Shown one piece after another: positions 1 through 64,000 of a stretch of DNA of 64,000 nucleotides. Source of the DNA: Halobacteriovorax sp. GB3 (GTDB lineage: Bacteria > Bdellovibrionota > Bacteriovoracia > Bacteriovoracales > Bacteriovoracaceae). Both the position numbers and the translations under genes were made by a program. A model generated the notes under the pieces. That model made no database searches and had not been told where the DNA came from. It saw only the letters and a list, made by a program, of their open reading frames with translations. The stretch is from positions 682,001 through 746,000 of the forward strand of contig NZ_JAQSLN010000003.1 of NCBI RefSeq assembly GCF_028649655.1, read 5' to 3'. Every line of letters starts with the position of its first letter. The first letter of the stretch is position 1.

Positions 1-1
1 G

Positions 2-646
2 CTATCATCGCACCAAAAGGCCATAAGTGCGATAATGAGTGGTAAGTTTAACGACGAAATTTTACCGCTAGAAATTAAATTGAAAAAAGAAAGTCTCATC
101 GTTAATCAAGATGAAGGACCGAGAGAAGATACAAACTTAGAAAAGTTATCAAAACTAAGGGCCGTCTTTAGAGAAAATGGTTCAGTTACTGCAGGGAATG
201 CATCAAGCATGAACGATGGCGCCTCATGCCTATTTTTAGCTAGTGAGGATTTTATTAAACGCCACAACCTGAGTCCACTAGTTGAGTTAACAGGTGCGGG
301 TATCAGAGGTGTTCATCCAAATACAATGGGAATTGGTCCAGTTGAAGCGACAAAAGTTCTCCTTAAAAAGTTTAATAAAAAGATAACTGACTTTGACTTC
401 TTTGAAATTAATGAAGCTTTTAGTGCTCAAGTTTTAAGTTGTACAAAAGAGCTCGATATCGACGAGAAGAAAGTAAATCTACGAGGAGGAGCCATTGCTC
501 TTGGTCACCCGCTTGGCTGCTCAGGAGCAAGAATAGTTACGACACTCACTCATATAATGAAAGATCATCCAAGCTTTAATGAGGCCCTTGCCACAATGTG
601 TGTCGGTGTGGGACAAGGAGTATCTGTTAGCTTTAAAAGGTGTTAG
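2..646 (+). CDS. Acetyl-CoA acetyltransferase / 3-ketoacyl-CoA thiolase, 3' part only
   Basis: C-terminal part of a thiolase, which joins or cleaves acyl-CoA at the beta-keto position. The reading frame is open to the left edge and the first residues (SHQKA...GKFNDEI) match the middle of thiolases, so the true start lies before the window. Conserved family motifs are visible: NEAFSAQ, GGAIALGHPLGCSGAR with the catalytic His, and the catalytic Cys in MCVGVGQG (most relatives have C-x-GGGQG). The stop overlaps the upstream edge of the next gene's leader, so the two are probably co-transcribed. Whether it is biosynthetic or degradative cannot be decided from this fragment. Confidence 0.93.
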   Translation, partial: LSSHQKAISAIMSGKFNDEILPLEIKLKKESLIVNQDEGPREDTNLEKLSKLRAVFRENGSVTAGNASSMNDGASCLFLASEDFIKRHNLSPLVELTGAGIRGVHPNTMGIGPVEATKVLLKKFNKKITDFDFFEINEAFSAQVLSCTKELDIDEKKVNLRGGAIALGHPLGCSGARIVTTLTHIMKDHPSFNEALATMCVGVGQGVSVSFKRC

Positions 647-648
647 TC

Positions 649-1071
649 GTGGAAAAGGAAACGAAATATATTGTCAGTGCATGTTTAGCAGGGCTTGAGT
701 GTCGCTATGACTGTCAAAGTAAAGAAAGACAATTTGTTGTTGAGCTTGTTCAAAAGGGTCTTGCCACTCCAGTGTGCCCAGAGCAGCTTGGAGGACTTTC
801 CACACCTCGAGACCCGGCTGAAATTGTTAATGGGAAAGTTCTTTCGATAAAAGGCAAAGACGTTACTTTTGAATATGAAAAAGGTGCAAGCGAGGCCTTA
901 AAAATAGCCAAACTGACAGGAGCAACGAAAGCTCTCTTAAAAAGTAAATCTCCAATGTGCGGTCATGGTGAAATTTATGATGGAACCTACAGTGGCCAAA
1001 CGATCAAAGGCGAAGGCGTCTTATCAACGCTTCTTTTAAAAAATAATATTGAAATTGAAAGTGTAGAATAA
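649..1071 (+). CDS. DUF523 (YbbK-like) family protein
   Basis: Small cytoplasmic protein of the DUF523 family. The pattern is VSACLAGLECRYDC near the start, then VCPEQLGGLSTPR, then SPMCGHGEIYDG, giving the family's conserved Cys set; its biochemical role is not established. A GTG at 649 is preferred because AAAAGG lies 8 bases upstream. A GTG at 640 in the same frame overlaps the thiolase stop and has no room for a ribosome site. It is likely the last gene of the thiolase transcript, since a hairpin follows immediately. Confidence 0.85.
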   Translation: MEKETKYIVSACLAGLECRYDCQSKERQFVVELVQKGLATPVCPEQLGGLSTPRDPAEIVNGKVLSIKGKDVTFEYEKGASEALKIAKLTGATKALLKSKSPMCGHGEIYDGTYSGQTIKGEGVLSTLLLKNNIEIESVE

Positions 1072-1096
1072 AAAAAGGCCCATCATTTGATGGGCC
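1071..1096. terminator. Hairpin terminator between convergent DUF523 and flagellin genes
   Basis: GGCCCATCA (1077-1085) pairs with TGATGGGCC (1088-1096). The six A's at 1071-1076 give a U-tract on the minus strand, so it is a good intrinsic terminator for the flagellin gene. On the plus strand the tail is only CTTCCT, so it is weaker in that direction. Confidence 0.8.
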
Positions 1097-1121
1097 CTTC
1101 CTATCATAGCTATCTTACTGA

Positions 1122-1955
1122 TTAACCGATAAGTTTTAGTGCAGCTTGTCCTTGAGAGTTAGACTGAGCTAGAACTGAAGTACCTGCGTTAGTTAGGATG
1201 TCTAACTTAGTTTTTCTCGCAGTTTCAGCAGCAAAGTCAGTATCTCTAATACGAGAGTTCGCAGCAGAGAGGTTCTCAGAACTAATCTGTAGGTTCTGGA
1301 TTGTAGACGTTAGTCTGTTTTGCTTCGCACCTAGCTCCGCTCTTTGTCCAGATACCATTTGAATGGCCGTATCAATTGATTCTAAACCATTTTGAGCATC
1401 TTCTTTAGATCCTACTGAAAGTTCAGAAACACCTAGATTTCCAATTGATGCATTTAACTGCTGAGCATCAAACTTAATTCTATCTTGGAAATCATCATTG
1501 TTGATACCAATTTGAAAATCATAAGTATCACCTTGTCCATTAAGAAGCTTCTTACCGTTGAACTCAGTCACCTGAGAGATACGCTCCATTTCTTGCTTAA
1601 GGTTTTGATACTCAAGATTTGTAAACTTTCTTTCAGAATCACCTACTGTGTCTGAAGCTGATTGGATTGAAAGCTCTCTTAAACGAGTAAGAATGTTAGA
1701 AATCTCATTCAGACCACCTTCTGCAGTTTGAATCATTGAGATACCATCATTCGCGTTTCTTTCCGCTTGATTTGTTGATCTTACTTGTGCCTTCAATTTC
1801 TCAGAGATCGCAAGTCCTGCAGCATCGTCGGCCGACTTTACAATTCTTGTACCTGATGAAAGCTTCCCTAGAGTGTCTGCTTGTTTCGCGTTGTTGTTTC
1901 CTAACGTTCTTTGAGCAGATAGAGACGAGACGTTCGTGTTAATACGTAAACCCAT
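1122..1955 (-). CDS. fliC: Flagellin, filament subunit
   Basis: Structural protein of the flagellar filament, exported through the flagellar type III apparatus. The start is set at 1955: AAGGAGG lies just upstream and the protein begins MGLRINTNVSSLSAQR, the classic flagellin D0 start. The frame stays open a further 36 codons upstream but that part is leader RNA. Length is 277 residues, short, with conserved N- and C-terminal helices (ends LAQSNSQGQAALKLIG) and a very reduced central domain. It is monocistronic, with a FliA-type promoter about 130 bases upstream and a hairpin terminator. Other flagellin copies may exist elsewhere. Confidence 0.96.
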   Translation of the reverse strand: MGLRINTNVSSLSAQRTLGNNNAKQADTLGKLSSGTRIVKSADDAAGLAISEKLKAQVRSTNQAERNANDGISMIQTAEGGLNEISNILTRLRELSIQSASDTVGDSERKFTNLEYQNLKQEMERISQVTEFNGKKLLNGQGDTYDFQIGINNDDFQDRIKFDAQQLNASIGNLGVSELSVGSKEDAQNGLESIDTAIQMVSGQRAELGAKQNRLTSTIQNLQISSENLSAANSRIRDTDFAAETARKTKLDILTNAGTSVLAQSNSQGQAALKLIG

Positions 1956-2078
1956 TGAAATCCTCCTTGGTTCAACTCTCTCCTTACTGGAGATTAGTCC
2001 CTTACCATGCGGACCAATGAGCGTACTGCTCGTAATAGAAATGTCTTTTTTTGACTCAACCACCGTGGTTAAGTGTTA
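1956..2078 (-). promoter_or_regulatory. Long structured leader of flagellin mRNA
   Basis: About 120 bases between the FliA-like promoter and the start codon. On the minus strand I see a near-palindrome AACCACGGTGGTT, a GAGC/GCTC stem around AGTAC, an 8-bp stem ATTGGTCC/GGACTAAT (one G-U pair) and a CTCC/GGAG stem just before the ribosome site. Several GGA motifs lie in or next to these stems, which is the kind of site CsrA uses. Regulation by CsrA is inference only. Confidence 0.45.
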
Positions 2079-2085
2079 CAAGACC

Positions 2086-2112
2086 TAATTCGGCGCTCAC
2101 GCAAAAACCTTA
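2086..2112 (-). promoter_or_regulatory. FliA (sigma-28)-like promoter of flagellin gene
   Basis: On the minus strand TAAGGTTT (2112-2105), 10-base spacer, then GCCGAATTA (2094-2086). The sigma-28 consensus is TAAAGTTT-N11-GCCGATAA, so the -35 matches 7 of 8 and the -10 differs by one inserted base. This is the expected promoter class for a filament gene. Confidence 0.7.
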
Positions 2113-2192
2113 AGAAAAAAAATATTTTTTTTTCAAACAATTACCCGACCTTACAGGTCCACTTTAATTTTATCTCTATGGCCCTTTTTCTT

Positions 2193-2220
2193 TAAGGATA
2201 GAGGTTAAAATAGACGATAA
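2193..2220 (+). promoter_or_regulatory. FliA-like promoter of the charged-repeat/CheY/CheX operon
   Basis: TAAGGATA (2193-2200), 12 bases, GACGATAA (2213-2220). The -10 element matches GCCGATAA at 7 of 8 positions and the -35 matches 5 of 8. The element ends only 7 bases before the ATG at 2228, so the transcript would have almost no leader. It diverges from the flagellin promoter. Confidence 0.5.
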
Positions 2221-2227
2221 AGTGAGT

Positions 2228-5011
2228 ATGAGTGCTAAAAAACCCCTCGTCTTTGTTCATCCTCTTTCTGAGTCATTAGAAAAGCTTAAAGAAGCTTTGA
2301 CAGAAAGTGTTGATGATATGGGGATTGAAATTTTTGATGTTGATGAACTTATGGAAATCAACCAGCTGCTTCCAACTATTGGGCAGTCTGTTGTCCTATG
2401 TGCTCAACCAAAGAAATGTGCCCTCATGCTTCAGGCAAACAGAAAGTATATTCAAAAGCTTTCTTCAAAAGTTCTTCTTTTATCTAAGCAAAAACTACCA
2501 AGAAAAACGTTAGATAAATTTCAAAAAATTGGATTAACAGAAATGATCGAAGATCCTGTTAACCCAAAGACTCTCATGTTCAAAGTTAAGATGCAAGTAA
2601 ACACGATTGTCGTTACAGAAAGCGATGAACAAGAGGAAGAAGAGAAAGTCTTTAAAAAAGAAGAAGATGAAGATCAAAAGCCTAAAGAAGCTCAAAGAGT
2701 AGAAAAAGGAATTCTCGCAGATGATTCAAATGAAGATGATGAAGATCTCTATGCTCGTAAAAAGAAAGAGAAGCAACTAGAGATTGAAAGTGACATCGAA
2801 GAAAAACCCAAAAAGAAAATGGGTCAAGAAGTTATCGAAGGTCACTGGAAATCGAAGAAAAAACAAGAAGAGCTCTCTCTTGACTATGAAGAAGATGAAA
2901 AGAAAAAGAAAAAGAATTACGAAGAAAATCACATTGAATCATACTACAAGGGAAAATCTAAAAAATCTGATGTAGAAATAGAGCTAGATGTAGAAGACAA
3001 CAAGAAAAAGCAAACATCATCTTTTGAATATGATGATGACTATGAAATGAAACAAAGTGAGTCACTCTCTCTTGTTGGAGAAGATGATTATCAAAAGACA
3101 AAGAAGAGTGAGGAAATCACTCTTGATCTAGAAGATGGTTCAAAAAAAGAAATGCTCTCCATCGATGCGGATGAAGAGGCAAAAAAGAAAAAGAACACAG
3201 AACTGGACCTAGACGATGACTTTGACGATGAACTTGATCGTATAAGAAAAAGAGCACTTAATCTTGATCTCGATGATGATTCACCGGCCAGAGATCTCTA
3301 TGAAGAAGTGGATGAGCAAAAAAAGAATCAAAAGAAAAATAACACACTAAATCTTGAAGAAGAAAACGAGAAAAATAAAGCAAAAAAGAAAGATGAACTA
3401 GACCTTATTGATGATAAGAAAAGATCATCAGAGCAGGATGAACTCAATCTAGAGGACAAAAAGAAAAAAGAGAAAGCACTCAACTTAGAAGAAGAATCTA
3501 AATCGAAGAAAAAAGAAGACAATGATCTCAACCTAGAAGACAGTGAAAAGAAAAGAAAAAAGAAAGATCAACAACTTGACTTAAGTGATGATACCTCTCG
3601 AAACAAAGAGACTGAGGTCCAAGAAGAAAGAAAAAGAAAAGAAAGAGAAAAAGAAGGTCTCTCACTTCAAGCAGATGATGAAAGAAAAGAAAAAGAAGAA
3701 CACGAGCAGGAATTAGAGGATACGAAGAAAAGAGAAAAAGAAAATTCTCTTAACTTAGAAGATGATGATTCTAAAAACAAAGATAGAGACAAGCAAACTC
3801 ATCTCGATTTAAATGACTCAAAAAATAAAGAACAGCATTCCAATGAAGCTGAAGAAAAAGAGTACGGTCAAGGTAAAGGCGAAAAGAAGCTCGATTTAGA
3901 CGGTGATAAATCTGGAGCGGTCGATCTTCAAAAGACAGAAGAAGACCAGTTTAAAAAGAAAAAATCAAAGTCATCATATCTAGATATTGAAGAAGAAAAA
4001 AATCAAAGGGGCTCAACAAAAACTGAGCACATTAAAACATATTATGACTCTAGAAAAGGAGTCAAACATCAAGAATTTGACTGGGATCTTAAGAAAGATG
4101 AAAAAAATGAATCAGTCGAAATGGAAAGAAAAAAGAAGGGCGAAGTAGAGATCAACTTTAAAGAGAAAGTTGACCTTGGTGAGCAGACTATTGATTATTC
4201 AAAGATAAAAGAAGAGTTTGCCAATGTAACGATCTACGGTGATGGAAAGAAAAAGAAAAAACAAGGTCCGACTTATATTCCAGGAGAATCACTTGGAAAA
4301 ACAAAGACCCAAAATTACTACCCTACTGATCTTTTAAATCAGCTTGATATTCCAATCCCTGCCCAAAACAAAGATCCACAAATGGAACAGCGAAGAATTT
4401 TCTATCCCGAGCCACGTGGAATAGAAGTGGCCATTGATATGCTCAATCTCTATTACGATCGAGCGACAAAGAAAGAAACTCTCTTTGAAATAGCTTCTCA
4501 CTACTTACTCTCAAACTACGGAGCAATTTGTAGTTTCTTTTTAGTTAAAAAGGGCACAACAAAAGCTCAAGAAGTCTATTCTCTTTATAATGACGAGAAG
4601 TTTGGAATTAGTGAGCAAGAAAGTATTGAACGCTGGAAGAGAATGAAAAAAGAGAATCTCTCCCAATGGCAAGAAACGCGTATACCTTCTTGGCAAGATG
4701 ACAAATTCCAAAGTAGCGATAACTTTTTTATCTTTCCCTATATAGAAGGTGTTGAACTCATGGGACTAGTAACCTGTGATTTCACGGAAGGTATTAGCGA
4801 AGAAGAATCAATGGTAGTCGAAACTGTTCTTGAAGGTATTAGAGGATTTATTCTCGATCATTATCATGGTGGAATGGAAAGACTTGTTGAATATGAATCA
4901 CTTAAAGCAAAACGTGAAGAAAAAGAAAAGGCAAAAGAACAAGAGAAAAATACAAATCCTGTTTCGGCCATTAAATCTTTTTTCGGAAGATTCTTTAAAA
5001 GGACTGGTTGA
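2228..5011 (+). CDS. Large polyampholyte-repeat protein with pseudo-receiver N-terminus and GAF-like C-terminus
   Basis: Not a family I recognise. Residues about 5-130 look like a response-regulator receiver fold without the phospho-Asp. Residues about 133-690 are an extreme charged region: runs of K and E/D broken by many copies of a short L-x-L-[ED]-x-[ED] motif followed by a Lys run, each roughly 15-25 residues apart. Residues about 730-890 are globular and resemble a GAF-type sensor fold; the C-terminal tail is charged. A related HI-x-x-YY motif occurs near both ends of the repeat region. ATG at 2228 is chosen; GTG at 2222 in frame is the alternative, and neither has a good ribosome site. 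First gene of an operon that ends with cheX; its stop overlaps the next start (TGATG). Confidence 0.85.
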   Translation: MSAKKPLVFVHPLSESLEKLKEALTESVDDMGIEIFDVDELMEINQLLPTIGQSVVLCAQPKKCALMLQANRKYIQKLSSKVLLLSKQKLPRKTLDKFQKIGLTEMIEDPVNPKTLMFKVKMQVNTIVVTESDEQEEEEKVFKKEEDEDQKPKEAQRVEKGILADDSNEDDEDLYARKKKEKQLEIESDIEEKPKKKMGQEVIEGHWKSKKKQEELSLDYEEDEKKKKKNYEENHIESYYKGKSKKSDVEIELDVEDNKKKQTSSFEYDDDYEMKQSESLSLVGEDDYQKTKKSEEITLDLEDGSKKEMLSIDADEEAKKKKNTELDLDDDFDDELDRIRKRALNLDLDDDSPARDLYEEVDEQKKNQKKNNTLNLEEENEKNKAKKKDELDLIDDKKRSSEQDELNLEDKKKKEKALNLEEESKSKKKEDNDLNLEDSEKKRKKKDQQLDLSDDTSRNKETEVQEERKRKEREKEGLSLQADDERKEKEEHEQELEDTKKREKENSLNLEDDDSKNKDRDKQTHLDLNDSKNKEQHSNEAEEKEYGQGKGEKKLDLDGDKSGAVDLQKTEEDQFKKKKSKSSYLDIEEEKNQRGSTKTEHIKTYYDSRKGVKHQEFDWDLKKDEKNESVEMERKKKGEVEINFKEKVDLGEQTIDYSKIKEEFANVTIYGDGKKKKKQGPTYIPGESLGKTKTQNYYPTDLLNQLDIPIPAQNKDPQMEQRRIFYPEPRGIEVAIDMLNLYYDRATKKETLFEIASHYLLSNYGAICSFFLVKKGTTKAQEVYSLYNDEKFGISEQESIERWKRMKKENLSQWQETRIPSWQDDKFQSSDNFFIFPYIEGVELMGLVTCDFTEGISEEESMVVETVLEGIRGFILDHYHGGMERLVEYESLKAKREEKEKAKEQEKNTNPVSAIKSFFGRFFKRTG

Positions 5012-6084
5012 TGAAGGCCCCTGAAGAGTTTTTTTACATTGAAAAAGAACATTTAAAAGGAAGAAAGATTTTTCCTTTTCATATTTATTTATATAATCCA
5101 AATACAAATCAACACACACCTTTTCTCTATGCTAATAGCCCTCTCACTTCTAACAAAGAGTTCTTTCTGGATTACGCACTAGAAAGACATGGTGAAATAG
5201 CGATTGCAGACAATCAACAAAAGACTTTCTTTACAATAATGGAATTATCTAAAGAAGATATTCCCTCTCTTCAAGAACAGGAACTAGAAGAAATTGAAAT
5301 AGAAAGAGAGAAAAGAATTCAAGCATTGATTGAAAAAAGAACTAATAATGAAGAGAGTATCTTTGATCTTAAAATTGGATTTAAAGAATGCGAAAAGAAT
5401 GACAACTTTCTTCCAATGATTCTTGCGGCCCAAGAGGAAATAATGACCTTCGGTCTGCGCGTATCGGCCACAGTAAGCTTAGCCTCCTACTTAGCTGAAA
5501 AAATACTAAGTAGTGATAATATTACAAATAGAATAGTCGCCGTATCTTACTTTCTGGCGAAGAACTGCGATATAAAAGACGAAGAAAGCCTCTCTGATCT
5601 AATATGCGCCTCATTTTTTTGTCATTTAGGAATGACTCAGATGGATTTCTACTTAAATCACAAACCTCAAGTAGAACTAAATGATACAGAAAGAAAGAAG
5701 TTTAAAAAACATCCTGGCTACTCTCACCACTTCATTCTTAAAGCACAACTGGATATATCCGATAGATGTAAACATATCATCTTTCAACATCATGAGCGCT
5801 ACGATGGCTCGGGATACCCCTCTATGCGCCAAGGAGATTATATTGACCAATTAGCTCTGATAATTGGAGCTATAGCTCACCTCTTTGAATACTCTCAAGG
5901 AAAGGTAGCCGGAACAAAAAAACCGTTAAGGTCAATTATTAAAAACCTTAAAAATAAAACACTTACCTCTGGACTCGAATTAGAGTTTGGCGATAAAATA
6001 TTAGAAAATCTATCATTAATAATTAATACAGAAGATGAACAATCGAATCTAAATAATCGAGATAGTGAAAATATGGCCGCATAG
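5011..6084 (+). CDS. HD-GYP-like protein with degenerate HD site
   Basis: C-terminal half (about 140-330) resembles HD-GYP cyclic-di-GMP phosphodiesterases. Conserved parts remain: a KKHP at about 231-235, HHE at 260-262 and DGSGYP at 265-270. The family's first metal motif, normally LLHDIGK, reads FFCHLGM here, so both the His and the Asp are lost (Cys204, His205). The N-terminal 135 residues are an unassigned domain with an acidic helix. An active phosphodiesterase is doubtful; a c-di-GMP binding or scaffold role is possible. Start ATG overlaps the previous stop by one base, implying translational coupling. Confidence 0.83.
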   Translation: MKAPEEFFYIEKEHLKGRKIFPFHIYLYNPNTNQHTPFLYANSPLTSNKEFFLDYALERHGEIAIADNQQKTFFTIMELSKEDIPSLQEQELEEIEIEREKRIQALIEKRTNNEESIFDLKIGFKECEKNDNFLPMILAAQEEIMTFGLRVSATVSLASYLAEKILSSDNITNRIVAVSYFLAKNCDIKDEESLSDLICASFFCHLGMTQMDFYLNHKPQVELNDTERKKFKKHPGYSHHFILKAQLDISDRCKHIIFQHHERYDGSGYPSMRQGDYIDQLALIIGAIAHLFEYSQGKVAGTKKPLRSIIKNLKNKTLTSGLELEFGDKILENLSLIINTEDEQSNLNNRDSENMAA

Positions 6085-6107
6085 CCAATTGATTTAGGAG
6101 AGAAAAA

Positions 6108-6503
6108 ATGTCACTGAATGCTAACATGAAAATTCTTGTCGTCGATGATATGGCCACGATGAGAAAGATTATCAAAAACATGCTTGGTCAAATTGGATTT
6201 AAAAATATTCAAGAAGCCGATGATGGTGCAACAGCATGGCCAATGATTGAATCAGCAATTCAGGCCAATGAGCCATTTGAATTTATCGTTTCAGACTGGA
6301 ACATGCCACAGATGACAGGACTAGAACTACTAAAGAAAGTGAGAGCTACAGAAACGACAAAGAAACTTCCTTTCCTTATGATTACAGCTGAAGCTGAACA
6401 AGGAAACGTTGTTATTGCAGTTAAGGCCGGAGTTAGTAACTTCATTGTCAAGCCTTTCTCTGCGCAAGTTCTTAAAGAAAAAATTGATAAGATTTTTAAT
6501 TAG
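6108..6503 (+). CDS. cheY: CheY-type single-domain response regulator
   Basis: Stand-alone receiver domain of 131 residues. The acidic pair is in VVDDMATMRK, the phospho-Asp is in FIVSDWNMPQMTG, the switch Thr is in LMITAEA and the Lys is in IVKPFSA. In chemotaxis such a protein carries phosphate from CheA to the flagellar motor. A strong ribosome site (TAGGAGAG) precedes ATG 6108. It sits in an operon with a CheX phosphatase but no CheA, so its kinase must be encoded elsewhere. A second motor-independent role is possible. Confidence 0.93.
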   Translation: MSLNANMKILVVDDMATMRKIIKNMLGQIGFKNIQEADDGATAWPMIESAIQANEPFEFIVSDWNMPQMTGLELLKKVRATETTKKLPFLMITAEAEQGNVVIAVKAGVSNFIVKPFSAQVLKEKIDKIFN

Positions 6504-6512
6504 GAATAGCTG

Positions 6513-7019
6513 ATGAGTTTAATTAATGACCCTTCTATGAGAGAGATTGTACTCGACTTTTGTGACGAGTCGCTCGAATTATTTGGTCAATTAGAAGAGC
6601 ATCTAGAAGTTTTAGAAGATGATCCAACTAAAACTGAAAAACTAGAAGAATTCGGACAAGTTATTGATAGAGTTATGGGTGCAGCAAAATCAATTGGTGC
6701 AATGGAAATTGCAACATTTTGTGAGCTTGGTAAATTGATTGGTTACAAATCTAGTCAAACCAAAGAAGTTGCCCTTGTTGAAGTTGTTGTCGCTATTTTA
6801 TTCGACTCAGTAGAGTTACTTAGAAAAATGGTTGATCAAATCAAAACTGGTAATGACAACGCTCTTGATAAATTAAACACACAGGCCTTTGTTACAAGAT
6901 TAAATTGGTTATCAGATAAATTTAAAGATATTGAGCGTTCATCATGTGCAGTTGAGCCAGATCGTGAGAATCTGTCTCAATCTTCAATTGATGATCTCAT
7001 GTCAAGTTTAGGATTATAA
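6513..7019 (+). CDS. HPt/CheA-P1-like helical domain lacking the phospho-histidine
   Basis: Residues about 8-110 follow the CheA P1 (HPt) pattern: an acidic start helix, LEEHLEVLEDD (compare MEQHLLVL in CheA), then IDRVMGAAKSIGA in the place of the HSIKGGAGTFG helix. In my alignment the phosphorylated His becomes Asp52 and the following Lys becomes Met, so it cannot work as a normal phosphotransfer domain. It may bind CheY or CheX as a docking or decoy module. The C-terminal 50 residues are not assigned. Located 9 bases after cheY and 14 bases before cheX. Family assignment is by eye. Confidence 0.75.
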   Translation: MSLINDPSMREIVLDFCDESLELFGQLEEHLEVLEDDPTKTEKLEEFGQVIDRVMGAAKSIGAMEIATFCELGKLIGYKSSQTKEVALVEVVVAILFDSVELLRKMVDQIKTGNDNALDKLNTQAFVTRLNWLSDKFKDIERSSCAVEPDRENLSQSSIDDLMSSLGL

Positions 7020-7033
7020 GACTGGAGTAAATA

Positions 7034-7549
7034 ATGTCGGCTAAACATAACTTTATTGAGTTCTCAAAGCCATTTATCGAAGCGGCACGAAATGTCTTCG
7101 AGACTATGGTATTTACGAAACTCGATCCCCAAAAGCCAAGTATCAAGCAAGGAAATACATCTAAGGGTGATGTTTCGGCGGTTCTAGGCCTTAATGGTGA
7201 AGTAGAAAAAGATGGCGTTAAAAGGCCATATAGAGCAATGCTTGTCCTCTCATGGCCATATGAAACATACTTTAAAGTAGCTTCTGCCATGCTTATGGAT
7301 ACATTCACTGAATTTAATGAAGAAATTCAAGATGTCGGTGGAGAGATTACAAATATGATTATGGGTAATGCCAAACGAGATCTCGCAGGACTTGGTTACA
7401 CATCAAATATGGCCATCCCATCCATGATAGAAGGTAAAGAGCACACAATCTCTTATCCGAATGGAACGATCGTTATCCTTATCCCAATTAGCTCTGCCCA
7501 TGGACCAATGTACATGGAACTTTGCTATGCTGAAGGTGATGGTAACTAA
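7034..7549 (+). CDS. cheX: CheX-type CheY-phosphate phosphatase
   Basis: 171 residues of the CheX/CheC/FliY phosphatase class, which dephosphorylate CheY-P. The diagnostic E-x-x-N is in GGEITNMIMGNAK, near residue 110, placed as in single-site CheX proteins, and the surrounding GGEI...NAK...L pattern is typical. It follows the HPt-like gene with a GGAG ribosome site. Being two genes after a cheY, it most likely resets that CheY. The stop overlaps by 4 bases with the stop end of the opposite-strand phosphoesterase gene. Confidence 0.88.
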   Translation: MSAKHNFIEFSKPFIEAARNVFETMVFTKLDPQKPSIKQGNTSKGDVSAVLGLNGEVEKDGVKRPYRAMLVLSWPYETYFKVASAMLMDTFTEFNEEIQDVGGEITNMIMGNAKRDLAGLGYTSNMAIPSMIEGKEHTISYPNGTIVILIPISSAHGPMYMELCYAEGDGN

Positions 7550-8679
7550 GATAATTCAGTATAAGGGAGCTTATTAGTTCCCTTCCAATTATTAAGGGCC
7601 ACTTCTAATTGTGGCCTTTCTTCATTTTCCTCACTAATATCGACACTCGCATAAGTAAGAAGATCCTGACCTTTTCCAAAATCTAGATGATACATTCTCG
7701 TCCACGTTCCCGTATTGATAAAAGTTTGTCCCGTTGAAAAAGTTCTGATAACAGGCTCATGAGTATGCCCAACAAGAAGGACTCTTACCTCTTCATTTTC
7801 CTGTAAGTACTTCTCAGTCAAAAGTTCGTAATCTTGAAAGAGCTCAAGCTCTTTTTTGACGAGATCAAATATTTTAGAAAGGTTCTTAGATTGTTTAATG
7901 ATGAAAATCGATCGCACCATGAAAAAGTAAAAAGCATTAGCGAGCATGAAACGAATCGTAAAAAGTGGATCATAAATAAGACCGTTAATAAGAAATTTTT
8001 TGATCGGTCTTACGGCATTAATATGGTCTCTTTCTTCTTTAAACTTGTTAATAATTCTTGTGACATAGTAAGAACCCCAAGGAGGATTGAAATATCGATC
8101 TCCCGACTTTGCTTCAATGATAGAGTCATTGGGATCAAATTGATGAGCAAGCTCGTACTCATGACCATGTCTAATGACAATTCCCTTATAAGGAGAATAG
8201 TCTGCATCAGGGTTTAAAAGAATTTGAAAGTTCTCTCTCCCCTTTTCACTAAGACGATCTTTTAAAACTTTTTGGCAACTTTCAAAGACCATCTCGGCAT
8301 CATGGTTACCAATGATATAAGTGATTTTCTTTTTCTTCTTACTCGCAAATTCATCAAACGCATTAATGACTTCTTTGTGAGCATCAAGAATCATTTCTGT
8401 TTTTTTAATGGCGGCCTTTTCTGACCAATATTCATCATCGTAATACTCTACATAAGGAACTGCCAAATGATCAAGAAGATCTCCATTGATCACGAGCTCA
8501 ACCTCACGATGTAAGTAATCCCCACTACTATAGAAATCGAGGAAATCAACAAGCTCTTCATCGAAATGAAAGTCCTCCAGATAATTTCGATCTCCATTAA
8601 CGTATTGTCCCGCCCCAAGGTGGATATCGCTTATGACAATAACAGACTTTATAATTTTATCTTTTTGCAGGAATCTCAT
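7546..8679 (-). CDS. Calcineurin-like metallophosphoesterase
   Basis: Binuclear-metal phosphoesterase, substrate unknown. Full motif set: SDIHLGAG near residue 18, NGDLLDHLA, GNHDAEM, RHGHEYE and VGHTHEPV. A hydrophobic stretch around FMLANAFYFFMV (about residues 235-255) may contact the membrane, as in some UDP-diacylglucosamine hydrolase relatives, but that substrate is not supported by anything I can see. Its start overlaps the end of the upstream exported-protein gene by 23 bases, so the two are co-transcribed. Confidence 0.87.
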   Translation of the reverse strand: MRFLQKDKIIKSVIVISDIHLGAGQYVNGDRNYLEDFHFDEELVDFLDFYSSGDYLHREVELVINGDLLDHLAVPYVEYYDDEYWSEKAAIKKTEMILDAHKEVINAFDEFASKKKKKITYIIGNHDAEMVFESCQKVLKDRLSEKGRENFQILLNPDADYSPYKGIVIRHGHEYELAHQFDPNDSIIEAKSGDRYFNPPWGSYYVTRIINKFKEERDHINAVRPIKKFLINGLIYDPLFTIRFMLANAFYFFMVRSIFIIKQSKNLSKIFDLVKKELELFQDYELLTEKYLQENEEVRVLLVGHTHEPVIRTFSTGQTFINTGTWTRMYHLDFGKGQDLLTYASVDISEENEERPQLEVALNNWKGTNKLPYTELS

Positions 8680-9052
8680 ATGCTTTTTGACCTATTTTTA
8701 ATTCAACCTCTTGCGAAGAAGGACTAAGTGGGTAGAAGAAATAGCGTTGGTTAGTTTGAAACTTGATCTCAACCGTTGAAGGTATTTGGCCAGGCTTCGT
8801 GTTGACGAAAACTTTTTGATCACCACTTGAACTCTCAATTTTTCCATAGAGTTTAGAGAGTGTCTTATTTTCTATAATAACAGCGACTTGTCTAGCTTTC
8901 GTTATAGATTTTATACCAACAAATTGCGAGGGAGCCAGGACTTTGAAGTGATCTCCGTAGGCCTTAATGATAAAGGCAGAAGATCTCTCAACGGCCTGTG
9001 TTGATAAAGAGATAAAAAACAAAGAAAAGATAAATAATTTCAATATATTCAC
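8657..9052 (-). CDS. Small exported protein of unknown function
   Basis: 131 residues with a clear Sec signal peptide (MNILKLFIFSLFFISLSTQA). The mature part is rich in beta-branched residues, without Cys and without a motif I know. Start codon is GTG at 9052. There is no ribosome site, but a TAGAAT -10 element (9064-9059) ends 6 bases before the GTG, so the message may be leaderless. The end overlaps the phosphoesterase start by 23 bases, which links the two genes. Confidence 0.72.
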   Translation of the reverse strand: MNILKLFIFSLFFISLSTQAVERSSAFIIKAYGDHFKVLAPSQFVGIKSITKARQVAVIIENKTLSKLYGKIESSSGDQKVFVNTKPGQIPSTVEIKFQTNQRYFFYPLSPSSQEVELKIGQKAYEIPAKR

Positions 9053-9166
9053 ACGTTTATTCTATCAAAAATGGCACTGACTTTACATTGGAAGATCTTT
9101 CCCTTTAGTACAACCACTCTTATTACAGTAAACGATTGCGCCGAAAGGGATACTGGAGGCCATCTA

Positions 9167-9700
9167 ATGCTCGAACTATTTAGAAAATCAAAAGTACTTA
9201 AAGAAAATCTGGCGACAAAGCGATCAAAGCTTAAACGCTCATTCTTATCAAATAAAGAAAATCAATGGATTCTTAAAGACCGTTATTTACTTGAGTCTTT
9301 TAAGTCATTTTTTGATCGACTGAATGAAAAGCAAGTTACAAGGCTATTAAAAGAAAGGCCCATCGCTTTTATTAAGGCCCAAGGAAAATACGCCTGTGCC
9401 CTTAGTGCACAAAAAGACTTTCACATTATCATGATATTTCCAGAAATAGAAAAAATGCTTAAATCTCCTCTGCCAGAAGAAGGACTTGCAATTTTGGCGC
9501 ATGAGGTAGGTCACATTTTTTATCAACATTCCTATAGAGACATTGATCCCCTTGAAGCACAAATTGAAGCAGATAGCTTTGCTTGTGATATGGGTCTTAC
9601 TCTTCCCTTAGAAAGTTTTCTACAGAAATATGAACATACAATAGAAGGAAAAGTTAGGATTTCTAGAGTTACTTGCCGTCACTTTAATGAAAATCACTAA
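9167..9700 (+). CDS. Zinc-metallopeptidase-like protein (HExxH)
   Basis: 177 residues. Near the C-terminus a gluzincin-like signature is visible: LAILAHEVGHIFYQH followed 18 residues later by EAQIEADSFA, the usual third ligand and downstream Asp. No signal peptide or membrane segment, so a cytoplasmic or non-classically released protein. ATG 9167 is preferred because GGAGG ends 7 bases before it; an upstream in-frame ATG at 9071 lacks a ribosome site. Stop end overlaps the opposite gene by 4 bases. Protease activity is inferred from the motif only. Confidence 0.75.
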   Translation: MLELFRKSKVLKENLATKRSKLKRSFLSNKENQWILKDRYLLESFKSFFDRLNEKQVTRLLKERPIAFIKAQGKYACALSAQKDFHIIMIFPEIEKMLKSPLPEEGLAILAHEVGHIFYQHSYRDIDPLEAQIEADSFACDMGLTLPLESFLQKYEHTIEGKVRISRVTCRHFNENH

Positions 9701-10245
9701 TAAAGATTTGCCTTAGCATTTTCAAAGTCAATATTAGGTTCGTCACTCATATGAAAAGTATCAACACCACAAGAGACAAACTTAACCTTATCAATTCGAT
9801 TTCTCTTAGTAGAAAAAAGAACGAGAGGGTAGCCTACACCATTGTAACAAAGCGACTGAAATCCTTCTTGTACACGTGCTGAATCGTGACCAGTGACAAG
9901 ATTATAAACAGACCTTGAATCAAGACTAACAAACTCGCCCGAACGTAGAAGCTCTAAGAGTTCATCATTTTGCGCAAATTCATAAGTATTGACATACTCT
10001 CTTCCCATATCAAAGAAGATCTTAGTCATTAGTAAATTATTAGCGACACAATTTTCACAAACGGGCTCATCTACTTGGCAATCTTCAAAATCACCACATA
10101 AACGATGACAAAAATCTCCATCTTGTTCAAAACAAGCAACGTTCAACTTTTTCTCAAAATCAAATGTCCACTCGTTATAAAAAACGATGGCCTTAGACTG
10201 AAGCGAAAAAAAGAAAATAAGTAAACAAAGAAACTTCATCGACAT
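9697..10245 (-). CDS. Exported Cys-rich protein, unknown
   Basis: 182 residues with a signal peptide (MSMKFLCLLIFFFSLQSKA). A dense Cys block at about residues 38-70 (CFEQDGDFCHRLCGDFEDC, then CENC) suggests a disulphide-bonded periplasmic or surface domain. The ribosome site GGGGAAATC before ATG 10245 is inside the end of the upstream gene, which it overlaps by 10 bases, so translation is probably coupled. Last gene of the 9.7-17.1 kb exported cluster. No known family recognised. Confidence 0.7.
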   Translation of the reverse strand: MSMKFLCLLIFFFSLQSKAIVFYNEWTFDFEKKLNVACFEQDGDFCHRLCGDFEDCQVDEPVCENCVANNLLMTKIFFDMGREYVNTYEFAQNDELLELLRSGEFVSLDSRSVYNLVTGHDSARVQEGFQSLCYNGVGYPLVLFSTKRNRIDKVKFVSCGVDTFHMSDEPNIDFENAKANLY

Positions 10246-12752
10246 GATTTCCCCTTTTTAAACTTCTTCACACAGCGAGCTGGAATATAACCGTACTTCT
10301 TGTAAGTATCATAAACATCACTTGGATCTGCAATCCAATCACGAGGAATATTATGAGGATCTTTTAAGGCCTTATAAAGCCTAACAAAAGCACGCACGAG
10401 AAAATAAACAGGACCAACATAGTGGCTCATTCTCGTTACAGATAAAGCAACAGCTTCGAAATCTAGTCGGCATCCTGCGCAAGCAGAATAATCATTAACA
10501 GGTGTTCTTCGAACATCGCTTCCTGAATACGCAATAACAGTATGCTCTTCTTTTGAATGACAAGTGCTTGCACTCACACCAACAAAACGAAGTGAATCGT
10601 ATGGGTTATTGGCCGTATTCGATACGGAGATCTTACAAGGGATTCCAAGAAGAGGTCCAAAATCAGCATGTAACCCAAGAGAGATTCTCTCAGGGTCCAT
10701 TGATGGCTCATACTCGATCTTCCCTTCTTTAACGAGTTGTTTAAAAGAAACAACCCGACCAGGCTTTAAATCAACTCGCCCATAGATAAGTCCAGGAGTA
10801 ACAAGAGTTGCAGCGGCCTGCCCAATATCACTTACTAAATGAAAGATCATCGATTTCGTTTTAAACCACGGATCATAAACTTTACAAGCGACTCTTTCAG
10901 CATAAGGATTAAAAGCTTCATTAGAGCTAACCTCACCTTTTTTCGCCCATAGTCCACGTGCATAAGTTGCAGCACGATAGATATCTACAATTGAACGAGC
11001 AAGACGTCTTGCACAGTGAGAAGCATCGATACAGACAATATTATCAAAGTTCGGTTTCTCACTAAAAAGAGAGTAACTTAAAAGAGGCTTCAAATTAGGA
11101 GTAAGCTTTGAAAGTTGAATCGCATCGTATTTTGATTCAACATTATTCTTAGTAAAGACTTTCTCTAAGTACCATTGTTGATAACCTTCTCTTTCAAGTA
11201 CAAATTGATCATCAAAGATCTCTTTTTGACGAAGACCAGAGCATAGCCTCACCACTTCTTTAGAAAAGAGATCAAAATAAGAAAAGAGTTCTGAAACATT
11301 TTTCTTTGAAGCGTTAAAAAGAACATCGTTTAAGACATTGGTCTTTCTTAATATTTCAAGATCACCAGAAACACTACTAAAAGTCTCATGCGAAAGAAAG
11401 TAATACTCACTACATAAGAAGTAGAGTTCATTTTTTAGCTCACCTTCACGAGAGTTCTCCTCATCTAAAATCTTTTGAAATTGTTTTTGAAAAACTGTTT
11501 CAAAAGATTGAAGTGGAAAATGTCTCGAAAGAATATTCACAAAGTTTACGGCCTTCAATAAATTATTCTTAATTTGGTTTCTACTTGATGATAAATTAGT
11601 TGCAAGATTTTCTCCCCACTTTGTAGCGGCATCTCGAGTACTAATTTCCATAATATTTGTATTTACATCAGTAAAAGGATCAACAAGGATATCGTCTTGA
11701 GGTCCATCAGGAACACCATCAAATACATCCATATCTAGAGAGGCTTTTTTGAAATCGGCCTTCGCAAACTCTCTCATGATTCCTTTTGAAAGGAGTTCGC
11801 CTCCACAAGTTGGACTTGTGATACTTTCACAACCATTACTAATGATCATGACAAGGTTCTCGATATCGAGACCCTTGAAGATATTATAATATTCATTTGA
11901 AAGTGATTTCATTATTTCGGCATGACGAAAGGCCCATGAAAAGTAAACTTTCATGCTATACCAATAGTCAAACCCTTTACTTTGCCAATCCTTTTCGTCT
12001 AATCCCGTTAGATCAAATTGATAAGCGGCAACTTTTAGATTTTCTTGTGAGTTAAAGTCATAGCAATCTCCTAAATGTTGATCGATATTATCGAGGGCAA
12101 CAGCAAATTGCTCATAGGCCTTACGAGTAGGCTTTGTCCCAAAAAGATGGGATTGAAGTGGAGAAAATTTCTTGAGATAATGACAATAGAGCTTTTGCCC
12201 GCTCTTATCAAAATCTTTTTTTCTCATATAATTGTCTTTAGAGTGGAAGTTATCCAGCTTGTAATTATCGAGAACTTTTTGAACTGATGAGACATCTCTT
12301 TCAGAGTTATCCCAAAGTTCTTTGATGTAATCATTGAGCTCATCACACTCATCTTCATTAGAACATGTTCTAGAATATTTTAAGTAGTCATCAGGAATAT
12401 GACCCTCAATTTTCGTTGTATTAGAAACGAGAAGAGGAAGGTCGCGATTCATCATTTTCTCATGAATCATTTGTATAAGATTAACGACCGAATAACGAAA
12501 GAGCTCAATCCCTCGTTTTGTTGTTTCACCTACAGGGCGACCAGTAACTTTTGCAAGCCTATAAATGGCCTTTCCCGGATCAATATTGTTAACAATAACA
12601 AAAGCAGATCGAGTAGGATTTTTAGAATCAAGAGCACACTGAGCACGGTTAGTGAAACGAAGAGAGTTTATACCAAACTCCTTCGCCTCACTTATAGAAA
12701 AAGCGCAAATAATAAAAATGAATATGAATCTTATGCTCAGATTTTTCAACAA
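10236..12752 (-). CDS. Large exported protein of unknown function
   Basis: 838 residues with an N-terminal signal peptide (hydrophobic IRFIFIFIICAFSISEA). The start is TTG, either 12752 or 12749; AGGA lies 4 or 7 bases upstream and the second fits better, giving MKNLSIRF. The middle is helical and charged. The C-terminal 250 residues carry many Cys (for example CIDASHC, CAGC) and a basic tail (KKFKKGKSC). No domain recognised. It sits 6 bases after the preceding gene and overlaps the next, so it is a core part of the cluster. Confidence 0.75.
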   Translation of the reverse strand: MLKNLSIRFIFIFIICAFSISEAKEFGINSLRFTNRAQCALDSKNPTRSAFVIVNNIDPGKAIYRLAKVTGRPVGETTKRGIELFRYSVVNLIQMIHEKMMNRDLPLLVSNTTKIEGHIPDDYLKYSRTCSNEDECDELNDYIKELWDNSERDVSSVQKVLDNYKLDNFHSKDNYMRKKDFDKSGQKLYCHYLKKFSPLQSHLFGTKPTRKAYEQFAVALDNIDQHLGDCYDFNSQENLKVAAYQFDLTGLDEKDWQSKGFDYWYSMKVYFSWAFRHAEIMKSLSNEYYNIFKGLDIENLVMIISNGCESITSPTCGGELLSKGIMREFAKADFKKASLDMDVFDGVPDGPQDDILVDPFTDVNTNIMEISTRDAATKWGENLATNLSSSRNQIKNNLLKAVNFVNILSRHFPLQSFETVFQKQFQKILDEENSREGELKNELYFLCSEYYFLSHETFSSVSGDLEILRKTNVLNDVLFNASKKNVSELFSYFDLFSKEVVRLCSGLRQKEIFDDQFVLEREGYQQWYLEKVFTKNNVESKYDAIQLSKLTPNLKPLLSYSLFSEKPNFDNIVCIDASHCARRLARSIVDIYRAATYARGLWAKKGEVSSNEAFNPYAERVACKVYDPWFKTKSMIFHLVSDIGQAAATLVTPGLIYGRVDLKPGRVVSFKQLVKEGKIEYEPSMDPERISLGLHADFGPLLGIPCKISVSNTANNPYDSLRFVGVSASTCHSKEEHTVIAYSGSDVRRTPVNDYSACAGCRLDFEAVALSVTRMSHYVGPVYFLVRAFVRLYKALKDPHNIPRDWIADPSDVYDTYKKYGYIPARCVKKFKKGKSCR

Positions 12753-12758
12753 CTATTC

Positions 12759-13304
12759 CTACTTCATTGTACAACCAGTCGCCTGGCTCATGATTGTTGT
12801 ATAGAACATGATCATTGATTCATCAGCAGGAGTGAAACCTGATCTTGTTCCTCCACCTTGCCTAATGAGTCCATACATATAAGTGTTAATCGCTTTGTAA
12901 ACTGATACAGGAACATCAATTGTTTGAGTACATTGCCCCTTAGCATAACGAAGTGTTACACCCCAGCTAATTCCCTCGTCACAAGTATCACATGTTGTAT
13001 CGTATCCATCTTTACCATTACCAGTAATGATAACAGCACCAGATCCGTTTGTATTATTGAGGTTCTGACCAACAGTAAATTCTACTTCGAACCCACCATA
13101 ACGATTTGTTACAGAGTGAAGAGTACAAAGACTTCCGTGACAAGCAACAGCGGCATCGCGATCAACTTGCATTAGGATATCGGCATCAGAGTAGCGCTGT
13201 TCAAAATCATATGTATCTTCACCACCACCAAAGTAGTCATCGATATCACCAGAGTAAGTTACAAGAGAGAAACAGCTTAATGCTAAAATAAACATTTTTT
13301 TCAT
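12759..13304 (-). CDS. Exported Cys-containing protein, unknown
   Basis: 181 residues, signal peptide MKKMFILALSCFSLVTYS, then an acidic Gly/Asp/Tyr-rich stretch (DDYFGGGEDTYDF) and a beta-rich domain with Cys pairs (CHGSLC, CDTC). Good ribosome site (AGGAG 7 bases before ATG). The gap to the preceding gene is 9 bases and to the following gene 6. Looks like a small surface or periplasmic structural protein; no family recognised. Confidence 0.72.
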   Translation of the reverse strand: MKKMFILALSCFSLVTYSGDIDDYFGGGEDTYDFEQRYSDADILMQVDRDAAVACHGSLCTLHSVTNRYGGFEVEFTVGQNLNNTNGSGAVIITGNGKDGYDTTCDTCDEGISWGVTLRYAKGQCTQTIDVPVSVYKAINTYMYGLIRQGGGTRSGFTPADESMIMFYTTIMSQATGCTMK

Positions 13305-13313
13305 AAAGGACTC

Positions 13314-14531
13314 CTAATTAGCTCCGTTTCCATGGATTGGACCACAGACACTTCGACATAATCCAACATAGTCATGTTGATGTATTTTTTTATATTCAGT
13401 ATTTGAGTGATAAGAACTTACATATCTTTTCACTTGATCACGATCAGTGAAAGTCATTTGAAAACAAGCATACTTACTTGAGACTCCGTTTAATCTAACA
13501 ATAGGATCACTTGGAAGACCAGGCAGAGGAAAACTCAATCCATTTTGCTTTAAGGCCTGAACGTGACAGATATCAACCTGATCACCGGAGAAGTTAAACT
13601 CCTCATCATAGCTTTCATAAAGATTAGAAACTGTGATTTTTTTAAGATCGTGCTGGCGTGCAAGAGATAATTCGTTCTCTTTGAAATATTGTCTAATAAC
13701 ACACGCTTCTTTATTTTGGATTGTGACACTATCATTGTGGATCTGTCCTGCTCTAAAATCAAAAAAGCTCCCCTCTTTTTCAAGTGAAACTGTATCATAA
13801 TTTAAAAGACCATCATAAACAGAGTCACAATAAAGAAGATACTTAGACTTAAGCTTACTCATTGACGGGTAATCAACTTGTGTTTGATAGAGATTTGTTG
13901 AAATTGTCGAATTCAATCGAAATGAAATCGAATATTCCTCAAGACCACTTGTATTAGTGAAGCAAGTATCAACAAAGTACTCTGCATTCATTCTCTCTGA
14001 ACCAATTTCAAAAGAAAGACCTTGATCTGTAGCGAGTGTTTGGAAAAATGGATCTGTTCCAAAAACTTGAAATAGATTCTTCTTTGCTTGAAGGTTTAAA
14101 GAAGTCGTATTACTAATTTCTTCTGTATAAGGATTAAACGTTGAAAGTTGCCCACTCATAAAGTCTGCTAAATAAAGATCTTTTTTGTCAAAGCAAACGC
14201 AGTTTGAAGAGTTTCGACATTCAACATATTCGTTAAACTCTTCCAAACGTCCCTTTTCAAAACAAATTTCTTCATCCAAATCTTTCTGTCTAAGACCTGC
14301 ATTACAGACATAAGGTTTTGGGATTCCCTCATCTCCAACAGCATTACACTTACCATAATAGTCGAGATCATGTTGGGCCAGATGTCCCCAAAGTCCAGAG
14401 AAACTAATACAAATCTCACCATAGTGAGCACCACTACCACTGTGACATACGACAGTTTTATAGTCAGGACATGCTAAAGAGCTTAGGCCTAAAACAAATA
14501 AAATAAATGGTGTTAGTAAAAGTTTTTTCAT
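13314..14531 (-). CDS. Exported Cys-rich protein, paralogue of the 16.2-17.1 kb gene
   Basis: 405 residues from ATG 14531, whose signal peptide MKKLLLTPFILFVLGLSSLA is textbook. The frame extends 19 codons upstream without a good start, into the previous gene. The mature protein shares ordered motifs with the first gene of the cluster: VCNAGL..., GSERMNAEYFVDTCF (other copy GSERYGAEYFVDVCF), LKSKYLLYC (other copy LKVKSLLYC), FFDFRAGQI and a late CxxRxxFKE. It adds an extra C-terminal region of about 100 residues. Function unknown; disulphide-rich surface or periplasmic protein is likely. The gap to the upstream gene is a single base. Confidence 0.75.
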   Translation of the reverse strand: MKKLLLTPFILFVLGLSSLACPDYKTVVCHSGSGAHYGEICISFSGLWGHLAQHDLDYYGKCNAVGDEGIPKPYVCNAGLRQKDLDEEICFEKGRLEEFNEYVECRNSSNCVCFDKKDLYLADFMSGQLSTFNPYTEEISNTTSLNLQAKKNLFQVFGTDPFFQTLATDQGLSFEIGSERMNAEYFVDTCFTNTSGLEEYSISFRLNSTISTNLYQTQVDYPSMSKLKSKYLLYCDSVYDGLLNYDTVSLEKEGSFFDFRAGQIHNDSVTIQNKEACVIRQYFKENELSLARQHDLKKITVSNLYESYDEEFNFSGDQVDICHVQALKQNGLSFPLPGLPSDPIVRLNGVSSKYACFQMTFTDRDQVKRYVSSYHSNTEYKKIHQHDYVGLCRSVCGPIHGNGAN

Positions 14532-14532
14532 C

Positions 14533-16128
14533 TTAAAAATCAAAATCGATATCGAAATCATCGTCAGATGAATCGTTATCGTTCCCACAGTTCAAATGAG
14601 GAAGGTCATTAATATGTTGTTTACCTGCAACCATAGACCCTTTTTTAAGACCTTTAAGATCAACAGCTTTCCCATCTTTGTAAGTAAATTCAACAAAGAG
14701 CTCTAGATTGTGTTTCTTCGCAGAAATGCAATCATCACCAGAACACATTCTTTGAAAATATGGCGGCCAATAAATATTTTTAAACACTCTATTGATAGAA
14801 TTAAGCGCCCTACGTACCCCTATAAAGCCATCTCCAGAAAATGAAATGCCAGAAATTCCTTCAATCTCAGGAAGTCTCGAAATATTTCCAATCACTCCAA
14901 GAAGTGGAATTTTTGCAATGCGACCACCCTCGCGATTGATTCTCGGAATATGATTAGGGCGAAGTCCAAGTCTTCTTTTAATCATTCCTTTGAAAGTCAT
15001 GTAATTAAGTTCTTGATCGCTTAGATCAATCTTAACGACATACTTTTTCCCCTCTTTTAGAAGTCCCTTTTGGATCTTTGCACCAAGACCATGAAGCATT
15101 CCTCTCCACATAGCAGGGGCCATTCCACCGTCATACCATGAGTAGAGAAAGTCTGGTCCCTTTTCTGTAATTTCAAAAAGACGATAATCTCCAACAACTG
15201 GCTGAGAATAAAGACAGCTCGAAGAACAGAGTCCATCTACGCATTTTTGATCACAAACATTATTCACATAGAGTGGAACAATAATTTCATCGTACTTTGA
15301 AAGTTTACTATTAATTTCAACTTTTCCAGGAAGAACTGAAGTAACATTCCAATCAACTGGCCACGTCGGCCTCTTTGTTCCCGTCTCAGTATTCGTTTTT
15401 AATAGTCTAGGATCAGCATTGACTGATGCTCTAAGATTTAATTGCTTAAGTGCCGTTAAATCAGTTGATGTCCCCGTTGTATCCCCTGCTTTATAAATTG
15501 CAAGAAGACCAAGAACATCTTGATAACTAATTTTATTTTCTTTTAAAAACTCTTCTTCAAGACAACTTCCGTTGATATCAACGCTAAAGACGATCGAAGA
15601 TTCAGCGTGGGGTTTAACAAAACAAAATGGTCCCTTAAAATTAATCGCGTGATCAGATATTCTCTCGACCTGACAACCCGGTTGATTTGAAGGCACCGAA
15701 AGACCTGCTTTAGCAAAGTCTGTTACTTGAAATGTTAAACACTCATTGAGAAATTTTCGACGAGAAAGTAGACGTTTGTAGATAGACTCTTGATCCGATA
15801 GGTCTTTAAGTGGAGCATTCTCAATTTTACACTGACTATCTTTTGAGGATAGCTGATCGTTGTAACTATAAGTTAGAAACTCATCACTTAAAACGAAGTT
15901 TTCTAGTCCAACAGAGAACATAAGAAATTTGTCCTCAGCTGCCGTTTTAATACAATTTTCAATTCCAATAAATGGTCTTTCACCTAGAACTTTTAGATCG
16001 TTGTAAAAATAACGAGTATCATTAGCAGGATCGAGTGCGATATTAACTTGAGTTGGCGCATTGATGCTTGAACAAGCAAAGCTTATTCCTCTTAAAAACA
16101 AAAAAAGAACAATTATTGTTTTATTCAT
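14533..16128 (-). CDS. Exported protein with acidic C-terminal tail, unknown
   Basis: 531 residues. Signal peptide MNKTIIVLFLFLRGISFA followed by a Cys. Scattered Cys including a CDQKCVDGLCSSSC cluster near residue 315, then a lysine/arginine-rich segment, ending in a strongly acidic tail (SSDDDFDIDFDF). The tail might bind calcium or act as a recognition end, but this is speculation. Follows the first cluster gene after a UUCG-loop hairpin. No family recognised. Confidence 0.72.
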   Translation of the reverse strand: MNKTIIVLFLFLRGISFACSSINAPTQVNIALDPANDTRYFYNDLKVLGERPFIGIENCIKTAAEDKFLMFSVGLENFVLSDEFLTYSYNDQLSSKDSQCKIENAPLKDLSDQESIYKRLLSRRKFLNECLTFQVTDFAKAGLSVPSNQPGCQVERISDHAINFKGPFCFVKPHAESSIVFSVDINGSCLEEEFLKENKISYQDVLGLLAIYKAGDTTGTSTDLTALKQLNLRASVNADPRLLKTNTETGTKRPTWPVDWNVTSVLPGKVEINSKLSKYDEIIVPLYVNNVCDQKCVDGLCSSSCLYSQPVVGDYRLFEITEKGPDFLYSWYDGGMAPAMWRGMLHGLGAKIQKGLLKEGKKYVVKIDLSDQELNYMTFKGMIKRRLGLRPNHIPRINREGGRIAKIPLLGVIGNISRLPEIEGISGISFSGDGFIGVRRALNSINRVFKNIYWPPYFQRMCSGDDCISAKKHNLELFVEFTYKDGKAVDLKGLKKGSMVAGKQHINDLPHLNCGNDNDSSDDDFDIDFDF

Positions 16129-16153
16129 ACATCACCAAATCAAGCTTATAATA

Positions 16154-16173
16154 GGTAGGTCCGAAGACCTACC
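16154..16173 (-). repeat. Inverted repeat with UUCG tetraloop between cluster genes
   Basis: On the minus strand GGTAGGTC-TTCG-GACCTACC, a perfect 8-bp stem closed by a C(UUCG)G loop, one of the most stable RNA hairpins. No T-run follows on the minus strand, so it does not look like a simple terminator. It lies 14 bases after the stop of the first cluster gene and before the rest, a good place for a 3'-end stabiliser or partial attenuator. Confidence 0.7.
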
Positions 16174-16186
16174 CGTTTAAAAAAAT

Positions 16187-17110
16187 TTACTGAGCGCTTT
16201 CGTTAGCAGAAGAGTAAGTACAGATTCTTGCCTTTTGCTTTTTCCACTTTCTTACACTTGCAAGACCATCTCTATTTGATTCTTTAAATTCATATCTAAA
16301 GAAACAACCCTTAAGGTCTTCACGAGTTGATTTTGAAGGAAAAGTAATCGCTTGAGCGTTGTTAAAGTCTGTCCAATCAGTTTGATCGTTAATTGTTACT
16401 CCACCATCTTTGTTTTTACAGTAAAGAAGTGACTTAACTTTTAGACCAGCTAGATCTTGGTAAGTTTTAGCTGTGTACCAGATATCATCAGTTTCATCTA
16501 GGTCCCATACGTGAGTGTCTGGTGAATTAGATGTTCCAAGATCAGTAATTGTAACAGCTCTTGTTAGTGACCAGTTAAGGTAACCAACGTCATAGCTAGT
16601 TGGGTAATCAATTTGAGTTGCTCTAAAACAAACATCAACAAAGTATTCAGCACCGTATCTTTCAGAACCCAGAAAGAATTCTAGACCAAGAAGTTGTGTA
16701 GAAAATGCATCAGCAGAATCAACAGCAAATCTGTATCCGTTAGTAAGAGCTGTCTTTGTCATAGTCTGTACGTTTGTAGCAGCTTCTCCGTTATCACTCC
16801 AGTTAGCAACTTTTGCATTGAAGTAATCAAGTCTGTACTCACCGTCTCCAGACATAGATTGTCCTAGTGTAAATCCACCAGTACAAACACAGTTACATGC
16901 TTGACCGTCTTTACACTGAGCAGGGTTACAAGATTTCGTCGTGTCACCTCTCTCGTAACAAACTCTATCTTGGTAAGGCTTGTGCTTTAAACCAGCGTTA
17001 CAAGCGTACATTGAGTTACCAGAAGAAGTAACTTCAAATTTGAATGCAAGGTTTACAGCGTGAACATTGAAGGCCATGAAAAGGGCCAAAAGTGGTAATA
17101 GTGCTTTCAT
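16187..17110 (-). CDS. Exported Cys-rich protein, first gene of the cluster
   Basis: 307 residues. Signal peptide MKALLPLLALFMAFNVHA. Next comes a Cys-rich block (CNAGL, CYERGD, CNPAQCKDGQACNCVC), then a beta-rich domain with GSERYGAEYFVDVCF and LKVKSLLYC. It is a shorter paralogue of the protein at 13314-14531. The ribosome site GGGAGA precedes ATG 17110 but is inside a stem (see the 17114-17158 entry). Being first in the cluster and followed by a stable hairpin, it may be the most highly expressed member. Function unknown. Confidence 0.77.
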   Translation of the reverse strand: MKALLPLLALFMAFNVHAVNLAFKFEVTSSGNSMYACNAGLKHKPYQDRVCYERGDTTKSCNPAQCKDGQACNCVCTGGFTLGQSMSGDGEYRLDYFNAKVANWSDNGEAATNVQTMTKTALTNGYRFAVDSADAFSTQLLGLEFFLGSERYGAEYFVDVCFRATQIDYPTSYDVGYLNWSLTRAVTITDLGTSNSPDTHVWDLDETDDIWYTAKTYQDLAGLKVKSLLYCKNKDGGVTINDQTDWTDFNNAQAITFPSKSTREDLKGCFFRYEFKESNRDGLASVRKWKKQKARICTYSSANESAQ

Positions 17111-17113
17111 TCA

Positions 17114-17158
17114 TTCTCCCGTTTGGATTTGTGAAATGTTTTGTATTTTGGGAGAATA
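17114..17158 (-). promoter_or_regulatory. RBS-sequestering stem before exported cluster
   Basis: On the minus strand ATTCTCCC (17158-17151) can pair perfectly with GGGAGAAT (17121-17114), with a 29-base loop. The second arm contains the ribosome site of the gene starting at 17110, so pairing would block translation. It could be a target for an sRNA or protein that opens it. Confidence 0.55.
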
Positions 17159-17369
17159 AATATCCTTTAGAAACGATCTTGAAAAGAGCAAAAAACAGCT
17201 TTTCCCAACTTTTGTGAACTTTAGGTAAACTCTAGTTAATACCGGCAAAGATTACAATAACTTACACAATCAAGAGCAATAAAAATGTTCTTAACTTTTA
17301 TTGAATATTTTATATTCTCTTTAAGGAAACTGATCTTAATCATGCTCTAGGTGTAACGTTTCTTACCTT

Positions 17370-19373
17370 TTAGAGAAGAAGGCGGGCTTCCTTAAGTTTT
17401 TTAATTTCATCTCTGATTTCAGCAGCTTTCTCAAATTGTAAATCTCTAGAGAATTTCTTCATTTCAAGAGACAGAGACTCGATTTTAGAGTCGATTTCTT
17501 CGATGCTTTGAAGTTCTTCAACAACTTTATTTTTCTTTGTTTTATATTGTCCCTTAGCACCTCTAAGAGTTTCTATAACTCCACCAGAAACAGACTTTAT
17601 AATCGTTTGAGGAGTTATGCCGTTGTCTTTGTTATATTTTTCTTGAATTGAGCGTCTTCTAGAAGTTTCACTAATCGCTTTTTGCATAGACTTCGTATTT
17701 TTATAAGCATAGAGAAAAACCTTACCTTCAGAATTTCTCGCGGCCCTTCCAATCGTTTGAATAAGCGATCTCTCAGAGCGTAGAAAGCCCTCTTTATCAG
17801 CATCGAGGATTCCAACAAGAGCAACTTCTGGAATATCGAGCCCTTCTCTTAAAAGGTTAATCCCAACGAGAATATCAAATTTCCCTAGGCGAAGATCACG
17901 AATAATCTCCATTCGCTCAAGTGTATCGATATCAGAGTGAAGATAGCGAATGCGCATTCCTACACTTTGGTAGTAATTTGTTAGCTCTTCAGCAAGCTTC
18001 TTTGTAAGAGTTGTAACGAGAACTTTAAAGCCCTTTTCAATGACCTTCTTACTCTCAATAAGAAAATCATCTACTTGATCAGTGGCATCTCTAACTTCAA
18101 TAACGGGATCGAGAAGACCTGTCGGGCGAATAATCTGTTCGACATACTCTCCATTTGATTGCTCTAACTCATAATCAGCAGGTGTTGCTGAAACATAGAG
18201 TACATGATCTTTTCTCTTTTCAAATTCTTTAAAATTGAGGGGCCTATTATCAAGAGCACTCGGAAGTCTAAAACCAAAGTTGACGAGATTTTCTTTTCTG
18301 GCCCTATCCCCACGATACATTCCTCCAACCTGAGAAACGGTGATATGGGACTCATCAATGATCAGAAGAAAGTCATCTTTAAAGTAATCAATGAGTGTCG
18401 GAGGGGCCGAACCTTCTTCTTGACCTGTTAAATGTCTTGAGTAGTTTTCAATACCAGAACAAAAACCCATCTCCTCGAGCATCTCTAGATCTAAAAGCGT
18501 TCGCTGCTCAAGCCTTTGCTTTTCTACAAGTTTTCCTTGTGACTCTAATTCTTGCAATCGAGAACGAAGTTCAACTTTTATCGTATCAATGGCCCTTTCA
18601 AGCTTCTCTTCTCCAACGACATAATGCGATTTAGGATAAATCGTAACTTTAGAAAGAGTCTTTAAAACAATCCCACGCAAAGGATCGACGATTGAAATCG
18701 TTTCAATTTCATCATCAAAAAATTCAATGCGAATGACATCACTGTCTTCATGTGAAGGAAAAACTTCAACAAGATCGCCACGGACGCGAAAACATCCTCG
18801 TGAGAAGTCCATATCATTTCTTTCGTATTGAATACTAACAAGTTTTTTTAAAAGATCATCGCGCTCGATTGTATCTCCAACAAAAAGAGGGATTCTTTGA
18901 GCACTATATTCATCGGGAGACCCGATCCCGTAAATACAACTGACACTAGCAATAATAATAACGTCGTCCCGTTCTAAAAGAGAACGAGTAGCACTGTGGC
19001 GCAACTTATCGATTTCATCATTAACAGAGGCATCTTTTTCAATATAAGTATCAGAACCTGGCACATAGGCTTCAGGCTGATAATAGTCGTAATAAGAAAC
19101 AAAGTATTCGACTGCATTTTCTGGAAAAAATTCTTTAAACTCAGCATATAACTGAGCGGCAAGAGTTTTATTATGGGCCAAGATCAACGTCTTCTTTCCC
19201 ATTTTCTCGATCACATTGGCCATAGTAAAGGTTTTACCAGAACCCGTTACCCCTAAGAGGGTTTGCTCTTTTTTCCCCTCTTCAAAGCCCTCTAAGAGCT
19301 TCTCAATGGCCTCGGGTTGATCTCCGCATGGAGAGAATTTTGACTGTAATTTGAAAGGTGATTTTGTGTTCAT
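17370..19373 (-). CDS. uvrB: Excinuclease ABC subunit B
   Basis: DNA-damage recognition helicase of nucleotide excision repair, acting with UvrA and UvrC. Full length at 667 residues. Walker A GVTGSGKT near residue 40, the beta-hairpin motif [12 protein letters not shown] that clamps DNA, helicase motifs including DESH, and a C-terminal UVR domain (about 625-660) that binds UvrC. Transcribed after carD but with a terminator hairpin between, so it probably has its own promoter near 19380-19395 or depends on read-through. Confidence 0.98.
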
Positions 19374-19396
19374 GAAAGTATTTTAGAAAGGGCAAT

Positions 19397-19424
19397 AAAA
19401 AAAGGCCACACTTTAAATGCGGCC
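19397..19424 (-). terminator. Intrinsic terminator after carD
   Basis: Minus strand: GGCCGCA, 7-base loop, TGTGGCC (one G-U pair), then seven T's. It lies between the carD stop (19459) and the uvrB start (19373). Confidence 0.75.
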
Positions 19425-19458
19425 TTATTGATCAATACTTTAAAAAAAGAAAGTTGAT

Positions 19459-19932
19459 TTAGTTGAAACACCCATCGATTGAGGTATTCACTTCTTTTTG
19501 ATCCATTCCCTTAGAAAGAGAAATCTCTTGTGAGATCAGATCACGACATTGTTCAAGCATCTTCTTTTCACCAAAACTTAAATTCTTTTTGTCTTTAAGA
19601 AGAAAAAGAGCGCGCAAAACTTCAGCAATCTCTGTAATAGAGCCTGTTTTAATTTTGTTCATATACTCTCTGTATCGTCTGTTCCAAGTGGATGTATCAA
19701 TTGCGATTTCATGATCTTTTAAAAGACCATAAACTTGATCGATCTCATTATCACTAACAAGATCTCTTACGCCATTTTCACTATCAGTTGGCACCATGAC
19801 TGTCATACCATTAGCGATAATTTTGATGATGTAGAAATACTTCGTCTGACCACCAAACTCACGCTCTTCGATATCACAAATTTGTCCGACACCATGTCCA
19901 GGACAAACCGTATAATCGCCAATCTTAAACAT
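19459..19932 (-). CDS. CarD/CdnL family RNA polymerase-binding regulator
   Basis: 157 residues. The N-terminal Tudor-like RNAP-interaction domain (about 1-60) begins MFKIGDYTVCPGHGVGQI, the family signature. The helical C-terminal domain has the conserved Trp (TSTWNRRYREYM) that contacts the upstream fork of the promoter. The family stabilises open promoter complexes, especially at rRNA and growth genes, and is often essential in delta-type proteobacteria. Good ribosome site (AGGAGG). Its leader lies in the unusually structured 19933-20360 gap. Confidence 0.93.
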   Translation of the reverse strand: MFKIGDYTVCPGHGVGQICDIEEREFGGQTKYFYIIKIIANGMTVMVPTDSENGVRDLVSDNEIDQVYGLLKDHEIAIDTSTWNRRYREYMNKIKTGSITEIAEVLRALFLLKDKKNLSFGEKKMLEQCRDLISQEISLSKGMDQKEVNTSIDGCFN

Positions 19933-19959
19933 TTTTACCTCCTAACAAGATAAATCTAT

Positions 19960-20140
19960 TTTGTTATACCGCAAAGCAAAACATGCCTCAATAAAGGTTG
20001 TAATTTTTACAAACTTGCTAAAAAGATTTGGGGTTTTAAAAAGATTGTTTTATTAAGCTCGGTTAATTCTTTTCAAGCTTATCCGTCACACCATTTCTCT
20101 AGCTCTCATCCCGTTAGAGAACCTCTAAAGGGATTTTTTT
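19960..20140 (+). ncRNA. Candidate plus-strand small RNA ending at an orphan terminator
   Basis: The terminator at 20108-20140 is strong on the plus strand: ATCCC-G-TTAGAG, loop AAC, CTCTAA-A-GGGAT, then a run of seven T's. No plus-strand gene lies upstream of it; the nearest genes on both sides are minus-strand. Something must be transcribed rightwards into it, so I propose an sRNA of up to about 180 nt. The 5' end is a guess; a weak TTATAC/TATACC element near 19964 is the only candidate -10. Confidence 0.4.
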
Positions 20141-20220
20141 GAAGCCCAAGACCAACGACAGAGACCGAGATAAAAAGACAACTGAGATAGAGGGAATTTC
20201 AGTCTTTTGCTTCTAAAAAA
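20134..20220. repeat. Long imperfect inverted repeat
   Basis: TTTTTTTGAAGC (20134-20145) can pair with GCTTCTAAAAAA (20209-20220). Inside, AAAAGA/TCTTTT (20173-20178 with 20203-20208) and CTGA/TCAG (20182-20185 with 20199-20202) form an inner stem. On the minus strand it would be part of the carD leader; on the plus strand it lies beyond the terminator. Confidence 0.45.
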
Positions 20221-20306
20221 CTATCATCAGTATAACATTGAACTAATAAATATTTTGGAAAAGTAGCGTTTTTTTCTTAAGCGAACCCTAAGATCGCTTC
20301 ATTTAT

Positions 20307-20331
20307 GAAAAAAAAGGGAGCATTCGCCCCC
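20307..20331 (-). terminator. Intrinsic terminator of nhaC-type gene
   Basis: Minus strand: GGGGGC, loop GAAT, GCTCCC (one G-U pair), then a run of T's (the A-run at 20307-20315 on the plus strand). Confidence 0.8.
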
Positions 20332-20360
20332 TCTTTATCATTCATATTCTTAAACAAAGA

Positions 20361-21677
20361 CTACTTAGTCCAAGCTCTCTTTATCATGCTTGAAAGAGCA
20401 ACCAGAGCAAGGGCCCAGCAGTAATAGGCCTTCTCAGTTACTGAAAATGTAGAAATGTTAAAAGAGCTCGCGACTAAAAGGGCCTGAGCACCATAGGGAA
20501 TTAATCCTTGCATTACACAACTAAAAATATCGAGAAGAGAGGCAACGCGCTTTCTTGAAAGTTGGTACTTGAGTTGGATTTCTTTTGCTAGTGGACCCGA
20601 AACAATTATCGCCACAGTGTTGTTGGCCGTACAGAGGTCTACGACAGAAACCATTAAAGAAATGCCCACTTCTGATGCCAGAGAAGATACTTTCGGGCCA
20701 AAGCGTTTTGAATATTCAATCAATGACTCTATGGGAGAGAGAAGAACTTTCATTCCTCCTTGAGACTTTACAAGAGCGCTTAAAGAGCCAATAAACATTG
20801 AGAGAAGAAAGATTTCCTGCATTCCGGTGAAGCCTTTATATACGTCTTTAGCAAGGCTCAGCCCCGTGTACTGATCAATTGTTAAAAGTCCAATAACTCC
20901 AGCAATAAGAATACCGATAATCAGTACAATAAAAACATTCATTCCCATTAGCGCCAAGATTAAAATCGCTACATAGGGTAGAACTTTATAGAGTTCGTAG
21001 TCGCTCACCTCAATACTTGGAAGAGGCTCCCCGACATAAATGAGATAAGCAATCGTAATGAAAGCGGCAGGAAGTGCGATGAGAACATTCTCTTTAAATT
21101 TATCTCGCATCTGACAACCAAGAGAGCGAGTTGCAGCAATCGTTGTATCAGAAATAATCGAGAGGTTATCACCAAACATGGCACCACTTAAAACAACTCC
21201 CGCCATCAAAGAGAGATCAATACCAAGCTTTTGCCCAATTCCTAGAGCAATTGGAGATACTGCTGCAATTGTTCCCATGGAAGTCCCCATGGCCGTTGCA
21301 ACAAAACCACTAATAATAAAGATTCCCGGCAAGATGTAATCCACAGGAATGAAAGAGAGTCCAAAATTGACTGTAGCATCAACTCCACCACTGGCCTTAG
21401 AGACGCTAGCAAAAGCTCCCGCTAAAAGGTAAATCAAACACATTCCTATAATATCTTTATCACCGGCTCCACTAATGAGTGTATCTAGTGTTTCTTGAAT
21501 CTTTTTTCTTCCACCGAGAATGACAGCTAAAATCAAAGCAGGTACAACCGCAACAGGTGCTGGAAATTGATAAAAGGCATAGTCAACACCTTGCAAGTGA
21601 AGATAGCTACCAACGCCTAAAAAGATGGCAAGAAATAAGGCGATGGGTAGTAGTGATAGTTTTTCTTTCATTTTCAA
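20361..21677 (-). CDS. NhaC-family Na+/H+ antiporter-like transporter
   Basis: 438 residues, inner-membrane protein with about 11-12 hydrophobic segments. Features of the NhaC / ion-transporter superfamily: SGFVATAMGTSMGTIAAVSP, VLSGAMFGDNLSIISDTT and, in the second half, DLCTANNTVAIIVSGPLAK. Such proteins exchange sodium for protons, which fits a marine or salty habitat; some relatives exchange amino acids instead. Single-gene transcript with its own terminator. Start is ATG 21677; an ATG two codons later is also possible. Confidence 0.85.
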   Translation of the reverse strand: MKMKEKLSLLPIALFLAIFLGVGSYLHLQGVDYAFYQFPAPVAVVPALILAVILGGRKKIQETLDTLISGAGDKDIIGMCLIYLLAGAFASVSKASGGVDATVNFGLSFIPVDYILPGIFIISGFVATAMGTSMGTIAAVSPIALGIGQKLGIDLSLMAGVVLSGAMFGDNLSIISDTTIAATRSLGCQMRDKFKENVLIALPAAFITIAYLIYVGEPLPSIEVSDYELYKVLPYVAILILALMGMNVFIVLIIGILIAGVIGLLTIDQYTGLSLAKDVYKGFTGMQEIFLLSMFIGSLSALVKSQGGMKVLLSPIESLIEYSKRFGPKVSSLASEVGISLMVSVVDLCTANNTVAIIVSGPLAKEIQLKYQLSRKRVASLLDIFSCVMQGLIPYGAQALLVASSFNISTFSVTEKAYYCWALALVALSSMIKRAWTK

Positions 21678-21789
21678 ATCCCTTTATATTTTTGCTTTTG
21701 ATACGCTATAGCGAACCGGCTTAGCAAGCAAGGCTTGCCAATGAAATAATTTATACACTACAGTAAAATTTATCGATAAAGGAATTCTT

Positions 21790-22545
21790 GTGACAACAAA
21801 ATATAATGAAGGAGTCTTTTCAAACGATCTTCATATCAATGCAGATGATGTTTGTATTAAAGGGCAACTCACCCTTAAGCGACTTCTGCTGATGTTTCAA
21901 AAAGTTGCCTTAGAGCACTACACGACAAAAGCACAAAGCTGGGATGAGGTTGTAAAATCGGGACGTTCTTGGGTTTTAACTAAGATGGAGATTCACATAA
22001 CCCGCCTGCCAAAACTTAGTGAGCAAATCCAAGTGGCCACTTGGTCTAAGGGAACTCAAGGAATTAAAGGCCATCGCGAATACGAAATTTCTTGTCAGGG
22101 AGAGATTCTTGTAAAAGCACAGAGCGAGTGGATTTATTTAAATTTCATTGAAAAAAAACCTGAGGAATTTCCAAGCGAGATGTTTCCAAATTTCATTCAA
22201 GTTCATCGCACGAATTTTAAAAGTGACATTTCCAATTGGCGCTTGAAAAAAGTAGGCCTTCAATCAGAGCCAATAACCTATGCCCTTCGCTACACGGACT
22301 TTGATATTAACCAGCACCTAAACAACACTTGCTACTTTGAGTTATTAGAAGATGCCCTTTGTTCTCGTGGTCTAAAAGCAAAGACTCTCTATGCGACATT
22401 CAAAAGAGAGATCCCTTTTGGTACAAAGAAAATTGATCTTTTTATTGAACAGAATGCTCAGACAGATGATGGCGCATCGCAAACATTCTCTCTTGAATTT
22501 AGAAATGAACAAACAAGCTCATTTCTTGCCAAAATACGAACTTAA
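21790..22545 (+). CDS. Acyl-ACP thioesterase (FatA/FatB-like)
   Basis: Releases fatty acids from acyl carrier protein. 251 residues forming two hot-dog domains. The second carries YTDFDINQHLNNTCYFELLEDA, with the D-x-N-x-H catalytic set of plant and bacterial acyl-ACP thioesterases. The first contains WVLTKMEIHI and VATWSKG, also family-typical. Start is GTG 21790 with AAAGGA upstream. Transcribed alone, divergent from the antiporter. In a prey-feeding organism it might tune membrane lipid turnover, but that is inference. Confidence 0.88.
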   Translation: MTTKYNEGVFSNDLHINADDVCIKGQLTLKRLLLMFQKVALEHYTTKAQSWDEVVKSGRSWVLTKMEIHITRLPKLSEQIQVATWSKGTQGIKGHREYEISCQGEILVKAQSEWIYLNFIEKKPEEFPSEMFPNFIQVHRTNFKSDISNWRLKKVGLQSEPITYALRYTDFDINQHLNNTCYFELLEDALCSRGLKAKTLYATFKREIPFGTKKIDLFIEQNAQTDDGASQTFSLEFRNEQTSSFLAKIRT

Positions 22546-22605
22546 AAAAAGATTATTTGCCATACATAGGGATCTCTTTTAGGATATTTCCACCAAGGAA
22601 TCCCT

Positions 22606-23508
22606 ATGAACACAAGATCTTCGACATTAGCAGTTACACTCTTAACTCTCCTTTACTCTATGCAGGTATATTCACTCGATAAAGTCGTTTATGGTGAAGA
22701 CAATCGCATTGAAACAAGGGAAGCGTCGCAGAGGATTCAAAATATTGCAAAGTCCGTTGCGGCCCAAGTTCCCATGTATGCTTTTCGCTTTGGAGTGGAA
22801 GAAGGAATGGCCCAACTTCGATCCAAAACTCTTGAACAATTGGGTATTTGTTCTTACGAGAATTTCTTTCGTCAAACGACAGCTGCCGAGTGTAGTGCAT
22901 TTCTCGTATCTCCAACAAAAATTCTAACAGCAGGCCACTGCATACAATCTCAAAATGAATGTAATAACAAAAAATGGGTCTTTGATTACAAAGTTGGAAA
23001 TGGGTATTACGCAGGAAAAAACATCAAGGTTTACGAAAAAAACGTTTACTCATGCAAGAAACTAATTGCTCAAAAAGCTGAGTACTTCAATGGCAAAGAT
23101 ATCGTTGACTTTGCACTGATCGAACTAGATCGCCCCGTAACGGATAGAGCTCCCTTAAAATTAAACCTTCAATCGAAGATCACAAAACAAGATGAACTCC
23201 TTATTATCGGGCACCCGAGTGGACTTCCACAAAAGATCGCCGATGCTGGAACATTAAAATCACTAAATCCTTCTAAAAGCTACTACCTTGCTCGCCTTGA
23301 TGCCTTTCAAGGAAACTCTGGCTCTCCTGTTATTAACGCTCAAACCGAAGAGGTTGAAGGAATTCTCATCTCAGGTGTAGAAGACTATGAAAGCGTTAAG
23401 AGAAATGGAAAGAGATGCTTTATCCCAAAGATCTGTACAACACAAGATCACTGCGAGGGTGAAGCTGTTTTTAAAATAGAAGAAGTTTTAAACTACACTA
23501 AAATTTAA
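22606..23508 (+). CDS. Exported trypsin-like serine protease
   Basis: 300 residues with a signal peptide (about 1-23). Chymotrypsin-fold triad: His in LTAGHC (about 107), Asp in DIVDFALIEL (about 168) and Ser in FQGNSGSPVIN (about 238). Several Cys may form disulphides. An exported protease of this class could act in the periplasm or on prey or host protein. Starts 60 bases after the thioesterase stop. Its stop end overlaps the opposite lipoprotein gene by 11 bases. Confidence 0.88.
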   Translation: MNTRSSTLAVTLLTLLYSMQVYSLDKVVYGEDNRIETREASQRIQNIAKSVAAQVPMYAFRFGVEEGMAQLRSKTLEQLGICSYENFFRQTTAAECSAFLVSPTKILTAGHCIQSQNECNNKKWVFDYKVGNGYYAGKNIKVYEKNVYSCKKLIAQKAEYFNGKDIVDFALIELDRPVTDRAPLKLNLQSKITKQDELLIIGHPSGLPQKIADAGTLKSLNPSKSYYLARLDAFQGNSGSPVINAQTEEVEGILISGVEDYESVKRNGKRCFIPKICTTQDHCEGEAVFKIEEVLNYTKI

Positions 23509-24265
23509 GAACACCAAAGAAGCCAATTGGGTAGAACGTTTTACTATAGCGATCTTCCCACTTACTTCTACCAATCCCCCCTTCAATTCGAATAGAGAGC
23601 ATTTCTTTGGACTCTTGTATTTCAATACCAACTAATGTGTTTACCGTTCGCACAATACCGCGAATGGACTCGTCTTCGTAACTAGAAGAACTTAATTTTG
23701 TAACCGTATCATAGAGAGAATAGTTTAAGTTCACATAATAAAGAAGATTCTTCGTTTGCCTATACCCGTAGAGAATTTCTGCTTCATAGGCATCATAGTC
23801 AAGGTCAGCCTGATAGTCCCTTGAGTCCGAACGAGAGACAAGATTTGTCGATGACTTACTCTCACTCCCATTTCCATATCCCAACATGATGGCCATTTTA
23901 TGACCAAGCTCTTTTGCCTTTCCTAAAAACTGATATTTAAGTCCAAAGACATCTGCAGAATCATGGGCCGTATTGTAATAGAGATCTAATCTCTCTAGCA
24001 CCCCAAGCTGAGCATAAGCCGCGATCCCACTTGATCTTGAAATGGAATCTGTAAAATCAGCTTCAACATCATCAAAAATATAATAATTATAGATTTGCGC
24101 CGTTTCATACTTTTGTAAAGAACCATAACCTATTCCAACTTCTCCACCAAGAGTTCTTCCCGATGACTCAGGCGTGTGAAAGCGGTTAGAAGGAATTTTA
24201 AAATCCACTGTCGTTGAACATGAAGTGAGAAATGAAACCATTAATAAGAGAAATAAAAAGCGCAA
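23498..24265 (-). CDS. Outer-membrane lipoprotein, probable beta-barrel
   Basis: A TTG at 24265 gives MRFLFLLLMVSFLTSC, an ideal lipoprotein signal with lipobox Cys16, and GAGG sits 5 bases upstream. ATG 24313 would instead put 16 odd residues first, inside flgE. The mature part alternates hydrophobic and polar residues in many strands (LDLYYNTA, MAIMLGYG, LYYVNLNYSLYD) and ends in FFGVLKF, with a terminal Phe as in outer-membrane barrels. Start is one base after the flgE stop, so it is probably translated from the flgE message. Function unknown. Confidence 0.7.
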   Translation of the reverse strand: MRFLFLLLMVSFLTSCSTTVDFKIPSNRFHTPESSGRTLGGEVGIGYGSLQKYETAQIYNYYIFDDVEADFTDSISRSSGIAAYAQLGVLERLDLYYNTAHDSADVFGLKYQFLGKAKELGHKMAIMLGYGNGSESKSSTNLVSRSDSRDYQADLDYDAYEAEILYGYRQTKNLLYYVNLNYSLYDTVTKLSSSSYEDESIRGIVRTVNTLVGIEIQESKEMLSIRIEGGIGRSKWEDRYSKTFYPIGFFGVLKF

Positions 24266-24266
24266 C

Positions 24267-25547
24267 TTAACCTCGAACGTTAATAACATTTCTAAGAAGT
24301 TCGTCAGAAACACTCATGGCCTTAGAGTTTGCCGTAAAAGTTCTTTGAGTTTCGAGTAGATCGACTAACTCGGTACTCATATCAACGTTTGAAAGCTCTA
24401 TACTTTTTGAGAGAACTTCCCCTCTTCCCTCTTCTCCTGGAGCACCAAGAGTGGCCTGTCCAGAGCTTGATGTCTCGACAAAGAGATTGCCTCCAACTTT
24501 TCTTAAACCTTGCTCATTTGTAAAATCGGCAATCATAAGCTGAGCGACATCTTTAACTTCCCCGTTATCAAAGAAGGCCTGAAGAGTTCCATTTGGTCCA
24601 AAGTTCATTGAACTCATTGTCGCTGCTTTAGATCCGTCTTTTGTCATCTTAGAAACACTTGTCTTTGTTCCATAGTGAGTCGTTGCATTTCGTCCATCAC
24701 CCCCTTCATTAAGAGAGGGACCAAAATCAAAGTTAATTGACTGTGCTGGATTATCAGAGTCTTTAAAGTTGAAAGAATTCGTTAAGCTAGTTTCACTTAA
24801 TAATTCACCTTTTTCATTAAAATCAATTGTTCCACTGGCACCCGAATACTTTTGTCCGGCCACTCCACCTTGATAGTCTTTGCCATCAATCATGGCATTG
24901 TATTGCCACTGCGTTTCTGAGACTTTGTTAAAATAAACACTAATGTGCCTAGAAGCTCCTTTGCTATCGAAGACTTCTATCACGCGAGAAAAGTTTGATG
25001 TAGCGTCGGGATTGTTTTGATCGAAAACCTTAGGTCTCTCTCTGGCATCAAAGTTATAGGTCATTTTAATACTACTAGTAGACTTTGCTCCAAGCTCAAG
25101 TTGATTAAGCTTTATTGGAAGCTGCTTATTCGTACGTTTCCCATTTTCATCGACTTGATAACCTAAGACTTTGTGACCATCACTATTAACAAGTTCACCA
25201 TCTTTATTAAAATGGAAAGAACCATCACGGGAATAGGCCTGTCCAAAGGGAGTTTGAAGTTTAAAAAAACCTTTACCATTAATGGCCATATCTGTTGCCG
25301 AACTAGTTCTAGCAAGCTCGCCTTGATCAAAATTTGATTTCACTCTCGACTCTCTGACTCCTCCAAGATTTGAGGCAGAGTTTGAGTGATCATTCATCGA
25401 ATCAGTAAGGACTTCTTCAAATTCAGAATTTGATTTTTTAAAACCTGCTGTCTGGGAATTACTGATATTATCAGAAACGCTACTCATTTTCTTTGAACTT
25501 GCTTGAAGACCTGTCATTCCAATCGAATAGGAATTTAATAGACTCAT
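24267..25547 (-). CDS. flgE: Flagellar hook protein
   Basis: Builds the hook joining the basal body to the filament. 426 residues. N-terminal rod-hook motif MSLLNSYSIGMTGLQASS...DNISNSQTAGFKKS, the FlgE/F/G domain with MAINGKGFF, and the C-terminal LSNVDMSTELVDLLETQR...NSKAM helix are all present. GGAGGA ribosome site. It is away from a hook-basal-body operon here and is followed one base later by an outer-membrane lipoprotein gene. Upstream there is a possible extended -10 (TGACATAAT) rather than a clear FliA site. Confidence 0.96.
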   Translation of the reverse strand: MSLLNSYSIGMTGLQASSKKMSSVSDNISNSQTAGFKKSNSEFEEVLTDSMNDHSNSASNLGGVRESRVKSNFDQGELARTSSATDMAINGKGFFKLQTPFGQAYSRDGSFHFNKDGELVNSDGHKVLGYQVDENGKRTNKQLPIKLNQLELGAKSTSSIKMTYNFDARERPKVFDQNNPDATSNFSRVIEVFDSKGASRHISVYFNKVSETQWQYNAMIDGKDYQGGVAGQKYSGASGTIDFNEKGELLSETSLTNSFNFKDSDNPAQSINFDFGPSLNEGGDGRNATTHYGTKTSVSKMTKDGSKAATMSSMNFGPNGTLQAFFDNGEVKDVAQLMIADFTNEQGLRKVGGNLFVETSSSGQATLGAPGEEGRGEVLSKSIELSNVDMSTELVDLLETQRTFTANSKAMSVSDELLRNVINVRG

Positions 25548-25627
25548 CTGTTCCTCCTGAACAAAGTCAATCTTATTATGTCAAATTTTGGGATGAATTA
25601 AAAATGAATTTTAGTTTAAATGAGAAA

Positions 25628-25660
25628 GGCCGACTTAAAACATAGGTTTCTAAGTCGGCC
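25628..25660 (-). terminator. Hairpin after astacin-like gene
   Basis: GGCCGACTTA (25628-25637) pairs with TAAGTCGGCC (25651-25660); AAAC/GTTT extend the stem inward. The minus-strand tail TTTCTCATTT is U-rich but broken, so termination is probable, not certain. Confidence 0.65.
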
Positions 25661-25687
25661 ACTATAAGAAAAATCAATGATTTATTT

Positions 25688-26683
25688 CTAGTGACAGAAC
25701 TTCCAAGAGTTCATCGAATTAATCGATAGTCTGATACTTTTTACACAACTTTTCATTAAAGGTGTTCCATTCATCTTTAATGCAATTTGAAAAGGAGCAT
25801 CCTTCGGACAATAGCTAGGCTTTGCAATAAAACAATTTTTTGTTTGAACAGCTTCATTAAACTCATCAATTGAATCAGCAAGAGCATTTTCATATGTCTT
25901 TTCAAATTGCTCAGTTGATTCAAAGCGACCTGGGTAAAGATGAGTTACAGCAACGGCATCTCCCTGAGTAAAGAAACCACTTCCACCAACAACTCCTTCC
26001 GTACCAGCAGAAGATTCAATCTCATAGTGCATGATTGAATTTGCTACATAAGGAAGAATTACCGCTGTTTCACTACTGTGAGTTTTTAACATTTGCGACT
26101 CACAACCGACTTCATTAAAACCTATTCTCTTGCAATTTGCCTTTATCTCGTCATCACTCACAATACGATCCGGGTGCTGGTGCTCGTGAGCAAGACCTAG
26201 AATATGTCCAAATTCATGAACCATCGTGGCCTTTCTTGTAAAAGATGTATTCCCAATTCCCTCTAAGGACATATTAAATGGAATCTTTTTATTAATATAA
26301 GTTGGACCAACATAGGCCCAGTTCCCCTTAGACTCTAAGAAAGTAATTCTCACATGAGGTCTTACAGAAAGCTCCTCAGGAATATCATCTGGACTTGAGT
26401 AATATTCAAAGTTGATATTGGCAAATTTTGACCACGTATTCATCGATTCTTTAACTTCTTCGACAAGTTCGGCCACAGTCGTTCTTTTAGAATGAGCAAA
26501 ACCCGACAAACGAATTGAGTCATCAATAATTGTTACTGGAATTGTATAACCAAGAGGCCAGTTGGCACCTTTTAGGGCAACGATATCACTGCTCAAAAAT
26601 CCTTCTTTAGATGCAATGTTATCTTGTTTACCACAAGAGAAAAGCCCTAAACACATAACCAATAAAACACTTAACTTTTTCAA
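25688..26683 (-). CDS. Astacin-like (M12A) zinc metalloprotease lipoprotein
   Basis: Zinc protease signature ATMVHEFGHILGLAHEHQHP (HExxHxxGxxHE) near the middle of the chain and a Met-turn SIMHYEI about 55 residues later, which defines the astacin group. The N-terminus carries a lipobox: TTG 26683 gives MKKLSVLLVMCLGLFSC with Cys17, and AGGAAG lies 5 bases upstream. An ATG at 26719 is open but adds 12 unlikely residues. Probably an outer-membrane-anchored, surface or periplasmic protease. C-terminal Cys residues may form disulphides. Confidence 0.87.
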   Translation of the reverse strand: MKKLSVLLVMCLGLFSCGKQDNIASKEGFLSSDIVALKGANWPLGYTIPVTIIDDSIRLSGFAHSKRTTVAELVEEVKESMNTWSKFANINFEYYSSPDDIPEELSVRPHVRITFLESKGNWAYVGPTYINKKIPFNMSLEGIGNTSFTRKATMVHEFGHILGLAHEHQHPDRIVSDDEIKANCKRIGFNEVGCESQMLKTHSSETAVILPYVANSIMHYEIESSAGTEGVVGGSGFFTQGDAVAVTHLYPGRFESTEQFEKTYENALADSIDEFNEAVQTKNCFIAKPSYCPKDAPFQIALKMNGTPLMKSCVKSIRLSINSMNSWKFCH

Positions 26684-26913
26684 CTGACTTCCTTTGTTTT
26701 TTGTTGATGAACAAAACATATTGGAAGCTCATTACTATTGTTATAAGTAGTGAATATTTTTACCCACTATGTAAGTAAATGTAAGTTTTATGTTTTTAAC
26801 GCACCATTCTTACACTATGAAAATCCCTAGTTTCGCCTGTCAGAAAGCTAACGGCCCCCTTCATTTTTACAGAATCAATGGTAAGAGAGTGAAATTAAGA
26901 AAATAATATCACT

Positions 26914-27678
26914 ATGTACTTCAAGCATTTCACAGTCATATCAAACGTTCTTTTGGCCTTTATTTTTCTTTTTGGCCCAACGAACTCTTATTCTCAAGAG
27001 TGCTATGACCAATACAAACAATTCTCATCTAAAAGAAGTGTACAAAAACTTAATTACCAAGAGGATCAAAGCGGATCCTATCTCTGGGTCAATGACATCT
27101 TAGTAACTGGGGAAGAAGTTCTTTATAAGACAGAAGACATTATCGATAGTCTCATGATTGAGCCCTACCACCTGATAAAATGGCGGGCAAACGGTACAAG
27201 AACTCTCTCACTTGGAGAGGGCTTTAGTGGGCTAGTTCCTTTTCTTCTTTCACAAGGAATTGAAGTAAAGGGTCTCGACCTTTGGTACCACGCCATGGAT
27301 GATCTTCCTGCAAATAACAATACAGTTCGCTTAATGCGCGAATATACGAGAAACTATGGAAAACATTTAATTCAGGGAAGTGCAACGGATATCCCTATAG
27401 AAGATAACTCAATCGATATTATCATGGCCCACCAGCTCTTGAATAACTTAGACGAAAGGACATCAAGGGAAGTCATTAATGAGGCCATCAGAGTTATTAG
27501 GCCAATAGAAGGGCATATTAGACTTGTAGGGCTTAAACAACACAGTATTGATTATCTACAGCGCCTGCAAACTCAGGGACGCATTGATGTCAAATTTAAA
27601 AGCGTTTCTACAAATCATTATCGTTTAGATGGACTAAAAGTCCTTAAAAACGTGTATGTAGAGATCAAAAAAAGATAA
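26914..27678 (+). CDS. Exported protein with class I methyltransferase-like domain
   Basis: 254 residues. The first 27 (HFTVISNVLLAFIFLFGPTNSYS) look like a signal peptide. The rest resembles a SAM-dependent methyltransferase core: TLSLGEGFSGLVPFLLSQG (motif I, normally D/E-x-G-x-G), VKGLDLWYH (acidic end of beta-2), GSATDIPIEDNSIDIIMAHQ (motifs II-III) and EAIRVIRP. SAM is not expected outside the cytoplasm, so either the signal is a membrane anchor or the fold has another job. The start lacks a clear ribosome site. Confidence 0.7.
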   Translation: MYFKHFTVISNVLLAFIFLFGPTNSYSQECYDQYKQFSSKRSVQKLNYQEDQSGSYLWVNDILVTGEEVLYKTEDIIDSLMIEPYHLIKWRANGTRTLSLGEGFSGLVPFLLSQGIEVKGLDLWYHAMDDLPANNNTVRLMREYTRNYGKHLIQGSATDIPIEDNSIDIIMAHQLLNNLDERTSREVINEAIRVIRPIEGHIRLVGLKQHSIDYLQRLQTQGRIDVKFKSVSTNHYRLDGLKVLKNVYVEIKKR

Positions 27679-27693
27679 TTCTTTTACACCTCA

Positions 27694-27721
27694 TTGAAAT
27701 AGTGTTGATCTTTTATACAAT
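27694..27721 (+). promoter_or_regulatory. Sigma-70-like promoter upstream of symporter gene
   Basis: TTGAAA (27694-27699), 16-base spacer, TACAAT (27716-27721): 5 of 6 matches at each box. It predicts a leader of about 180 bases that contains an AGGAT/ATCCT hairpin near 27745-27760. Confidence 0.45.
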
Positions 27722-27906
27722 GTCACACCTAGGGACAATTTATTAAGGATTCGTGATCCTACTTTCAAGAAGATGGAATCACTCCTTTGGCATCAAAATT
27801 GCTTTAAATTTTATTGAAATAGAAAAAAAAGATATCAAATTGGAAAAGGGGTTATGATGGGCCACTATTTTCAATTTTGACGTTAACTTTGAAATAAAGG
27901 GAGTTT

Positions 27907-29283
27907 ATGTCTAATTCTAAAAAAATCGGTCTGACGACCTGGATTTTACTTTCTCTTATCGGTGGTCTTATCACGGGGATTGTTCTCAATCAGATAAGCG
28001 CGCACTCATCTCCTGAAGTCCAGGCCTTTATCGCAGACAATCTTGCAGGTGGAATCTTTCATGTTGTTGGAAAGATCTTTATTAAATCGATTAAAATGCT
28101 CGTTGTTCCTCTGGTTTTTGTCTCACTTATTTGTGGTGTAACCGGAATTGGCGACATTAAAAAGCTTGGTCGAGTTGGTGGAAAAACACTTGTTTTCTAT
28201 CTACTAACAACGGCACTAGCAATTACTCTTGCCCTTGGAATGGCAAGTTTCATCAATCCTGGGCATGGGCTTGATATCGCAACGAATGCTGCAAAATTTG
28301 AAGCAACACAAGCGCCAAGTTTTGCTGAAGTCCTTATTAATGTTGTCCCTAACAACGTTATTGCCTCTATGGTTGAAGGAAATATGCTTCAGGTTATTTT
28401 CTTTGCCATGCTAACAGGAATTGCTCTGGCTTCAGTTGGTAAGAAAGCAGAAATGATCCTTACGTTCTTTCAAGAGCTCAATACAATCATTATGAAGATG
28501 ATTACACTTGTTATGCTTATTGCTCCTTTTGGGGTCTTCTGTCTTATTGCTAAGGTATTTACAAATCAAGGAGTCTCAGCACTTCTGCCACTCATTAAGT
28601 ATATGCTTACAGTTCTTGCCGTCCTCTTTGCACACCTCATGCTTGTGTATTCAGGAATGCTCAGAGTTGTTGGAAACCTAAGTGTTATGACGTTCTTTAA
28701 GAAGTTTTATGACACACTTCTTGTTGCTTTTTCGACGTCATCAAGTAATGCAACAATTCCAGTAACGATGAAAGCTGTAACTGAGAGACTTGGTGTTTCA
28801 AAATCAATTGCATCTTTTTCTGTCCCTTTTGGTGCCACAATCAATATGGACGGAACGGCCATTATGCAAGGGGTTGCCGTTGTCTTTATCTCACAAGTCT
28901 ATGGCCATGATCTAGGACTAAGTGATTTTATTTCAGTTATCCTAACAGCAACACTCGCTTCGATTGGAACAGCTGGTGTTCCAGGAGTTGGTCTGATTAC
29001 TCTTTCAATGGTTCTTACACAAGTAAATCTACCAGTTGAAGGAATCGCACTAATCATTGGTGTTGATCGACTTCTCGACATGACAAGAACTGCTGTTAAT
29101 ATCTCAGGTGATGCTATCGTTTCAATCCTTGTTGCAAAATCTGAACAAGAATTTGATGAGAGTGTCTATAACGATAAGAATGCAGGACAGTACGATGTCG
29201 ATGAAGAGCTTCAAGAGCTTAACGAGCACATCCATGAAATGCATGATGTCTACGATCACAACGAAGCCGAATTACAACAATAA
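27907..29283 (+). CDS. Dicarboxylate/glutamate:cation symporter (DAACS family)
   Basis: Inner-membrane secondary transporter for C4-dicarboxylates or glutamate/aspartate driven by Na+ or H+. 458 residues. Family motifs: the serine-rich re-entrant loop FSTSSSNATIPVTM, then NMDGTAIMQG, GTAGVPGVG and DRLLDMTRTAVNISGD. The C-terminus has an acidic/His extension (about 420-458). Monocistronic, with GGGAG ribosome site and a strong terminator. Substrate choice cannot be set by eye; amino-acid uptake would suit an organism living on protein. Confidence 0.93.
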   Translation: MSNSKKIGLTTWILLSLIGGLITGIVLNQISAHSSPEVQAFIADNLAGGIFHVVGKIFIKSIKMLVVPLVFVSLICGVTGIGDIKKLGRVGGKTLVFYLLTTALAITLALGMASFINPGHGLDIATNAAKFEATQAPSFAEVLINVVPNNVIASMVEGNMLQVIFFAMLTGIALASVGKKAEMILTFFQELNTIIMKMITLVMLIAPFGVFCLIAKVFTNQGVSALLPLIKYMLTVLAVLFAHLMLVYSGMLRVVGNLSVMTFFKKFYDTLLVAFSTSSSNATIPVTMKAVTERLGVSKSIASFSVPFGATINMDGTAIMQGVAVVFISQVYGHDLGLSDFISVILTATLASIGTAGVPGVGLITLSMVLTQVNLPVEGIALIIGVDRLLDMTRTAVNISGDAIVSILVAKSEQEFDESVYNDKNAGQYDVDEELQELNEHIHEMHDVYDHNEAELQQ

Positions 29284-29290
29284 AAAAGAA

Positions 29291-29314
29291 GGCCCTCAAT
29301 TGAGGGCCTTTTTT
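29291..29314. terminator. Bidirectional terminator between symporter and L,D-transpeptidase genes
   Basis: GGCCCTCAATTGAGGGCC (29291-29308) is a perfect palindrome with T6 on the right and AAAAAAGAA on the left, so it can stop both convergent genes. Confidence 0.9.
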
Positions 29315-29831
29315 ATGGATAAATAATAAGTGGTGTTCCATCGGGAATAAAGTCATAAAAGAACTTCATATTTTCATTCGATAAAGCAATACATCCCCAA
29401 GTCCAATTCAGTCTTTTTAGAAATTGATAAATCTCCTTAGAATTGGTCTTATTCAGAACTTTCTTTGGTAGCCCATGAATGAAGATTTCATTACCTGGGT
29501 TATCTATTTTGTTTTCTCTTGCATACTCGAGGTCCTTATCATTTGGGTAATTCACATGCACCGATAGATAAAAGCGACTTTCAGGATTATGGTAATCAAG
29601 AATATACTCTCCTTCTGGAGTCTTGCGATCACCCTCTTGCCTCTTAGGTCCATTAGGATTTGATCCAAGCATGACGGGGAACTCTTTAATGAGTTCATCA
29701 TTTTGATAGATTTGCATGATACGTTTACTTTTATAAACGACAACTCGCTCCCTTGCAAAAGAACTAAGAGAGAGAACAGAGATGACAAAAAGAAGCATTA
29801 AATTTTTCATAGAAATGCTTTTGTCATCCAT
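29313..29831 (-). CDS. L,D-transpeptidase (YkuD domain)
   Basis: Periplasmic enzyme that cross-links or modifies peptidoglycan, or attaches proteins to it. 172 residues. Signal peptide MKNLMLLFVISVLSLSSFA if started at the internal ATG 29810; ATG 29831 adds seven residues. Catalytic motif: IHGLP...WTWGCIALSNENM, with active-site Cys in GCIAL. A TATAAT element (29852-29847) ends about 15 bases before ATG 29831. In predatory relatives many L,D-transpeptidases remodel prey wall; here that is inference. Confidence 0.92.
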   Translation of the reverse strand: MDDKSISMKNLMLLFVISVLSLSSFARERVVVYKSKRIMQIYQNDELIKEFPVMLGSNPNGPKRQEGDRKTPEGEYILDYHNPESRFYLSVHVNYPNDKDLEYARENKIDNPGNEIFIHGLPKKVLNKTNSKEIYQFLKRLNWTWGCIALSNENMKFFYDFIPDGTPLIIYP

Positions 29832-29853
29832 TAGAGTTTAGAGCAAATTATAC

Positions 29854-30837
29854 TCACAGATAATGTAAGTTTTTCTTATTGAGTAAAAGAAGTAAGCTCT
29901 TAAAATGATTCACTTTATTGAAATTCCAATTCTTCGTTTCTCTATTTCGAAGAGGAAGAAGTCTAAGCCTCTTATAATCGAGAACGGTTGTTAAATGATC
30001 CACATCTTCTTCAATCACACTATCTCCAAAAGGAAAATGTGTTGAGCGAAGCTCTACGAGACCATCATTTTTTCCATATTTTTTTTCTATGTGATCACGT
30101 GTGAATTCAAGTGGAGTTTCAACAAGTGGTCTATCGGCAATAGAAGATCGGTAATGAATGAACCTCAACCCCTTCATGGCCTTAGCAATCGCCTCTTGAT
30201 GTTTTTTATGAAACTCTTGTCTCTGCTTCATTGAAATAGAAAGAAGCCCATCGATGCTTCCTCCAAAGAAATCAAAAATCCACCTAGAGCCTCTTCCAAG
30301 AATGGGACCACCGCCTAGAACATCGGCTATATAAGCGCCATAAAAGGGAGATTGCATTGTGATCCATCCCTTTGTGCGGTTTTTAATTTTTGTATTATTC
30401 ATTATAACTGAAAGAAATTCAGGCCCACCTTTTGAATGAGAGATAATAACAATATCCCCTTCAATCTTTGAAAGCTCTGCTTCAATAAAGGCCGCATTAT
30501 TTGAAACAGGATCTTCTGACTCAACAATGATTCGCTTATACTTAAGCCCCATCTCTTTTGCGTAATTCATGTAGTCTCTGAAATAGTCTCCAAGAATAAT
30601 TGATACATTGAGTGGCTGGTTAGAATCAGCAATACTTGTTTCAGAAAGAATTCCAGGAAGAAAAACAAAAGTCACATCTTTAAACTTTGTCTTTATCTTT
30701 TCATCATCCGCTTTAGAAATTGCTGATCGCACGTTGAAATAAATCTCGGAGATATCATTTGAATAAGTTGTATTCGAAAAAATTATCGAAAAAATAACAA
30801 AGAGAAAAAGTGACGATTGAACTAATTTTTTTTTCAT
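29854..30837 (-). CDS. Exported lipase-like alpha/beta hydrolase
   Basis: 327 residues with signal peptide (about 1-26). VTFVFLPGILSE resembles the oxyanion-loop strand, and IVIISHSKGGPE is a nucleophile elbow (HSKGG; typical lipases have G-H-S-x-G). An Asp (KNDGLVE) and a His (DVDHLTTV) follow in the right order for a triad. Substrate unknown; a lipase or esterase is the simplest reading. Located 22 bases upstream of the L,D-transpeptidase start, same strand, so perhaps one transcript of two exported envelope hydrolases. Confidence 0.75.
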   Translation of the reverse strand: MKKKLVQSSLFLFVIFSIIFSNTTYSNDISEIYFNVRSAISKADDEKIKTKFKDVTFVFLPGILSETSIADSNQPLNVSIILGDYFRDYMNYAKEMGLKYKRIIVESEDPVSNNAAFIEAELSKIEGDIVIISHSKGGPEFLSVIMNNTKIKNRTKGWITMQSPFYGAYIADVLGGGPILGRGSRWIFDFFGGSIDGLLSISMKQRQEFHKKHQEAIAKAMKGLRFIHYRSSIADRPLVETPLEFTRDHIEKKYGKNDGLVELRSTHFPFGDSVIEEDVDHLTTVLDYKRLRLLPLRNRETKNWNFNKVNHFKSLLLLLNKKNLHYL

Positions 30838-31004
30838 TTTAAGGCCTTTCTTAAGCCTATTTTATCTTCTTAGATCGAATGTGAAAACGACAAGTAATCA
30901 AGCTAACTTACTAATTTCACACAATACCCAAGCTTTTCACTCAAGATCGTCATTTAAAAACCGAAAAGCCAGAAGTTGCAACTTGTCTTGATAATGGATG
31001 TTAA

Positions 31005-33593
31005 ATGAAAAAAGCATTGAATGAATGGTGGAAAATTATCTTCACCTTAGTTTTATCGACCTCGCTAGGTGTCTCTCTTTATTTTTACGAAGAGCAAGCG
31101 CCAAAGAGTGAGAACTCAAAAGCACCACTAAGAAGTATAGCTTCTACAAACTTCTCTTTTGGAGGAAGTTGTATTTCTCAAGGAAAATGGGTTCAAGAGG
31201 CCCTGAGTCAGCTCGACGAAATTAGAGGCGTCATGGAACAACTCCAAGGTGATGAAAATTGCCAAAGCCTCATTAAGGGAATCAATGTTGCAAATCTTGA
31301 AAACTTAGCACCAGATATGAAAGTTGAAGGTCTAGAAAATAACAGCATCGATATGGGTGTCATTAGAGATGTCGCAAGATACTCTCAAAGCTCTGATGCT
31401 CTTAGCATTCTCTTTGCTAAGGCCGTTGAAAATTCAATTATTAAAACAGATATCGAAAAGTCAGATCTAAGAACGGAAAATTTATTTGCAGGTGGAGTTT
31501 CAACCCTCAATGGTATTATTCAAGCACTCCCTCAACATGAACAATGTCTACTCAATCATCCAAATGCAGCGTGGAGTTTAGTAAACGCTTCAACAAAGAT
31601 GATTTCTGCCGTCGCGGGTGGTGGAGATATCTTCACTTCGGGAATTAATAAGACAGTTGAAAGTCTTGTAAGCTTTCTTCAGAATAAGAAATTTTCTAAA
31701 ATTTATGGAAAGATCAATGCTACAGAATTCTGGAGCTCTATCTCTTGTATCTTAGAATCTGCGACAGAGAACTACTGCGCGGCTAAAGATGCAATCGAAA
31801 TGATTGAGTATTCAAAGTCTAGACCTGAAATGATTCCTGAGTTCAAAAAGGATCAATACAATCCTCTTGAAGGTTACTTTATTCTAAACAGGGAAGTTAA
31901 GATCGTCACAGACTGGCTACAAAGAGTCCAATTTGGAGTTAAGCCTAGGCTCATTACCGATGCAACTTATAAGAACACAGTTCTTCAAAACATTAACAAA
32001 TTGCTCTCTGATAACTTCAACTTGATTGCTTACATAAGTGATAGAAGAATCAACTACGCAAAAACAGCTCAAAATATAAAACAAAAGAGAAACTATCTTC
32101 TTGAGACAATTGAAGCACTCGTAGGAATGACGGCAAGAGGATGGGGACAAGACTCTAAACAAGGAAGTGTAAACTTCTACCACATCGTTGTACCAGAAAT
32201 TGAAATGCCTTGGTATTTCATGGGTATTGGAACAATTCCTGAGGCCGTTGCGGCCAATAATGAAGGTCGTTTCGTTATGGCCTGGGATAAATATGTTATC
32301 GGTGATGGATCTTTTGAAAACATTCCTGCTTTTAAAGATCCTGACAGACTCTTAGAGATCATTGAAAGACAGGTTGAAGACCTTACAAATAAGGCCATTA
32401 GTTCTGGTAGTGCATACTTTAGAGAGCGTTTCATTGTCGATATTAGAAACTTAGTCGATGAAGCGGTTACGAGTCAGACGATTTCTGTTAAAGACTCTCT
32501 TATTCGCATTAAGTCTTATCTAACGAAATTTGGAAACAAATTAGAAAAGCATAGAGGTGAATACTATGTTGATCCTGAGATCCTTCCTAATATCGCTGAT
32601 ACGATTACAAAAATAGATGCTGTTCTTGAAAAGTTTCGACTCCTCACCGACTACTCCGAGGGTAAACTACAGCTTTTTTACGATACCAATAAATTTAAAA
32701 CTTTTGAAGCGGCCATCCGTGTTTTGGGTGATCCCAAAGGCCAGCTTGGTTCAACATATATCGATCTCATTGATACAGTCTACGATCAATTCAATATTCT
32801 CTTACAACGTGAATCATTCATGATGACACGTTTAAATACATTTGTTCGCTACGACTACTCATTCAATATTAAAAATAAAATCAATATGACTGAGTATCAA
32901 AAAGATCTACTCTTAGTATCAGGGAATGATCTTCTTAGTCGTCTTATGAACGACTCTATCGGATCTGATCCTGCGAGTATGTTGACTCAACTTAACATGG
33001 CCCAATATATTAACCAGACGAATATCGCTAATATTGAAAGACTTTTTTCAGATTACATGATTCGTTTTATTCGCGAATTGGATTTAATTGAAAGTGGAAA
33101 AAATAATAGTGATATCAACATAACTAAAAAGAATATAAGTGATCTTGCAAAAGACTCTTATATTCCAAGTCTTGGACTTGGTAAGTTCTTTTTTAATATC
33201 TTCTATCGAGGAGATCGCTATGAATTTCCAATTCTTCAAGGAGATGTAGATAAGGTCATCACAAGAGAAGATGAATACAATAGTATACGTGCAACAAAAG
33301 CGAGATTCTGTATTCAGTCTCTTGCTTTTAAAAATAAAGATAAGTATCTCGACTACTGCCTAGACTCACGCCTTGAGAGCTTCGACCCAATGCTCTTAGA
33401 TGAACATGGTTCAAGTCTCACAATGAGTTACAACGATATGATTTACCAGTATCAAAAGGCCCTTAAAAAGAGCGAGAACTACGGTTCTAAAAAAGATTTA
33501 CGAGAAGTGAATTCATCGCACGTCTGTGCCTTTAGAAACTATAGAAGAAAGAACCAGGCGCACTGGCTCCTTAAACAAGTGAACGAAGAGTAA
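31005..33593 (+). CDS. Large membrane-anchored/exported protein, unknown
   Basis: 862 residues. A single hydrophobic segment near the start (about 11-28, IIFTLVLSTSLGVSLYFY) serves as a signal anchor or uncleaved signal; the rest is predicted outside the cytoplasm and mostly helical. Cys residues occur in pairs near the N-terminus. No domain recognised. The following lipoprotein gene begins 5 bases after its stop, so the two products probably form a complex at the envelope. Confidence 0.75.
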   Translation: MKKALNEWWKIIFTLVLSTSLGVSLYFYEEQAPKSENSKAPLRSIASTNFSFGGSCISQGKWVQEALSQLDEIRGVMEQLQGDENCQSLIKGINVANLENLAPDMKVEGLENNSIDMGVIRDVARYSQSSDALSILFAKAVENSIIKTDIEKSDLRTENLFAGGVSTLNGIIQALPQHEQCLLNHPNAAWSLVNASTKMISAVAGGGDIFTSGINKTVESLVSFLQNKKFSKIYGKINATEFWSSISCILESATENYCAAKDAIEMIEYSKSRPEMIPEFKKDQYNPLEGYFILNREVKIVTDWLQRVQFGVKPRLITDATYKNTVLQNINKLLSDNFNLIAYISDRRINYAKTAQNIKQKRNYLLETIEALVGMTARGWGQDSKQGSVNFYHIVVPEIEMPWYFMGIGTIPEAVAANNEGRFVMAWDKYVIGDGSFENIPAFKDPDRLLEIIERQVEDLTNKAISSGSAYFRERFIVDIRNLVDEAVTSQTISVKDSLIRIKSYLTKFGNKLEKHRGEYYVDPEILPNIADTITKIDAVLEKFRLLTDYSEGKLQLFYDTNKFKTFEAAIRVLGDPKGQLGSTYIDLIDTVYDQFNILLQRESFMMTRLNTFVRYDYSFNIKNKINMTEYQKDLLLVSGNDLLSRLMNDSIGSDPASMLTQLNMAQYINQTNIANIERLFSDYMIRFIRELDLIESGKNNSDINITKKNISDLAKDSYIPSLGLGKFFFNIFYRGDRYEFPILQGDVDKVITREDEYNSIRATKARFCIQSLAFKNKDKYLDYCLDSRLESFDPMLLDEHGSSLTMSYNDMIYQYQKALKKSENYGSKKDLREVNSSHVCAFRNYRRKNQAHWLLKQVNEE

Positions 33594-33598
33594 AAGAT

Positions 33599-35110
33599 AT
33601 GAAAAAGACACCTCTCCTATTATCCATGATACTTCTAAGTTCATGCTCGATGAATACACTTCAAAAGCGTGGGCCAAGTTCTTTTAATTTTAAAAATTGC
33701 TTTAAGCACTATTCTAAATTTAAAGAAAACTACAATATCTTTGTCAATGGAATAGAAATTGTGGATAACTTTGATCACAGAAGCTATCTCAAAGAGCGAG
33801 ATTATATAAAAGGCCTTCTTGAAGAGAATAAGACCACAGAGGTCTTAATTGAAAAACTACAAAAAGATTATTTTGAAACGCTCGAAAAGAAGATTGCCTT
33901 TATTGACGCTATTACAGAGTACGATAAATACAATCTCACAAGTATTGAAGCACAATTGCTTGATAAAACACTCTCTCGTTCTAAAAAGAAATACCTAAAT
34001 AATCTCTTTAAGAAAATCAATCGCCTCGACTTTAGTTACGGAATTAGCCCCAGGCAATTAAAAGACATCGTTCATGCACAATATATGGCCAATAGAGTCG
34101 ACCCTCAGGGAGTTAACACTCTATTGAGTTACTTTGGTCTAAATGCTAAAGAGCTCGTCTACAAAAAAATTATTCTCGCCTCTTTAGAGGGATCACTTGA
34201 GGAGAATCTTCAGCGTCACTTTCATGCTAGAAATAGCTTATTAGAGCGACTCGATCCAGTAGGAAAAACAAAAAGTATATTTAAGAAGACTTTCACTGCA
34301 ATGATCTCACTTCCGGCCCTAGGCCTTTCAAAGGAAATGGTTCGCTTTAATTTCACGAAAGAGGAGCTCGAATTAATCGCTTTTGAAGGAATCGATAAGG
34401 CCTCTGATATAATTCTTAAAAAATACAAGAACAGGGCCACAGCTCAGCTAGCGATAAACCATGCCAAAAGCGCTATTATAGCAGCAAGCTCTATCAGCAT
34501 GCTGTATATGACCTATCAATACTCAAGTGGTATTGAAAGTGCTATCAACAGTAAAACTCTTGATAGGGCCCAAGAAATTACTCTTAAAAACTATGTCGAT
34601 CTTCTTCTTGAATTCTACCTCGTACAAGAAAAGCCCGAAGGCTTTGATGAGGTTGCCTATCGAAATGAGCTTATACAAAAGTATAAAGACTACACGACCA
34701 ATGAACTCGATGAGCTAATTGAAGAAATAAAAGAAACTAGAAAAAGTTACTCAAAAGATCTATTTGAGCTTAAAAGAGCGCAGAAAATCAAAGAGGCCAA
34801 AGAAAAGACGAATCATGAACTCATGAAGAAAGTTGATCTTAGAAAGAAGTATTTAGAAATTGTTCGAAACCAGCTTGTTAATAAGCTCTCAAGTGTCGAG
34901 CGAGAAAATGATAATAAGTCGCTAACAACATTTGATCTCGTAGACACGATTAAGGAAGTGACAGAAAACCTCTCTACCGATGTGCTTATTGATTACATAA
35001 ATGGAAATGAGAAAGATCAGAAAGAATTAGAAGACATTATTCTTAGGAGTCTAAGTAAATCAACTCCTGATTTATTGAAAGAGTTAGATAAAAACCCAAT
35101 TAGATCATAG
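33599..35110 (+). CDS. Coiled-coil lipoprotein, unknown
   Basis: 503 residues. Lipoprotein signal MKKTPLLLSMILLSSC with Cys16. Mostly helical; a hydrophobic segment at about 283-305 could cross or touch a membrane, and a long charged coiled coil covers about 355-420. No family recognised. Translated right after the 862-residue protein and followed by a terminator, so the two genes form a closed operon. Likely an envelope scaffold or secretion accessory; this is inference. Confidence 0.75.
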   Translation: MKKTPLLLSMILLSSCSMNTLQKRGPSSFNFKNCFKHYSKFKENYNIFVNGIEIVDNFDHRSYLKERDYIKGLLEENKTTEVLIEKLQKDYFETLEKKIAFIDAITEYDKYNLTSIEAQLLDKTLSRSKKKYLNNLFKKINRLDFSYGISPRQLKDIVHAQYMANRVDPQGVNTLLSYFGLNAKELVYKKIILASLEGSLEENLQRHFHARNSLLERLDPVGKTKSIFKKTFTAMISLPALGLSKEMVRFNFTKEELELIAFEGIDKASDIILKKYKNRATAQLAINHAKSAIIAASSISMLYMTYQYSSGIESAINSKTLDRAQEITLKNYVDLLLEFYLVQEKPEGFDEVAYRNELIQKYKDYTTNELDELIEEIKETRKSYSKDLFELKRAQKIKEAKEKTNHELMKKVDLRKKYLEIVRNQLVNKLSSVERENDNKSLTTFDLVDTIKEVTENLSTDVLIDYINGNEKDQKELEDIILRSLSKSTPDLLKELDKNPIRS

Positions 35111-35149
35111 GCAAAAAAAGGCCCACCGAAGTGAGCCTTATTTTTTTTT
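35111..35149. terminator. Bidirectional terminator between lipoprotein gene and ndk
   Basis: AGGCCCAC (35119-35126), loop CGAA, GTGAGCCT (35131-35138), one mismatch. T9 follows on the plus side (35141-35149), and the A-run at 35113-35119 gives the minus-strand T-tract. Confidence 0.85.
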
Positions 35150-35152
35150 GAA

Positions 35153-35575
35153 TTAGAATCTTGAGAATACTTCGTTCTTGTCGAAAAAGTAGTTAATCTC
35201 TCTATCAGCAGAAGCAAGAGAATCAGATCCGTGAACAGCGTTTTCACCGATTGATTTTGCATAAAGCTTTCTAAGTGTGTTCTCAGCAGCTTCAGCAGGG
35301 TTAGTTGCACCCATGATTTCTCTGTTTTTCTCAACTGCATTTTCACCTTCAAGAACGATAAGTACTACAGGTCCTGAAGTCATGAATGATACTAGCTCAC
35401 CAAAGAATGGTCTTTCTTTGTGCTCAATATAAAAACCTTCTGCTTTTTCTTTTGAAAGTACAGTAAGTTTCATAGCAGCGATTCTTAGGTTTTCACCTTC
35501 AAATCTCTTTACGATGTTTCCGATGTTGTTATCAAGCGCAGCGTTTGGCTTAATGATTGATAGCGTTCTTTCCAT
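35153..35575 (-). CDS. ndk: Nucleoside diphosphate kinase
   Basis: Balances NTP and dNTP pools by moving the gamma phosphate through a phospho-His. 140 residues, the normal bacterial length. Motifs SIIKPNA at the start and NAVHGSDS with the active-site His near residue 117. Third gene after sucC and sucD with a 24-base gap; the grouping makes sense since succinyl-CoA synthetase supplies the NTP that Ndk converts. Confidence 0.98.
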
Positions 35576-35599
35576 TTTTATTCTCCTTAAAAAAGTCGA

Positions 35600-36478
35600 T
35601 TACTTTCTATTTTTTAGAACTTCTTCCATTTTTTGACCAAGTTCACTTGGAGAGCGGCATACTGTTACACCACATTCTTCAAGGATCTTGAACTTTGCTT
35701 CTGCAGTATCATCAGATCCACCGATGATCGCACCAGCGTGTCCCATTCTCTTACCCGGAGGCGCTGATGCACCTGCGATGAAAGATACAACTGGCTTTGT
35801 CATATTCTTTTGAATCCAACGACCAGCATCTGTTTCAGCTGAACCACCGATCTCACCGATCATGATAACAGCTTCAGTTTCCGGATCATTCTCGAAAAGC
35901 TCTAGCACGTCAATGAAGTCTGTCCCATTTACAGGGTCTCCACCGATACCAACACATGATGATTGACCGATATCTCTTTGAGTAAGCTGATATACCGCTT
36001 CATAAGTTAGAGTACCTGAACGTGAAACAACACCAACTTTACCTGGCATATGGATGTGACCTGGCATAATTCCAATCTTACACTCACCTGGAGTGATAAG
36101 ACCTGGACAGTTTGGCCCAATCAATCTTGTTTTAGAACCCTGAAGAGCAGCCTTTACTTTTACCATATCAAGAATAGGAATTCCTTCTGTGATACAGATA
36201 ACAAGTGGCATTTCAGCGTCGATACACTCAAGAATTGAGTCAGCAGCAAATGGAGGTGGAACCATGATCATAGCGGCATTAGCACCAGTTTTTTCCATTG
36301 CTTCTTTAGTTGTATTGAAAACAGGGAAACCTTCGTGAACTGTTCCACCTTTACCAGGAGTAACACCACCAACAAAATTTGTTCCATAATCTCTTGATTG
36401 AAGAGAGTGGAAAGTTCCTTGTTTACCAGTAAAACCTACTGTAATTAGTTTTGTGTCTCTGTTAATTAGAATGGCCAT
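35600..36478 (-). CDS. sucD: Succinyl-CoA synthetase, alpha subunit
   Basis: TCA-cycle enzyme making succinate plus NTP from succinyl-CoA. 292 residues, full length. CoA-binding Rossmann domain at the start ([11 protein letters not shown]) and the phospho-His loop [12 protein letters not shown] near residue 248. Overlaps the sucC stop by one base, so translation is coupled. Confidence 0.98.
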
Positions 36479-37650
36479 TATGCCTCCCCTTTAGCAGCTT
36501 CAACAACTTTCTTAGCCGCATCACCTAGATCATCAGCTGCAACGATTTCAAGGTCAGACTCATTAAGAATCTTCTTTCCAAGTGCAACGTTTGTTCCCTC
36601 AAGTCTAACAACAAGAGGAACCTGAATTCCAAGTTCTTTAGCTGCAGCAACAACACCTTCAGCGATAATGTCACATTTCATGATCCCACCAAAGATGTTC
36701 ACAAGAATAGCTTTTACATTGTCATCAGAAAGGATAATTGAGAAAGCTTTTTGAACAGCTTCTTTAGTTGCTCCACCACCTACGTCAAGGAAGTTCGCTG
36801 GCTCACCACCGTGAAGCTTAATAATATCCATTGTACCCATCGCAAGTCCTGCACCATTTACAAGACACCCAATGTTTCCATCAAGCGCGATATATGAAAG
36901 ACCGTACTCATTAGCTTCGAGTTCTTTTTCACTCTCTTCTGTTGGGTCCATCATAGCGGCAACTTCTTTTTGTCTAAAAAGAGCGTTGTCATCAAAGTTT
37001 AGTTTTGCATCAAGAGCAATGAAGTCACCCGACTTAGTTTTTACTAGTGGGTTAATTTCAGCAATTGAACAATCTTTTGCAAGATAAAGGTCGTAAAGTC
37101 CTTTGAAAAACTTAGAAGCTTCTTTCACTTCTTCTTTATCTTTAAGACCAATACCGTAAGCAAGTTTTCTACCAACATATGGAGTGAAACCAGCTGCTGG
37201 ATCAACTGCTACTTTAATGATCTTTTCTGGAGTTTCTTCGGCGACCTTTTCGATCTCCACTCCACCTTCAGAAGAAGCCATCATTGTAACTTTACCCGTC
37301 GATCTATCCAGGACGACACCTGCATAGTATTCGTGAGCAATGTCACATCCTTCTTCAATAAGAAGAGTGTGAACTTTCTTACCTTCAGGTCCTGTTTGGT
37401 GCGTTACTAGTGTTTTACCTAGAATGTCTTCAGCGTGAAGCTTTACTTCGTCAAGAGACTTAGCAAGCTTAACCCCTCCAGCCTTTCCACGGCCACCAGC
37501 GTGAATTTGCGCCTTAACAACCCAAATGTTACCACCGAGCTTTTTAGCTCCCTCTACTGCTTCGTCCACAGTCTTTGCTACCTGGCCTCCAAGGACATTA
37601 AGACCGATATCTTTCATCAGCGCCTTGGCCTGGTACTCGTGTACGTTCAT
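36478..37650 (-). CDS. sucC: Succinyl-CoA synthetase, beta subunit
   Basis: ATP-grasp subunit. 390 residues. [13 protein letters not shown] start, [12 protein letters not shown] nucleotide loop, NPLVKT metal region and [15 protein letters not shown] near the CoA/succinate site. First gene of sucC-sucD-ndk, with an AGGAG ribosome site. It supplies substrate-level phosphorylation in an oxidative TCA cycle, consistent with the cbb3 oxidase in this window. Confidence 0.98.
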
Positions 37651-37814
37651 AAAAAAACTCCTAAGATTTTTATGTTTGGAATCAAAGTTGATTCAATAAT
37701 AGTCATGACGCACCTATCATACTAGGAGCACTGTTCCATAACAAGTTGATTTCTTTTGATTATTTTGATCAACTATAAAAAAAGAGGATAATATAAGGAA
37801 AAAGGAGCGTTACG

Positions 37815-38702
37815 ATGCTTAAAAATAAACAATATTACTGTTTACAACCGGCAAAATTTAGACTTGATGGCGGTGCAATGTTTGGAATCATCCCTCGTCC
37901 GCTTTGGAGCAAGGTACATCCTAGTGATGAACACAACAGAATTGATATGGCCCTTCGCCTTCAGCTTATTAGGACTGATGAGAAAGTCATCCTCATAGAC
38001 ACAGGAATTGGAGATTATCACGGTGAAAAATTCGATAATCAATTTGATGTTCGCCAAGGAAAAGAACCTCTTTCTAAAGCTCTCGCGGCCATTGGTCTGT
38101 CTGTTGATGATGTGACAGATCTTATTATCTCCCATATGCACTTTGATCACATCGGAGGTATTGCCATTGAAAAAGAGGGGCAGCTCGAGCCAGTTTTTTC
38201 AAAGGCGACTCTCCATCTACACAAAGAGCATTACCAATATGCAAATAACCCGACAGAAAGAGACGGTGGCTCCTTTCATATGCATGTCTTTAATCCCATA
38301 GTTGATTGGTATAAGGATAAAAATCAAATTCATTGGCACGAAGGAACTGAGGGTCTACTCATCTCTATGCCACAAGGAGATCTTCGATTTAAGTGCTCTT
38401 TTGGTCATACTCCTTGGCTCATGCATCCCTATGATGACAAATTCATCTACCTGTCAGATCTCATCCCAACGAGCAATCACATTCATATCCCTTGGGTCAT
38501 GGGCTATGACATAGAACCAGGAGTCACGACAAAATACAAAAGAGAGTTTCTCGATTTTGTTATTGATAAAAATCTAACGGCCATCTTTGAACACGACCCA
38601 CTTTATTGGGGTGCTGATATTGAATTAAACGAGAGAAAGAAATACGTGGCAAAGAAGCGTTATGAGGCCAAAGAAGAGTTGGCTACTGAGCTTTTGAAAT
38701 AA
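37815..38702 (+). CDS. Metallo-beta-lactamase-fold hydrolase
   Basis: 295 residues. Zinc-binding motif SHMHFDHIGG (HxHxDH) near residue 111, with later ligands in FGHTPWL (about residue 201) and EHD (about 260). The spacing and lack of a signal peptide resemble the cytoplasmic MBL subgroup that includes lactonase-type and quorum-quenching enzymes, but the substrate is not determined. AGGAG precedes ATG 37815. The stop overlaps by 20 bases with the stop end of the opposite gene. Confidence 0.83.
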   Translation: MLKNKQYYCLQPAKFRLDGGAMFGIIPRPLWSKVHPSDEHNRIDMALRLQLIRTDEKVILIDTGIGDYHGEKFDNQFDVRQGKEPLSKALAAIGLSVDDVTDLIISHMHFDHIGGIAIEKEGQLEPVFSKATLHLHKEHYQYANNPTERDGGSFHMHVFNPIVDWYKDKNQIHWHEGTEGLLISMPQGDLRFKCSFGHTPWLMHPYDDKFIYLSDLIPTSNHIHIPWVMGYDIEPGVTTKYKREFLDFVIDKNLTAIFEHDPLYWGADIELNERKKYVAKKRYEAKEELATELLK

Positions 38703-40224
38703 GATCTTCTAATGATTTAATTTGAGCGTCGATCTCTTCTAAGAAAGTTGAGATCTTTCGCTCAAAGACATCCCGAAGCTTCTTTTTTACGTTCTTTCTA
38801 AGCCATCTCTTTGAGCGAGTTGACGTCACCATATCACTAACCAGTGATCCATATTCTTTATAAGATGTGAAAAGGTCTTCATAGAAACCTGTTTCACTAT
38901 CATTGAGCTTCACTCTTTGATTAATTTTAATGACGATCCCATTGTAGAGAGGGCCAATATACTGATGGTACTCTTGTTCAAATTCATCTACAGAAGCACC
39001 GTTTAAGGCCTTATCAAGGAGTCTAAAGTAAGAGTCTCTTGATCGCATTGTAAATGAACGAAGTGTTTTATAAAGTTCCAGTCTTTGATTGAGTGGATCA
39101 ATAATGGCCTTTTTCTTGGCCTTCTTTCTCTCTTCAAGTTTTGAAAGGAATTCTTGCGCTTCTTTTGGATAAAGAAGACTATTTCTCTTATAAGTTTTGA
39201 AAGGGATTTCTTGGCCTTTGGAATCGAGCTTCGACTTTAATCCCATCGGTCGATAAAGAATCGTCACAGCATATTCACCGTGATCTATTTTGATTCCCTT
39301 TTCATAACGAAAGTCTGTAAGAGAACCAAAATGCTCATTCAAAGTTCCCCTTGCACTGAAGATCGTCTCACTATCACTCAAAGTCTTGCCCTTGATGGAT
39401 TTGAACTCAACTTGAACTTCAAATAGTCCTTTTAAATTAGAGGCCATCCAAATTAAAGAACTCTCTCTATTGAGGGCCAGATCAAATTGCAAAGGAGTAG
39501 GTTTAGCATAGGCTACTTTTTGCAACTGTCTCAGCTGAGTAACCACAATATTAGTAGGCTCATTATTAACAAGCTTTGGTTTTGTAAAAAAGTAAGCGAT
39601 CCCAAGAGCACTTAACATGACACTTACACCAACAATCACTAAGACGACAGATGAGTGAGAGAACTTTCTAAAGTCTTTGATTGGTTGTTCTTCTAAGAGA
39701 TCTTCAGATTCATCGAGTTCAGTTTCGAGTTCAGGAAGCTCTTCATACTCTTCGATATATTCATCGGCAAGCTCATCAGGAATTTCATCGACCTTGGAAA
39801 CAACTTCTTCGTGCTCAAGCTCAACATTTTCTGGAACAGTAGTGACTTCAGGAATATCAAGCGGTGGTTGATCAATAGGAGGAACATCCTCTTGTGACAC
39901 ATCCGATATTTCATCTTCATCTATTTCATAGATGTCATCAGAATCATTTAACTCAAATTCTTCACTTTCATTAAGATCAACGGGAGGAAGTGGAGGTAGT
40001 TCAGGAAGCTCGGGAAGAACTTCTGGCTGAATAGGTAGATCTGGAAGAGAAAAGAACTCTTCAAACTCTTCAAGCGTGTCGACTCGAAAGAGTTCATCAT
40101 GCCCCTTCTTCTTTAGAAGACTCTCTCCACGTAGCTCCCCTTCACTCAAAAGAGCGAGAACATGAGAGCGATCCAGAGGACCGAGCATTTGATTATTTTC
40201 AACAACAAACCATACTTTATTCAT
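38683..40224 (-). CDS. GYF-domain membrane protein with acidic linker
   Basis: 513 residues. N-terminal GYF_2-type domain (about 1-60: VWFVVENNQMLGPLDRSHV). A long acidic, Pro-rich linker follows (about 65-195), then one transmembrane helix (about 198-218, VVLVIVGVSVMLSALGIAYFF). The C-terminal outer part of about 290 residues is helical and coiled-coil-like. GYF domains bind proline-rich peptides, so the protein could tether a cytoplasmic partner to the envelope. Its ATG is only 11 bases from the divergent ATG of the arginase-family gene. Confidence 0.8.
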   Translation of the reverse strand: MNKVWFVVENNQMLGPLDRSHVLALLSEGELRGESLLKKKGHDELFRVDTLEEFEEFFSLPDLPIQPEVLPELPELPPLPPVDLNESEEFELNDSDDIYEIDEDEISDVSQEDVPPIDQPPLDIPEVTTVPENVELEHEEVVSKVDEIPDELADEYIEEYEELPELETELDESEDLLEEQPIKDFRKFSHSSVVLVIVGVSVMLSALGIAYFFTKPKLVNNEPTNIVVTQLRQLQKVAYAKPTPLQFDLALNRESSLIWMASNLKGLFEVQVEFKSIKGKTLSDSETIFSARGTLNEHFGSLTDFRYEKGIKIDHGEYAVTILYRPMGLKSKLDSKGQEIPFKTYKRNSLLYPKEAQEFLSKLEERKKAKKKAIIDPLNQRLELYKTLRSFTMRSRDSYFRLLDKALNGASVDEFEQEYHQYIGPLYNGIVIKINQRVKLNDSETGFYEDLFTSYKEYGSLVSDMVTSTRSKRWLRKNVKKKLRDVFERKISTFLEEIDAQIKSLEDLISKAQ

Positions 40225-40235
40225 AATATACTAAC

Positions 40236-41198
40236 ATGCTATACTCTCCTTTAAACAATCACAAGCTCTTGGAAACATTTATGAAAGAAGATTTTAAAGA
40301 AATAGAAGAACAACTCTCAAAACGAGCAGGCGATCGCCTCCAGGCCTACTTTAGCGATGACCAAGTAGAGCATCTGTTCCTCTTAGCAAAAAGTGATATT
40401 GGTGTTTGTCGAAACGGCGGAAGAAGAGGGACTCGCTACGCAGCTCAAAATATAATGAACTGCTTAAAAAAGATGCAGGTTCAAAACGGCGAGTCTTTAA
40501 GCCTGAAAGAAAAAACAGTCATCACAGATCGTGATGCTCATGACTTCAACAGACTTCAAGAAAAAGAGATCGAAAATATAACGCAAGGACTGGCAGAGAG
40601 TTCAAAAAATATTATCCACTTTGGAGGAGGTCATGATCATGTCTACCCTCTTTTGAAGTCTATTGAAAAAGAATCGAGAAAAATCCTTGTCATCAATATC
40701 GATGCTCACCTTGATACGCGAACAGATGAGCTCTACCACTCGGGCACTCCCTTTAGACAATTTGCCAATGAAACCACGGGAGAATTTAAGCTCATTCAAC
40801 TAGGTATTCACGATTTCGCCAACGCGAAGAGCAATTATCAAAAGCTAAAAACGGGTGAAATGGATATATACGGTCTCGATCAAATGAGAGAGTGGACTAA
40901 AAGCTTTACACAGAACATTAGTCCAAAGCTCGACGAGCTCACTGAAAATTTTCGTGATTACACCGTCGTTTTGAGTCTTGATTGTGATGCTCTTTCAAGT
41001 GATATCATGTCTGGTGTTAGTGCCGTTAATCACAAAGGAATTCCGGCCAACTGTGTTGAACAGATTTTCACTTGGTACAAGGAGCTTAAGCAAGAGAGAA
41101 AGTATCTGGGTATTTACGAGTACAATCCCCTCTTTGATGATCTCTCGCAGAAAGGGGCCCGCTACCTCAGTGCTCTAATTTATGCCTTTTTATTCTAA
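40236..41198 (+). CDS. Arginase/agmatinase/formiminoglutamase-family enzyme
   Basis: 320 residues of the ureohydrolase fold with a binuclear Mn site: FGGGHDHV, INIDAHLDTRTDELYHSGTPFR and VLSLDCDALSS, each keeping its metal-binding His/Asp. The N-terminal RNGGRRGTRYA segment resembles formimidoylglutamase (HutG) more than arginase, so histidine breakdown is the best guess, at medium certainty. ATG 40236 has no ribosome site; ATG 40281 with a weak GGA is an alternative that would leave a leader. Confidence 0.83.
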   Translation: MLYSPLNNHKLLETFMKEDFKEIEEQLSKRAGDRLQAYFSDDQVEHLFLLAKSDIGVCRNGGRRGTRYAAQNIMNCLKKMQVQNGESLSLKEKTVITDRDAHDFNRLQEKEIENITQGLAESSKNIIHFGGGHDHVYPLLKSIEKESRKILVINIDAHLDTRTDELYHSGTPFRQFANETTGEFKLIQLGIHDFANAKSNYQKLKTGEMDIYGLDQMREWTKSFTQNISPKLDELTENFRDYTVVLSLDCDALSSDIMSGVSAVNHKGIPANCVEQIFTWYKELKQERKYLGIYEYNPLFDDLSQKGARYLSALIYAFLF

Positions 41199-41298
41199 AC
41201 ATGATAAAGGTCATCTTTTTATCTAGGATAAAATAAAGTTTAATCCACTTCGATTAACTATAAAGAGAATGTGTTAAACAAAAAAATAAGGAATCAGA

Positions 41299-41754
41299 AT
41301 GAAAAAACTACTTTCGGCCATCGCACTTGTCTCACTTCTAACTTCATGTGCAGGGCAAACTCAAAGAGAAATCCAAAAAGAAAAGAGTCAAATGACAAAT
41401 GTTGGCTCTAGAGAAGAAATGATGATGAGAATGAGAAAAGTTCTCTCTCATGGAAAAGGAATCACTGAAGAGCAGAAAGAGCAATTCATGTCGATGCATG
41501 ACGAGGTTTGGTCTCAAACTTACGAAATTAACCAGGACATTAGAAAGCTTAAGATCATGCTCTTTAAAGAACTAGTTAACCCGAAATATAACGATCAAAA
41601 AGTACACGAAGTTAAAAGACAGGTTCAAAAGCTCTATAATAAGAAGCTTAACATCATGATTGGTGCCTTTGAAAAAGTAACTAAGATGCTAGGTAAAGAT
41701 CAAAGAAGATTTCTACACGACCATATGTTTGAAGAAGTGCACCTTCACAACTAG
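41299..41754 (+). CDS. Spy/CpxP-like small lipoprotein
   Basis: 151 residues. Lipobox LLTSC with Cys17, then a Met-, Lys- and Gln-rich helical protein. It has ITEEQKEQFMSMHDEVW and an L-x-x-x-DQRRFLHD stretch, like the Spy/CpxP group of envelope chaperones and metal-stress proteins. Met- and His-rich ends could bind copper. Monocistronic with terminator. Family match is by pattern only. Confidence 0.72.
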   Translation: MKKLLSAIALVSLLTSCAGQTQREIQKEKSQMTNVGSREEMMMRMRKVLSHGKGITEEQKEQFMSMHDEVWSQTYEINQDIRKLKIMLFKELVNPKYNDQKVHEVKRQVQKLYNKKLNIMIGAFEKVTKMLGKDQRRFLHDHMFEEVHLHN

Positions 41755-41772
41755 AATAATCTTTCATAGCGT

Positions 41773-41793
41773 GGCCCGTTGAAACGGGCCTTT
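41773..41793 (+). terminator. Terminator after Spy-like lipoprotein gene
   Basis: GGCCCGTT-GA-AACGGGCC (41773-41790) followed by TTTCACTT: a strong stem with a short U-tract. Confidence 0.75.
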
Positions 41794-42000
41794 CACTTAA
41801 ATAGATTGCCGACCAATCAATAAGTTCAAAATAACTCCTTAAGTATAGTGCCCTAACTAATCGTTGATACAACAACAACCTAAAGACCTCTTTTTATCAA
41901 ATTGTAATCATTTCATTGCCCATCAAAAATAGAATACTTTTTTCTATATGTATTAAAACAGTATTTAGAAACAAGGAAATAAAACAACTTAGGAGGCACC

Positions 42001-42375
42001 GTGAAAAAACTTCTCATTAGCTTAATTGCACTAACTTCAGTCCATACCTATGCAAATCAATGTGAATCGCTGACTAATATTAATGCGACGGCACTAACTG
42101 TAAATTGGCAATTGTATCAACTAGGTAAATATCATGAGACCGACTTCTTTGTAGAAAAAAGCATAGAAATTACATCCGCATGTTCAACAGGAAATTCAAG
42201 CGAGATTAGAAGTTTAATTAAAGACTACTGTTATGAAGCTCGTCCTATGATTCAAAAAGGGCTTCGAGAATACCAAGACCTGCCTAGTGAATATAGAACG
42301 GGTGAAGATTCGCCAGGAATGCTCCTTTTAGACGCGGCCATAGATCTTAAGAAGATATGTAATAAGAACAAGTAA
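42001..42375 (+). CDS. Small exported protein, unknown
   Basis: 124 residues, GTG start at 42001 with AGGAGG 6 bases before. Signal peptide MKKLLISLIALTSVHTYA, then a helical mature part with four or five Cys (CESL, ACS, YCYEA, KKIC), which may form two disulphides. No family recognised. Stands alone between two terminators. Confidence 0.75.
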   Translation: MKKLLISLIALTSVHTYANQCESLTNINATALTVNWQLYQLGKYHETDFFVEKSIEITSACSTGNSSEIRSLIKDYCYEARPMIQKGLREYQDLPSEYRTGEDSPGMLLLDAAIDLKKICNKNK

Positions 42376-42409
42376 AAAAAAACCCGCGATGATTGGTCGC
42401 GGGCTTTTT
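42374..42409 (+). terminator. Terminator after small exported protein gene
   Basis: CCCGCGA (42383-42389), 7-base loop, TCGCGGG (42397-42403), then CTTTTTT. A-run on the left makes it potentially bidirectional. Confidence 0.9.
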
Positions 42410-42565
42410 TGAGAGACATTCGACGGAGTATGAAAAAATCCTTTCTTCAATAGCTCCTACACACACACCCTCTATATAGCAAAGTGCGTGCCAACTTTTC
42501 GGACGACTCAACTGCAACATAAGTAGCTGATTTAACGTGGATAGCGCCCTACAGAATCGTCATAT

Positions 42566-45500
42566 TTATGACAGACTTGGTGCGTCTTCGCGTTGTTTTT
42601 TTGACCCCTCTCCTTCATCTGAATCAAAAGACTGATCTGCTTTGGAAAGTTTTCGTTTTATCTTTTTAAAGAGATTCAAAAAATCAAAAGTCGTCTCAAT
42701 CAAAGCAGGGAGCAAGTAAAGAGTGAGAAATGTTGCAAAAAGTAGACCCCAGCCCATAGCGAGTGCCAAGGTTTTCGAAAATCCAGAATCTCCACCTATC
42801 CCATAGGCCATGGGAAAGACTCCACCGAGAGTCGTTAGAGACGTAATGATGATTGGTCTAAATCGACTTGAAGCTGCATTGACAATAATTTGACGGCTCC
42901 TCTCACCCATTGCTCTGGCCAGGGAGTTGATTGTATCCACAAGAATTAAAGAGTCATTAACAACAACTCCTGCCATTCCAATTATTCCAACCATGGCCAT
43001 AATGTTAATGGCCTGATCATGAAAGTAAAAAGCTAGAATGACACCAGTCAAACCAAAAGGAATTGCCATGACAATGAGAACAGGTTGGACCAGTGATTTC
43101 AAAATAAGAGCAAGAACGAGAAAAATGAGAAGTAAGCACGTGGCCACAATCTTTCCCATCGAGGACTTATTCTTTTTAGATTGAATATCTGCATCTTCCA
43201 GTGCAATTTGCGCGTTTGGAAATTCCTTTTTAAGGGGAGCAATTAATTTATCGACTTCTTTTTGAAAGATTTCTTTTTTTACAAGCTCAGGATCAAAAGA
43301 AAGATCCCATTCGAAAGTCTTAAGTCCATCGACATGTAAGATCTTTGCAACGGACTCTTCTTTTTTCCAGCTTCCAAGTTTCACGAGTGCCACTTTCGTT
43401 CCATTGGCCAAAATGAATGAGAGACCATTGAGCTTTTCAAACGTCAGTTCATTGGAATCTTCGATATAAGAATAGACGTTTGTGAGTTCACCATTTTTTC
43501 TAAACTCATGCACGAGTGATCGATCGACAAATCCACGAATATAGCTAGCGAGATCATAACGAGAAACACCGTAAGAGTGGAGCTGCTCCTCATTAGGATA
43601 GAAGATCCAACCCTTGGCATGAAAGCGAGAATCACGATAAACTTTCTTTAGGCCCTTCGCCTCTTTCGTTAGGTCTTTGATTCTTTTTTCAAGAAGGTAA
43701 TCATCGAGATTATCTGTTGCTTTAACACTCAACGAGAGTGCGTTTTCTCTCGCATTATCGTGTCCCGCGATATTCTTCTCAATTGTTAAAACTTCAAATG
43801 GTTCTTTATCTAATTTTTCGATTTCTTTTTCTAGATAATTCTTAATGAATTCGAAGTCCTCTTTATAACTATCGTGCTCTTCTGAAAAAGTAATGCGAAT
43901 TCCTGCAAAGCGCTCACCTTCACTCTTCTCTCCGTTATACCAAACTTGTCCAATCTGAGCGCTCCAATTTTGATACTTCTTTGGATCAATTGATTGAACG
44001 ATCTTAAATATAGGAGCTAATTTATCTCGAGTTTGTTCAACTGAATCAGACTCTTTTAAAATAGTCACAAGCTTAACAGCTTCATTTCCAATTCGAAGGT
44101 TAAAAACCATAGGAACTTTCTTACTCGCTAAAATAAAGCTTCCAATCATCATAGCAAAAAAAGAAATCACGACGAGATAGCGAAAACGAAGAACTTGACC
44201 TAGTGTCGAGGTATAAAAATATTTGATTTTATCAAAGATTCCTTTTTTCTTTTTCTTAGGTGGAACTTTCACAAAATGGGCCAAGTGATTAGGAAGGATA
44301 AAGAATGATTCGATCCAGCTCATGGCCAGCGAAGAGATAACGACAATTGGAATCCCCCTAAGAATCTTCCCAACACCTCCATCATTTAAGAGTATCGGTA
44401 AAAAGGCCACAACAGTCGTTGCAACAGTTCCTGTAACAGGAAGCATAGTCTTTTGAACGGCCAGGTAGGCGGCCTCTCGAGGTTCTTTTCCAGCTTCAAG
44501 GTATTGAGTATATTGTTCGGAGACAATGATGGCATCATCGACAAGGATACCTACAACAAGAAGCATACCGATGACTGAAATTAAATCAATTCCAACTCCT
44601 AAAACGGAAAGAACAGTAAAGGTTGTTAGATAACTAAGAGGCAGACCAAAGCTTGTCATAAGCGAGTTTTTAGCGCCAAAGAAGAGAAATAAAGTAACAA
44701 GAACCAAAACGAATCCAGCGATTCCATTACTATTAAGGGTTCGAAGCTGTCTCTTTAAAAATGAGGAACCATCAACAGTCATCTTCGCTTCAACCTGAAC
44801 AGAATGTTCTTTGTTAAATTTCTCGACAACCTCATTGATAGCATTGACGATATTAATAACATCGCTGGATTGATCCTTGAAAACATCCATTCCTGCGACT
44901 TCTTTTCCATCGATGAGACTGATGTTACTTCTTTTAAACTGGCCGAATCGAACTTCAGCGAGGTCTTTTAGTCGAACTAGAGAGCCCGAACTATTTCCTC
45001 TTACAATGAGATTTTTAAGATCATTTAAATCATTATAATTTTGCTTAATCTCAATATTGGTCGTCTTTCCATTCTTAGTAATTCTTCCAATGGGAACAAA
45101 TTGAAAGTAATCCTGTATTTTTTGGTGAACGGATAAGAGATTGATTTGATATCGAGAAAGCGCATCGGTCCTAAAATTTAAAATAACAGAAGGAGCACTT
45201 GTATATTCGTAAACGTTACTAATTCCAGGAAGCCTTTTAATTTCTTGAATAAAGCTTTTTAGAAGTTCTCGATGATCACTGGACTGGTAATCAAATTTTA
45301 AAAGATTCATAGAAGCTACCCAAAACTCGGTTGATTTGATTTGCTTTACTTCTATAGAGCGTATATCTCGAGGAAGATTGGACTTGAGATTATTAATACT
45401 TGATTCAACCTTATCTTTTAGTTCTTTTTCGTCATTAAAACTATCACTGAGAGTTAATTTAATTTGAGAATAACCGGGAGAAGAGGTTGATTTGATTTCT

Positions 45501-45736
45501 TCAATTCCAGCAAAAGAAGAAATGGCCTCCTCAATTGGAAAAGTAACATAGTACTCAACTTGATTTGCAGTTGCTCCAGGGATTGATACATTAATATCAA
45601 TTTGCTTCATTTCCCAAGGAGGCATTAAAGAACGATTTGTCGTTAAAAGAGAAATGACGCCAAGAATGATAAGGAAGGCCGAAAGTAAATTGACGACAAA
45701 ACTATTGTCGATGAAATAATAAATAATCTTTTTCAT
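42566..45736 (-). CDS. RND-family efflux permease
   Basis: Inner-membrane proton-driven pump of the AcrB superfamily, 1056 residues from ATG 45736 (GGGGA upstream; a GTG four codons earlier is possible). Two repeats each of a periplasmic loop and six helices. The TM4 acidic pair is in GILVDDAIIVSEQ, and GVVVNDSLILVDTI is the second-half equivalent. EAISSFAGIEEIKSTSS is the typical porter-domain motif. No membrane-fusion or outer-membrane partner gene lies next to it in this window, so it works with partners from elsewhere or as a two-part system. Confidence 0.94.
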   Translation of the reverse strand: MKKIIYYFIDNSFVVNLLSAFLIILGVISLLTTNRSLMPPWEMKQIDINVSIPGATANQVEYYVTFPIEEAISSFAGIEEIKSTSSPGYSQIKLTLSDSFNDEKELKDKVESSINNLKSNLPRDIRSIEVKQIKSTEFWVASMNLLKFDYQSSDHRELLKSFIQEIKRLPGISNVYEYTSAPSVILNFRTDALSRYQINLLSVHQKIQDYFQFVPIGRITKNGKTTNIEIKQNYNDLNDLKNLIVRGNSSGSLVRLKDLAEVRFGQFKRSNISLIDGKEVAGMDVFKDQSSDVINIVNAINEVVEKFNKEHSVQVEAKMTVDGSSFLKRQLRTLNSNGIAGFVLVLVTLFLFFGAKNSLMTSFGLPLSYLTTFTVLSVLGVGIDLISVIGMLLVVGILVDDAIIVSEQYTQYLEAGKEPREAAYLAVQKTMLPVTGTVATTVVAFLPILLNDGGVGKILRGIPIVVISSLAMSWIESFFILPNHLAHFVKVPPKKKKKGIFDKIKYFYTSTLGQVLRFRYLVVISFFAMMIGSFILASKKVPMVFNLRIGNEAVKLVTILKESDSVEQTRDKLAPIFKIVQSIDPKKYQNWSAQIGQVWYNGEKSEGERFAGIRITFSEEHDSYKEDFEFIKNYLEKEIEKLDKEPFEVLTIEKNIAGHDNARENALSLSVKATDNLDDYLLEKRIKDLTKEAKGLKKVYRDSRFHAKGWIFYPNEEQLHSYGVSRYDLASYIRGFVDRSLVHEFRKNGELTNVYSYIEDSNELTFEKLNGLSFILANGTKVALVKLGSWKKEESVAKILHVDGLKTFEWDLSFDPELVKKEIFQKEVDKLIAPLKKEFPNAQIALEDADIQSKKNKSSMGKIVATCLLLIFLVLALILKSLVQPVLIVMAIPFGLTGVILAFYFHDQAINIMAMVGIIGMAGVVVNDSLILVDTINSLARAMGERSRQIIVNAASSRFRPIIITSLTTLGGVFPMAYGIGGDSGFSKTLALAMGWGLLFATFLTLYLLPALIETTFDFLNLFKKIKRKLSKADQSFDSDEGEGSKKQREDAPSLS

Positions 45737-45827
45737 TGTATTCCCCACAGTGATTGAAATCTTTTAGCATGAGAAATTTCAAACGACTAAATCAACAGTC
45801 TTTACTGAAAGGAATACACAGTCTAAC

Positions 45828-46076
45828 TTACTGATTTTTATTGGAGCTATTGAGAAATTGTGCCAAGCGCGAAACACCTGAGTCAATGGCATCTTCTTTT
45901 GACTCACGCTTGTAGAGAATATCAATGTGCTGATAGATCTTCTTTGATTCATCAAAGATAATATCAATCTCAACACTAAAAGAATCGCCCAACTTATTGA
46001 CAGTTAGGCGACCTAATAAATGATCGTTATTGGTAATTGGTATAAAGAAATCGAGAGGATATTCTTGATCCATCAT
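45828..46076 (-). CDS. Small protein of unknown function after fabI
   Basis: 82 residues, no signal peptide, beta-rich start (PLDFFIPITNNDHLLGRLTVNKL) and helical end. It begins 8 bases after the fabI stop on the same strand, so it is probably co-transcribed. No family recognised. A competing frame at 45779-45976 overlaps it; this one is preferred for its position and composition. Confidence 0.55.
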   Translation of the reverse strand: MMDQEYPLDFFIPITNNDHLLGRLTVNKLGDSFSVEIDIIFDESKKIYQHIDILYKRESKEDAIDSGVSRLAQFLNSSNKNQ

Positions 46077-46084
46077 CTTGGAAT

Positions 46085-46852
46085 CTATGCCCCTAAAATC
46101 GAGATACCACTATCAACGTAGAGAACTTGTCCCGTTACACCGTTAGAAAGTTTTGAACCGAGATAAACGGCCGTTCCACCAACTTCATCTTGAGTAACGT
46201 TTCTTCTAAGAGGAGCTTTCTCTTCAACATCTTTAAGAAATTGTTTAAGACCTGGCACTCCAGAAGCTGCAAGAGTTCTAATTGGACCTGCAGAAATACA
46301 GTTAACTCTAATTCCTCTTGGACCTAAGTCATCTGCAAGATAGCGCATAGAAGCTTCAAGAGCTGCTTTTGCAACACCCATAACATTGTAACCATTAAGA
46401 ACTTTTACAGAACCATGGTAAGTAAGGGCCATAATTGAAGCATCGTCAGAGAGAAGTTCTTGAAGTGCTTGTGTTACACCAACAAGAGAGAAGGCCGAGA
46501 TATCGCAGGCCATTTTAAATCCATTTCTTGAAGTTTGCGTGAAACCAGCTTTAAGATCAGTTTTATCGGCAAAAGCTAGTGAGTGAACGATAACATCGAC
46601 ACTTCCCCATTCTTTCTCGACAACTTTTTTCATATCTTCATAGTGCTCATCAACTGTAACATCCATTTCAAATGTAAAGTCTGCACCAAGTTCTTGCGCA
46701 AGTGGTTCAACTCTTTTTTGAAGAGCTTCGTTTAGGTAAGAAAGTCCAATTCTCGCCCCTTGCTCTTTCATTTGCTTAGCAATTCCCCAAGCAATCGACT
46801 TATCATTTGCTAAACCTAAAATTAGAACTTTTTTATCTTGTAACAGTCCCAT
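46085..46852 (-). CDS. fabI: Enoyl-[acyl-carrier-protein] reductase (NADH)
   Basis: Last step of each fatty-acid elongation round. 255 residues from ATG 46852, which has a GAAGGAAGGA ribosome site; the frame is open 19 more codons but without support. Rossmann start KKVLILGLANDKSIAWGIA, and the catalytic Tyr and Lys in YNVMGVAKAAL near residue 155. Short-chain dehydrogenase type, the triclosan target class. Confidence 0.96.
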   Translation of the reverse strand: MGLLQDKKVLILGLANDKSIAWGIAKQMKEQGARIGLSYLNEALQKRVEPLAQELGADFTFEMDVTVDEHYEDMKKVVEKEWGSVDVIVHSLAFADKTDLKAGFTQTSRNGFKMACDISAFSLVGVTQALQELLSDDASIMALTYHGSVKVLNGYNVMGVAKAALEASMRYLADDLGPRGIRVNCISAGPIRTLAASGVPGLKQFLKDVEEKAPLRRNVTQDEVGGTAVYLGSKLSNGVTGQVLYVDSGISILGA

Positions 46853-46947
46853 ATTCCTTCCTTCTTTATTCTTATTGAATAGATGGCAATTACGGTAACA
46901 AGCGGCCATGGTGATGACAACCCAAAAGAGAGCGAGAATCCGCTAAT

Positions 46948-47676
46948 TTAGCCCTTTTTAAAGACGTATCCGACTGAGCGCATTGAAATAAAGTGGCGTG
47001 GGTTTTTGGGATCTTTTTCAAAGTAGCGGCGAAGACGGACGATAAAATTATCAACAGTTCTCGTTGATGTCTCAGCATCATAGTCCCATCCAAAAAGAAG
47101 CAACTCTTTTCGACTTAAAGGCCTTCCCTCATTTGAAAAGAAAAGCTTTAGAATCTGCGCTTCTTGAGCTGTAAGCTTGAATTGATTCTTCCCACTTACC
47201 GCTTCAAGTGTTTTCAAGTTCACTTGATTGTCGCCAAATTGAAATTCCACAAGGGACTCATTAACTTCAAGATCACTTTGTCCCTTTCTATGATCATACC
47301 AATCTGATTGTTGTAAAAGTCGTTTTACACGCAAAAGAAACTCGTCTAAGTCAAAAGGCTTAGCGATATAATCATCAACGCCATCCTCTAGGCAACGTAC
47401 TTTATCGCGGGTCTGATCCTTAGCAGATAGAACGAGAATTGGAGCTTGAAGATTCTCTTCACGGATGGCCTTAATTATCTTGTGCCCATCAAGTCCAGGA
47501 AGCATGAGATCGAGAACAAGAAGATCTGGCGACCATTTTTTCCACGTATCTAATCCTCGAATACCATCGCCTTCAACTTTTACATCGTGCCCCTGCAAAG
47601 AGAGATTGAGCTTAATCCCCTCAGCAATATGAAATTCATCTTCAATAACCAATATCTTCTTTTTATTTTGATTCAT
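46948..47676 (-). CDS. OmpR-family response regulator
   Basis: 242 residues. Receiver domain (about 7-120) with acidic pair in IEDEFHIAE, phospho-Asp in LVLDLMLPG, Lys in IAKPFDL. A winged-helix DNA-binding domain (about 145-240) includes LTAQEAQILKLFF and TRTVDNFIVRLRRYFE. Pairs with the kinase gene that overlaps its start by 4 bases. Target genes unknown; the flanking fabI is an obvious place to look. Confidence 0.95.
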   Translation of the reverse strand: MNQNKKKILVIEDEFHIAEGIKLNLSLQGHDVKVEGDGIRGLDTWKKWSPDLLVLDLMLPGLDGHKIIKAIREENLQAPILVLSAKDQTRDKVRCLEDGVDDYIAKPFDLDEFLLRVKRLLQQSDWYDHRKGQSDLEVNESLVEFQFGDNQVNLKTLEAVSGKNQFKLTAQEAQILKLFFSNEGRPLSRKELLLFGWDYDAETSTRTVDNFIVRLRRYFEKDPKNPRHFISMRSVGYVFKKG

Positions 47677-48629
47677 AGAGAATCCTTTTTATTCCAAATC
47701 ACTCGCGGAAAACTTAACTTGAAAAGACAACCTTTTTGCAACCCTTCACTATGAACACTGATTGATCCATGATGGAGTTTTGTCACTTGCCACACAAAAT
47801 AAAGTCCAAGACCTGAGCCTTTGACACTCTTTCCAACTTGGAAAAACTTTTTAAACACTTTCTTGAGATGTTTCTTTTCAAGTCCTATACCACGATCTTG
47901 AAATTCTAAGAAACACTTTGAACCGGCAGTATTCAATGAGATATTCAACTGGCCCTGACCATCTTTCTTATAGCGCTGAGCATTTGAAATAAGATTGAGA
48001 ACAAGCGACTCAAAGAGCTTCTTATCCACTTCACACCAGCATTCATCACTTTCGTTGAATTCTATCGTCAAATCGTCAAAGTGGTGGGATGACTTTTCAA
48101 CAATCGATGAAATAAAGTCACCTAGGTTTAATGTTGACCTCTCCCCTTTGTAACTTCTATCTTCAATTCTTCCTAAATAGAGTATTTGCTCAACATTCTC
48201 TGCAAGTCGCTCAGTATCTTTTTTCATGAACTCGAGATATTTTAACTGATCTTCTCTTGAGAGTTCATGTTTGGTGAAAGTATCGAGGAACAGTCTAAGT
48301 GATGCAATTGGAGTTTTAAGCTCGTGAGTGAAACCATTAATGAAACTCTGTTGCATACGATAGAGCTGAATCATTTTTTGGTAGTAGACATAGATGATAG
48401 ACATTCCAAAAAGAATGACCGTTAAAAGAATACTTAAAATAAGAATCAAGACCCAGCTTTGAGTATCGAGATCCTGTTTTTCTTCGAGCTTATACTTGAT
48501 AACAAAGTTGGCCATGGCCTCTTGCACACGAAGATAGCTATCGAGATAGAGATAGTAACTAACGCCCAGGGCTATAATCGTTAAAACGAGGATTAATAGT
48601 GGTCTATTCCACCAACGTAACTTTTGCAT
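47673..48629 (-). CDS. Sensor histidine kinase
   Basis: 318 residues. Two transmembrane helices (about 12-28 and 57-82) flank a very small periplasmic loop of about 28 residues, so it may sense the membrane itself. H-box FTHELKTPIASLRLF, N-box LNLISNAQRY, G1 FQDRGIGLE and G2 GSGLGLYFV are intact. First gene of the two-component operon; overlap with the regulator suggests balanced synthesis. Confidence 0.95.
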   Translation of the reverse strand: MQKLRWWNRPLLILVLTIIALGVSYYLYLDSYLRVQEAMANFVIKYKLEEKQDLDTQSWVLILILSILLTVILFGMSIIYVYYQKMIQLYRMQQSFINGFTHELKTPIASLRLFLDTFTKHELSREDQLKYLEFMKKDTERLAENVEQILYLGRIEDRSYKGERSTLNLGDFISSIVEKSSHHFDDLTIEFNESDECWCEVDKKLFESLVLNLISNAQRYKKDGQGQLNISLNTAGSKCFLEFQDRGIGLEKKHLKKVFKKFFQVGKSVKGSGLGLYFVWQVTKLHHGSISVHSEGLQKGCLFKLSFPRVIWNKKDSL

Positions 48630-48746
48630 AATTTAGCTTACCACGAAAGAATGGGATTAAAAACTTCACTCTTGCCCACCAAATTGTTAGAATTATGAGC
48701 AATTTTAAGAGTTATTTCTAAGTAAAAATCAAAGACGAGGTTCTCT

Positions 48747-49430
48747 ATGATGCCAATCAATAAAACAATCGATCATACTTTACTCAAGCAAAATGCAACG
48801 AGTGAGCAAGTAAAACGTTTATGCCAAGAGGCCATGGAATATGAATTCGCCTCAGTTTGCATCAACCCAACACACATCAAACTTGCAAAAGAGATCTTGA
48901 AAGATAGTCCGGTAAAAGTTTGTACTGTTATTGGTTTTCCACTAGGGGCCAATGCAACTGAGACAAAGGTATTTGAAACAAAGAAGGCCATTTCTGATGG
49001 AGCCGATGAAGTTGATATGGTTATTAATATTGGTGCTCTTAAAGAGGGAAATTTTCAACTAGTAGAAGATGATATTCGCGCTGTTGTTTTGGCCGCAAAA
49101 GAGCAAGATTCTAAAAGTGAAATTATTGTTAAAGTTATTATTGAGACAGCTCTTTTAGAAAAAGAAGAAATTGCAACAGCAACAAAGATCACAGATAAGG
49201 CCAAGGCCCATTTTGTAAAAACATCAACTGGCTTTGCCGGCGGCGGAGCGACAATCGAAGATGTAAAACTGATGAAGTCTACAATTGAAAGCAACATGCT
49301 CATAAAGGCTTCAGGTGGAATTAGAGACCTTGAACAGGCTAAGGCCATGATTGAAGCTGGTGCCAGCAGATTGGGTGCGAGCAGTGGAGTTCAAATCATG
49401 CAAGGCCTTACATCTAAGAGTGACTATTAA
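48747..49430 (+). CDS. deoC: Deoxyribose-phosphate aldolase
   Basis: Splits 2-deoxyribose-5-phosphate to acetaldehyde and glyceraldehyde-3-phosphate, for nucleoside salvage as carbon source. 227 residues, TIM-barrel. Schiff-base Lys in [14 protein letters not shown] near residue 155; [12 protein letters not shown] and KASGGIR also typical. GAGG ribosome site. Standing alone on the plus strand. Useful to an organism that degrades DNA from prey or detritus. Confidence 0.96.
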
Positions 49431-49439
49431 TTCGATAGA

Positions 49440-50477
49440 TTAGCTATTAAAGAAGTCCAGGGGAAGTCCGCCAAGTCTAGCGAGCTTCTCCATTCTCTGA
49501 GGACTAAGTCCCGTTGCACTTAGTTTTCCATCTTCAAATGTTGCAATCACTTGAGATGTAATCATATCCCCTTCCATGCCCGTAAGTTCACGAACCTCGC
49601 TGATCACTCTATTTCCATCACGATCCCTTGAAATTTGAATAACAAAATCAACTGCTGAAACAAGTAATTTACGAATTACTTTTATAGGAACATCAAAGCC
49701 AGTCATGAGAAAGAGGGTTTCAATTCTTTGAAAGCACTCTCCAGGAGAACTCGCATGAACCGATGTCATTGAGCCATCATGACCAGTGTTCATGGCCTGT
49801 AGAAGATCAAAGATTTCTGCACCTCTAACCTCTCCGATAATAATTCGATCAGGTCTCATTCTCAATGTATTTTTAACGAGCTCTCTGATACCAATATCCG
49901 CTTTTGATGTGGAGCGAGAAGCAGCTTCAAGCCTTACAACATTTGGGCGATTGAGCGATAATTCAAGAGTATCTTCAATCGTTACAACTCTCTCTCCAAC
50001 AGATAACTCACCAAGAAGCATATTTAAAAAAGTCGTCTTACCGACCCCCGTTCCTCCGGAGACGATGACATTCATATTTGCACTAACAAGGGCCCTCATT
50101 AGCTCACACCAGTTTTCATTAAGGCCAAAAGCATTTGGGTTTTTAGCAAAAGACTGGGCCACTTTTAAATAGCGACGAATAGAGATTGCAGGCGAGCCAG
50201 AACTAAACGGTTCGATAATAGCATTAATACGACTTCCATCGGGAAGATTTCCATCGAGAATAGGATGATTAACATCACAAGTTCTCTTATTAAATTTCGC
50301 GACATCTGATATGAATTCATACATATCAGTTTTAGTTAATTGAACATTGAGCTGAATGAATTTACCACCACGTTCAACGAAAACTGTTTTAGGATCATTG
50401 ATGACTATTTCACTTATCCCCTTTTTCGTGCTTAGCTCATTAATCATATTCCAAACACTGTTTGCCTCATTCATCAT
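49440..50477 (-). CDS. CpaF/TadA-type secretion ATPase
   Basis: 345 residues. Hexameric ATPase that powers Tad/Flp-pilus or type II/IV-like machines. Walker A SGGTGVGKTTFLN near residue 140, Asp box VVTIEDTLEL, Walker B IIIGEVRGAE and His box TGHDGSMTSVHASS. N-terminal domain present, short. No tadB/tadC, rcpA or prepilin gene is in this window, so it is an isolated copy or serves an unusual machine. Its start is adjacent to the stop of the partner gene at 50478. Confidence 0.9.
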   Translation of the reverse strand: MMNEANSVWNMINELSTKKGISEIVINDPKTVFVERGGKFIQLNVQLTKTDMYEFISDVAKFNKRTCDVNHPILDGNLPDGSRINAIIEPFSSGSPAISIRRYLKVAQSFAKNPNAFGLNENWCELMRALVSANMNVIVSGGTGVGKTTFLNMLLGELSVGERVVTIEDTLELSLNRPNVVRLEAASRSTSKADIGIRELVKNTLRMRPDRIIIGEVRGAEIFDLLQAMNTGHDGSMTSVHASSPGECFQRIETLFLMTGFDVPIKVIRKLLVSAVDFVIQISRDRDGNRVISEVRELTGMEGDMITSQVIATFEDGKLSATGLSPQRMEKLARLGGLPLDFFNS

Positions 50478-51167
50478 TTATAGCTCCAAAGGAAGAAAAA
50501 ATTCTTTATCATCAATAGATGCACTGTATGTTAATAGATTGTGTATTAGACTTTCTTTTAAGTCGCGATCCAAAAGATCGTAGAGAGAGAAGTAATCTTC
50601 ACCATTTTCAAGATGATACTTAACCTTATCAACTCCAAGGTATGTTCCTAGATGTTGTAGAACGATATAGAGGTAATCGACTTGAAGAACTCTCGAACCA
50701 GTTAAGCGGATAAGCTCTAGTGTATGCTCTTTGCCAATCATTGGATTGCCCTGAAAGCTTGCATCTAAATCCTTGGACTCAATCGACCAAAGCTTATAAT
50801 ACATGCCAAGTTGAAAAGAGCGAGAGTAACCGGCGATAGAAAAAGAAGAGAGCTGATCTTCAAATTCTAGGATTTCTTTTAAAATCTTCGTATCTTCTTT
50901 TTTTGGATATTCTCCACGCATTTTCTTTTCAAGATAAAACGCTGCGATTCTCGATTCAAAAGGCTTCCATCCCTGCGCCTTAACTTCCTTTTCAAGAATA
51001 AAGCTCTCCTCTCTTTGACCTGTCATTTTCTTTATCATGGCAAGTAAGCTAGGCATTGAATAAATTGTTGAGTGAATAAGACCCATGTCTTTAGCTGCGG
51101 ACTGGATATTCATCCTCAACAATGTTGCGAAATCAGATGGAAAATTAATATAGGGATATTTTAACAC
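50478..51167 (-). CDS. Unknown protein coupled to the CpaF-type ATPase
   Basis: 229 residues, no signal peptide, no transmembrane segment, mainly helical. It ends directly before the ATPase start (no gap), so the two are almost certainly translated together and likely act together. No domain recognised. A regulator or cytoplasmic adaptor of the ATPase is possible. Confidence 0.68.
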   Translation of the reverse strand: MLKYPYINFPSDFATLLRMNIQSAAKDMGLIHSTIYSMPSLLAMIKKMTGQREESFILEKEVKAQGWKPFESRIAAFYLEKKMRGEYPKKEDTKILKEILEFEDQLSSFSIAGYSRSFQLGMYYKLWSIESKDLDASFQGNPMIGKEHTLELIRLTGSRVLQVDYLYIVLQHLGTYLGVDKVKYHLENGEDYFSLYDLLDRDLKESLIHNLLTYSASIDDKEFFLPLEL

Positions 51168-51234
51168 TTGGCCCTTCTTCTCTTTTTTTCTTTAATTTTA
51201 AATAATTTAGGCCCTGGGAACAAGAGTGCAATCT

Positions 51235-51262
51235 TTGAAGATTTTTTTTATTGGGCTATAAT
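51235..51262 (+). promoter_or_regulatory. Sigma-70-like promoter giving a leaderless message
   Basis: TTGAAG (51235-51240), 16 bases, perfect TATAAT (51257-51262). The ATG at 51269 begins 7 bases after the -10, exactly where transcription should start. No ribosome site is present. Confidence 0.65.
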
Positions 51263-51268
51263 AGAACA

Positions 51269-51751
51269 ATGAAAATTCCTACATTTGAGAAAATAAAAAC
51301 TAACGACATCGCACTACCCGAGTTAACGACTCAACTAAAGTCGTCAACTAAAAATCCACTCTACACAGACTTGCGTGGTTTAAGCTATGCCGCAGTCAGT
51401 TCGACGATTCAAAATATTAGAAATGCGTTTATTGAACTAGAAAAGGACCCCAATATTCCGTATCCTTTCTATGTCATTACTGACTTTGATATACCCCATT
51501 GCCCATTTTTGACGATCGATACAATTGAGAAATTGCCCGAGTATTTCATTCAAAAACAAATTCGAGTTAAGAATAAAGAATTATCTCTTTTAAATAAATC
51601 CTCTATACTGGCCCAAAAAATTTCCAATATCAATATTGACCAGCTCAAGGCCAAGGCCATTCCCATAGTAAAAAAACAAAGAAAACTCTTCGAAAAAAGT
51701 AAAGAGAATACATTTTACGAAGAACTTATCGAATTAAACGAGAGAAGATAG
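51269..51751 (+). CDS. Unknown cytoplasmic protein
   Basis: 160 residues. ATG 51269 is preferred; the frame can be extended to a TTG at 51251, but the promoter -10 lies in that part. No signal peptide; central segment YPFYVITDFDIPHCPFLTID is hydrophobic and may form a beta core, C-terminal third is helical and basic. No family recognised. First gene of a three-gene run with gaps of 4 and 1 bases. Confidence 0.6.
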   Translation: MKIPTFEKIKTNDIALPELTTQLKSSTKNPLYTDLRGLSYAAVSSTIQNIRNAFIELEKDPNIPYPFYVITDFDIPHCPFLTIDTIEKLPEYFIQKQIRVKNKELSLLNKSSILAQKISNINIDQLKAKAIPIVKKQRKLFEKSKENTFYEELIELNERR

Positions 51752-51755
51752 GCCC

Positions 51756-52133
51756 ATGGTTAAAAGAATAAAAAAAATAACAGAAGACAAAATGAAAGAA
51801 CTTCAAGGCTTTGAAGAGGTCATGGATCTTGTCGTTGATGAAATTGAACAAGTAGAGTCAAAGAAAAATAGAAGAGACAATGAAAAGCTCACAGAAAGCT
51901 ATAAAATTAGTGCTTTTCTAGAATCAGAACTTAATCGACACAAAAAGCTAGATCTTCTCTACGCAGTTAAATTGCCAAGTAAAATAAAGAGCGACAATAC
52001 AGAAGCTCTCATTGAAAGCTTAGAGAAATCAAGAATTCAACTCAAGCATAAGCTCGTTCACAAATATATTGAAAACGATAGTGCTCTTAATAAGAATATT
52101 GAACTTCTTTTTAAAAGGGCCTTTGGAGGATAG
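51756..52133 (+). CDS. Unknown charged helical protein
   Basis: 125 residues, very rich in Lys and Glu, predicted all-helical or coiled coil, no membrane segment. Start is 4 bases after the previous stop. Its stop is followed one base later by an exported protein gene whose ribosome site GGAGGA is at its end. Function unknown. Confidence 0.6.
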   Translation: MVKRIKKITEDKMKELQGFEEVMDLVVDEIEQVESKKNRRDNEKLTESYKISAFLESELNRHKKLDLLYAVKLPSKIKSDNTEALIESLEKSRIQLKHKLVHKYIENDSALNKNIELLFKRAFGG

Positions 52134-52134
52134 G

Positions 52135-53046
52135 ATGAAAGTCCTAATCATATCCTTTTTACTCATTAGTACAGTTCGTGCTCAAGATGTCATTAGCCAT
52201 GCTTTTGTTCAACCCCACTTTGAAATCGTCAGAAAAATACTTCTGGCCGCTCTAGAAGAGACAAAAAAAGACTATGGCCCTTATATCTTAAAAGAAACTC
52301 CAAAATACACTCAAGCACGAGAGGTCGTCCTTACAGCAGATAATAAGATGCTCAATCTCATCTGGTCCATGACTTCAATTTCGAGAGAAGAAAAACTTCA
52401 ACCCGTTAAAATACCTTTGTTGATGGGTCTCATAGGTCTTAGAACTCTCATCATTAGAAAAGAAGATAAAGTTCGCTTTGAAAATATAAAGACAATTACT
52501 GAACTAAAAAAAATTAAGCTCGGCCAAGAAAAAGATTGGCCGGACACAGAAATTTTAAGATCACAAGGATTCAATGTTTTTCCTTTTAGTAGTTACAACT
52601 CCTCTTTTGATCTTCTTCGCATTGGACGATATGACTTCTATCCTCGCGGTGTTACAGAACCTTATACAGAAATACACCAATATGGCCTAGGAGAATTAAT
52701 TGTAGATCAGACTCATGCTTTGTTTTACCACGCCCCTTTTTTCTTCTTTGTAAGTAAGAAAAATAAAAGGCTCCACAAGAGATTAAATGATGGAATGGAA
52801 AGACTCGTCTCGAAAGGAAAGATAAGAGAATTGCTTCTCAATGATGCTATTGTTCGCGTCTCTCTTTTAAAGTCTAAAATTAGTTCGAGAAAAATTCACT
52901 ACATCAACAATCCTTTTTTTCCAGACGAGGAGCTTAAAAAAAGAAAAGAGTTGTGGCTTGATCTTGAAAATTTAGATGAGATTTTAAGCAAGGAGCCTTT
53001 GAAAAATCAAAAACTCCTTGAAAATTCTTTTTTAAAGGACATTTAA
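52135..53046 (+). CDS. Exported solute-binding-protein-like protein
   Basis: 303 residues from ATG 52135 (GGAGGA site inside the upstream gene). Short signal peptide MKVLIISFLLISTVRA. The body resembles family 3 periplasmic binding proteins: two lobes, with WSMTSISREEKLQ and LRIGRYDFYPRG-type segments and a late FFFFVSKKNKRLHKRLNDGMERLVSKGKIREL helix pair typical of the second lobe. No transporter gene adjoins it, so it may be a sensor. Stop end overlaps the opposite gene by 15 bases. Confidence 0.65.
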   Translation: MKVLIISFLLISTVRAQDVISHAFVQPHFEIVRKILLAALEETKKDYGPYILKETPKYTQAREVVLTADNKMLNLIWSMTSISREEKLQPVKIPLLMGLIGLRTLIIRKEDKVRFENIKTITELKKIKLGQEKDWPDTEILRSQGFNVFPFSSYNSSFDLLRIGRYDFYPRGVTEPYTEIHQYGLGELIVDQTHALFYHAPFFFFVSKKNKRLHKRLNDGMERLVSKGKIRELLLNDAIVRVSLLKSKISSRKIHYINNPFFPDEELKKRKELWLDLENLDEILSKEPLKNQKLLENSFLKDI

Positions 53047-54759
53047 AATAATCGGTCCGCCAACGTGCTTAAAATCATCCATTGTCAGTGTCGTGACATC
53101 ATAACCTGAAAGTTGGTCTTGAATAATTTTTAAAAGATACGTTTTAAAGTCAGGTATTTCAGAAAGACCAAAGTTATTGATAAATTCTTCAAACTTAGCG
53201 TCAATTTTATCATCGAGGCTAATCTCTCCCTCACTTGTTAACACAAGATTGCAAAAGCTTTTAAACTCATCAACAGTAAGCCCCATTTTCTGCGCACTAT
53301 CTTCCTTAGCATAATTGCCTAGAAGAAAGTTCGCTAAGCTAGAGAGGATAATGGCCTCAAAGTCGATTTCTTCAATTTTATAGTTAATATAAAAAGTATC
53401 AGATAGTTTTCCCTCTTCAACGAGCTTGTTAAATGCAACTTTAAATTGTGAAATAAAAGGAGCAGATTGATTAAAAAGTTCGGCCCTCTTTTTCCATGTC
53501 AAATAAGTTTCAACATCACTAACGGCCTTAGCTTTTTCTGCGCGTCCATTTTCACTATAGCGAACTTGCTCATTAAATGTATTATCGAGAAAATCTTCCC
53601 AAAAGCTTCCGACAAATGTTTCATCCTCACCTTCAAATTGAAATTGGCGAAGGTTTTTTTTCACTTCTTTTTGAACGAGAGAAATAAGGGAATTTCCAAC
53701 TTTATAGACATCAGTAAACTCGAAGAGATTAAAAATTGAATCATCGGCAACGAATTCTTTGATCTCACCTTTCAAGGCAAAGTCCATAAGGTAAGCATAA
53801 CCAAGAATCATTCTTTCTTTCGTTCGATTTCCCGTTCTAGTAAGAGCAACAGACCCACTCTTAAGCGAGTTATCTAGTGTTGCCTTAGCATTTATGAGGC
53901 GAACAAAGTTGAAGTGAAGGTACTGGAATCTCTTTTCATCAGTAACCTTATTAAGCTGCTCATAAATAGACTCAAAACCTTTTTCAAAGGCCATAAGAGC
54001 ATTCTTGTGCAGACCTTGTTCCTTGGAAATATTTTGCAATTCTCCAGTGATTCTCTTTTTAGATGTAATAAAGTGATCAATATGAGAAAAGCTTGGAAAA
54101 CTATTATCGACTTCAAGTGATTCGAAATAATCAACAAAACCAAAGTCGTTCATAAAATTCTTTTTAAAATGAAATTCTTCCTCTTGTAGAGTTAGAAACC
54201 CCTCTGAGACATACTTGAAAAGGTGGGCATAAGCATTTTCAACTCCCATTTCCGTGTAGAGGTCGCTGATTAGCTTTTTTACATGCTCAACATAAACACA
54301 CTCATCATCAAATTCAACAAGCAGAAGATTGTCTTCAGTTAGAAAATAATTATCGTGTTCAGGATAGAGCGGATCTTCCACATCGAAGGTCCAAATATTG
54401 AACTTACCTTTCAAGAAAAGAGCAAACTCACTACTTGAAGCAAATTCCAAGCGAACCTTATCATCTTCACATTCTGCTGTGGCCACAATCCAACGAGGAA
54501 AATGCTCGAGATCCAAATTATCTTTGCTCCAAAGATCGATTGTGTGACAAACTTTTCTCTGGTCTTTTGTCATGAGTGGCAATGTTTGTGAGATCTTGTC
54601 GAGAGGAAGGTCTTTAACAACCAAATAGAGAGGTTGAACAGGAAAGTGCTTTAAGTCTTTTCCCGCTTCGACGGCACTTTCAATCAACTCGATAGAAGTG
54701 TAGGCCTTGGCCTCAGTTAGAATGTTCTCAATAACATTTAGTGACTTTTTTTCACTCAC
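53032..54759 (-). CDS. Large cytoplasmic protein, possibly DUF6178
   Basis: 575 residues, no signal peptide or transmembrane segment. Acidic, rich in Phe, Glu, Leu. N-terminal PVQPLYLVVKDLPLDKISQTLP and LEHFPRWIVATAE followed by a long helical C-terminus. Size and N-terminus remind me of the DUF6178 family of delta-type proteobacteria, but I cannot confirm this. Transcribed alone. Confidence 0.6.
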   Translation of the reverse strand: MSEKKSLNVIENILTEAKAYTSIELIESAVEAGKDLKHFPVQPLYLVVKDLPLDKISQTLPLMTKDQRKVCHTIDLWSKDNLDLEHFPRWIVATAECEDDKVRLEFASSSEFALFLKGKFNIWTFDVEDPLYPEHDNYFLTEDNLLLVEFDDECVYVEHVKKLISDLYTEMGVENAYAHLFKYVSEGFLTLQEEEFHFKKNFMNDFGFVDYFESLEVDNSFPSFSHIDHFITSKKRITGELQNISKEQGLHKNALMAFEKGFESIYEQLNKVTDEKRFQYLHFNFVRLINAKATLDNSLKSGSVALTRTGNRTKERMILGYAYLMDFALKGEIKEFVADDSIFNLFEFTDVYKVGNSLISLVQKEVKKNLRQFQFEGEDETFVGSFWEDFLDNTFNEQVRYSENGRAEKAKAVSDVETYLTWKKRAELFNQSAPFISQFKVAFNKLVEEGKLSDTFYINYKIEEIDFEAIILSSLANFLLGNYAKEDSAQKMGLTVDEFKSFCNLVLTSEGEISLDDKIDAKFEEFINNFGLSEIPDFKTYLLKIIQDQLSGYDVTTLTMDDFKHVGGPIILNVL

Positions 54760-54923
54760 GCCAAATGCTCCCTTTGATTTAAAATTAATCCTGTGGATAT
54801 AGCATAGAGGAGAACTCTTGCAAAGCTAACTTCTTGTAAACTGAAGAGTTAGCATCTTTAAGACTCATTGATTATCAATAACTTACAGCTCAATAGTTGA
54901 GAATTTTCACCGATAAGAGGGAT

Positions 54924-56840
54924 ATGGAAATTAAAAAACTAAATAGTCTCATTATTTTATTGAACTTCGCCCTTAGTCCACAGGCCCTAGGCTCTACTCA
55001 GGTACAAGAAATGCTCGCTGTGCAAAAGCGACTCTTCTCCCCACAAGTTGACTTTAAACTCTTTCAACAGTCTTCTAAAAAGATTATCGATTCACTAGAT
55101 AAAGAAATACAGAGGAGCTCGTCTTCTCTATCCAATCAACCTGGTTACAAAAAGTTAATCGAAAATCAAAAGAAGGCCAAGCGACTACTCTTTTTACATA
55201 AGTCATTTTCACAATGCCAAACAGATAACAATCTTATCGAGCGAAGTTTTAATGCTGCCCAAACAGCAGAGCTCACTCCTTGCCAACCAAGTGGTGACCA
55301 ATTCCAACAAATAAAAAGTTGGAGTGGCGATGTCACCAAGGCAATGGAGCGCAATATGAAGAAAAGGCTTCAAGCTCAACTCATCGATCGCTCTTTAAAA
55401 TCGAATATCCGTTCACAGCTTATTTTTGAAAAACGCTATGCCAATGTTTTAAAGGCACCTCCTCTTTCAAGTGAGAAATTATGTCAAAACCTTGAGTGCA
55501 CTAGCGAGCAGAAAAAGAGCATTGACCAATATATTGAAAACCTTCGTAGAGAGTTTTCATCGAAGCCAAGCTATAGCAAAGAAGAACTTAAAAACTATCT
55601 CAATGAGGGCGTTGATAAGCTCAATAGAAATCTTTCGAAAATTGATCTCAAAGGTAATGAGAGATGGTATTGGTTTGACAAGATTGATCTACCTGAAAAA
55701 AATGCTCACTACTCTCAATACAGAAAGCAGTACTTAGAAATGGCCAGTGATCCTCGAGGAGCTCTTTTAATGAGTTCAAACCTACGAGACGAAATGGGAG
55801 AACTTCATCTATACAATAGAGATCACGATGAATTCATCACAACCGGAAAAGATAAATTTTCTTTTAGGCCACACGAGAAAATTAAACATGATGATATAGA
55901 AGAGGCGGCTAAAGAGATATCGTCAAAGCTTCAAGAGCATATGCTCGATCTTAGTACGATGACAAAAGAGCCTAGCGTTCCTAAAAACCGCATGCTTCAG
56001 GGAGATTTCATTGAAAACTCAATGAAAGATCAGGCCTTGCAAAAAAACCTCACAGACCTGATTGCAAACTCCCCTCACGCTCTTGGACCGATTCTTTTAA
56101 ACTCACCTGAACTCTCGGCCATAGCCTGTTCATTAATAAAAGATATTGACCGCCAAAGTGAACAAGCAAAAAAACGTGATGAACTAGCAATTATTGCAGC
56201 GGCCATTGGAGGGGGACTTCTCATTGCCACAGGGGTTGGAGCCGTTGTCGGTGGAGCTCTTTTAGGGGGAAGTCTAACTGCTGGGCTCGCTGCTGGAGGT
56301 GCAGCGCTCACCATGTCAGCACCAGCGGCCATGGCACTTGGAGGAGCTGAAGCAGCATATTGGACTCAGAGCTCTTTTGAAAAATATGACGACTACGATC
56401 TCTCTAGAAAAGCAATTCTCTCGGGACTTTCAGATGATCAAGAAAAGATCGAATACCAGGAGGCCTTTGAGAGATTCAAAGAAGCCAGAACAAATGCTGT
56501 TCTCGCTGTTGGACTTAGTGCACTCGATCTTTCTGCAGTTAAAGCAATTAATCTTCTTAAAAAGGCAAAAGGAACAAGTCAGGTTTCAAAAGATGAAATC
56601 GACAAGCTCTCGGCCTTTTACCAAAGAAGTAGTGATGAAGCTTATGCTGAAAATTTAAAAAATCTCGCGCAAAAACTAGATAATAAAGAAGATTACGACC
56701 TCTTTATGACACTTTCATCCCAACTACCAGCAGATGCTCTTGAGAAAATGTTCTCTATGGTTAGACAACTGGATACTGATGAAATGGCCAAGGTTGTTAA
56801 AAATGCAGTAAAAGAAGCGAAGAAATCTTGTGTAAAATAA
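54924..56840 (+). CDS. Exported protein with glycine/alanine-rich membrane-inserting segment
   Basis: 638 residues from ATG 54924 (AAGAGGGA site); signal peptide ends at about 23 (SPQALG). The middle is helical and charged. Around 420-475 lies a striking Gly/Ala hydrophobic stretch (AIGGGLLIATGVGAVVGG, then LLGGSLTAGLAAGGAAL) able to form a helical hairpin, as seen in glycine-zipper proteins and pore-forming toxins. C-terminus is helical. No family recognised. It could be a secreted membrane-active effector; that is inference. Confidence 0.72.
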   Translation: MEIKKLNSLIILLNFALSPQALGSTQVQEMLAVQKRLFSPQVDFKLFQQSSKKIIDSLDKEIQRSSSSLSNQPGYKKLIENQKKAKRLLFLHKSFSQCQTDNNLIERSFNAAQTAELTPCQPSGDQFQQIKSWSGDVTKAMERNMKKRLQAQLIDRSLKSNIRSQLIFEKRYANVLKAPPLSSEKLCQNLECTSEQKKSIDQYIENLRREFSSKPSYSKEELKNYLNEGVDKLNRNLSKIDLKGNERWYWFDKIDLPEKNAHYSQYRKQYLEMASDPRGALLMSSNLRDEMGELHLYNRDHDEFITTGKDKFSFRPHEKIKHDDIEEAAKEISSKLQEHMLDLSTMTKEPSVPKNRMLQGDFIENSMKDQALQKNLTDLIANSPHALGPILLNSPELSAIACSLIKDIDRQSEQAKKRDELAIIAAAIGGGLLIATGVGAVVGGALLGGSLTAGLAAGGAALTMSAPAAMALGGAEAAYWTQSSFEKYDDYDLSRKAILSGLSDDQEKIEYQEAFERFKEARTNAVLAVGLSALDLSAVKAINLLKKAKGTSQVSKDEIDKLSAFYQRSSDEAYAENLKNLAQKLDNKEDYDLFMTLSSQLPADALEKMFSMVRQLDTDEMAKVVKNAVKEAKKSCVK

Positions 56841-56967
56841 AGATTTCTTTCTTTTTGTAATAAGTTCTAACCTATCTTAAAGCAAAGGGGCCTTTTTCCT
56901 TGAAATAGCGCCTCTAAATGCTTAAAAACTCCTTTTAACTATAGAATTATTATCGTTCTGGTCTATA

Positions 56968-56985
56968 ATATGATTTAGATCATAT
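56968..56985 (+). promoter_or_regulatory. FNR-type box upstream of the FNR-like gene
   Basis: ATATGAT-TTAG-ATCATAT, a perfect 7-bp inverted repeat with a 4-base centre (FNR consensus TTGAT-N4-ATCAA). Centre 56976.5. A TAAATT -10 at 57006-57011 predicts a start near 57018, placing the box at about -41.5 (class II activation). Suggests autoregulation. Confidence 0.7.
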
Positions 56986-57057
56986 TGAGAATACGCGTCG
57001 ATTGCTAAATTATGCTTAAGCAAAAATTTAGCTTTCGTTTGTAAACGGGAATTTACC

Positions 57058-57774
57058 ATGAAGAATTCAAGAGAAATGAATGGATGTGAGCACTGCCCTT
57101 CAAAAGGTCAGGGGATCTTTTGTGAGCTGAAGAACTCAGAACTACATGAGATTTCAGAGCATAAAGTGACCAACACGTACAAGAAGGGACAAACTCTCTT
57201 TGTGCAAGGGAATCACCCATTTGGAATTTACTGTATTAATTCTGGTAATATCAAAGTGACGAAAACGGGACCTGATGGAAAAGAATCAATTGTTCGTATC
57301 GTTAAAGGCGGAGACGTTCTTGGTCATAGAAGCCTTTTTACAAATGATTACTACTCGGCAACGGCCACGGCCATTGAAGACTCAAAAGTTTGTTTTATCG
57401 ATAAAAAGTATATCTTGAAAGTGATTGAAGAAAAACCAAGTGTTGCTCTCAATGTCATTAACAAATTAAGTCGAGATATGGGTGCAGCGGAGTCAAAACT
57501 TACTTCACTTCACCAAAAAAATGTTCGTGAAAGACTCGCTGAATTATTTCTACTTCTCAAAGAAACACACGGAGAAGAAGTTTCCACAGGGCGCTTCAAG
57601 CTCAATATCAAACTAACAAGAGAAGAGATGGCCACAATGATTGGAACGGCCAATGAAACTCTTATACGTTTTATCTCTGAATTTAAAGATGAGAATCTCA
57701 TCGAGCAAGAAGGGAAAGTTCTCTTTGTTGTTAACGAAGAAAAACTTGTCGATTGGGCCAACTTAAATTACTAA
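57058..57774 (+). CDS. FNR-like oxygen-sensing transcription regulator
   Basis: 238 residues, Crp/Fnr family. N-terminal Cys10, Cys13 and Cys22 (C-x2-C-x8-C; FNR has C-x2-C-x5-C) and Cys112 in SKVCFIDKK, which aligns with FNR Cys122 (MVCEIPF), together can hold an oxygen-labile [4Fe-4S] cluster. Cyclic-nucleotide-binding beta-roll at about 25-130, dimer helix, then HTH with recognition helix ETLIR (FNR has E-x-x-SR). Its own promoter carries an FNR box. Located directly before cbb3 oxidase genes, its expected targets. Confidence 0.9.
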   Translation: MKNSREMNGCEHCPSKGQGIFCELKNSELHEISEHKVTNTYKKGQTLFVQGNHPFGIYCINSGNIKVTKTGPDGKESIVRIVKGGDVLGHRSLFTNDYYSATATAIEDSKVCFIDKKYILKVIEEKPSVALNVINKLSRDMGAAESKLTSLHQKNVRERLAELFLLLKETHGEEVSTGRFKLNIKLTREEMATMIGTANETLIRFISEFKDENLIEQEGKVLFVVNEEKLVDWANLNY

Positions 57775-57800
57775 TCAAATTATATCTATTCTACATAATG

Positions 57801-57833
57801 AAAAAACCGCCCTTTAAAAGGCGGTTTTTTTTT
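57801..57833. terminator. Terminator after FNR-like gene
   Basis: AAAAAACCGCC, CTTTAAAA loop, GGCGG (57820-57824) then T9. Can act in both directions; isolates the fnr-like gene from the next. Confidence 0.88.
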
Positions 57834-57864
57834 ATCAATTACTATCTATAATTTTTTAAAAAGC

Positions 57865-57878
57865 TTATCTAAATCATA
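57865..57878 (-). promoter_or_regulatory. FNR-type box upstream of sensor-only paralogue
   Basis: Reverse strand reads TATGATTTAGATAA, one base off the sequence in the other two boxes. Centre 57871.5; the TAAATT -10 at 57900-57905 predicts a start near 57912, again about 41 bases downstream, and that base is the A of the ATG. Confidence 0.6.
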
Positions 57879-57911
57879 TTCTTAATAGTTTTGTCGAACT
57901 AAATTAAGAAC

Positions 57912-58286
57912 ATGAAAAGAGTAAGTGAAGAAAACATAATAGAATTAGATGATTCAACCATCTGTGAGATCGAACAAGCCGTCGACACTCATACCTTCCC
58001 TATTCAATCAGACCTCTTCTATGAGGGGCAAATTCCAATCGTTGGCTACCTTCTTCTCGATGGTCACGTACAGATGCTTAGGAATAAGAAAGTAAAAGCA
58101 ATCATCAGTAAGGGTACTTTATTTGGCGTTAAAGAGCTTATGACAAACTCTCCATCGCACTACAGTGCTCAGATCCTACCAGGAACTAAGGTTTGCTTTT
58201 TAGACAAGAGCTCTGTGCTTGAATTCATTGAGAAACATCAAGGACAAGATATTGGAGAATTATTTCAGAAATTGATCAAAACTTAA
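57912..58286 (+). CDS. HTH-less Crp/Fnr-like sensor-domain protein
   Basis: 124 residues: a cyclic-nucleotide-binding-type beta-roll only. SDLFYEGQIPIVGYLLLDGHVQM and TKVCFLDKSSVLEFIEK follow the FNR-like neighbour's beta-roll closely, but the protein stops before any dimer helix or DNA-binding helix. No truncation by frameshift is evident. No ribosome site; likely leaderless. It might bind a ligand or pair with the FNR-like protein and modulate it, comparable to single-domain anti-activators; inference. Confidence 0.75.
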   Translation: MKRVSEENIIELDDSTICEIEQAVDTHTFPIQSDLFYEGQIPIVGYLLLDGHVQMLRNKKVKAIISKGTLFGVKELMTNSPSHYSAQILPGTKVCFLDKSSVLEFIEKHQGQDIGELFQKLIKT

Positions 58287-58315
58287 GTACATCTTAACAA
58301 AGGTCCTGAGAGAAA

Positions 58316-58329
58316 ATGATTTAGATCAT
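58316..58329 (+). promoter_or_regulatory. FNR-type box upstream of uspA-like and cco genes
   Basis: ATGAT-TTAG-ATCAT, the same 14 bases as the core of the box at 56968. Centre 58322.5; a TAAAAT -10 at 58352-58357 predicts a start near 58364 (class II spacing). Confidence 0.7.
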
Positions 58330-58387
58330 GTTTTTTTGACTTCGAAGTACTTAAAATTATAATTGAAATAAAACAAGGGATTGAAAT

Positions 58388-58840
58388 ATGAAAAACATCG
58401 TTATCTGTGCTTCTTTAAATGACCACAGCCTAGATTTACTAAAACTTCTCAAGGGAAATGATCTTTTAAAAGATGCAAAACTTCACTTTGTTCACTGCTT
58501 TGAGATTCAAATTTATACTTCAGATTTTTCTCCTTACGTTTTTCCAACTGAAGAAAAATATCCAGAAATTGAAACATCTTCTAAAGCAATTCTTGGTAAC
58601 CTTGCCAAAGAAATCTGTACAGAAGAGCAACTTAAAAATGCTGATTTTCAGTGTTTCTTTTCTCACTCTCCTAAAGAGAGAGTTCGTGAGTATCTCAAAG
58701 AATCAAATGCCGATCTTGTTGTCGTAGCGACAAGAGGAAAACATGGAATCGAAGGTCTCTTTTCAAGTTCTTTTGCAGAACACCTTCTTAAATATTCTCC
58801 ATGTGACATTCACATAATGAGACCAAAAGACGAAGAATAA
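58388..58840 (+). CDS. UspA-family universal stress protein
   Basis: 150 residues with the Usp alpha/beta nucleotide-binding fold. ATP loop VVVATRGKHGIEGLFSSSF (G-x2-G-x9-G-S type) near residues 112-132. Usp genes are common in FNR-type low-oxygen regulons. AAGGGA ribosome site. The ccoI gene starts 26 bases later without a terminator, so an FNR-driven transcript may run through to the oxidase genes. Confidence 0.88.
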   Translation: MKNIVICASLNDHSLDLLKLLKGNDLLKDAKLHFVHCFEIQIYTSDFSPYVFPTEEKYPEIETSSKAILGNLAKEICTEEQLKNADFQCFFSHSPKERVREYLKESNADLVVVATRGKHGIEGLFSSSFAEHLLKYSPCDIHIMRPKDEE

Positions 58841-58866
58841 AATCAACGGTATTAAGCGAAACTGAG

Positions 58867-61314
58867 ATGAAAGAAGTTGTTGTTCAAAAAATTCAATGCA
58901 AGCACTGTGAAGAGGAAACACTCAACCCTCTATTCAATCAAGAGGACACACAAAAGCTTGTGCCTTTTTGTTGTAATGGTTGTCGAGCAGTCTACAACCT
59001 ACTAAACGAAAAAGGTCTCTCTCAGTATTACAATATCAAAGAAAAGGCCCAGACAAAAGGAAATGGACCAGTAGAGCTTGCTCAAGATAAATTTTCTTAT
59101 CTCAATGATAAAGACTTTATTAACGACTTTTGCCTCATTCAAGAGAATGGTGACATTAGTGTTGATTTCTATCTTGAAGGAGTTCACTGTCTTGCCTGTC
59201 TTTGGCTTATTGAAAAAACTCCTGAATTTATCCCTTCCCTAAGATCAGCTAGACTCGATCTAGGAAAACAAGTTGCAACATTTGTTGTGAAAAAAGATCA
59301 CTCTTTAAGTGAAGTTGCCAGTGAAGTTTCAAAACTTGGCTATCGTCCTCACCCACTAAAAAAAGGTGGCAAGATTGAAAAACTTAAAAGACTTGAAGAG
59401 AGAAAGACACTTCTAAAAATTGGTGTTGCGGGGGCCTGTGCCGGAAATGCGATGCTTTATGCTGTAGGTCTCTATGCTGGAGCTGATGGCCTTTTTGCTA
59501 AGTATTTCGAGTATATTACTTTTCTTTTTTCTCTGCCTGTTCTCCTTTATAGTGCGACTCCTTTTTATCAAGGTGCAAGATCAGCACTTAAAAGAAGAAC
59601 ACTCTCTATCGATGTTCCCGTTGCCTTTGCTCTTTGGCTCGCTTTCACAGTAAGCCTCGTTCACTTGATCCAAGGATCAGGAGAGATTTATTTTGATTCA
59701 ATTGCAACTCTTGTTTTTCTTCTGCTTCTGTCTCGCTACTTCATGAAAAAGGCTTCACAAAAAGGTCTTGAAGCAGGAAGCCTTGGACACTTCTTTAATA
59801 GTGGTCAGGTACTTAGAAAAGATAAGGACTCAGGTAAGTTTATCTCAACACATGCCAAGTATCTTAAGGCCGGTGATATCATTCGCGTCCTAGAACAAGA
59901 AATGATTCCAGCAGATGGAATTATCCTTGAAGGTTCTGGTCAGATCAACTCAAGTCTTCTCACTGGCGAGTCTCTTTCACAAAAAGTAAAAGCAGGTGAT
60001 GAAGTTTTCTCTGGAACAGAAAATCTCGTTTCTGATCTGATCATTAAAGTTCAAAAGGCCGGTGAGCACACTCGTGTTGGAGAGATTTTAAAAGAAGTTG
60101 AAAAAACTCACTCACAAAAAGCGCCAATTGTTAGTAAAGCAGATATCATTTCAAAATATTTTGTTGGAATCGTTCTCTTTTTAGCGATTGCAACAGTGGG
60201 ATACTTTGCTTTTTCTGGTGATATCAATACAGGAATTTCAAGGGCCCTTGCTCTAATTATTATTAGTTGTCCATGTGCTCTCGGTCTGGCCACTCCACTT
60301 GCTATGACAAAATCTCTTTCAAAGGCAAGTGAGCTTGGTATCATCATTAAGGATGAGACAATTCTCGAAAAGATTGGTCACCTTAAGAATATGGTCATCG
60401 ACAAAACAGGAACACTAACAAGAGGAAAGTTTAGTGTCGTAAAAAGTGAGCTTTCATCGCTTGTCGATTCAAATTCACAAAAGCTTTACGCCTCACTCGT
60501 CTATACACTTGAGAGAAAATCAAAGCACCCTCTTGCAAGAGCACTCTGTGATTTTATCGAAAGAGAATATAACCTCTTAGATATTGAAGTTCTAGATTAT
60601 GAAGAGATCATTGGAAAAGGTGTACAGGCCCAATATGAAGGCGATCTCTACCAAGTGCGCACAGTTAATGAAAGTGATCGAAGTGTAAAAGATATATCGA
60701 CTCAAGTAGGTCTCTACAAAGAAGACAAGCTACTTTGGACTTTCTCTCTCTGTGATCAGCTTAGAAGTGATGCTAAGTCTTCACTTACTAAACTTAAAGC
60801 GATGAATGTTGAACCTCTTATGGCCTCAGGTGATCACCACGAAGTTGTAGAGGCAATGGGTCGAGAGTTAGGACTTTCTTCTTCTAAAGCACTCAGTGAA
60901 CTTTCTCCTGAAGCTAAGGCCAAGCTTATCGAATCGATGGATTCAACAATCATGGTTGGTGATGGAGCTAACGATGCTCTTGCCCTTGGAAAAGCTGATC
61001 TTGGAATTGCGGTACAAGGAAGTGTTGATATTAGCTTGCGTGCTGCCGATGCTTACTTAACAAAAGCAGGAATCGCACCAATTCTCAATCTTATTATTCT
61101 TTCAAAAGAGACACTTAGTCTTATCAATAGAAACCTCGCCTTTTCTCTTGCCTACAATGCATTTGGCGCTTACGCCGCCATGGTTGGTTGGGTAAGCCCT
61201 TTATGGGCGGCATTTTTTATGCCAGCGAGTTCTTTAACAGTTCTTTTCTCAACTATTTATGGAACGAGAACGATGAAGAGACTTACAAATAACATTCAGG
61301 GAGAACTTCAATGA
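58867..61314 (+). CDS. ccoI: Copper-translocating P-type ATPase for cbb3 oxidase assembly
   Basis: 815 residues. Moves copper across the inner membrane for the CuB centre of cbb3 oxidase. N-terminal Cys-rich metal domain (CKHCEEE, FCCNGC), then a heavy-metal-associated domain with GVHCLACLW. Eight helices with the transport motif SCPCALGLATP, phosphorylation motif DKTGTLT, HP motif KSKHPLAR and hinge GDGANDALAL. The position right before ccoS and the oxidase genes supports the FixI/CcoI assignment over a detoxifying pump. Stop overlaps the ccoS start by 4 bases. Confidence 0.95.
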   Translation: MKEVVVQKIQCKHCEEETLNPLFNQEDTQKLVPFCCNGCRAVYNLLNEKGLSQYYNIKEKAQTKGNGPVELAQDKFSYLNDKDFINDFCLIQENGDISVDFYLEGVHCLACLWLIEKTPEFIPSLRSARLDLGKQVATFVVKKDHSLSEVASEVSKLGYRPHPLKKGGKIEKLKRLEERKTLLKIGVAGACAGNAMLYAVGLYAGADGLFAKYFEYITFLFSLPVLLYSATPFYQGARSALKRRTLSIDVPVAFALWLAFTVSLVHLIQGSGEIYFDSIATLVFLLLLSRYFMKKASQKGLEAGSLGHFFNSGQVLRKDKDSGKFISTHAKYLKAGDIIRVLEQEMIPADGIILEGSGQINSSLLTGESLSQKVKAGDEVFSGTENLVSDLIIKVQKAGEHTRVGEILKEVEKTHSQKAPIVSKADIISKYFVGIVLFLAIATVGYFAFSGDINTGISRALALIIISCPCALGLATPLAMTKSLSKASELGIIIKDETILEKIGHLKNMVIDKTGTLTRGKFSVVKSELSSLVDSNSQKLYASLVYTLERKSKHPLARALCDFIEREYNLLDIEVLDYEEIIGKGVQAQYEGDLYQVRTVNESDRSVKDISTQVGLYKEDKLLWTFSLCDQLRSDAKSSLTKLKAMNVEPLMASGDHHEVVEAMGRELGLSSSKALSELSPEAKAKLIESMDSTIMVGDGANDALALGKADLGIAVQGSVDISLRAADAYLTKAGIAPILNLIILSKETLSLINRNLAFSLAYNAFGAYAAMVGWVSPLWAAFFMPASSLTVLFSTIYGTRTMKRLTNNIQGELQ

Positions 61315-61502
61315 ATATTATATACTTTCTCCTCCCTCTTGCCCTCTTACTTGGAGCTGTTTTTATTGGTCTATTTATTTGGGCCACAAAACAAGGGCAA
61401 TACGACGACTTGGAAACTCCAGCTCACCGCATGCTCCTCGATGATGAAGAATTTAAAGTAGATGTTGCACTCAATATTAACCCTAAAAAGGAAAGTCTAT
61501 GA
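61311..61502 (+). CDS. ccoS: cbb3 oxidase assembly protein CcoS
   Basis: 63 residues. One N-terminal transmembrane helix (about 4-26) then WATKQGQYDDLETPAHRMLLDD, the conserved CcoS signature. CcoS is needed for cofactor insertion into CcoN. ATGA overlaps on both sides with ccoI and ccoNO, so the three genes are translationally coupled. Confidence 0.92.
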   Translation: MNIIYFLLPLALLLGAVFIGLFIWATKQGQYDDLETPAHRMLLDDEEFKVDVALNINPKKESL

Positions 61503-63670
61503 GCACTGAAGCCTTGGAAAACTCAAAAATGGAGAAGTTTTCTTACGATGATTCTTTGGTAAAGATGTTTTTAGGAGCCACTGTATTGTGGGGAGTTGTA
61601 GCCCTAGCCCTAGGTGTTACAATTGCCTTTCAACTGGCCTACTGGAAACTCAACCTGGATCTCCCTTGGACAACGTTTGGCCGACTACGTCCACTACACA
61701 CTAACGCGGCCATCTTTGCCTTTGTTGGTAACGCCATTTTCGCAGGTGTTTACTACTCTACGCAAAGACTTTGTAAAGCACGCCTTTGGAGTCACTTCCT
61801 TGGACGTCTTCACTTTTGGGGATGGCAATTAATTATTGTTGCCGCCGCCATCACACTCCCTCTTGGGTTCACTCAAGGGAAAGAGTACGCTGAACTTATC
61901 TGGCCAATCGATGTTGCGATTGCCGTAGTTTGGGTTGCTTTTGGAGCAAACTTTATTGGAACATTAGTTAAGCGTCGTGAACGCCATATCTATGTTGCTC
62001 TATGGTTTTACATTGCAACAATCGTAACAGTTGCAGTACTTCACATTGTGAACTCAATTTCACTACCAGTTGACTTCATGCAATCTTATCCAGTTTATGC
62101 TGGTGTTCAAGATGCACTTGTTCAATGGTGGTATGGACACAATGCTGTTGCCTTCTTTTTAACAACACCATTTCTAGGGATTATGTATTATTTCATCCCT
62201 AAAGCGGCCAATAGACCGGTATACTCTTACCGTCTATCAATCATCCACTTCTGGTCACTTGTTTTTATCTACATTTGGGCAGGACCTCACCACCTCCTTT
62301 ACTCAGCAGTACCTGAGTGGGTACAGACAACAGGGATGGTTTTCTCAGTTATGCTTTGGATGCCTTCTTGGGGTGGTATGATCAATGGTCTTCTAACTTT
62401 GCGTGGAGCATGGGATAAAGTTAGAAAAGATCCAGTACTAAAGTTCTTTGCAACGGCCGTGACTTTCTATGGTATGGCAACGTTTGAAGGACCACTACTT
62501 TCACTTAAATCAGTTAACTACATGGGGCACTTCACTGACTGGATTGTTGGACACGTTCACGCGGGAACAATTGGTTGGAACTACATGATGGTTGCTGGTA
62601 TGCTTTACTTTCTTGTTCCAAAACTTTTTAGAACAAAACTTTACTCAGTAAAGCTAGCAAATGTTCAATTCTGGTCAGCAACAATTGGTCTTCTACTTTA
62701 TATGATGTCAATGTGGGTTGCGGGAATTACTCAAGCTCTTATGTGGAGAGCAATCGATGAAACAGGTAAGCTTGTTTATCCAAACTTCATTGAAACAGTT
62801 ATTAAAATCATTCCAATGTACTGGGTACGTGCTATTGGTGGAACATTCGTTCTTCTTGGTTTCCTTGTTATGGTTTATAACCTCTACAAGACAATTAAAG
62901 CAGCTCCTAAAGCTGAAAAAGAAGAGGAGTTTTTGGCACCAGCAATGGATAGCTCATCACTTGAGCCAAATGCGACTGCTCACAGAAAACTAGAGGGTCT
63001 TCCAATTCTCTTCACTATCTTAACAACTCTAGCAATTATTGTTGGTGGTGCTGTTGAGATTATCCCATCACTTATCTCTGATAAGTTTGTTGAGAAGAAC
63101 CCAAAAGTAAAGCCATACACGCCTCTTGAAATTGCAGGTCGTGACATCTTCATAAAAGAAGGATGTTATGTGTGTCACTCACAACACATTCGTCCTACTC
63201 CTGAAGAGTATCTAAGATATGGAAAACCATCTGAAGCGGCCGACTCTGTTTACGATCGTCCATTCCAGTGGGGTTCTCGTCGTATTGGTCCTGACCTCGC
63301 AAGAGAAGGTGGAAAGCGTAACAACATGTGGCACTACAAGCATATGATCAATCCGAGAGAAGTTACTCAAGGATCAATTATGCCGAACTACCCGTGGTTA
63401 GCAAAAAACAAAATTCAATACAACACTCTTAAAAGAAAGCTCAAAGTCATGAAGGCCCTTGGTGTTCCTTACAGTGATGAGCAGATCGAAAATGCAGTTT
63501 CTATTGCGCAAACACAAGCGCAAGAGGTTGCCGAAGATCTAGCAAGTTCTGGTGTTGACATGAGTATTAAGAACAAAGAAATGGTTGCTCTCATTGCTTA
63601 TCTACAACGTTTAGGAGTGGATACAGCTGAAGAGGAAACTCAAGAGAATGTTGCCGAGAGCGAGCAATAA
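61499..63670 (+). CDS. ccoNO: cbb3 cytochrome c oxidase subunits I and II, CcoN-CcoO fusion
   Basis: 723 residues. The N-terminal about 460 residues are CcoN, with 12 helices and the metal ligands RPLHTNAAIF (low-spin haem), WWYGHNAVAF and GPHHLLYS (CuB), and GHVHAGTIGWN (haem b3). A linker (about 462-498) leads to CcoO: one transmembrane helix (about 500-525) and one haem-c site CYVCH at 556-560, followed by RRIGPDLAREGG and a Met ligand in GSIMPNYPW. Normally two genes; the frame runs through without a stop. Terminal oxidase for low oxygen. Confidence 0.96.
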   Translation: MSTEALENSKMEKFSYDDSLVKMFLGATVLWGVVALALGVTIAFQLAYWKLNLDLPWTTFGRLRPLHTNAAIFAFVGNAIFAGVYYSTQRLCKARLWSHFLGRLHFWGWQLIIVAAAITLPLGFTQGKEYAELIWPIDVAIAVVWVAFGANFIGTLVKRRERHIYVALWFYIATIVTVAVLHIVNSISLPVDFMQSYPVYAGVQDALVQWWYGHNAVAFFLTTPFLGIMYYFIPKAANRPVYSYRLSIIHFWSLVFIYIWAGPHHLLYSAVPEWVQTTGMVFSVMLWMPSWGGMINGLLTLRGAWDKVRKDPVLKFFATAVTFYGMATFEGPLLSLKSVNYMGHFTDWIVGHVHAGTIGWNYMMVAGMLYFLVPKLFRTKLYSVKLANVQFWSATIGLLLYMMSMWVAGITQALMWRAIDETGKLVYPNFIETVIKIIPMYWVRAIGGTFVLLGFLVMVYNLYKTIKAAPKAEKEEEFLAPAMDSSSLEPNATAHRKLEGLPILFTILTTLAIIVGGAVEIIPSLISDKFVEKNPKVKPYTPLEIAGRDIFIKEGCYVCHSQHIRPTPEEYLRYGKPSEAADSVYDRPFQWGSRRIGPDLAREGGKRNNMWHYKHMINPREVTQGSIMPNYPWLAKNKIQYNTLKRKLKVMKALGVPYSDEQIENAVSIAQTQAQEVAEDLASSGVDMSIKNKEMVALIAYLQRLGVDTAEEETQENVAESEQ

Positions 63671-63686
63671 TCACAAAGGATCGAGT

Positions 63687-63884
63687 ATGTTTAAAGAAGT
63701 GATGGCAAATATAAATAGCCACTGGTATCCGACACTAGGACTATTTCTCTTCTTTTCTATCTTTATTGGCGCCACATTGTGGACCATGAGAAAGGAGAGC
63801 CACAAAATTTATGATGAGGCCTCTAACCTTCCTCTAGAAGATGGAACTACTCTTTCATCTATGAATTCTAAAGGAGCTAAATGA
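63687..63884 (+). CDS. ccoQ: cbb3 oxidase small subunit CcoQ
   Basis: 65 residues from ATG 63687 (AAGGA upstream); one transmembrane helix (TLGLFLFFSIFIGATLWTM) and a short polar tail, as in CcoQ/FixQ, which stabilises the complex. An in-frame ATG at 63648 lies within ccoNO and is ignored. Stop overlaps the ccoP start. Confidence 0.85.
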   Translation: MFKEVMANINSHWYPTLGLFLFFSIFIGATLWTMRKESHKIYDEASNLPLEDGTTLSSMNSKGAK

Positions 63885-64000
63885 TGAGCGACGATAAAAA
63901 GAAAGTTCATCTTCTGGATGACGAAAAACACCTCGTCTTAGATCATGACTATGATGGGATCCATGAGCTAAACCATCCTCTACCAAGCTGGTGGGTTGGA
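63884..64000 (+). CDS. ccoP: cbb3 oxidase subunit III (CcoP), start only
   Basis: First 39 codons before the window ends: MSDDKKKVHLL...DYDGIHELNHPLPSWWVG. The DGI-x-EL-x-NPLP-x-WW motif is the conserved start of CcoP, the dihaem cytochrome c subunit. ATG 63884 overlaps the ccoQ stop; ATG 63881 is an in-frame alternative. The haem sites lie beyond the edge. Confidence 0.85.
   Translation, partial: MSDDKKKVHLLDDEKHLVLDHDYDGIHELNHPLPSWWVG

Follow-up and report, generated by a model that had tools for sequence, protein, structure and literature searches.

Six tightly packed genes on the minus strand of Halobacteriovorax sp. GB3 (positions 9697-17110 of the window, that is, of the whole 64,000-nucleotide stretch analysed) represent a cassette of Bdellovibrionota whose five core families, g1, g2, g4, g5 and g6, form, as judged by gene content across genomes, one heritable unit that is gained or lost as a whole and varies in gene order. 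Its products would most likely form an envelope-exposed or extracellular multi-protein assembly held by disulfide bonds, a reading to which we give an even chance, with soluble secreted factors ranking next. Much of the Bdellovibrio genome consists of unknown exported proteins, and five unknown families now become one heritable unit.

Gene layout, conservation and distribution

The six minus-strand ORFs lie where an earlier, sequence-only reading of this DNA had placed six adjacent genes. Read along the minus strand, they are g1 (16187-17110, 307 aa), g2 (14533-16128, 531 aa), g3 (13314-14531, 405 aa from its ATG, the start used here; the listed GTG at 14588 would overlap g2), g4 (12759-13304, 181 aa), g5 (10236-12752, 838 aa, TTG start) and g6 (9697-10245, 182 aa). 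Intergenic gaps from g1 to g6 are 58, 1 (g3 from ATG), 9, 6 and -10 bp; except after g1, the genes almost touch, which agrees with the tight spacing described in that reading. The 10 bp by which g6 overlaps the end of g5 have a counterpart in most relatives, where the median g5-g6 gap is -4. All six products start with a strongly hydrophobic, signal-peptide-like segment, which upholds the predicted signal peptides at the level of sequence. Cys makes up 2.3-4.9% of these products, whereas 50 other ORFs of the window average 1.05% (Mann-Whitney p = 1.3e-4), and the Cys-richness formerly ascribed to five of them therefore extends to all six. g1 and g3 are paralogues (2e-12), and the closest named relative of g2 is from Bacteriovorax sp. 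BSW11_IV. A small protein encoded convergently to g6 (9071-9700, plus strand) carries an HExGH-type motif with a sub-threshold peptidase M48 match, and this neighbour adjoins the cassette also at two other loci (L017 and L019).

Comparison of the neighbourhoods of g2 and g5 homologues, using broader profiles, showed that 39 of 42 loci have the complete set of five core families. Of the three exceptions, two are on short contigs (8.8 and 12.2 kb) and one (L024) has an unassigned 453-aa Cys-rich gene at the position of g6. The usual order in the family of the window organism, Bacteriovoracaceae, is g1-g2-(g3)-g4-g5-g6, that of the Bdellovibrio family is g4-g5-g6-g1-g2-g1′-cysP, g1′ being a g1 paralogue and cysP an accessory gene, and in a few genomes the two gene blocks are divergent or otherwise arranged. 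Genes flanking the cassette vary between genera, and its boundaries are therefore those of a module. A separate g4 profile search returned the same presence calls as g5 in 37 of 37 genomes (both present in six).

Matches to the profile of g5, the large exported hallmark protein of the cassette, occur in 75 of 369 genomes of Bdellovibrionota and in at least eight families; a broader g5 profile matched 63 of the 293 phylum genomes with a completeness of at least 85%. The idea of a lineage-specific cluster was thus mistaken. In the genus of B. bacteriovorus HD100, g5 is found in 17 of 24 genomes, the seven lacking it being all at least 99% complete, and in the sister genus it is found in two of 14 and missing from 12. 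Given these absences, the cassette is not required for predation there, if those bacteria are predators, and prey contact is unlikely to depend on it. The prey-contact apparatus suggested earlier finds no support here and, in its strictly lineage-specific form, is rejected in view of both the distribution across the phylum and the absence from many relatives.

Cassettes with the accessory gene serP, which encodes a trypsin-like protease, fall into a single clade of the g5 tree (SH-aLRT 100) that has members from three families and is separate from the main clade formed by the window's family, pointing to horizontal transfer. A plasmid, phage or viral origin was considered and rejected, as g5 has no match in the plasmid, phage and viral collections. 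At two loci the cassette seems to be decaying or turning over: an apparent frameshift interrupts g1 in one genome (L018, 11400-11992), and IS3-like transposase genes lie within the cassette in another case (L087, 12485-13590).

Two cassette copies are present in the genome that we take to be B. bacteriovorus HD100 (G154). One of them adjoins an ECF sigma factor region, presumably bd0743/bd0745 as judged by position. This site (L077-L086) has flanks that are conserved in Bdellovibrio, ECF sigma/Bd0745-like genes on one side and a 349-aa lipoprotein plus a 190-aa protein on the other, and the cargo between them differs by species: in relatives it may be one lipoprotein gene, a locus for sugar transport or other genes, or the flanks may adjoin directly. 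Just upstream of the HD100 cassette at this site there is a gene for an exported protein of 1051 aa that strongly matches collagen repeats (L056, 10799-13954; 1.2e-35), and a similar 973-aa gene is found at the same place in another genome (G160; L072, 11019-13940). The other HD100 copy is preceded by a gene whose product has 100% identity to PDB 6sd8 over 505 residues, consistent with its being Bd2924, a 505-residue acyl-CoA dehydrogenase (PMC6851490). No mention of the HD100 locus tags around either copy was found in the portion of the literature searched, and the main texts searched on predation-essential or stage-specific genes do not name these copies. Bdellovibrio and cysteine-rich proteins are both mentioned in a CASP16 paper, whose targets are unrelated. 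With two cassettes in a standard laboratory strain, a set of hypotheticals becomes a testable question about one structure.

Taken together, the patchy presence, the variable HD100 site and the serP clade argue, on genomic grounds, that the cassette is accessory in Bdellovibrionota and that it has probably moved horizontally.

Codon usage and intercistronic hairpins

As a codon measure we used the fraction of C-ending codons among those for Asn, Tyr, Phe, His, Asp and Ile. By this measure g1, and to a lesser degree g4, resemble highly expressed genes in their codon usage, and g2, g5 and g6 do not: the value of g1 exceeds those of g2, g5 and g6 in 36-38 of 40-41 loci (p about 1e-9), and that of g4 does so in 33-39 of 40-42 loci (p < 2e-6). 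Among 55 window genes, g1 ranks 2nd, above flagellin, while g3, g5, g2 and g6 rank 42, 47, 52 and 55, respectively. In HD100, g1 is also high in C-ending codons though it is fourth in its operon, and the bias is therefore not an effect of first place. The cassette offers in this way a ranking of subunits by inferred abundance along with a natural presence/absence experiment within one genus.

Immediately 3′ of g1 there is an intercistronic stem-loop (GGTAGGTC-TTCG-GACCTACC; 16153-16174, minus strand), and 20 of 39 g1-g2 junctions have a hairpin after the stop codon of g1. Hairpins are found at 28 of 89 junctions after g1 or g4 and at three of 102 elsewhere (Fisher p = 5e-8), a comparison that, where junctions overlap, sets coding against non-coding sequence and that includes related, hence non-independent, loci. 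Since the g1-g2 hairpin sequences vary between genera, what is conserved is their position. About eight of the twenty end, by eye, in at least five T and resemble leaky terminators. The hairpin after g1 would probably raise g1 mRNA above the rest of the transcript, through leaky termination or 3′-end protection.

A further, strong hairpin at the 5′ end of g1 (17108-17162, minus strand; TTCTCCC...GGGAGAA) has a 13-bp stem and a 29-base loop over the ribosome binding site and start codon. Weaker similar pairing is possible at one other locus (L017) and the hairpin is not conserved in other relatives; it has no Rfam match either, and the idea of a conserved RNA element at the 5′ end of the cassette was rejected.

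Conserved cysteines, structure searches and accessory genes

With a Cys column counted as conserved when 80% of members or more share it, g5 has 18, g2 has 12 and g6 has eight, all even numbers; g1 has four near-invariant core ones, and g4, which also has a conserved C-terminal motif, has three to four. Across 22 diverse g5 proteins there are 24 invariant columns, mostly Cys. These columns point to disulfide-stabilised extracytoplasmic proteins; lipobox-like or internal transmembrane segments are rare among their members.

The absence of recognised domains, noted earlier from the sequence, was borne out. None of the six proteins has a match near the cut-off in Pfam or NCBIfam, Pfam scans over 88 members of four families gave only scattered sub-threshold matches, no significant family emerged from PHROGs, and PDB sequences gave no match, with only antibody-chain and toxin-antitoxin hits at E > 0.09. 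AF2 models have low confidence: that of g4 (pLDDT 47, two sequences) shows strands followed by two helices, and that of g1 (pLDDT 49, four sequences) is mostly strands. Foldseek found no match at E ≤ 0.001 for these models. VIA-align returned beta-sandwiches, adhesin repeats and sugar-binding domains with a top Z of 5.5, which is the level reached by unrelated models, and therefore no function is drawn from them. The sequence-only reading had proposed profile and structure-based searches, which when run gave no significant family match, and had named clear homology to a known pilus, adhesin or secretion system as the finding that would count against it; such homology was looked for and not found. 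Shared ancestry between g1 and g2 or between g1 and g4 was rejected, as hhalign aligns only their signal peptides.

In g3, Cys/His modules (CH...H..H..D..G.C) flank the g1-like core at both its N- and C-terminal ends. Similar Cys/His motifs recur in unrelated secreted bacterial proteins; one search of plasmids with the N-terminal module of a g3-like protein found no match. Among the accessory genes, cysP has an exported product in which a DCAD motif and, further along, a His are both invariant, an apparently papain-like arrangement; three of nine members show a weak DUF4846 match in Pfam, and no PDB match was found. The trypsin-like protease encoded by serP has an apparently intact triad. At three loci (L022, L065 and L101), the serP-variant cassette adjoins at least one small exported protein with a CxxCH haem-type motif.

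A putative disulfide-held assembly and its rivals

Two putatively abundant subunits (g1 and the small g4), a low-expressed g1 paralogue with additional modules and three presumably scarce Cys-rich proteins, two of which come from overlapping genes, would make the pattern of an assembled structure. In the reading we prefer, the cassette proteins would cross the inner membrane by Sec and have their cysteines oxidised in the periplasm. g1 would be the major building subunit and g4 the second; the g1 paralogue (g3, or g1′ in Bdellovibrio) may be a minor variant, for instance a tip or specificity subunit; and g5, with g6 from the overlapping gene, and g2 may serve as low-copy scaffold, assembly or cap parts. 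Where present, cysP or serP would process or cross-link subunits. The function is probably conditional, be it surface protection, adhesion or a niche- or prey-specific interaction, and not an essential step of predation. The surface structure suggested by the sequence-only reading agrees with the export signals, the invariant Cys and the combination of one or two apparently abundant small subunits with scarce large ones.

Several observations weigh against an assembly. No usher, secretin, pilin, sortase or other known export/assembly gene is found in the cassette, and with no machinery for outer-membrane export and assembly of its own it must use a general route, unless g5, g6 and g2 form an unrecognised one. 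No reliable fold is available (AF2 pLDDT of 47 and 49, structural matches at noise level), and the high codon bias would fit an abundant soluble secreted protein too. Ranking next is a reading that we consider unlikely: soluble secreted factors, such as an abundant lectin-like g1 with helpers and a protease, would bind or help digest prey or environmental polymers with no ordered structure. The all-beta prediction of g1, whose weak structural neighbours include many carbohydrate-binding modules (Z 5.5 at most), the proteases of some cassettes and the accessory distribution are all in its favour. However, these module-like matches are at noise level, the core set has no catalytic family, and five families that are obligately inherited together, with one abundant subunit having a weakly expressed paralogue, would sooner be expected of an assembly.

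Less probable still is an outer envelope layer, cross-linked by disulfides, which would stiffen or protect cells during one stage of the life cycle. Its model is the chlamydial OmcA/OmcB complex, which consists of Cys-rich exported envelope proteins, and the cassette would share with it Cys-rich export, an invariant Cys scaffold and one protein with the codon usage of a very abundant product. The likeness is by analogy: there is no sequence match to that complex among the Pfam families scanned, the cassette is a five-family accessory unit that many relatives live without, and the even, near-complete Cys conservation within each protein suggests internal disulfides rather than free cross-linking thiols. 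More improbable again, in our view, is an inter-bacterial or anti-phage module, acting as a secreted toxin complex or in surface defence and retained or lost depending on the competitors present locally. Patchy occurrence, multiple copies, the hot-spot location and apparent transfer between families would suit it, but no immunity-like or toxin-like gene and no significant PHROGs family were found, and every core family is exported and has kept its Cys scaffold in evolution.

Least probable of all is a distant kinship of the cassette with an appendage or conjugation system already known, be it F-type conjugation, chaperone-usher, Tad/type IV pili or curli. As with TraN, TraU and TraH of F-type systems, several exported, disulfide-rich proteins are encoded together; yet the g5 profile (22 members) compared with these three F-plasmid proteins gives probabilities of only 0.06-0.14%, about 0.1% each, and gene content and profile labels reveal no type IV secretion ATPase, coupling protein or relaxase within the cassettes or beside them and no pilin within the cassette, so this link was rejected. 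Chaperone-usher operons combine an abundant small exported subunit, a scarce large protein, a paralogous minor subunit and an intercistronic hairpin after the major subunit gene. The cassette, with its subunit of about 180 aa beside an 840-aa protein and its hairpin after g1, follows by analogy the same pattern, but it has far more Cys, and neither the six genes nor the 88 relatives have a PapD-like chaperone, usher or fimbrial match in Pfam. As for a donor-strand-completed Ig-like pilin fold in g1, the all-beta model reaches a pLDDT of 49 only, with structural matches at Z ≤ 5.5. Unlike type IV/Tad pilins, with their prepilin peptidase-type leader and N-terminal helix, the cassette proteins have Sec-type leaders followed by beta-rich or Cys-rich sequence, and no pilin or curli family of Pfam matches the six proteins or the 88 relatives of four families. 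The MAT fibre proteins of Bdellovibrio, trimeric beta-helical fibres of which 13 of 21 have an S74 chaperone domain (PMC10769870), are likewise exported surface proteins of the same phylum, and HD100 carries both them and the cassette. They differ from it in that the six genes have no S74 match in Pfam and that Cys scaffolds are not a MAT hallmark. The passages searched in the main texts on MAT fibres (PMC10769870), MIDAS adhesins (PMC11003981) and type IVb pili (PMC5430801) do not describe the cassette genes.

Returning to the disulfide-held assembly, we tentatively propose a specific form of it, with a likelihood below even: an extracellular polymer of Bdellovibrionota, rich in disulfides and belonging to a new class, would form a fibre or coat and be spread between families as a cassette, with g1 as its major and g4 as its second structural component, g3/g1′ as tip or specificity variant, g5-g6-g2 for assembly or capping, and optional papain-like or trypsin-like processing enzymes. 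The module would then be a new kind of system, although a structure may later reveal remote kinship. If true, a new bacterial surface polymer would add one more class to a short list of such systems.

Elsewhere in the window, a trypsin-like and an astacin-like protease (22606-23508 and 25688-26719) have a hydrophobic N terminus and 2.6-2.7% Cys, and both are candidate secreted predatory enzymes.
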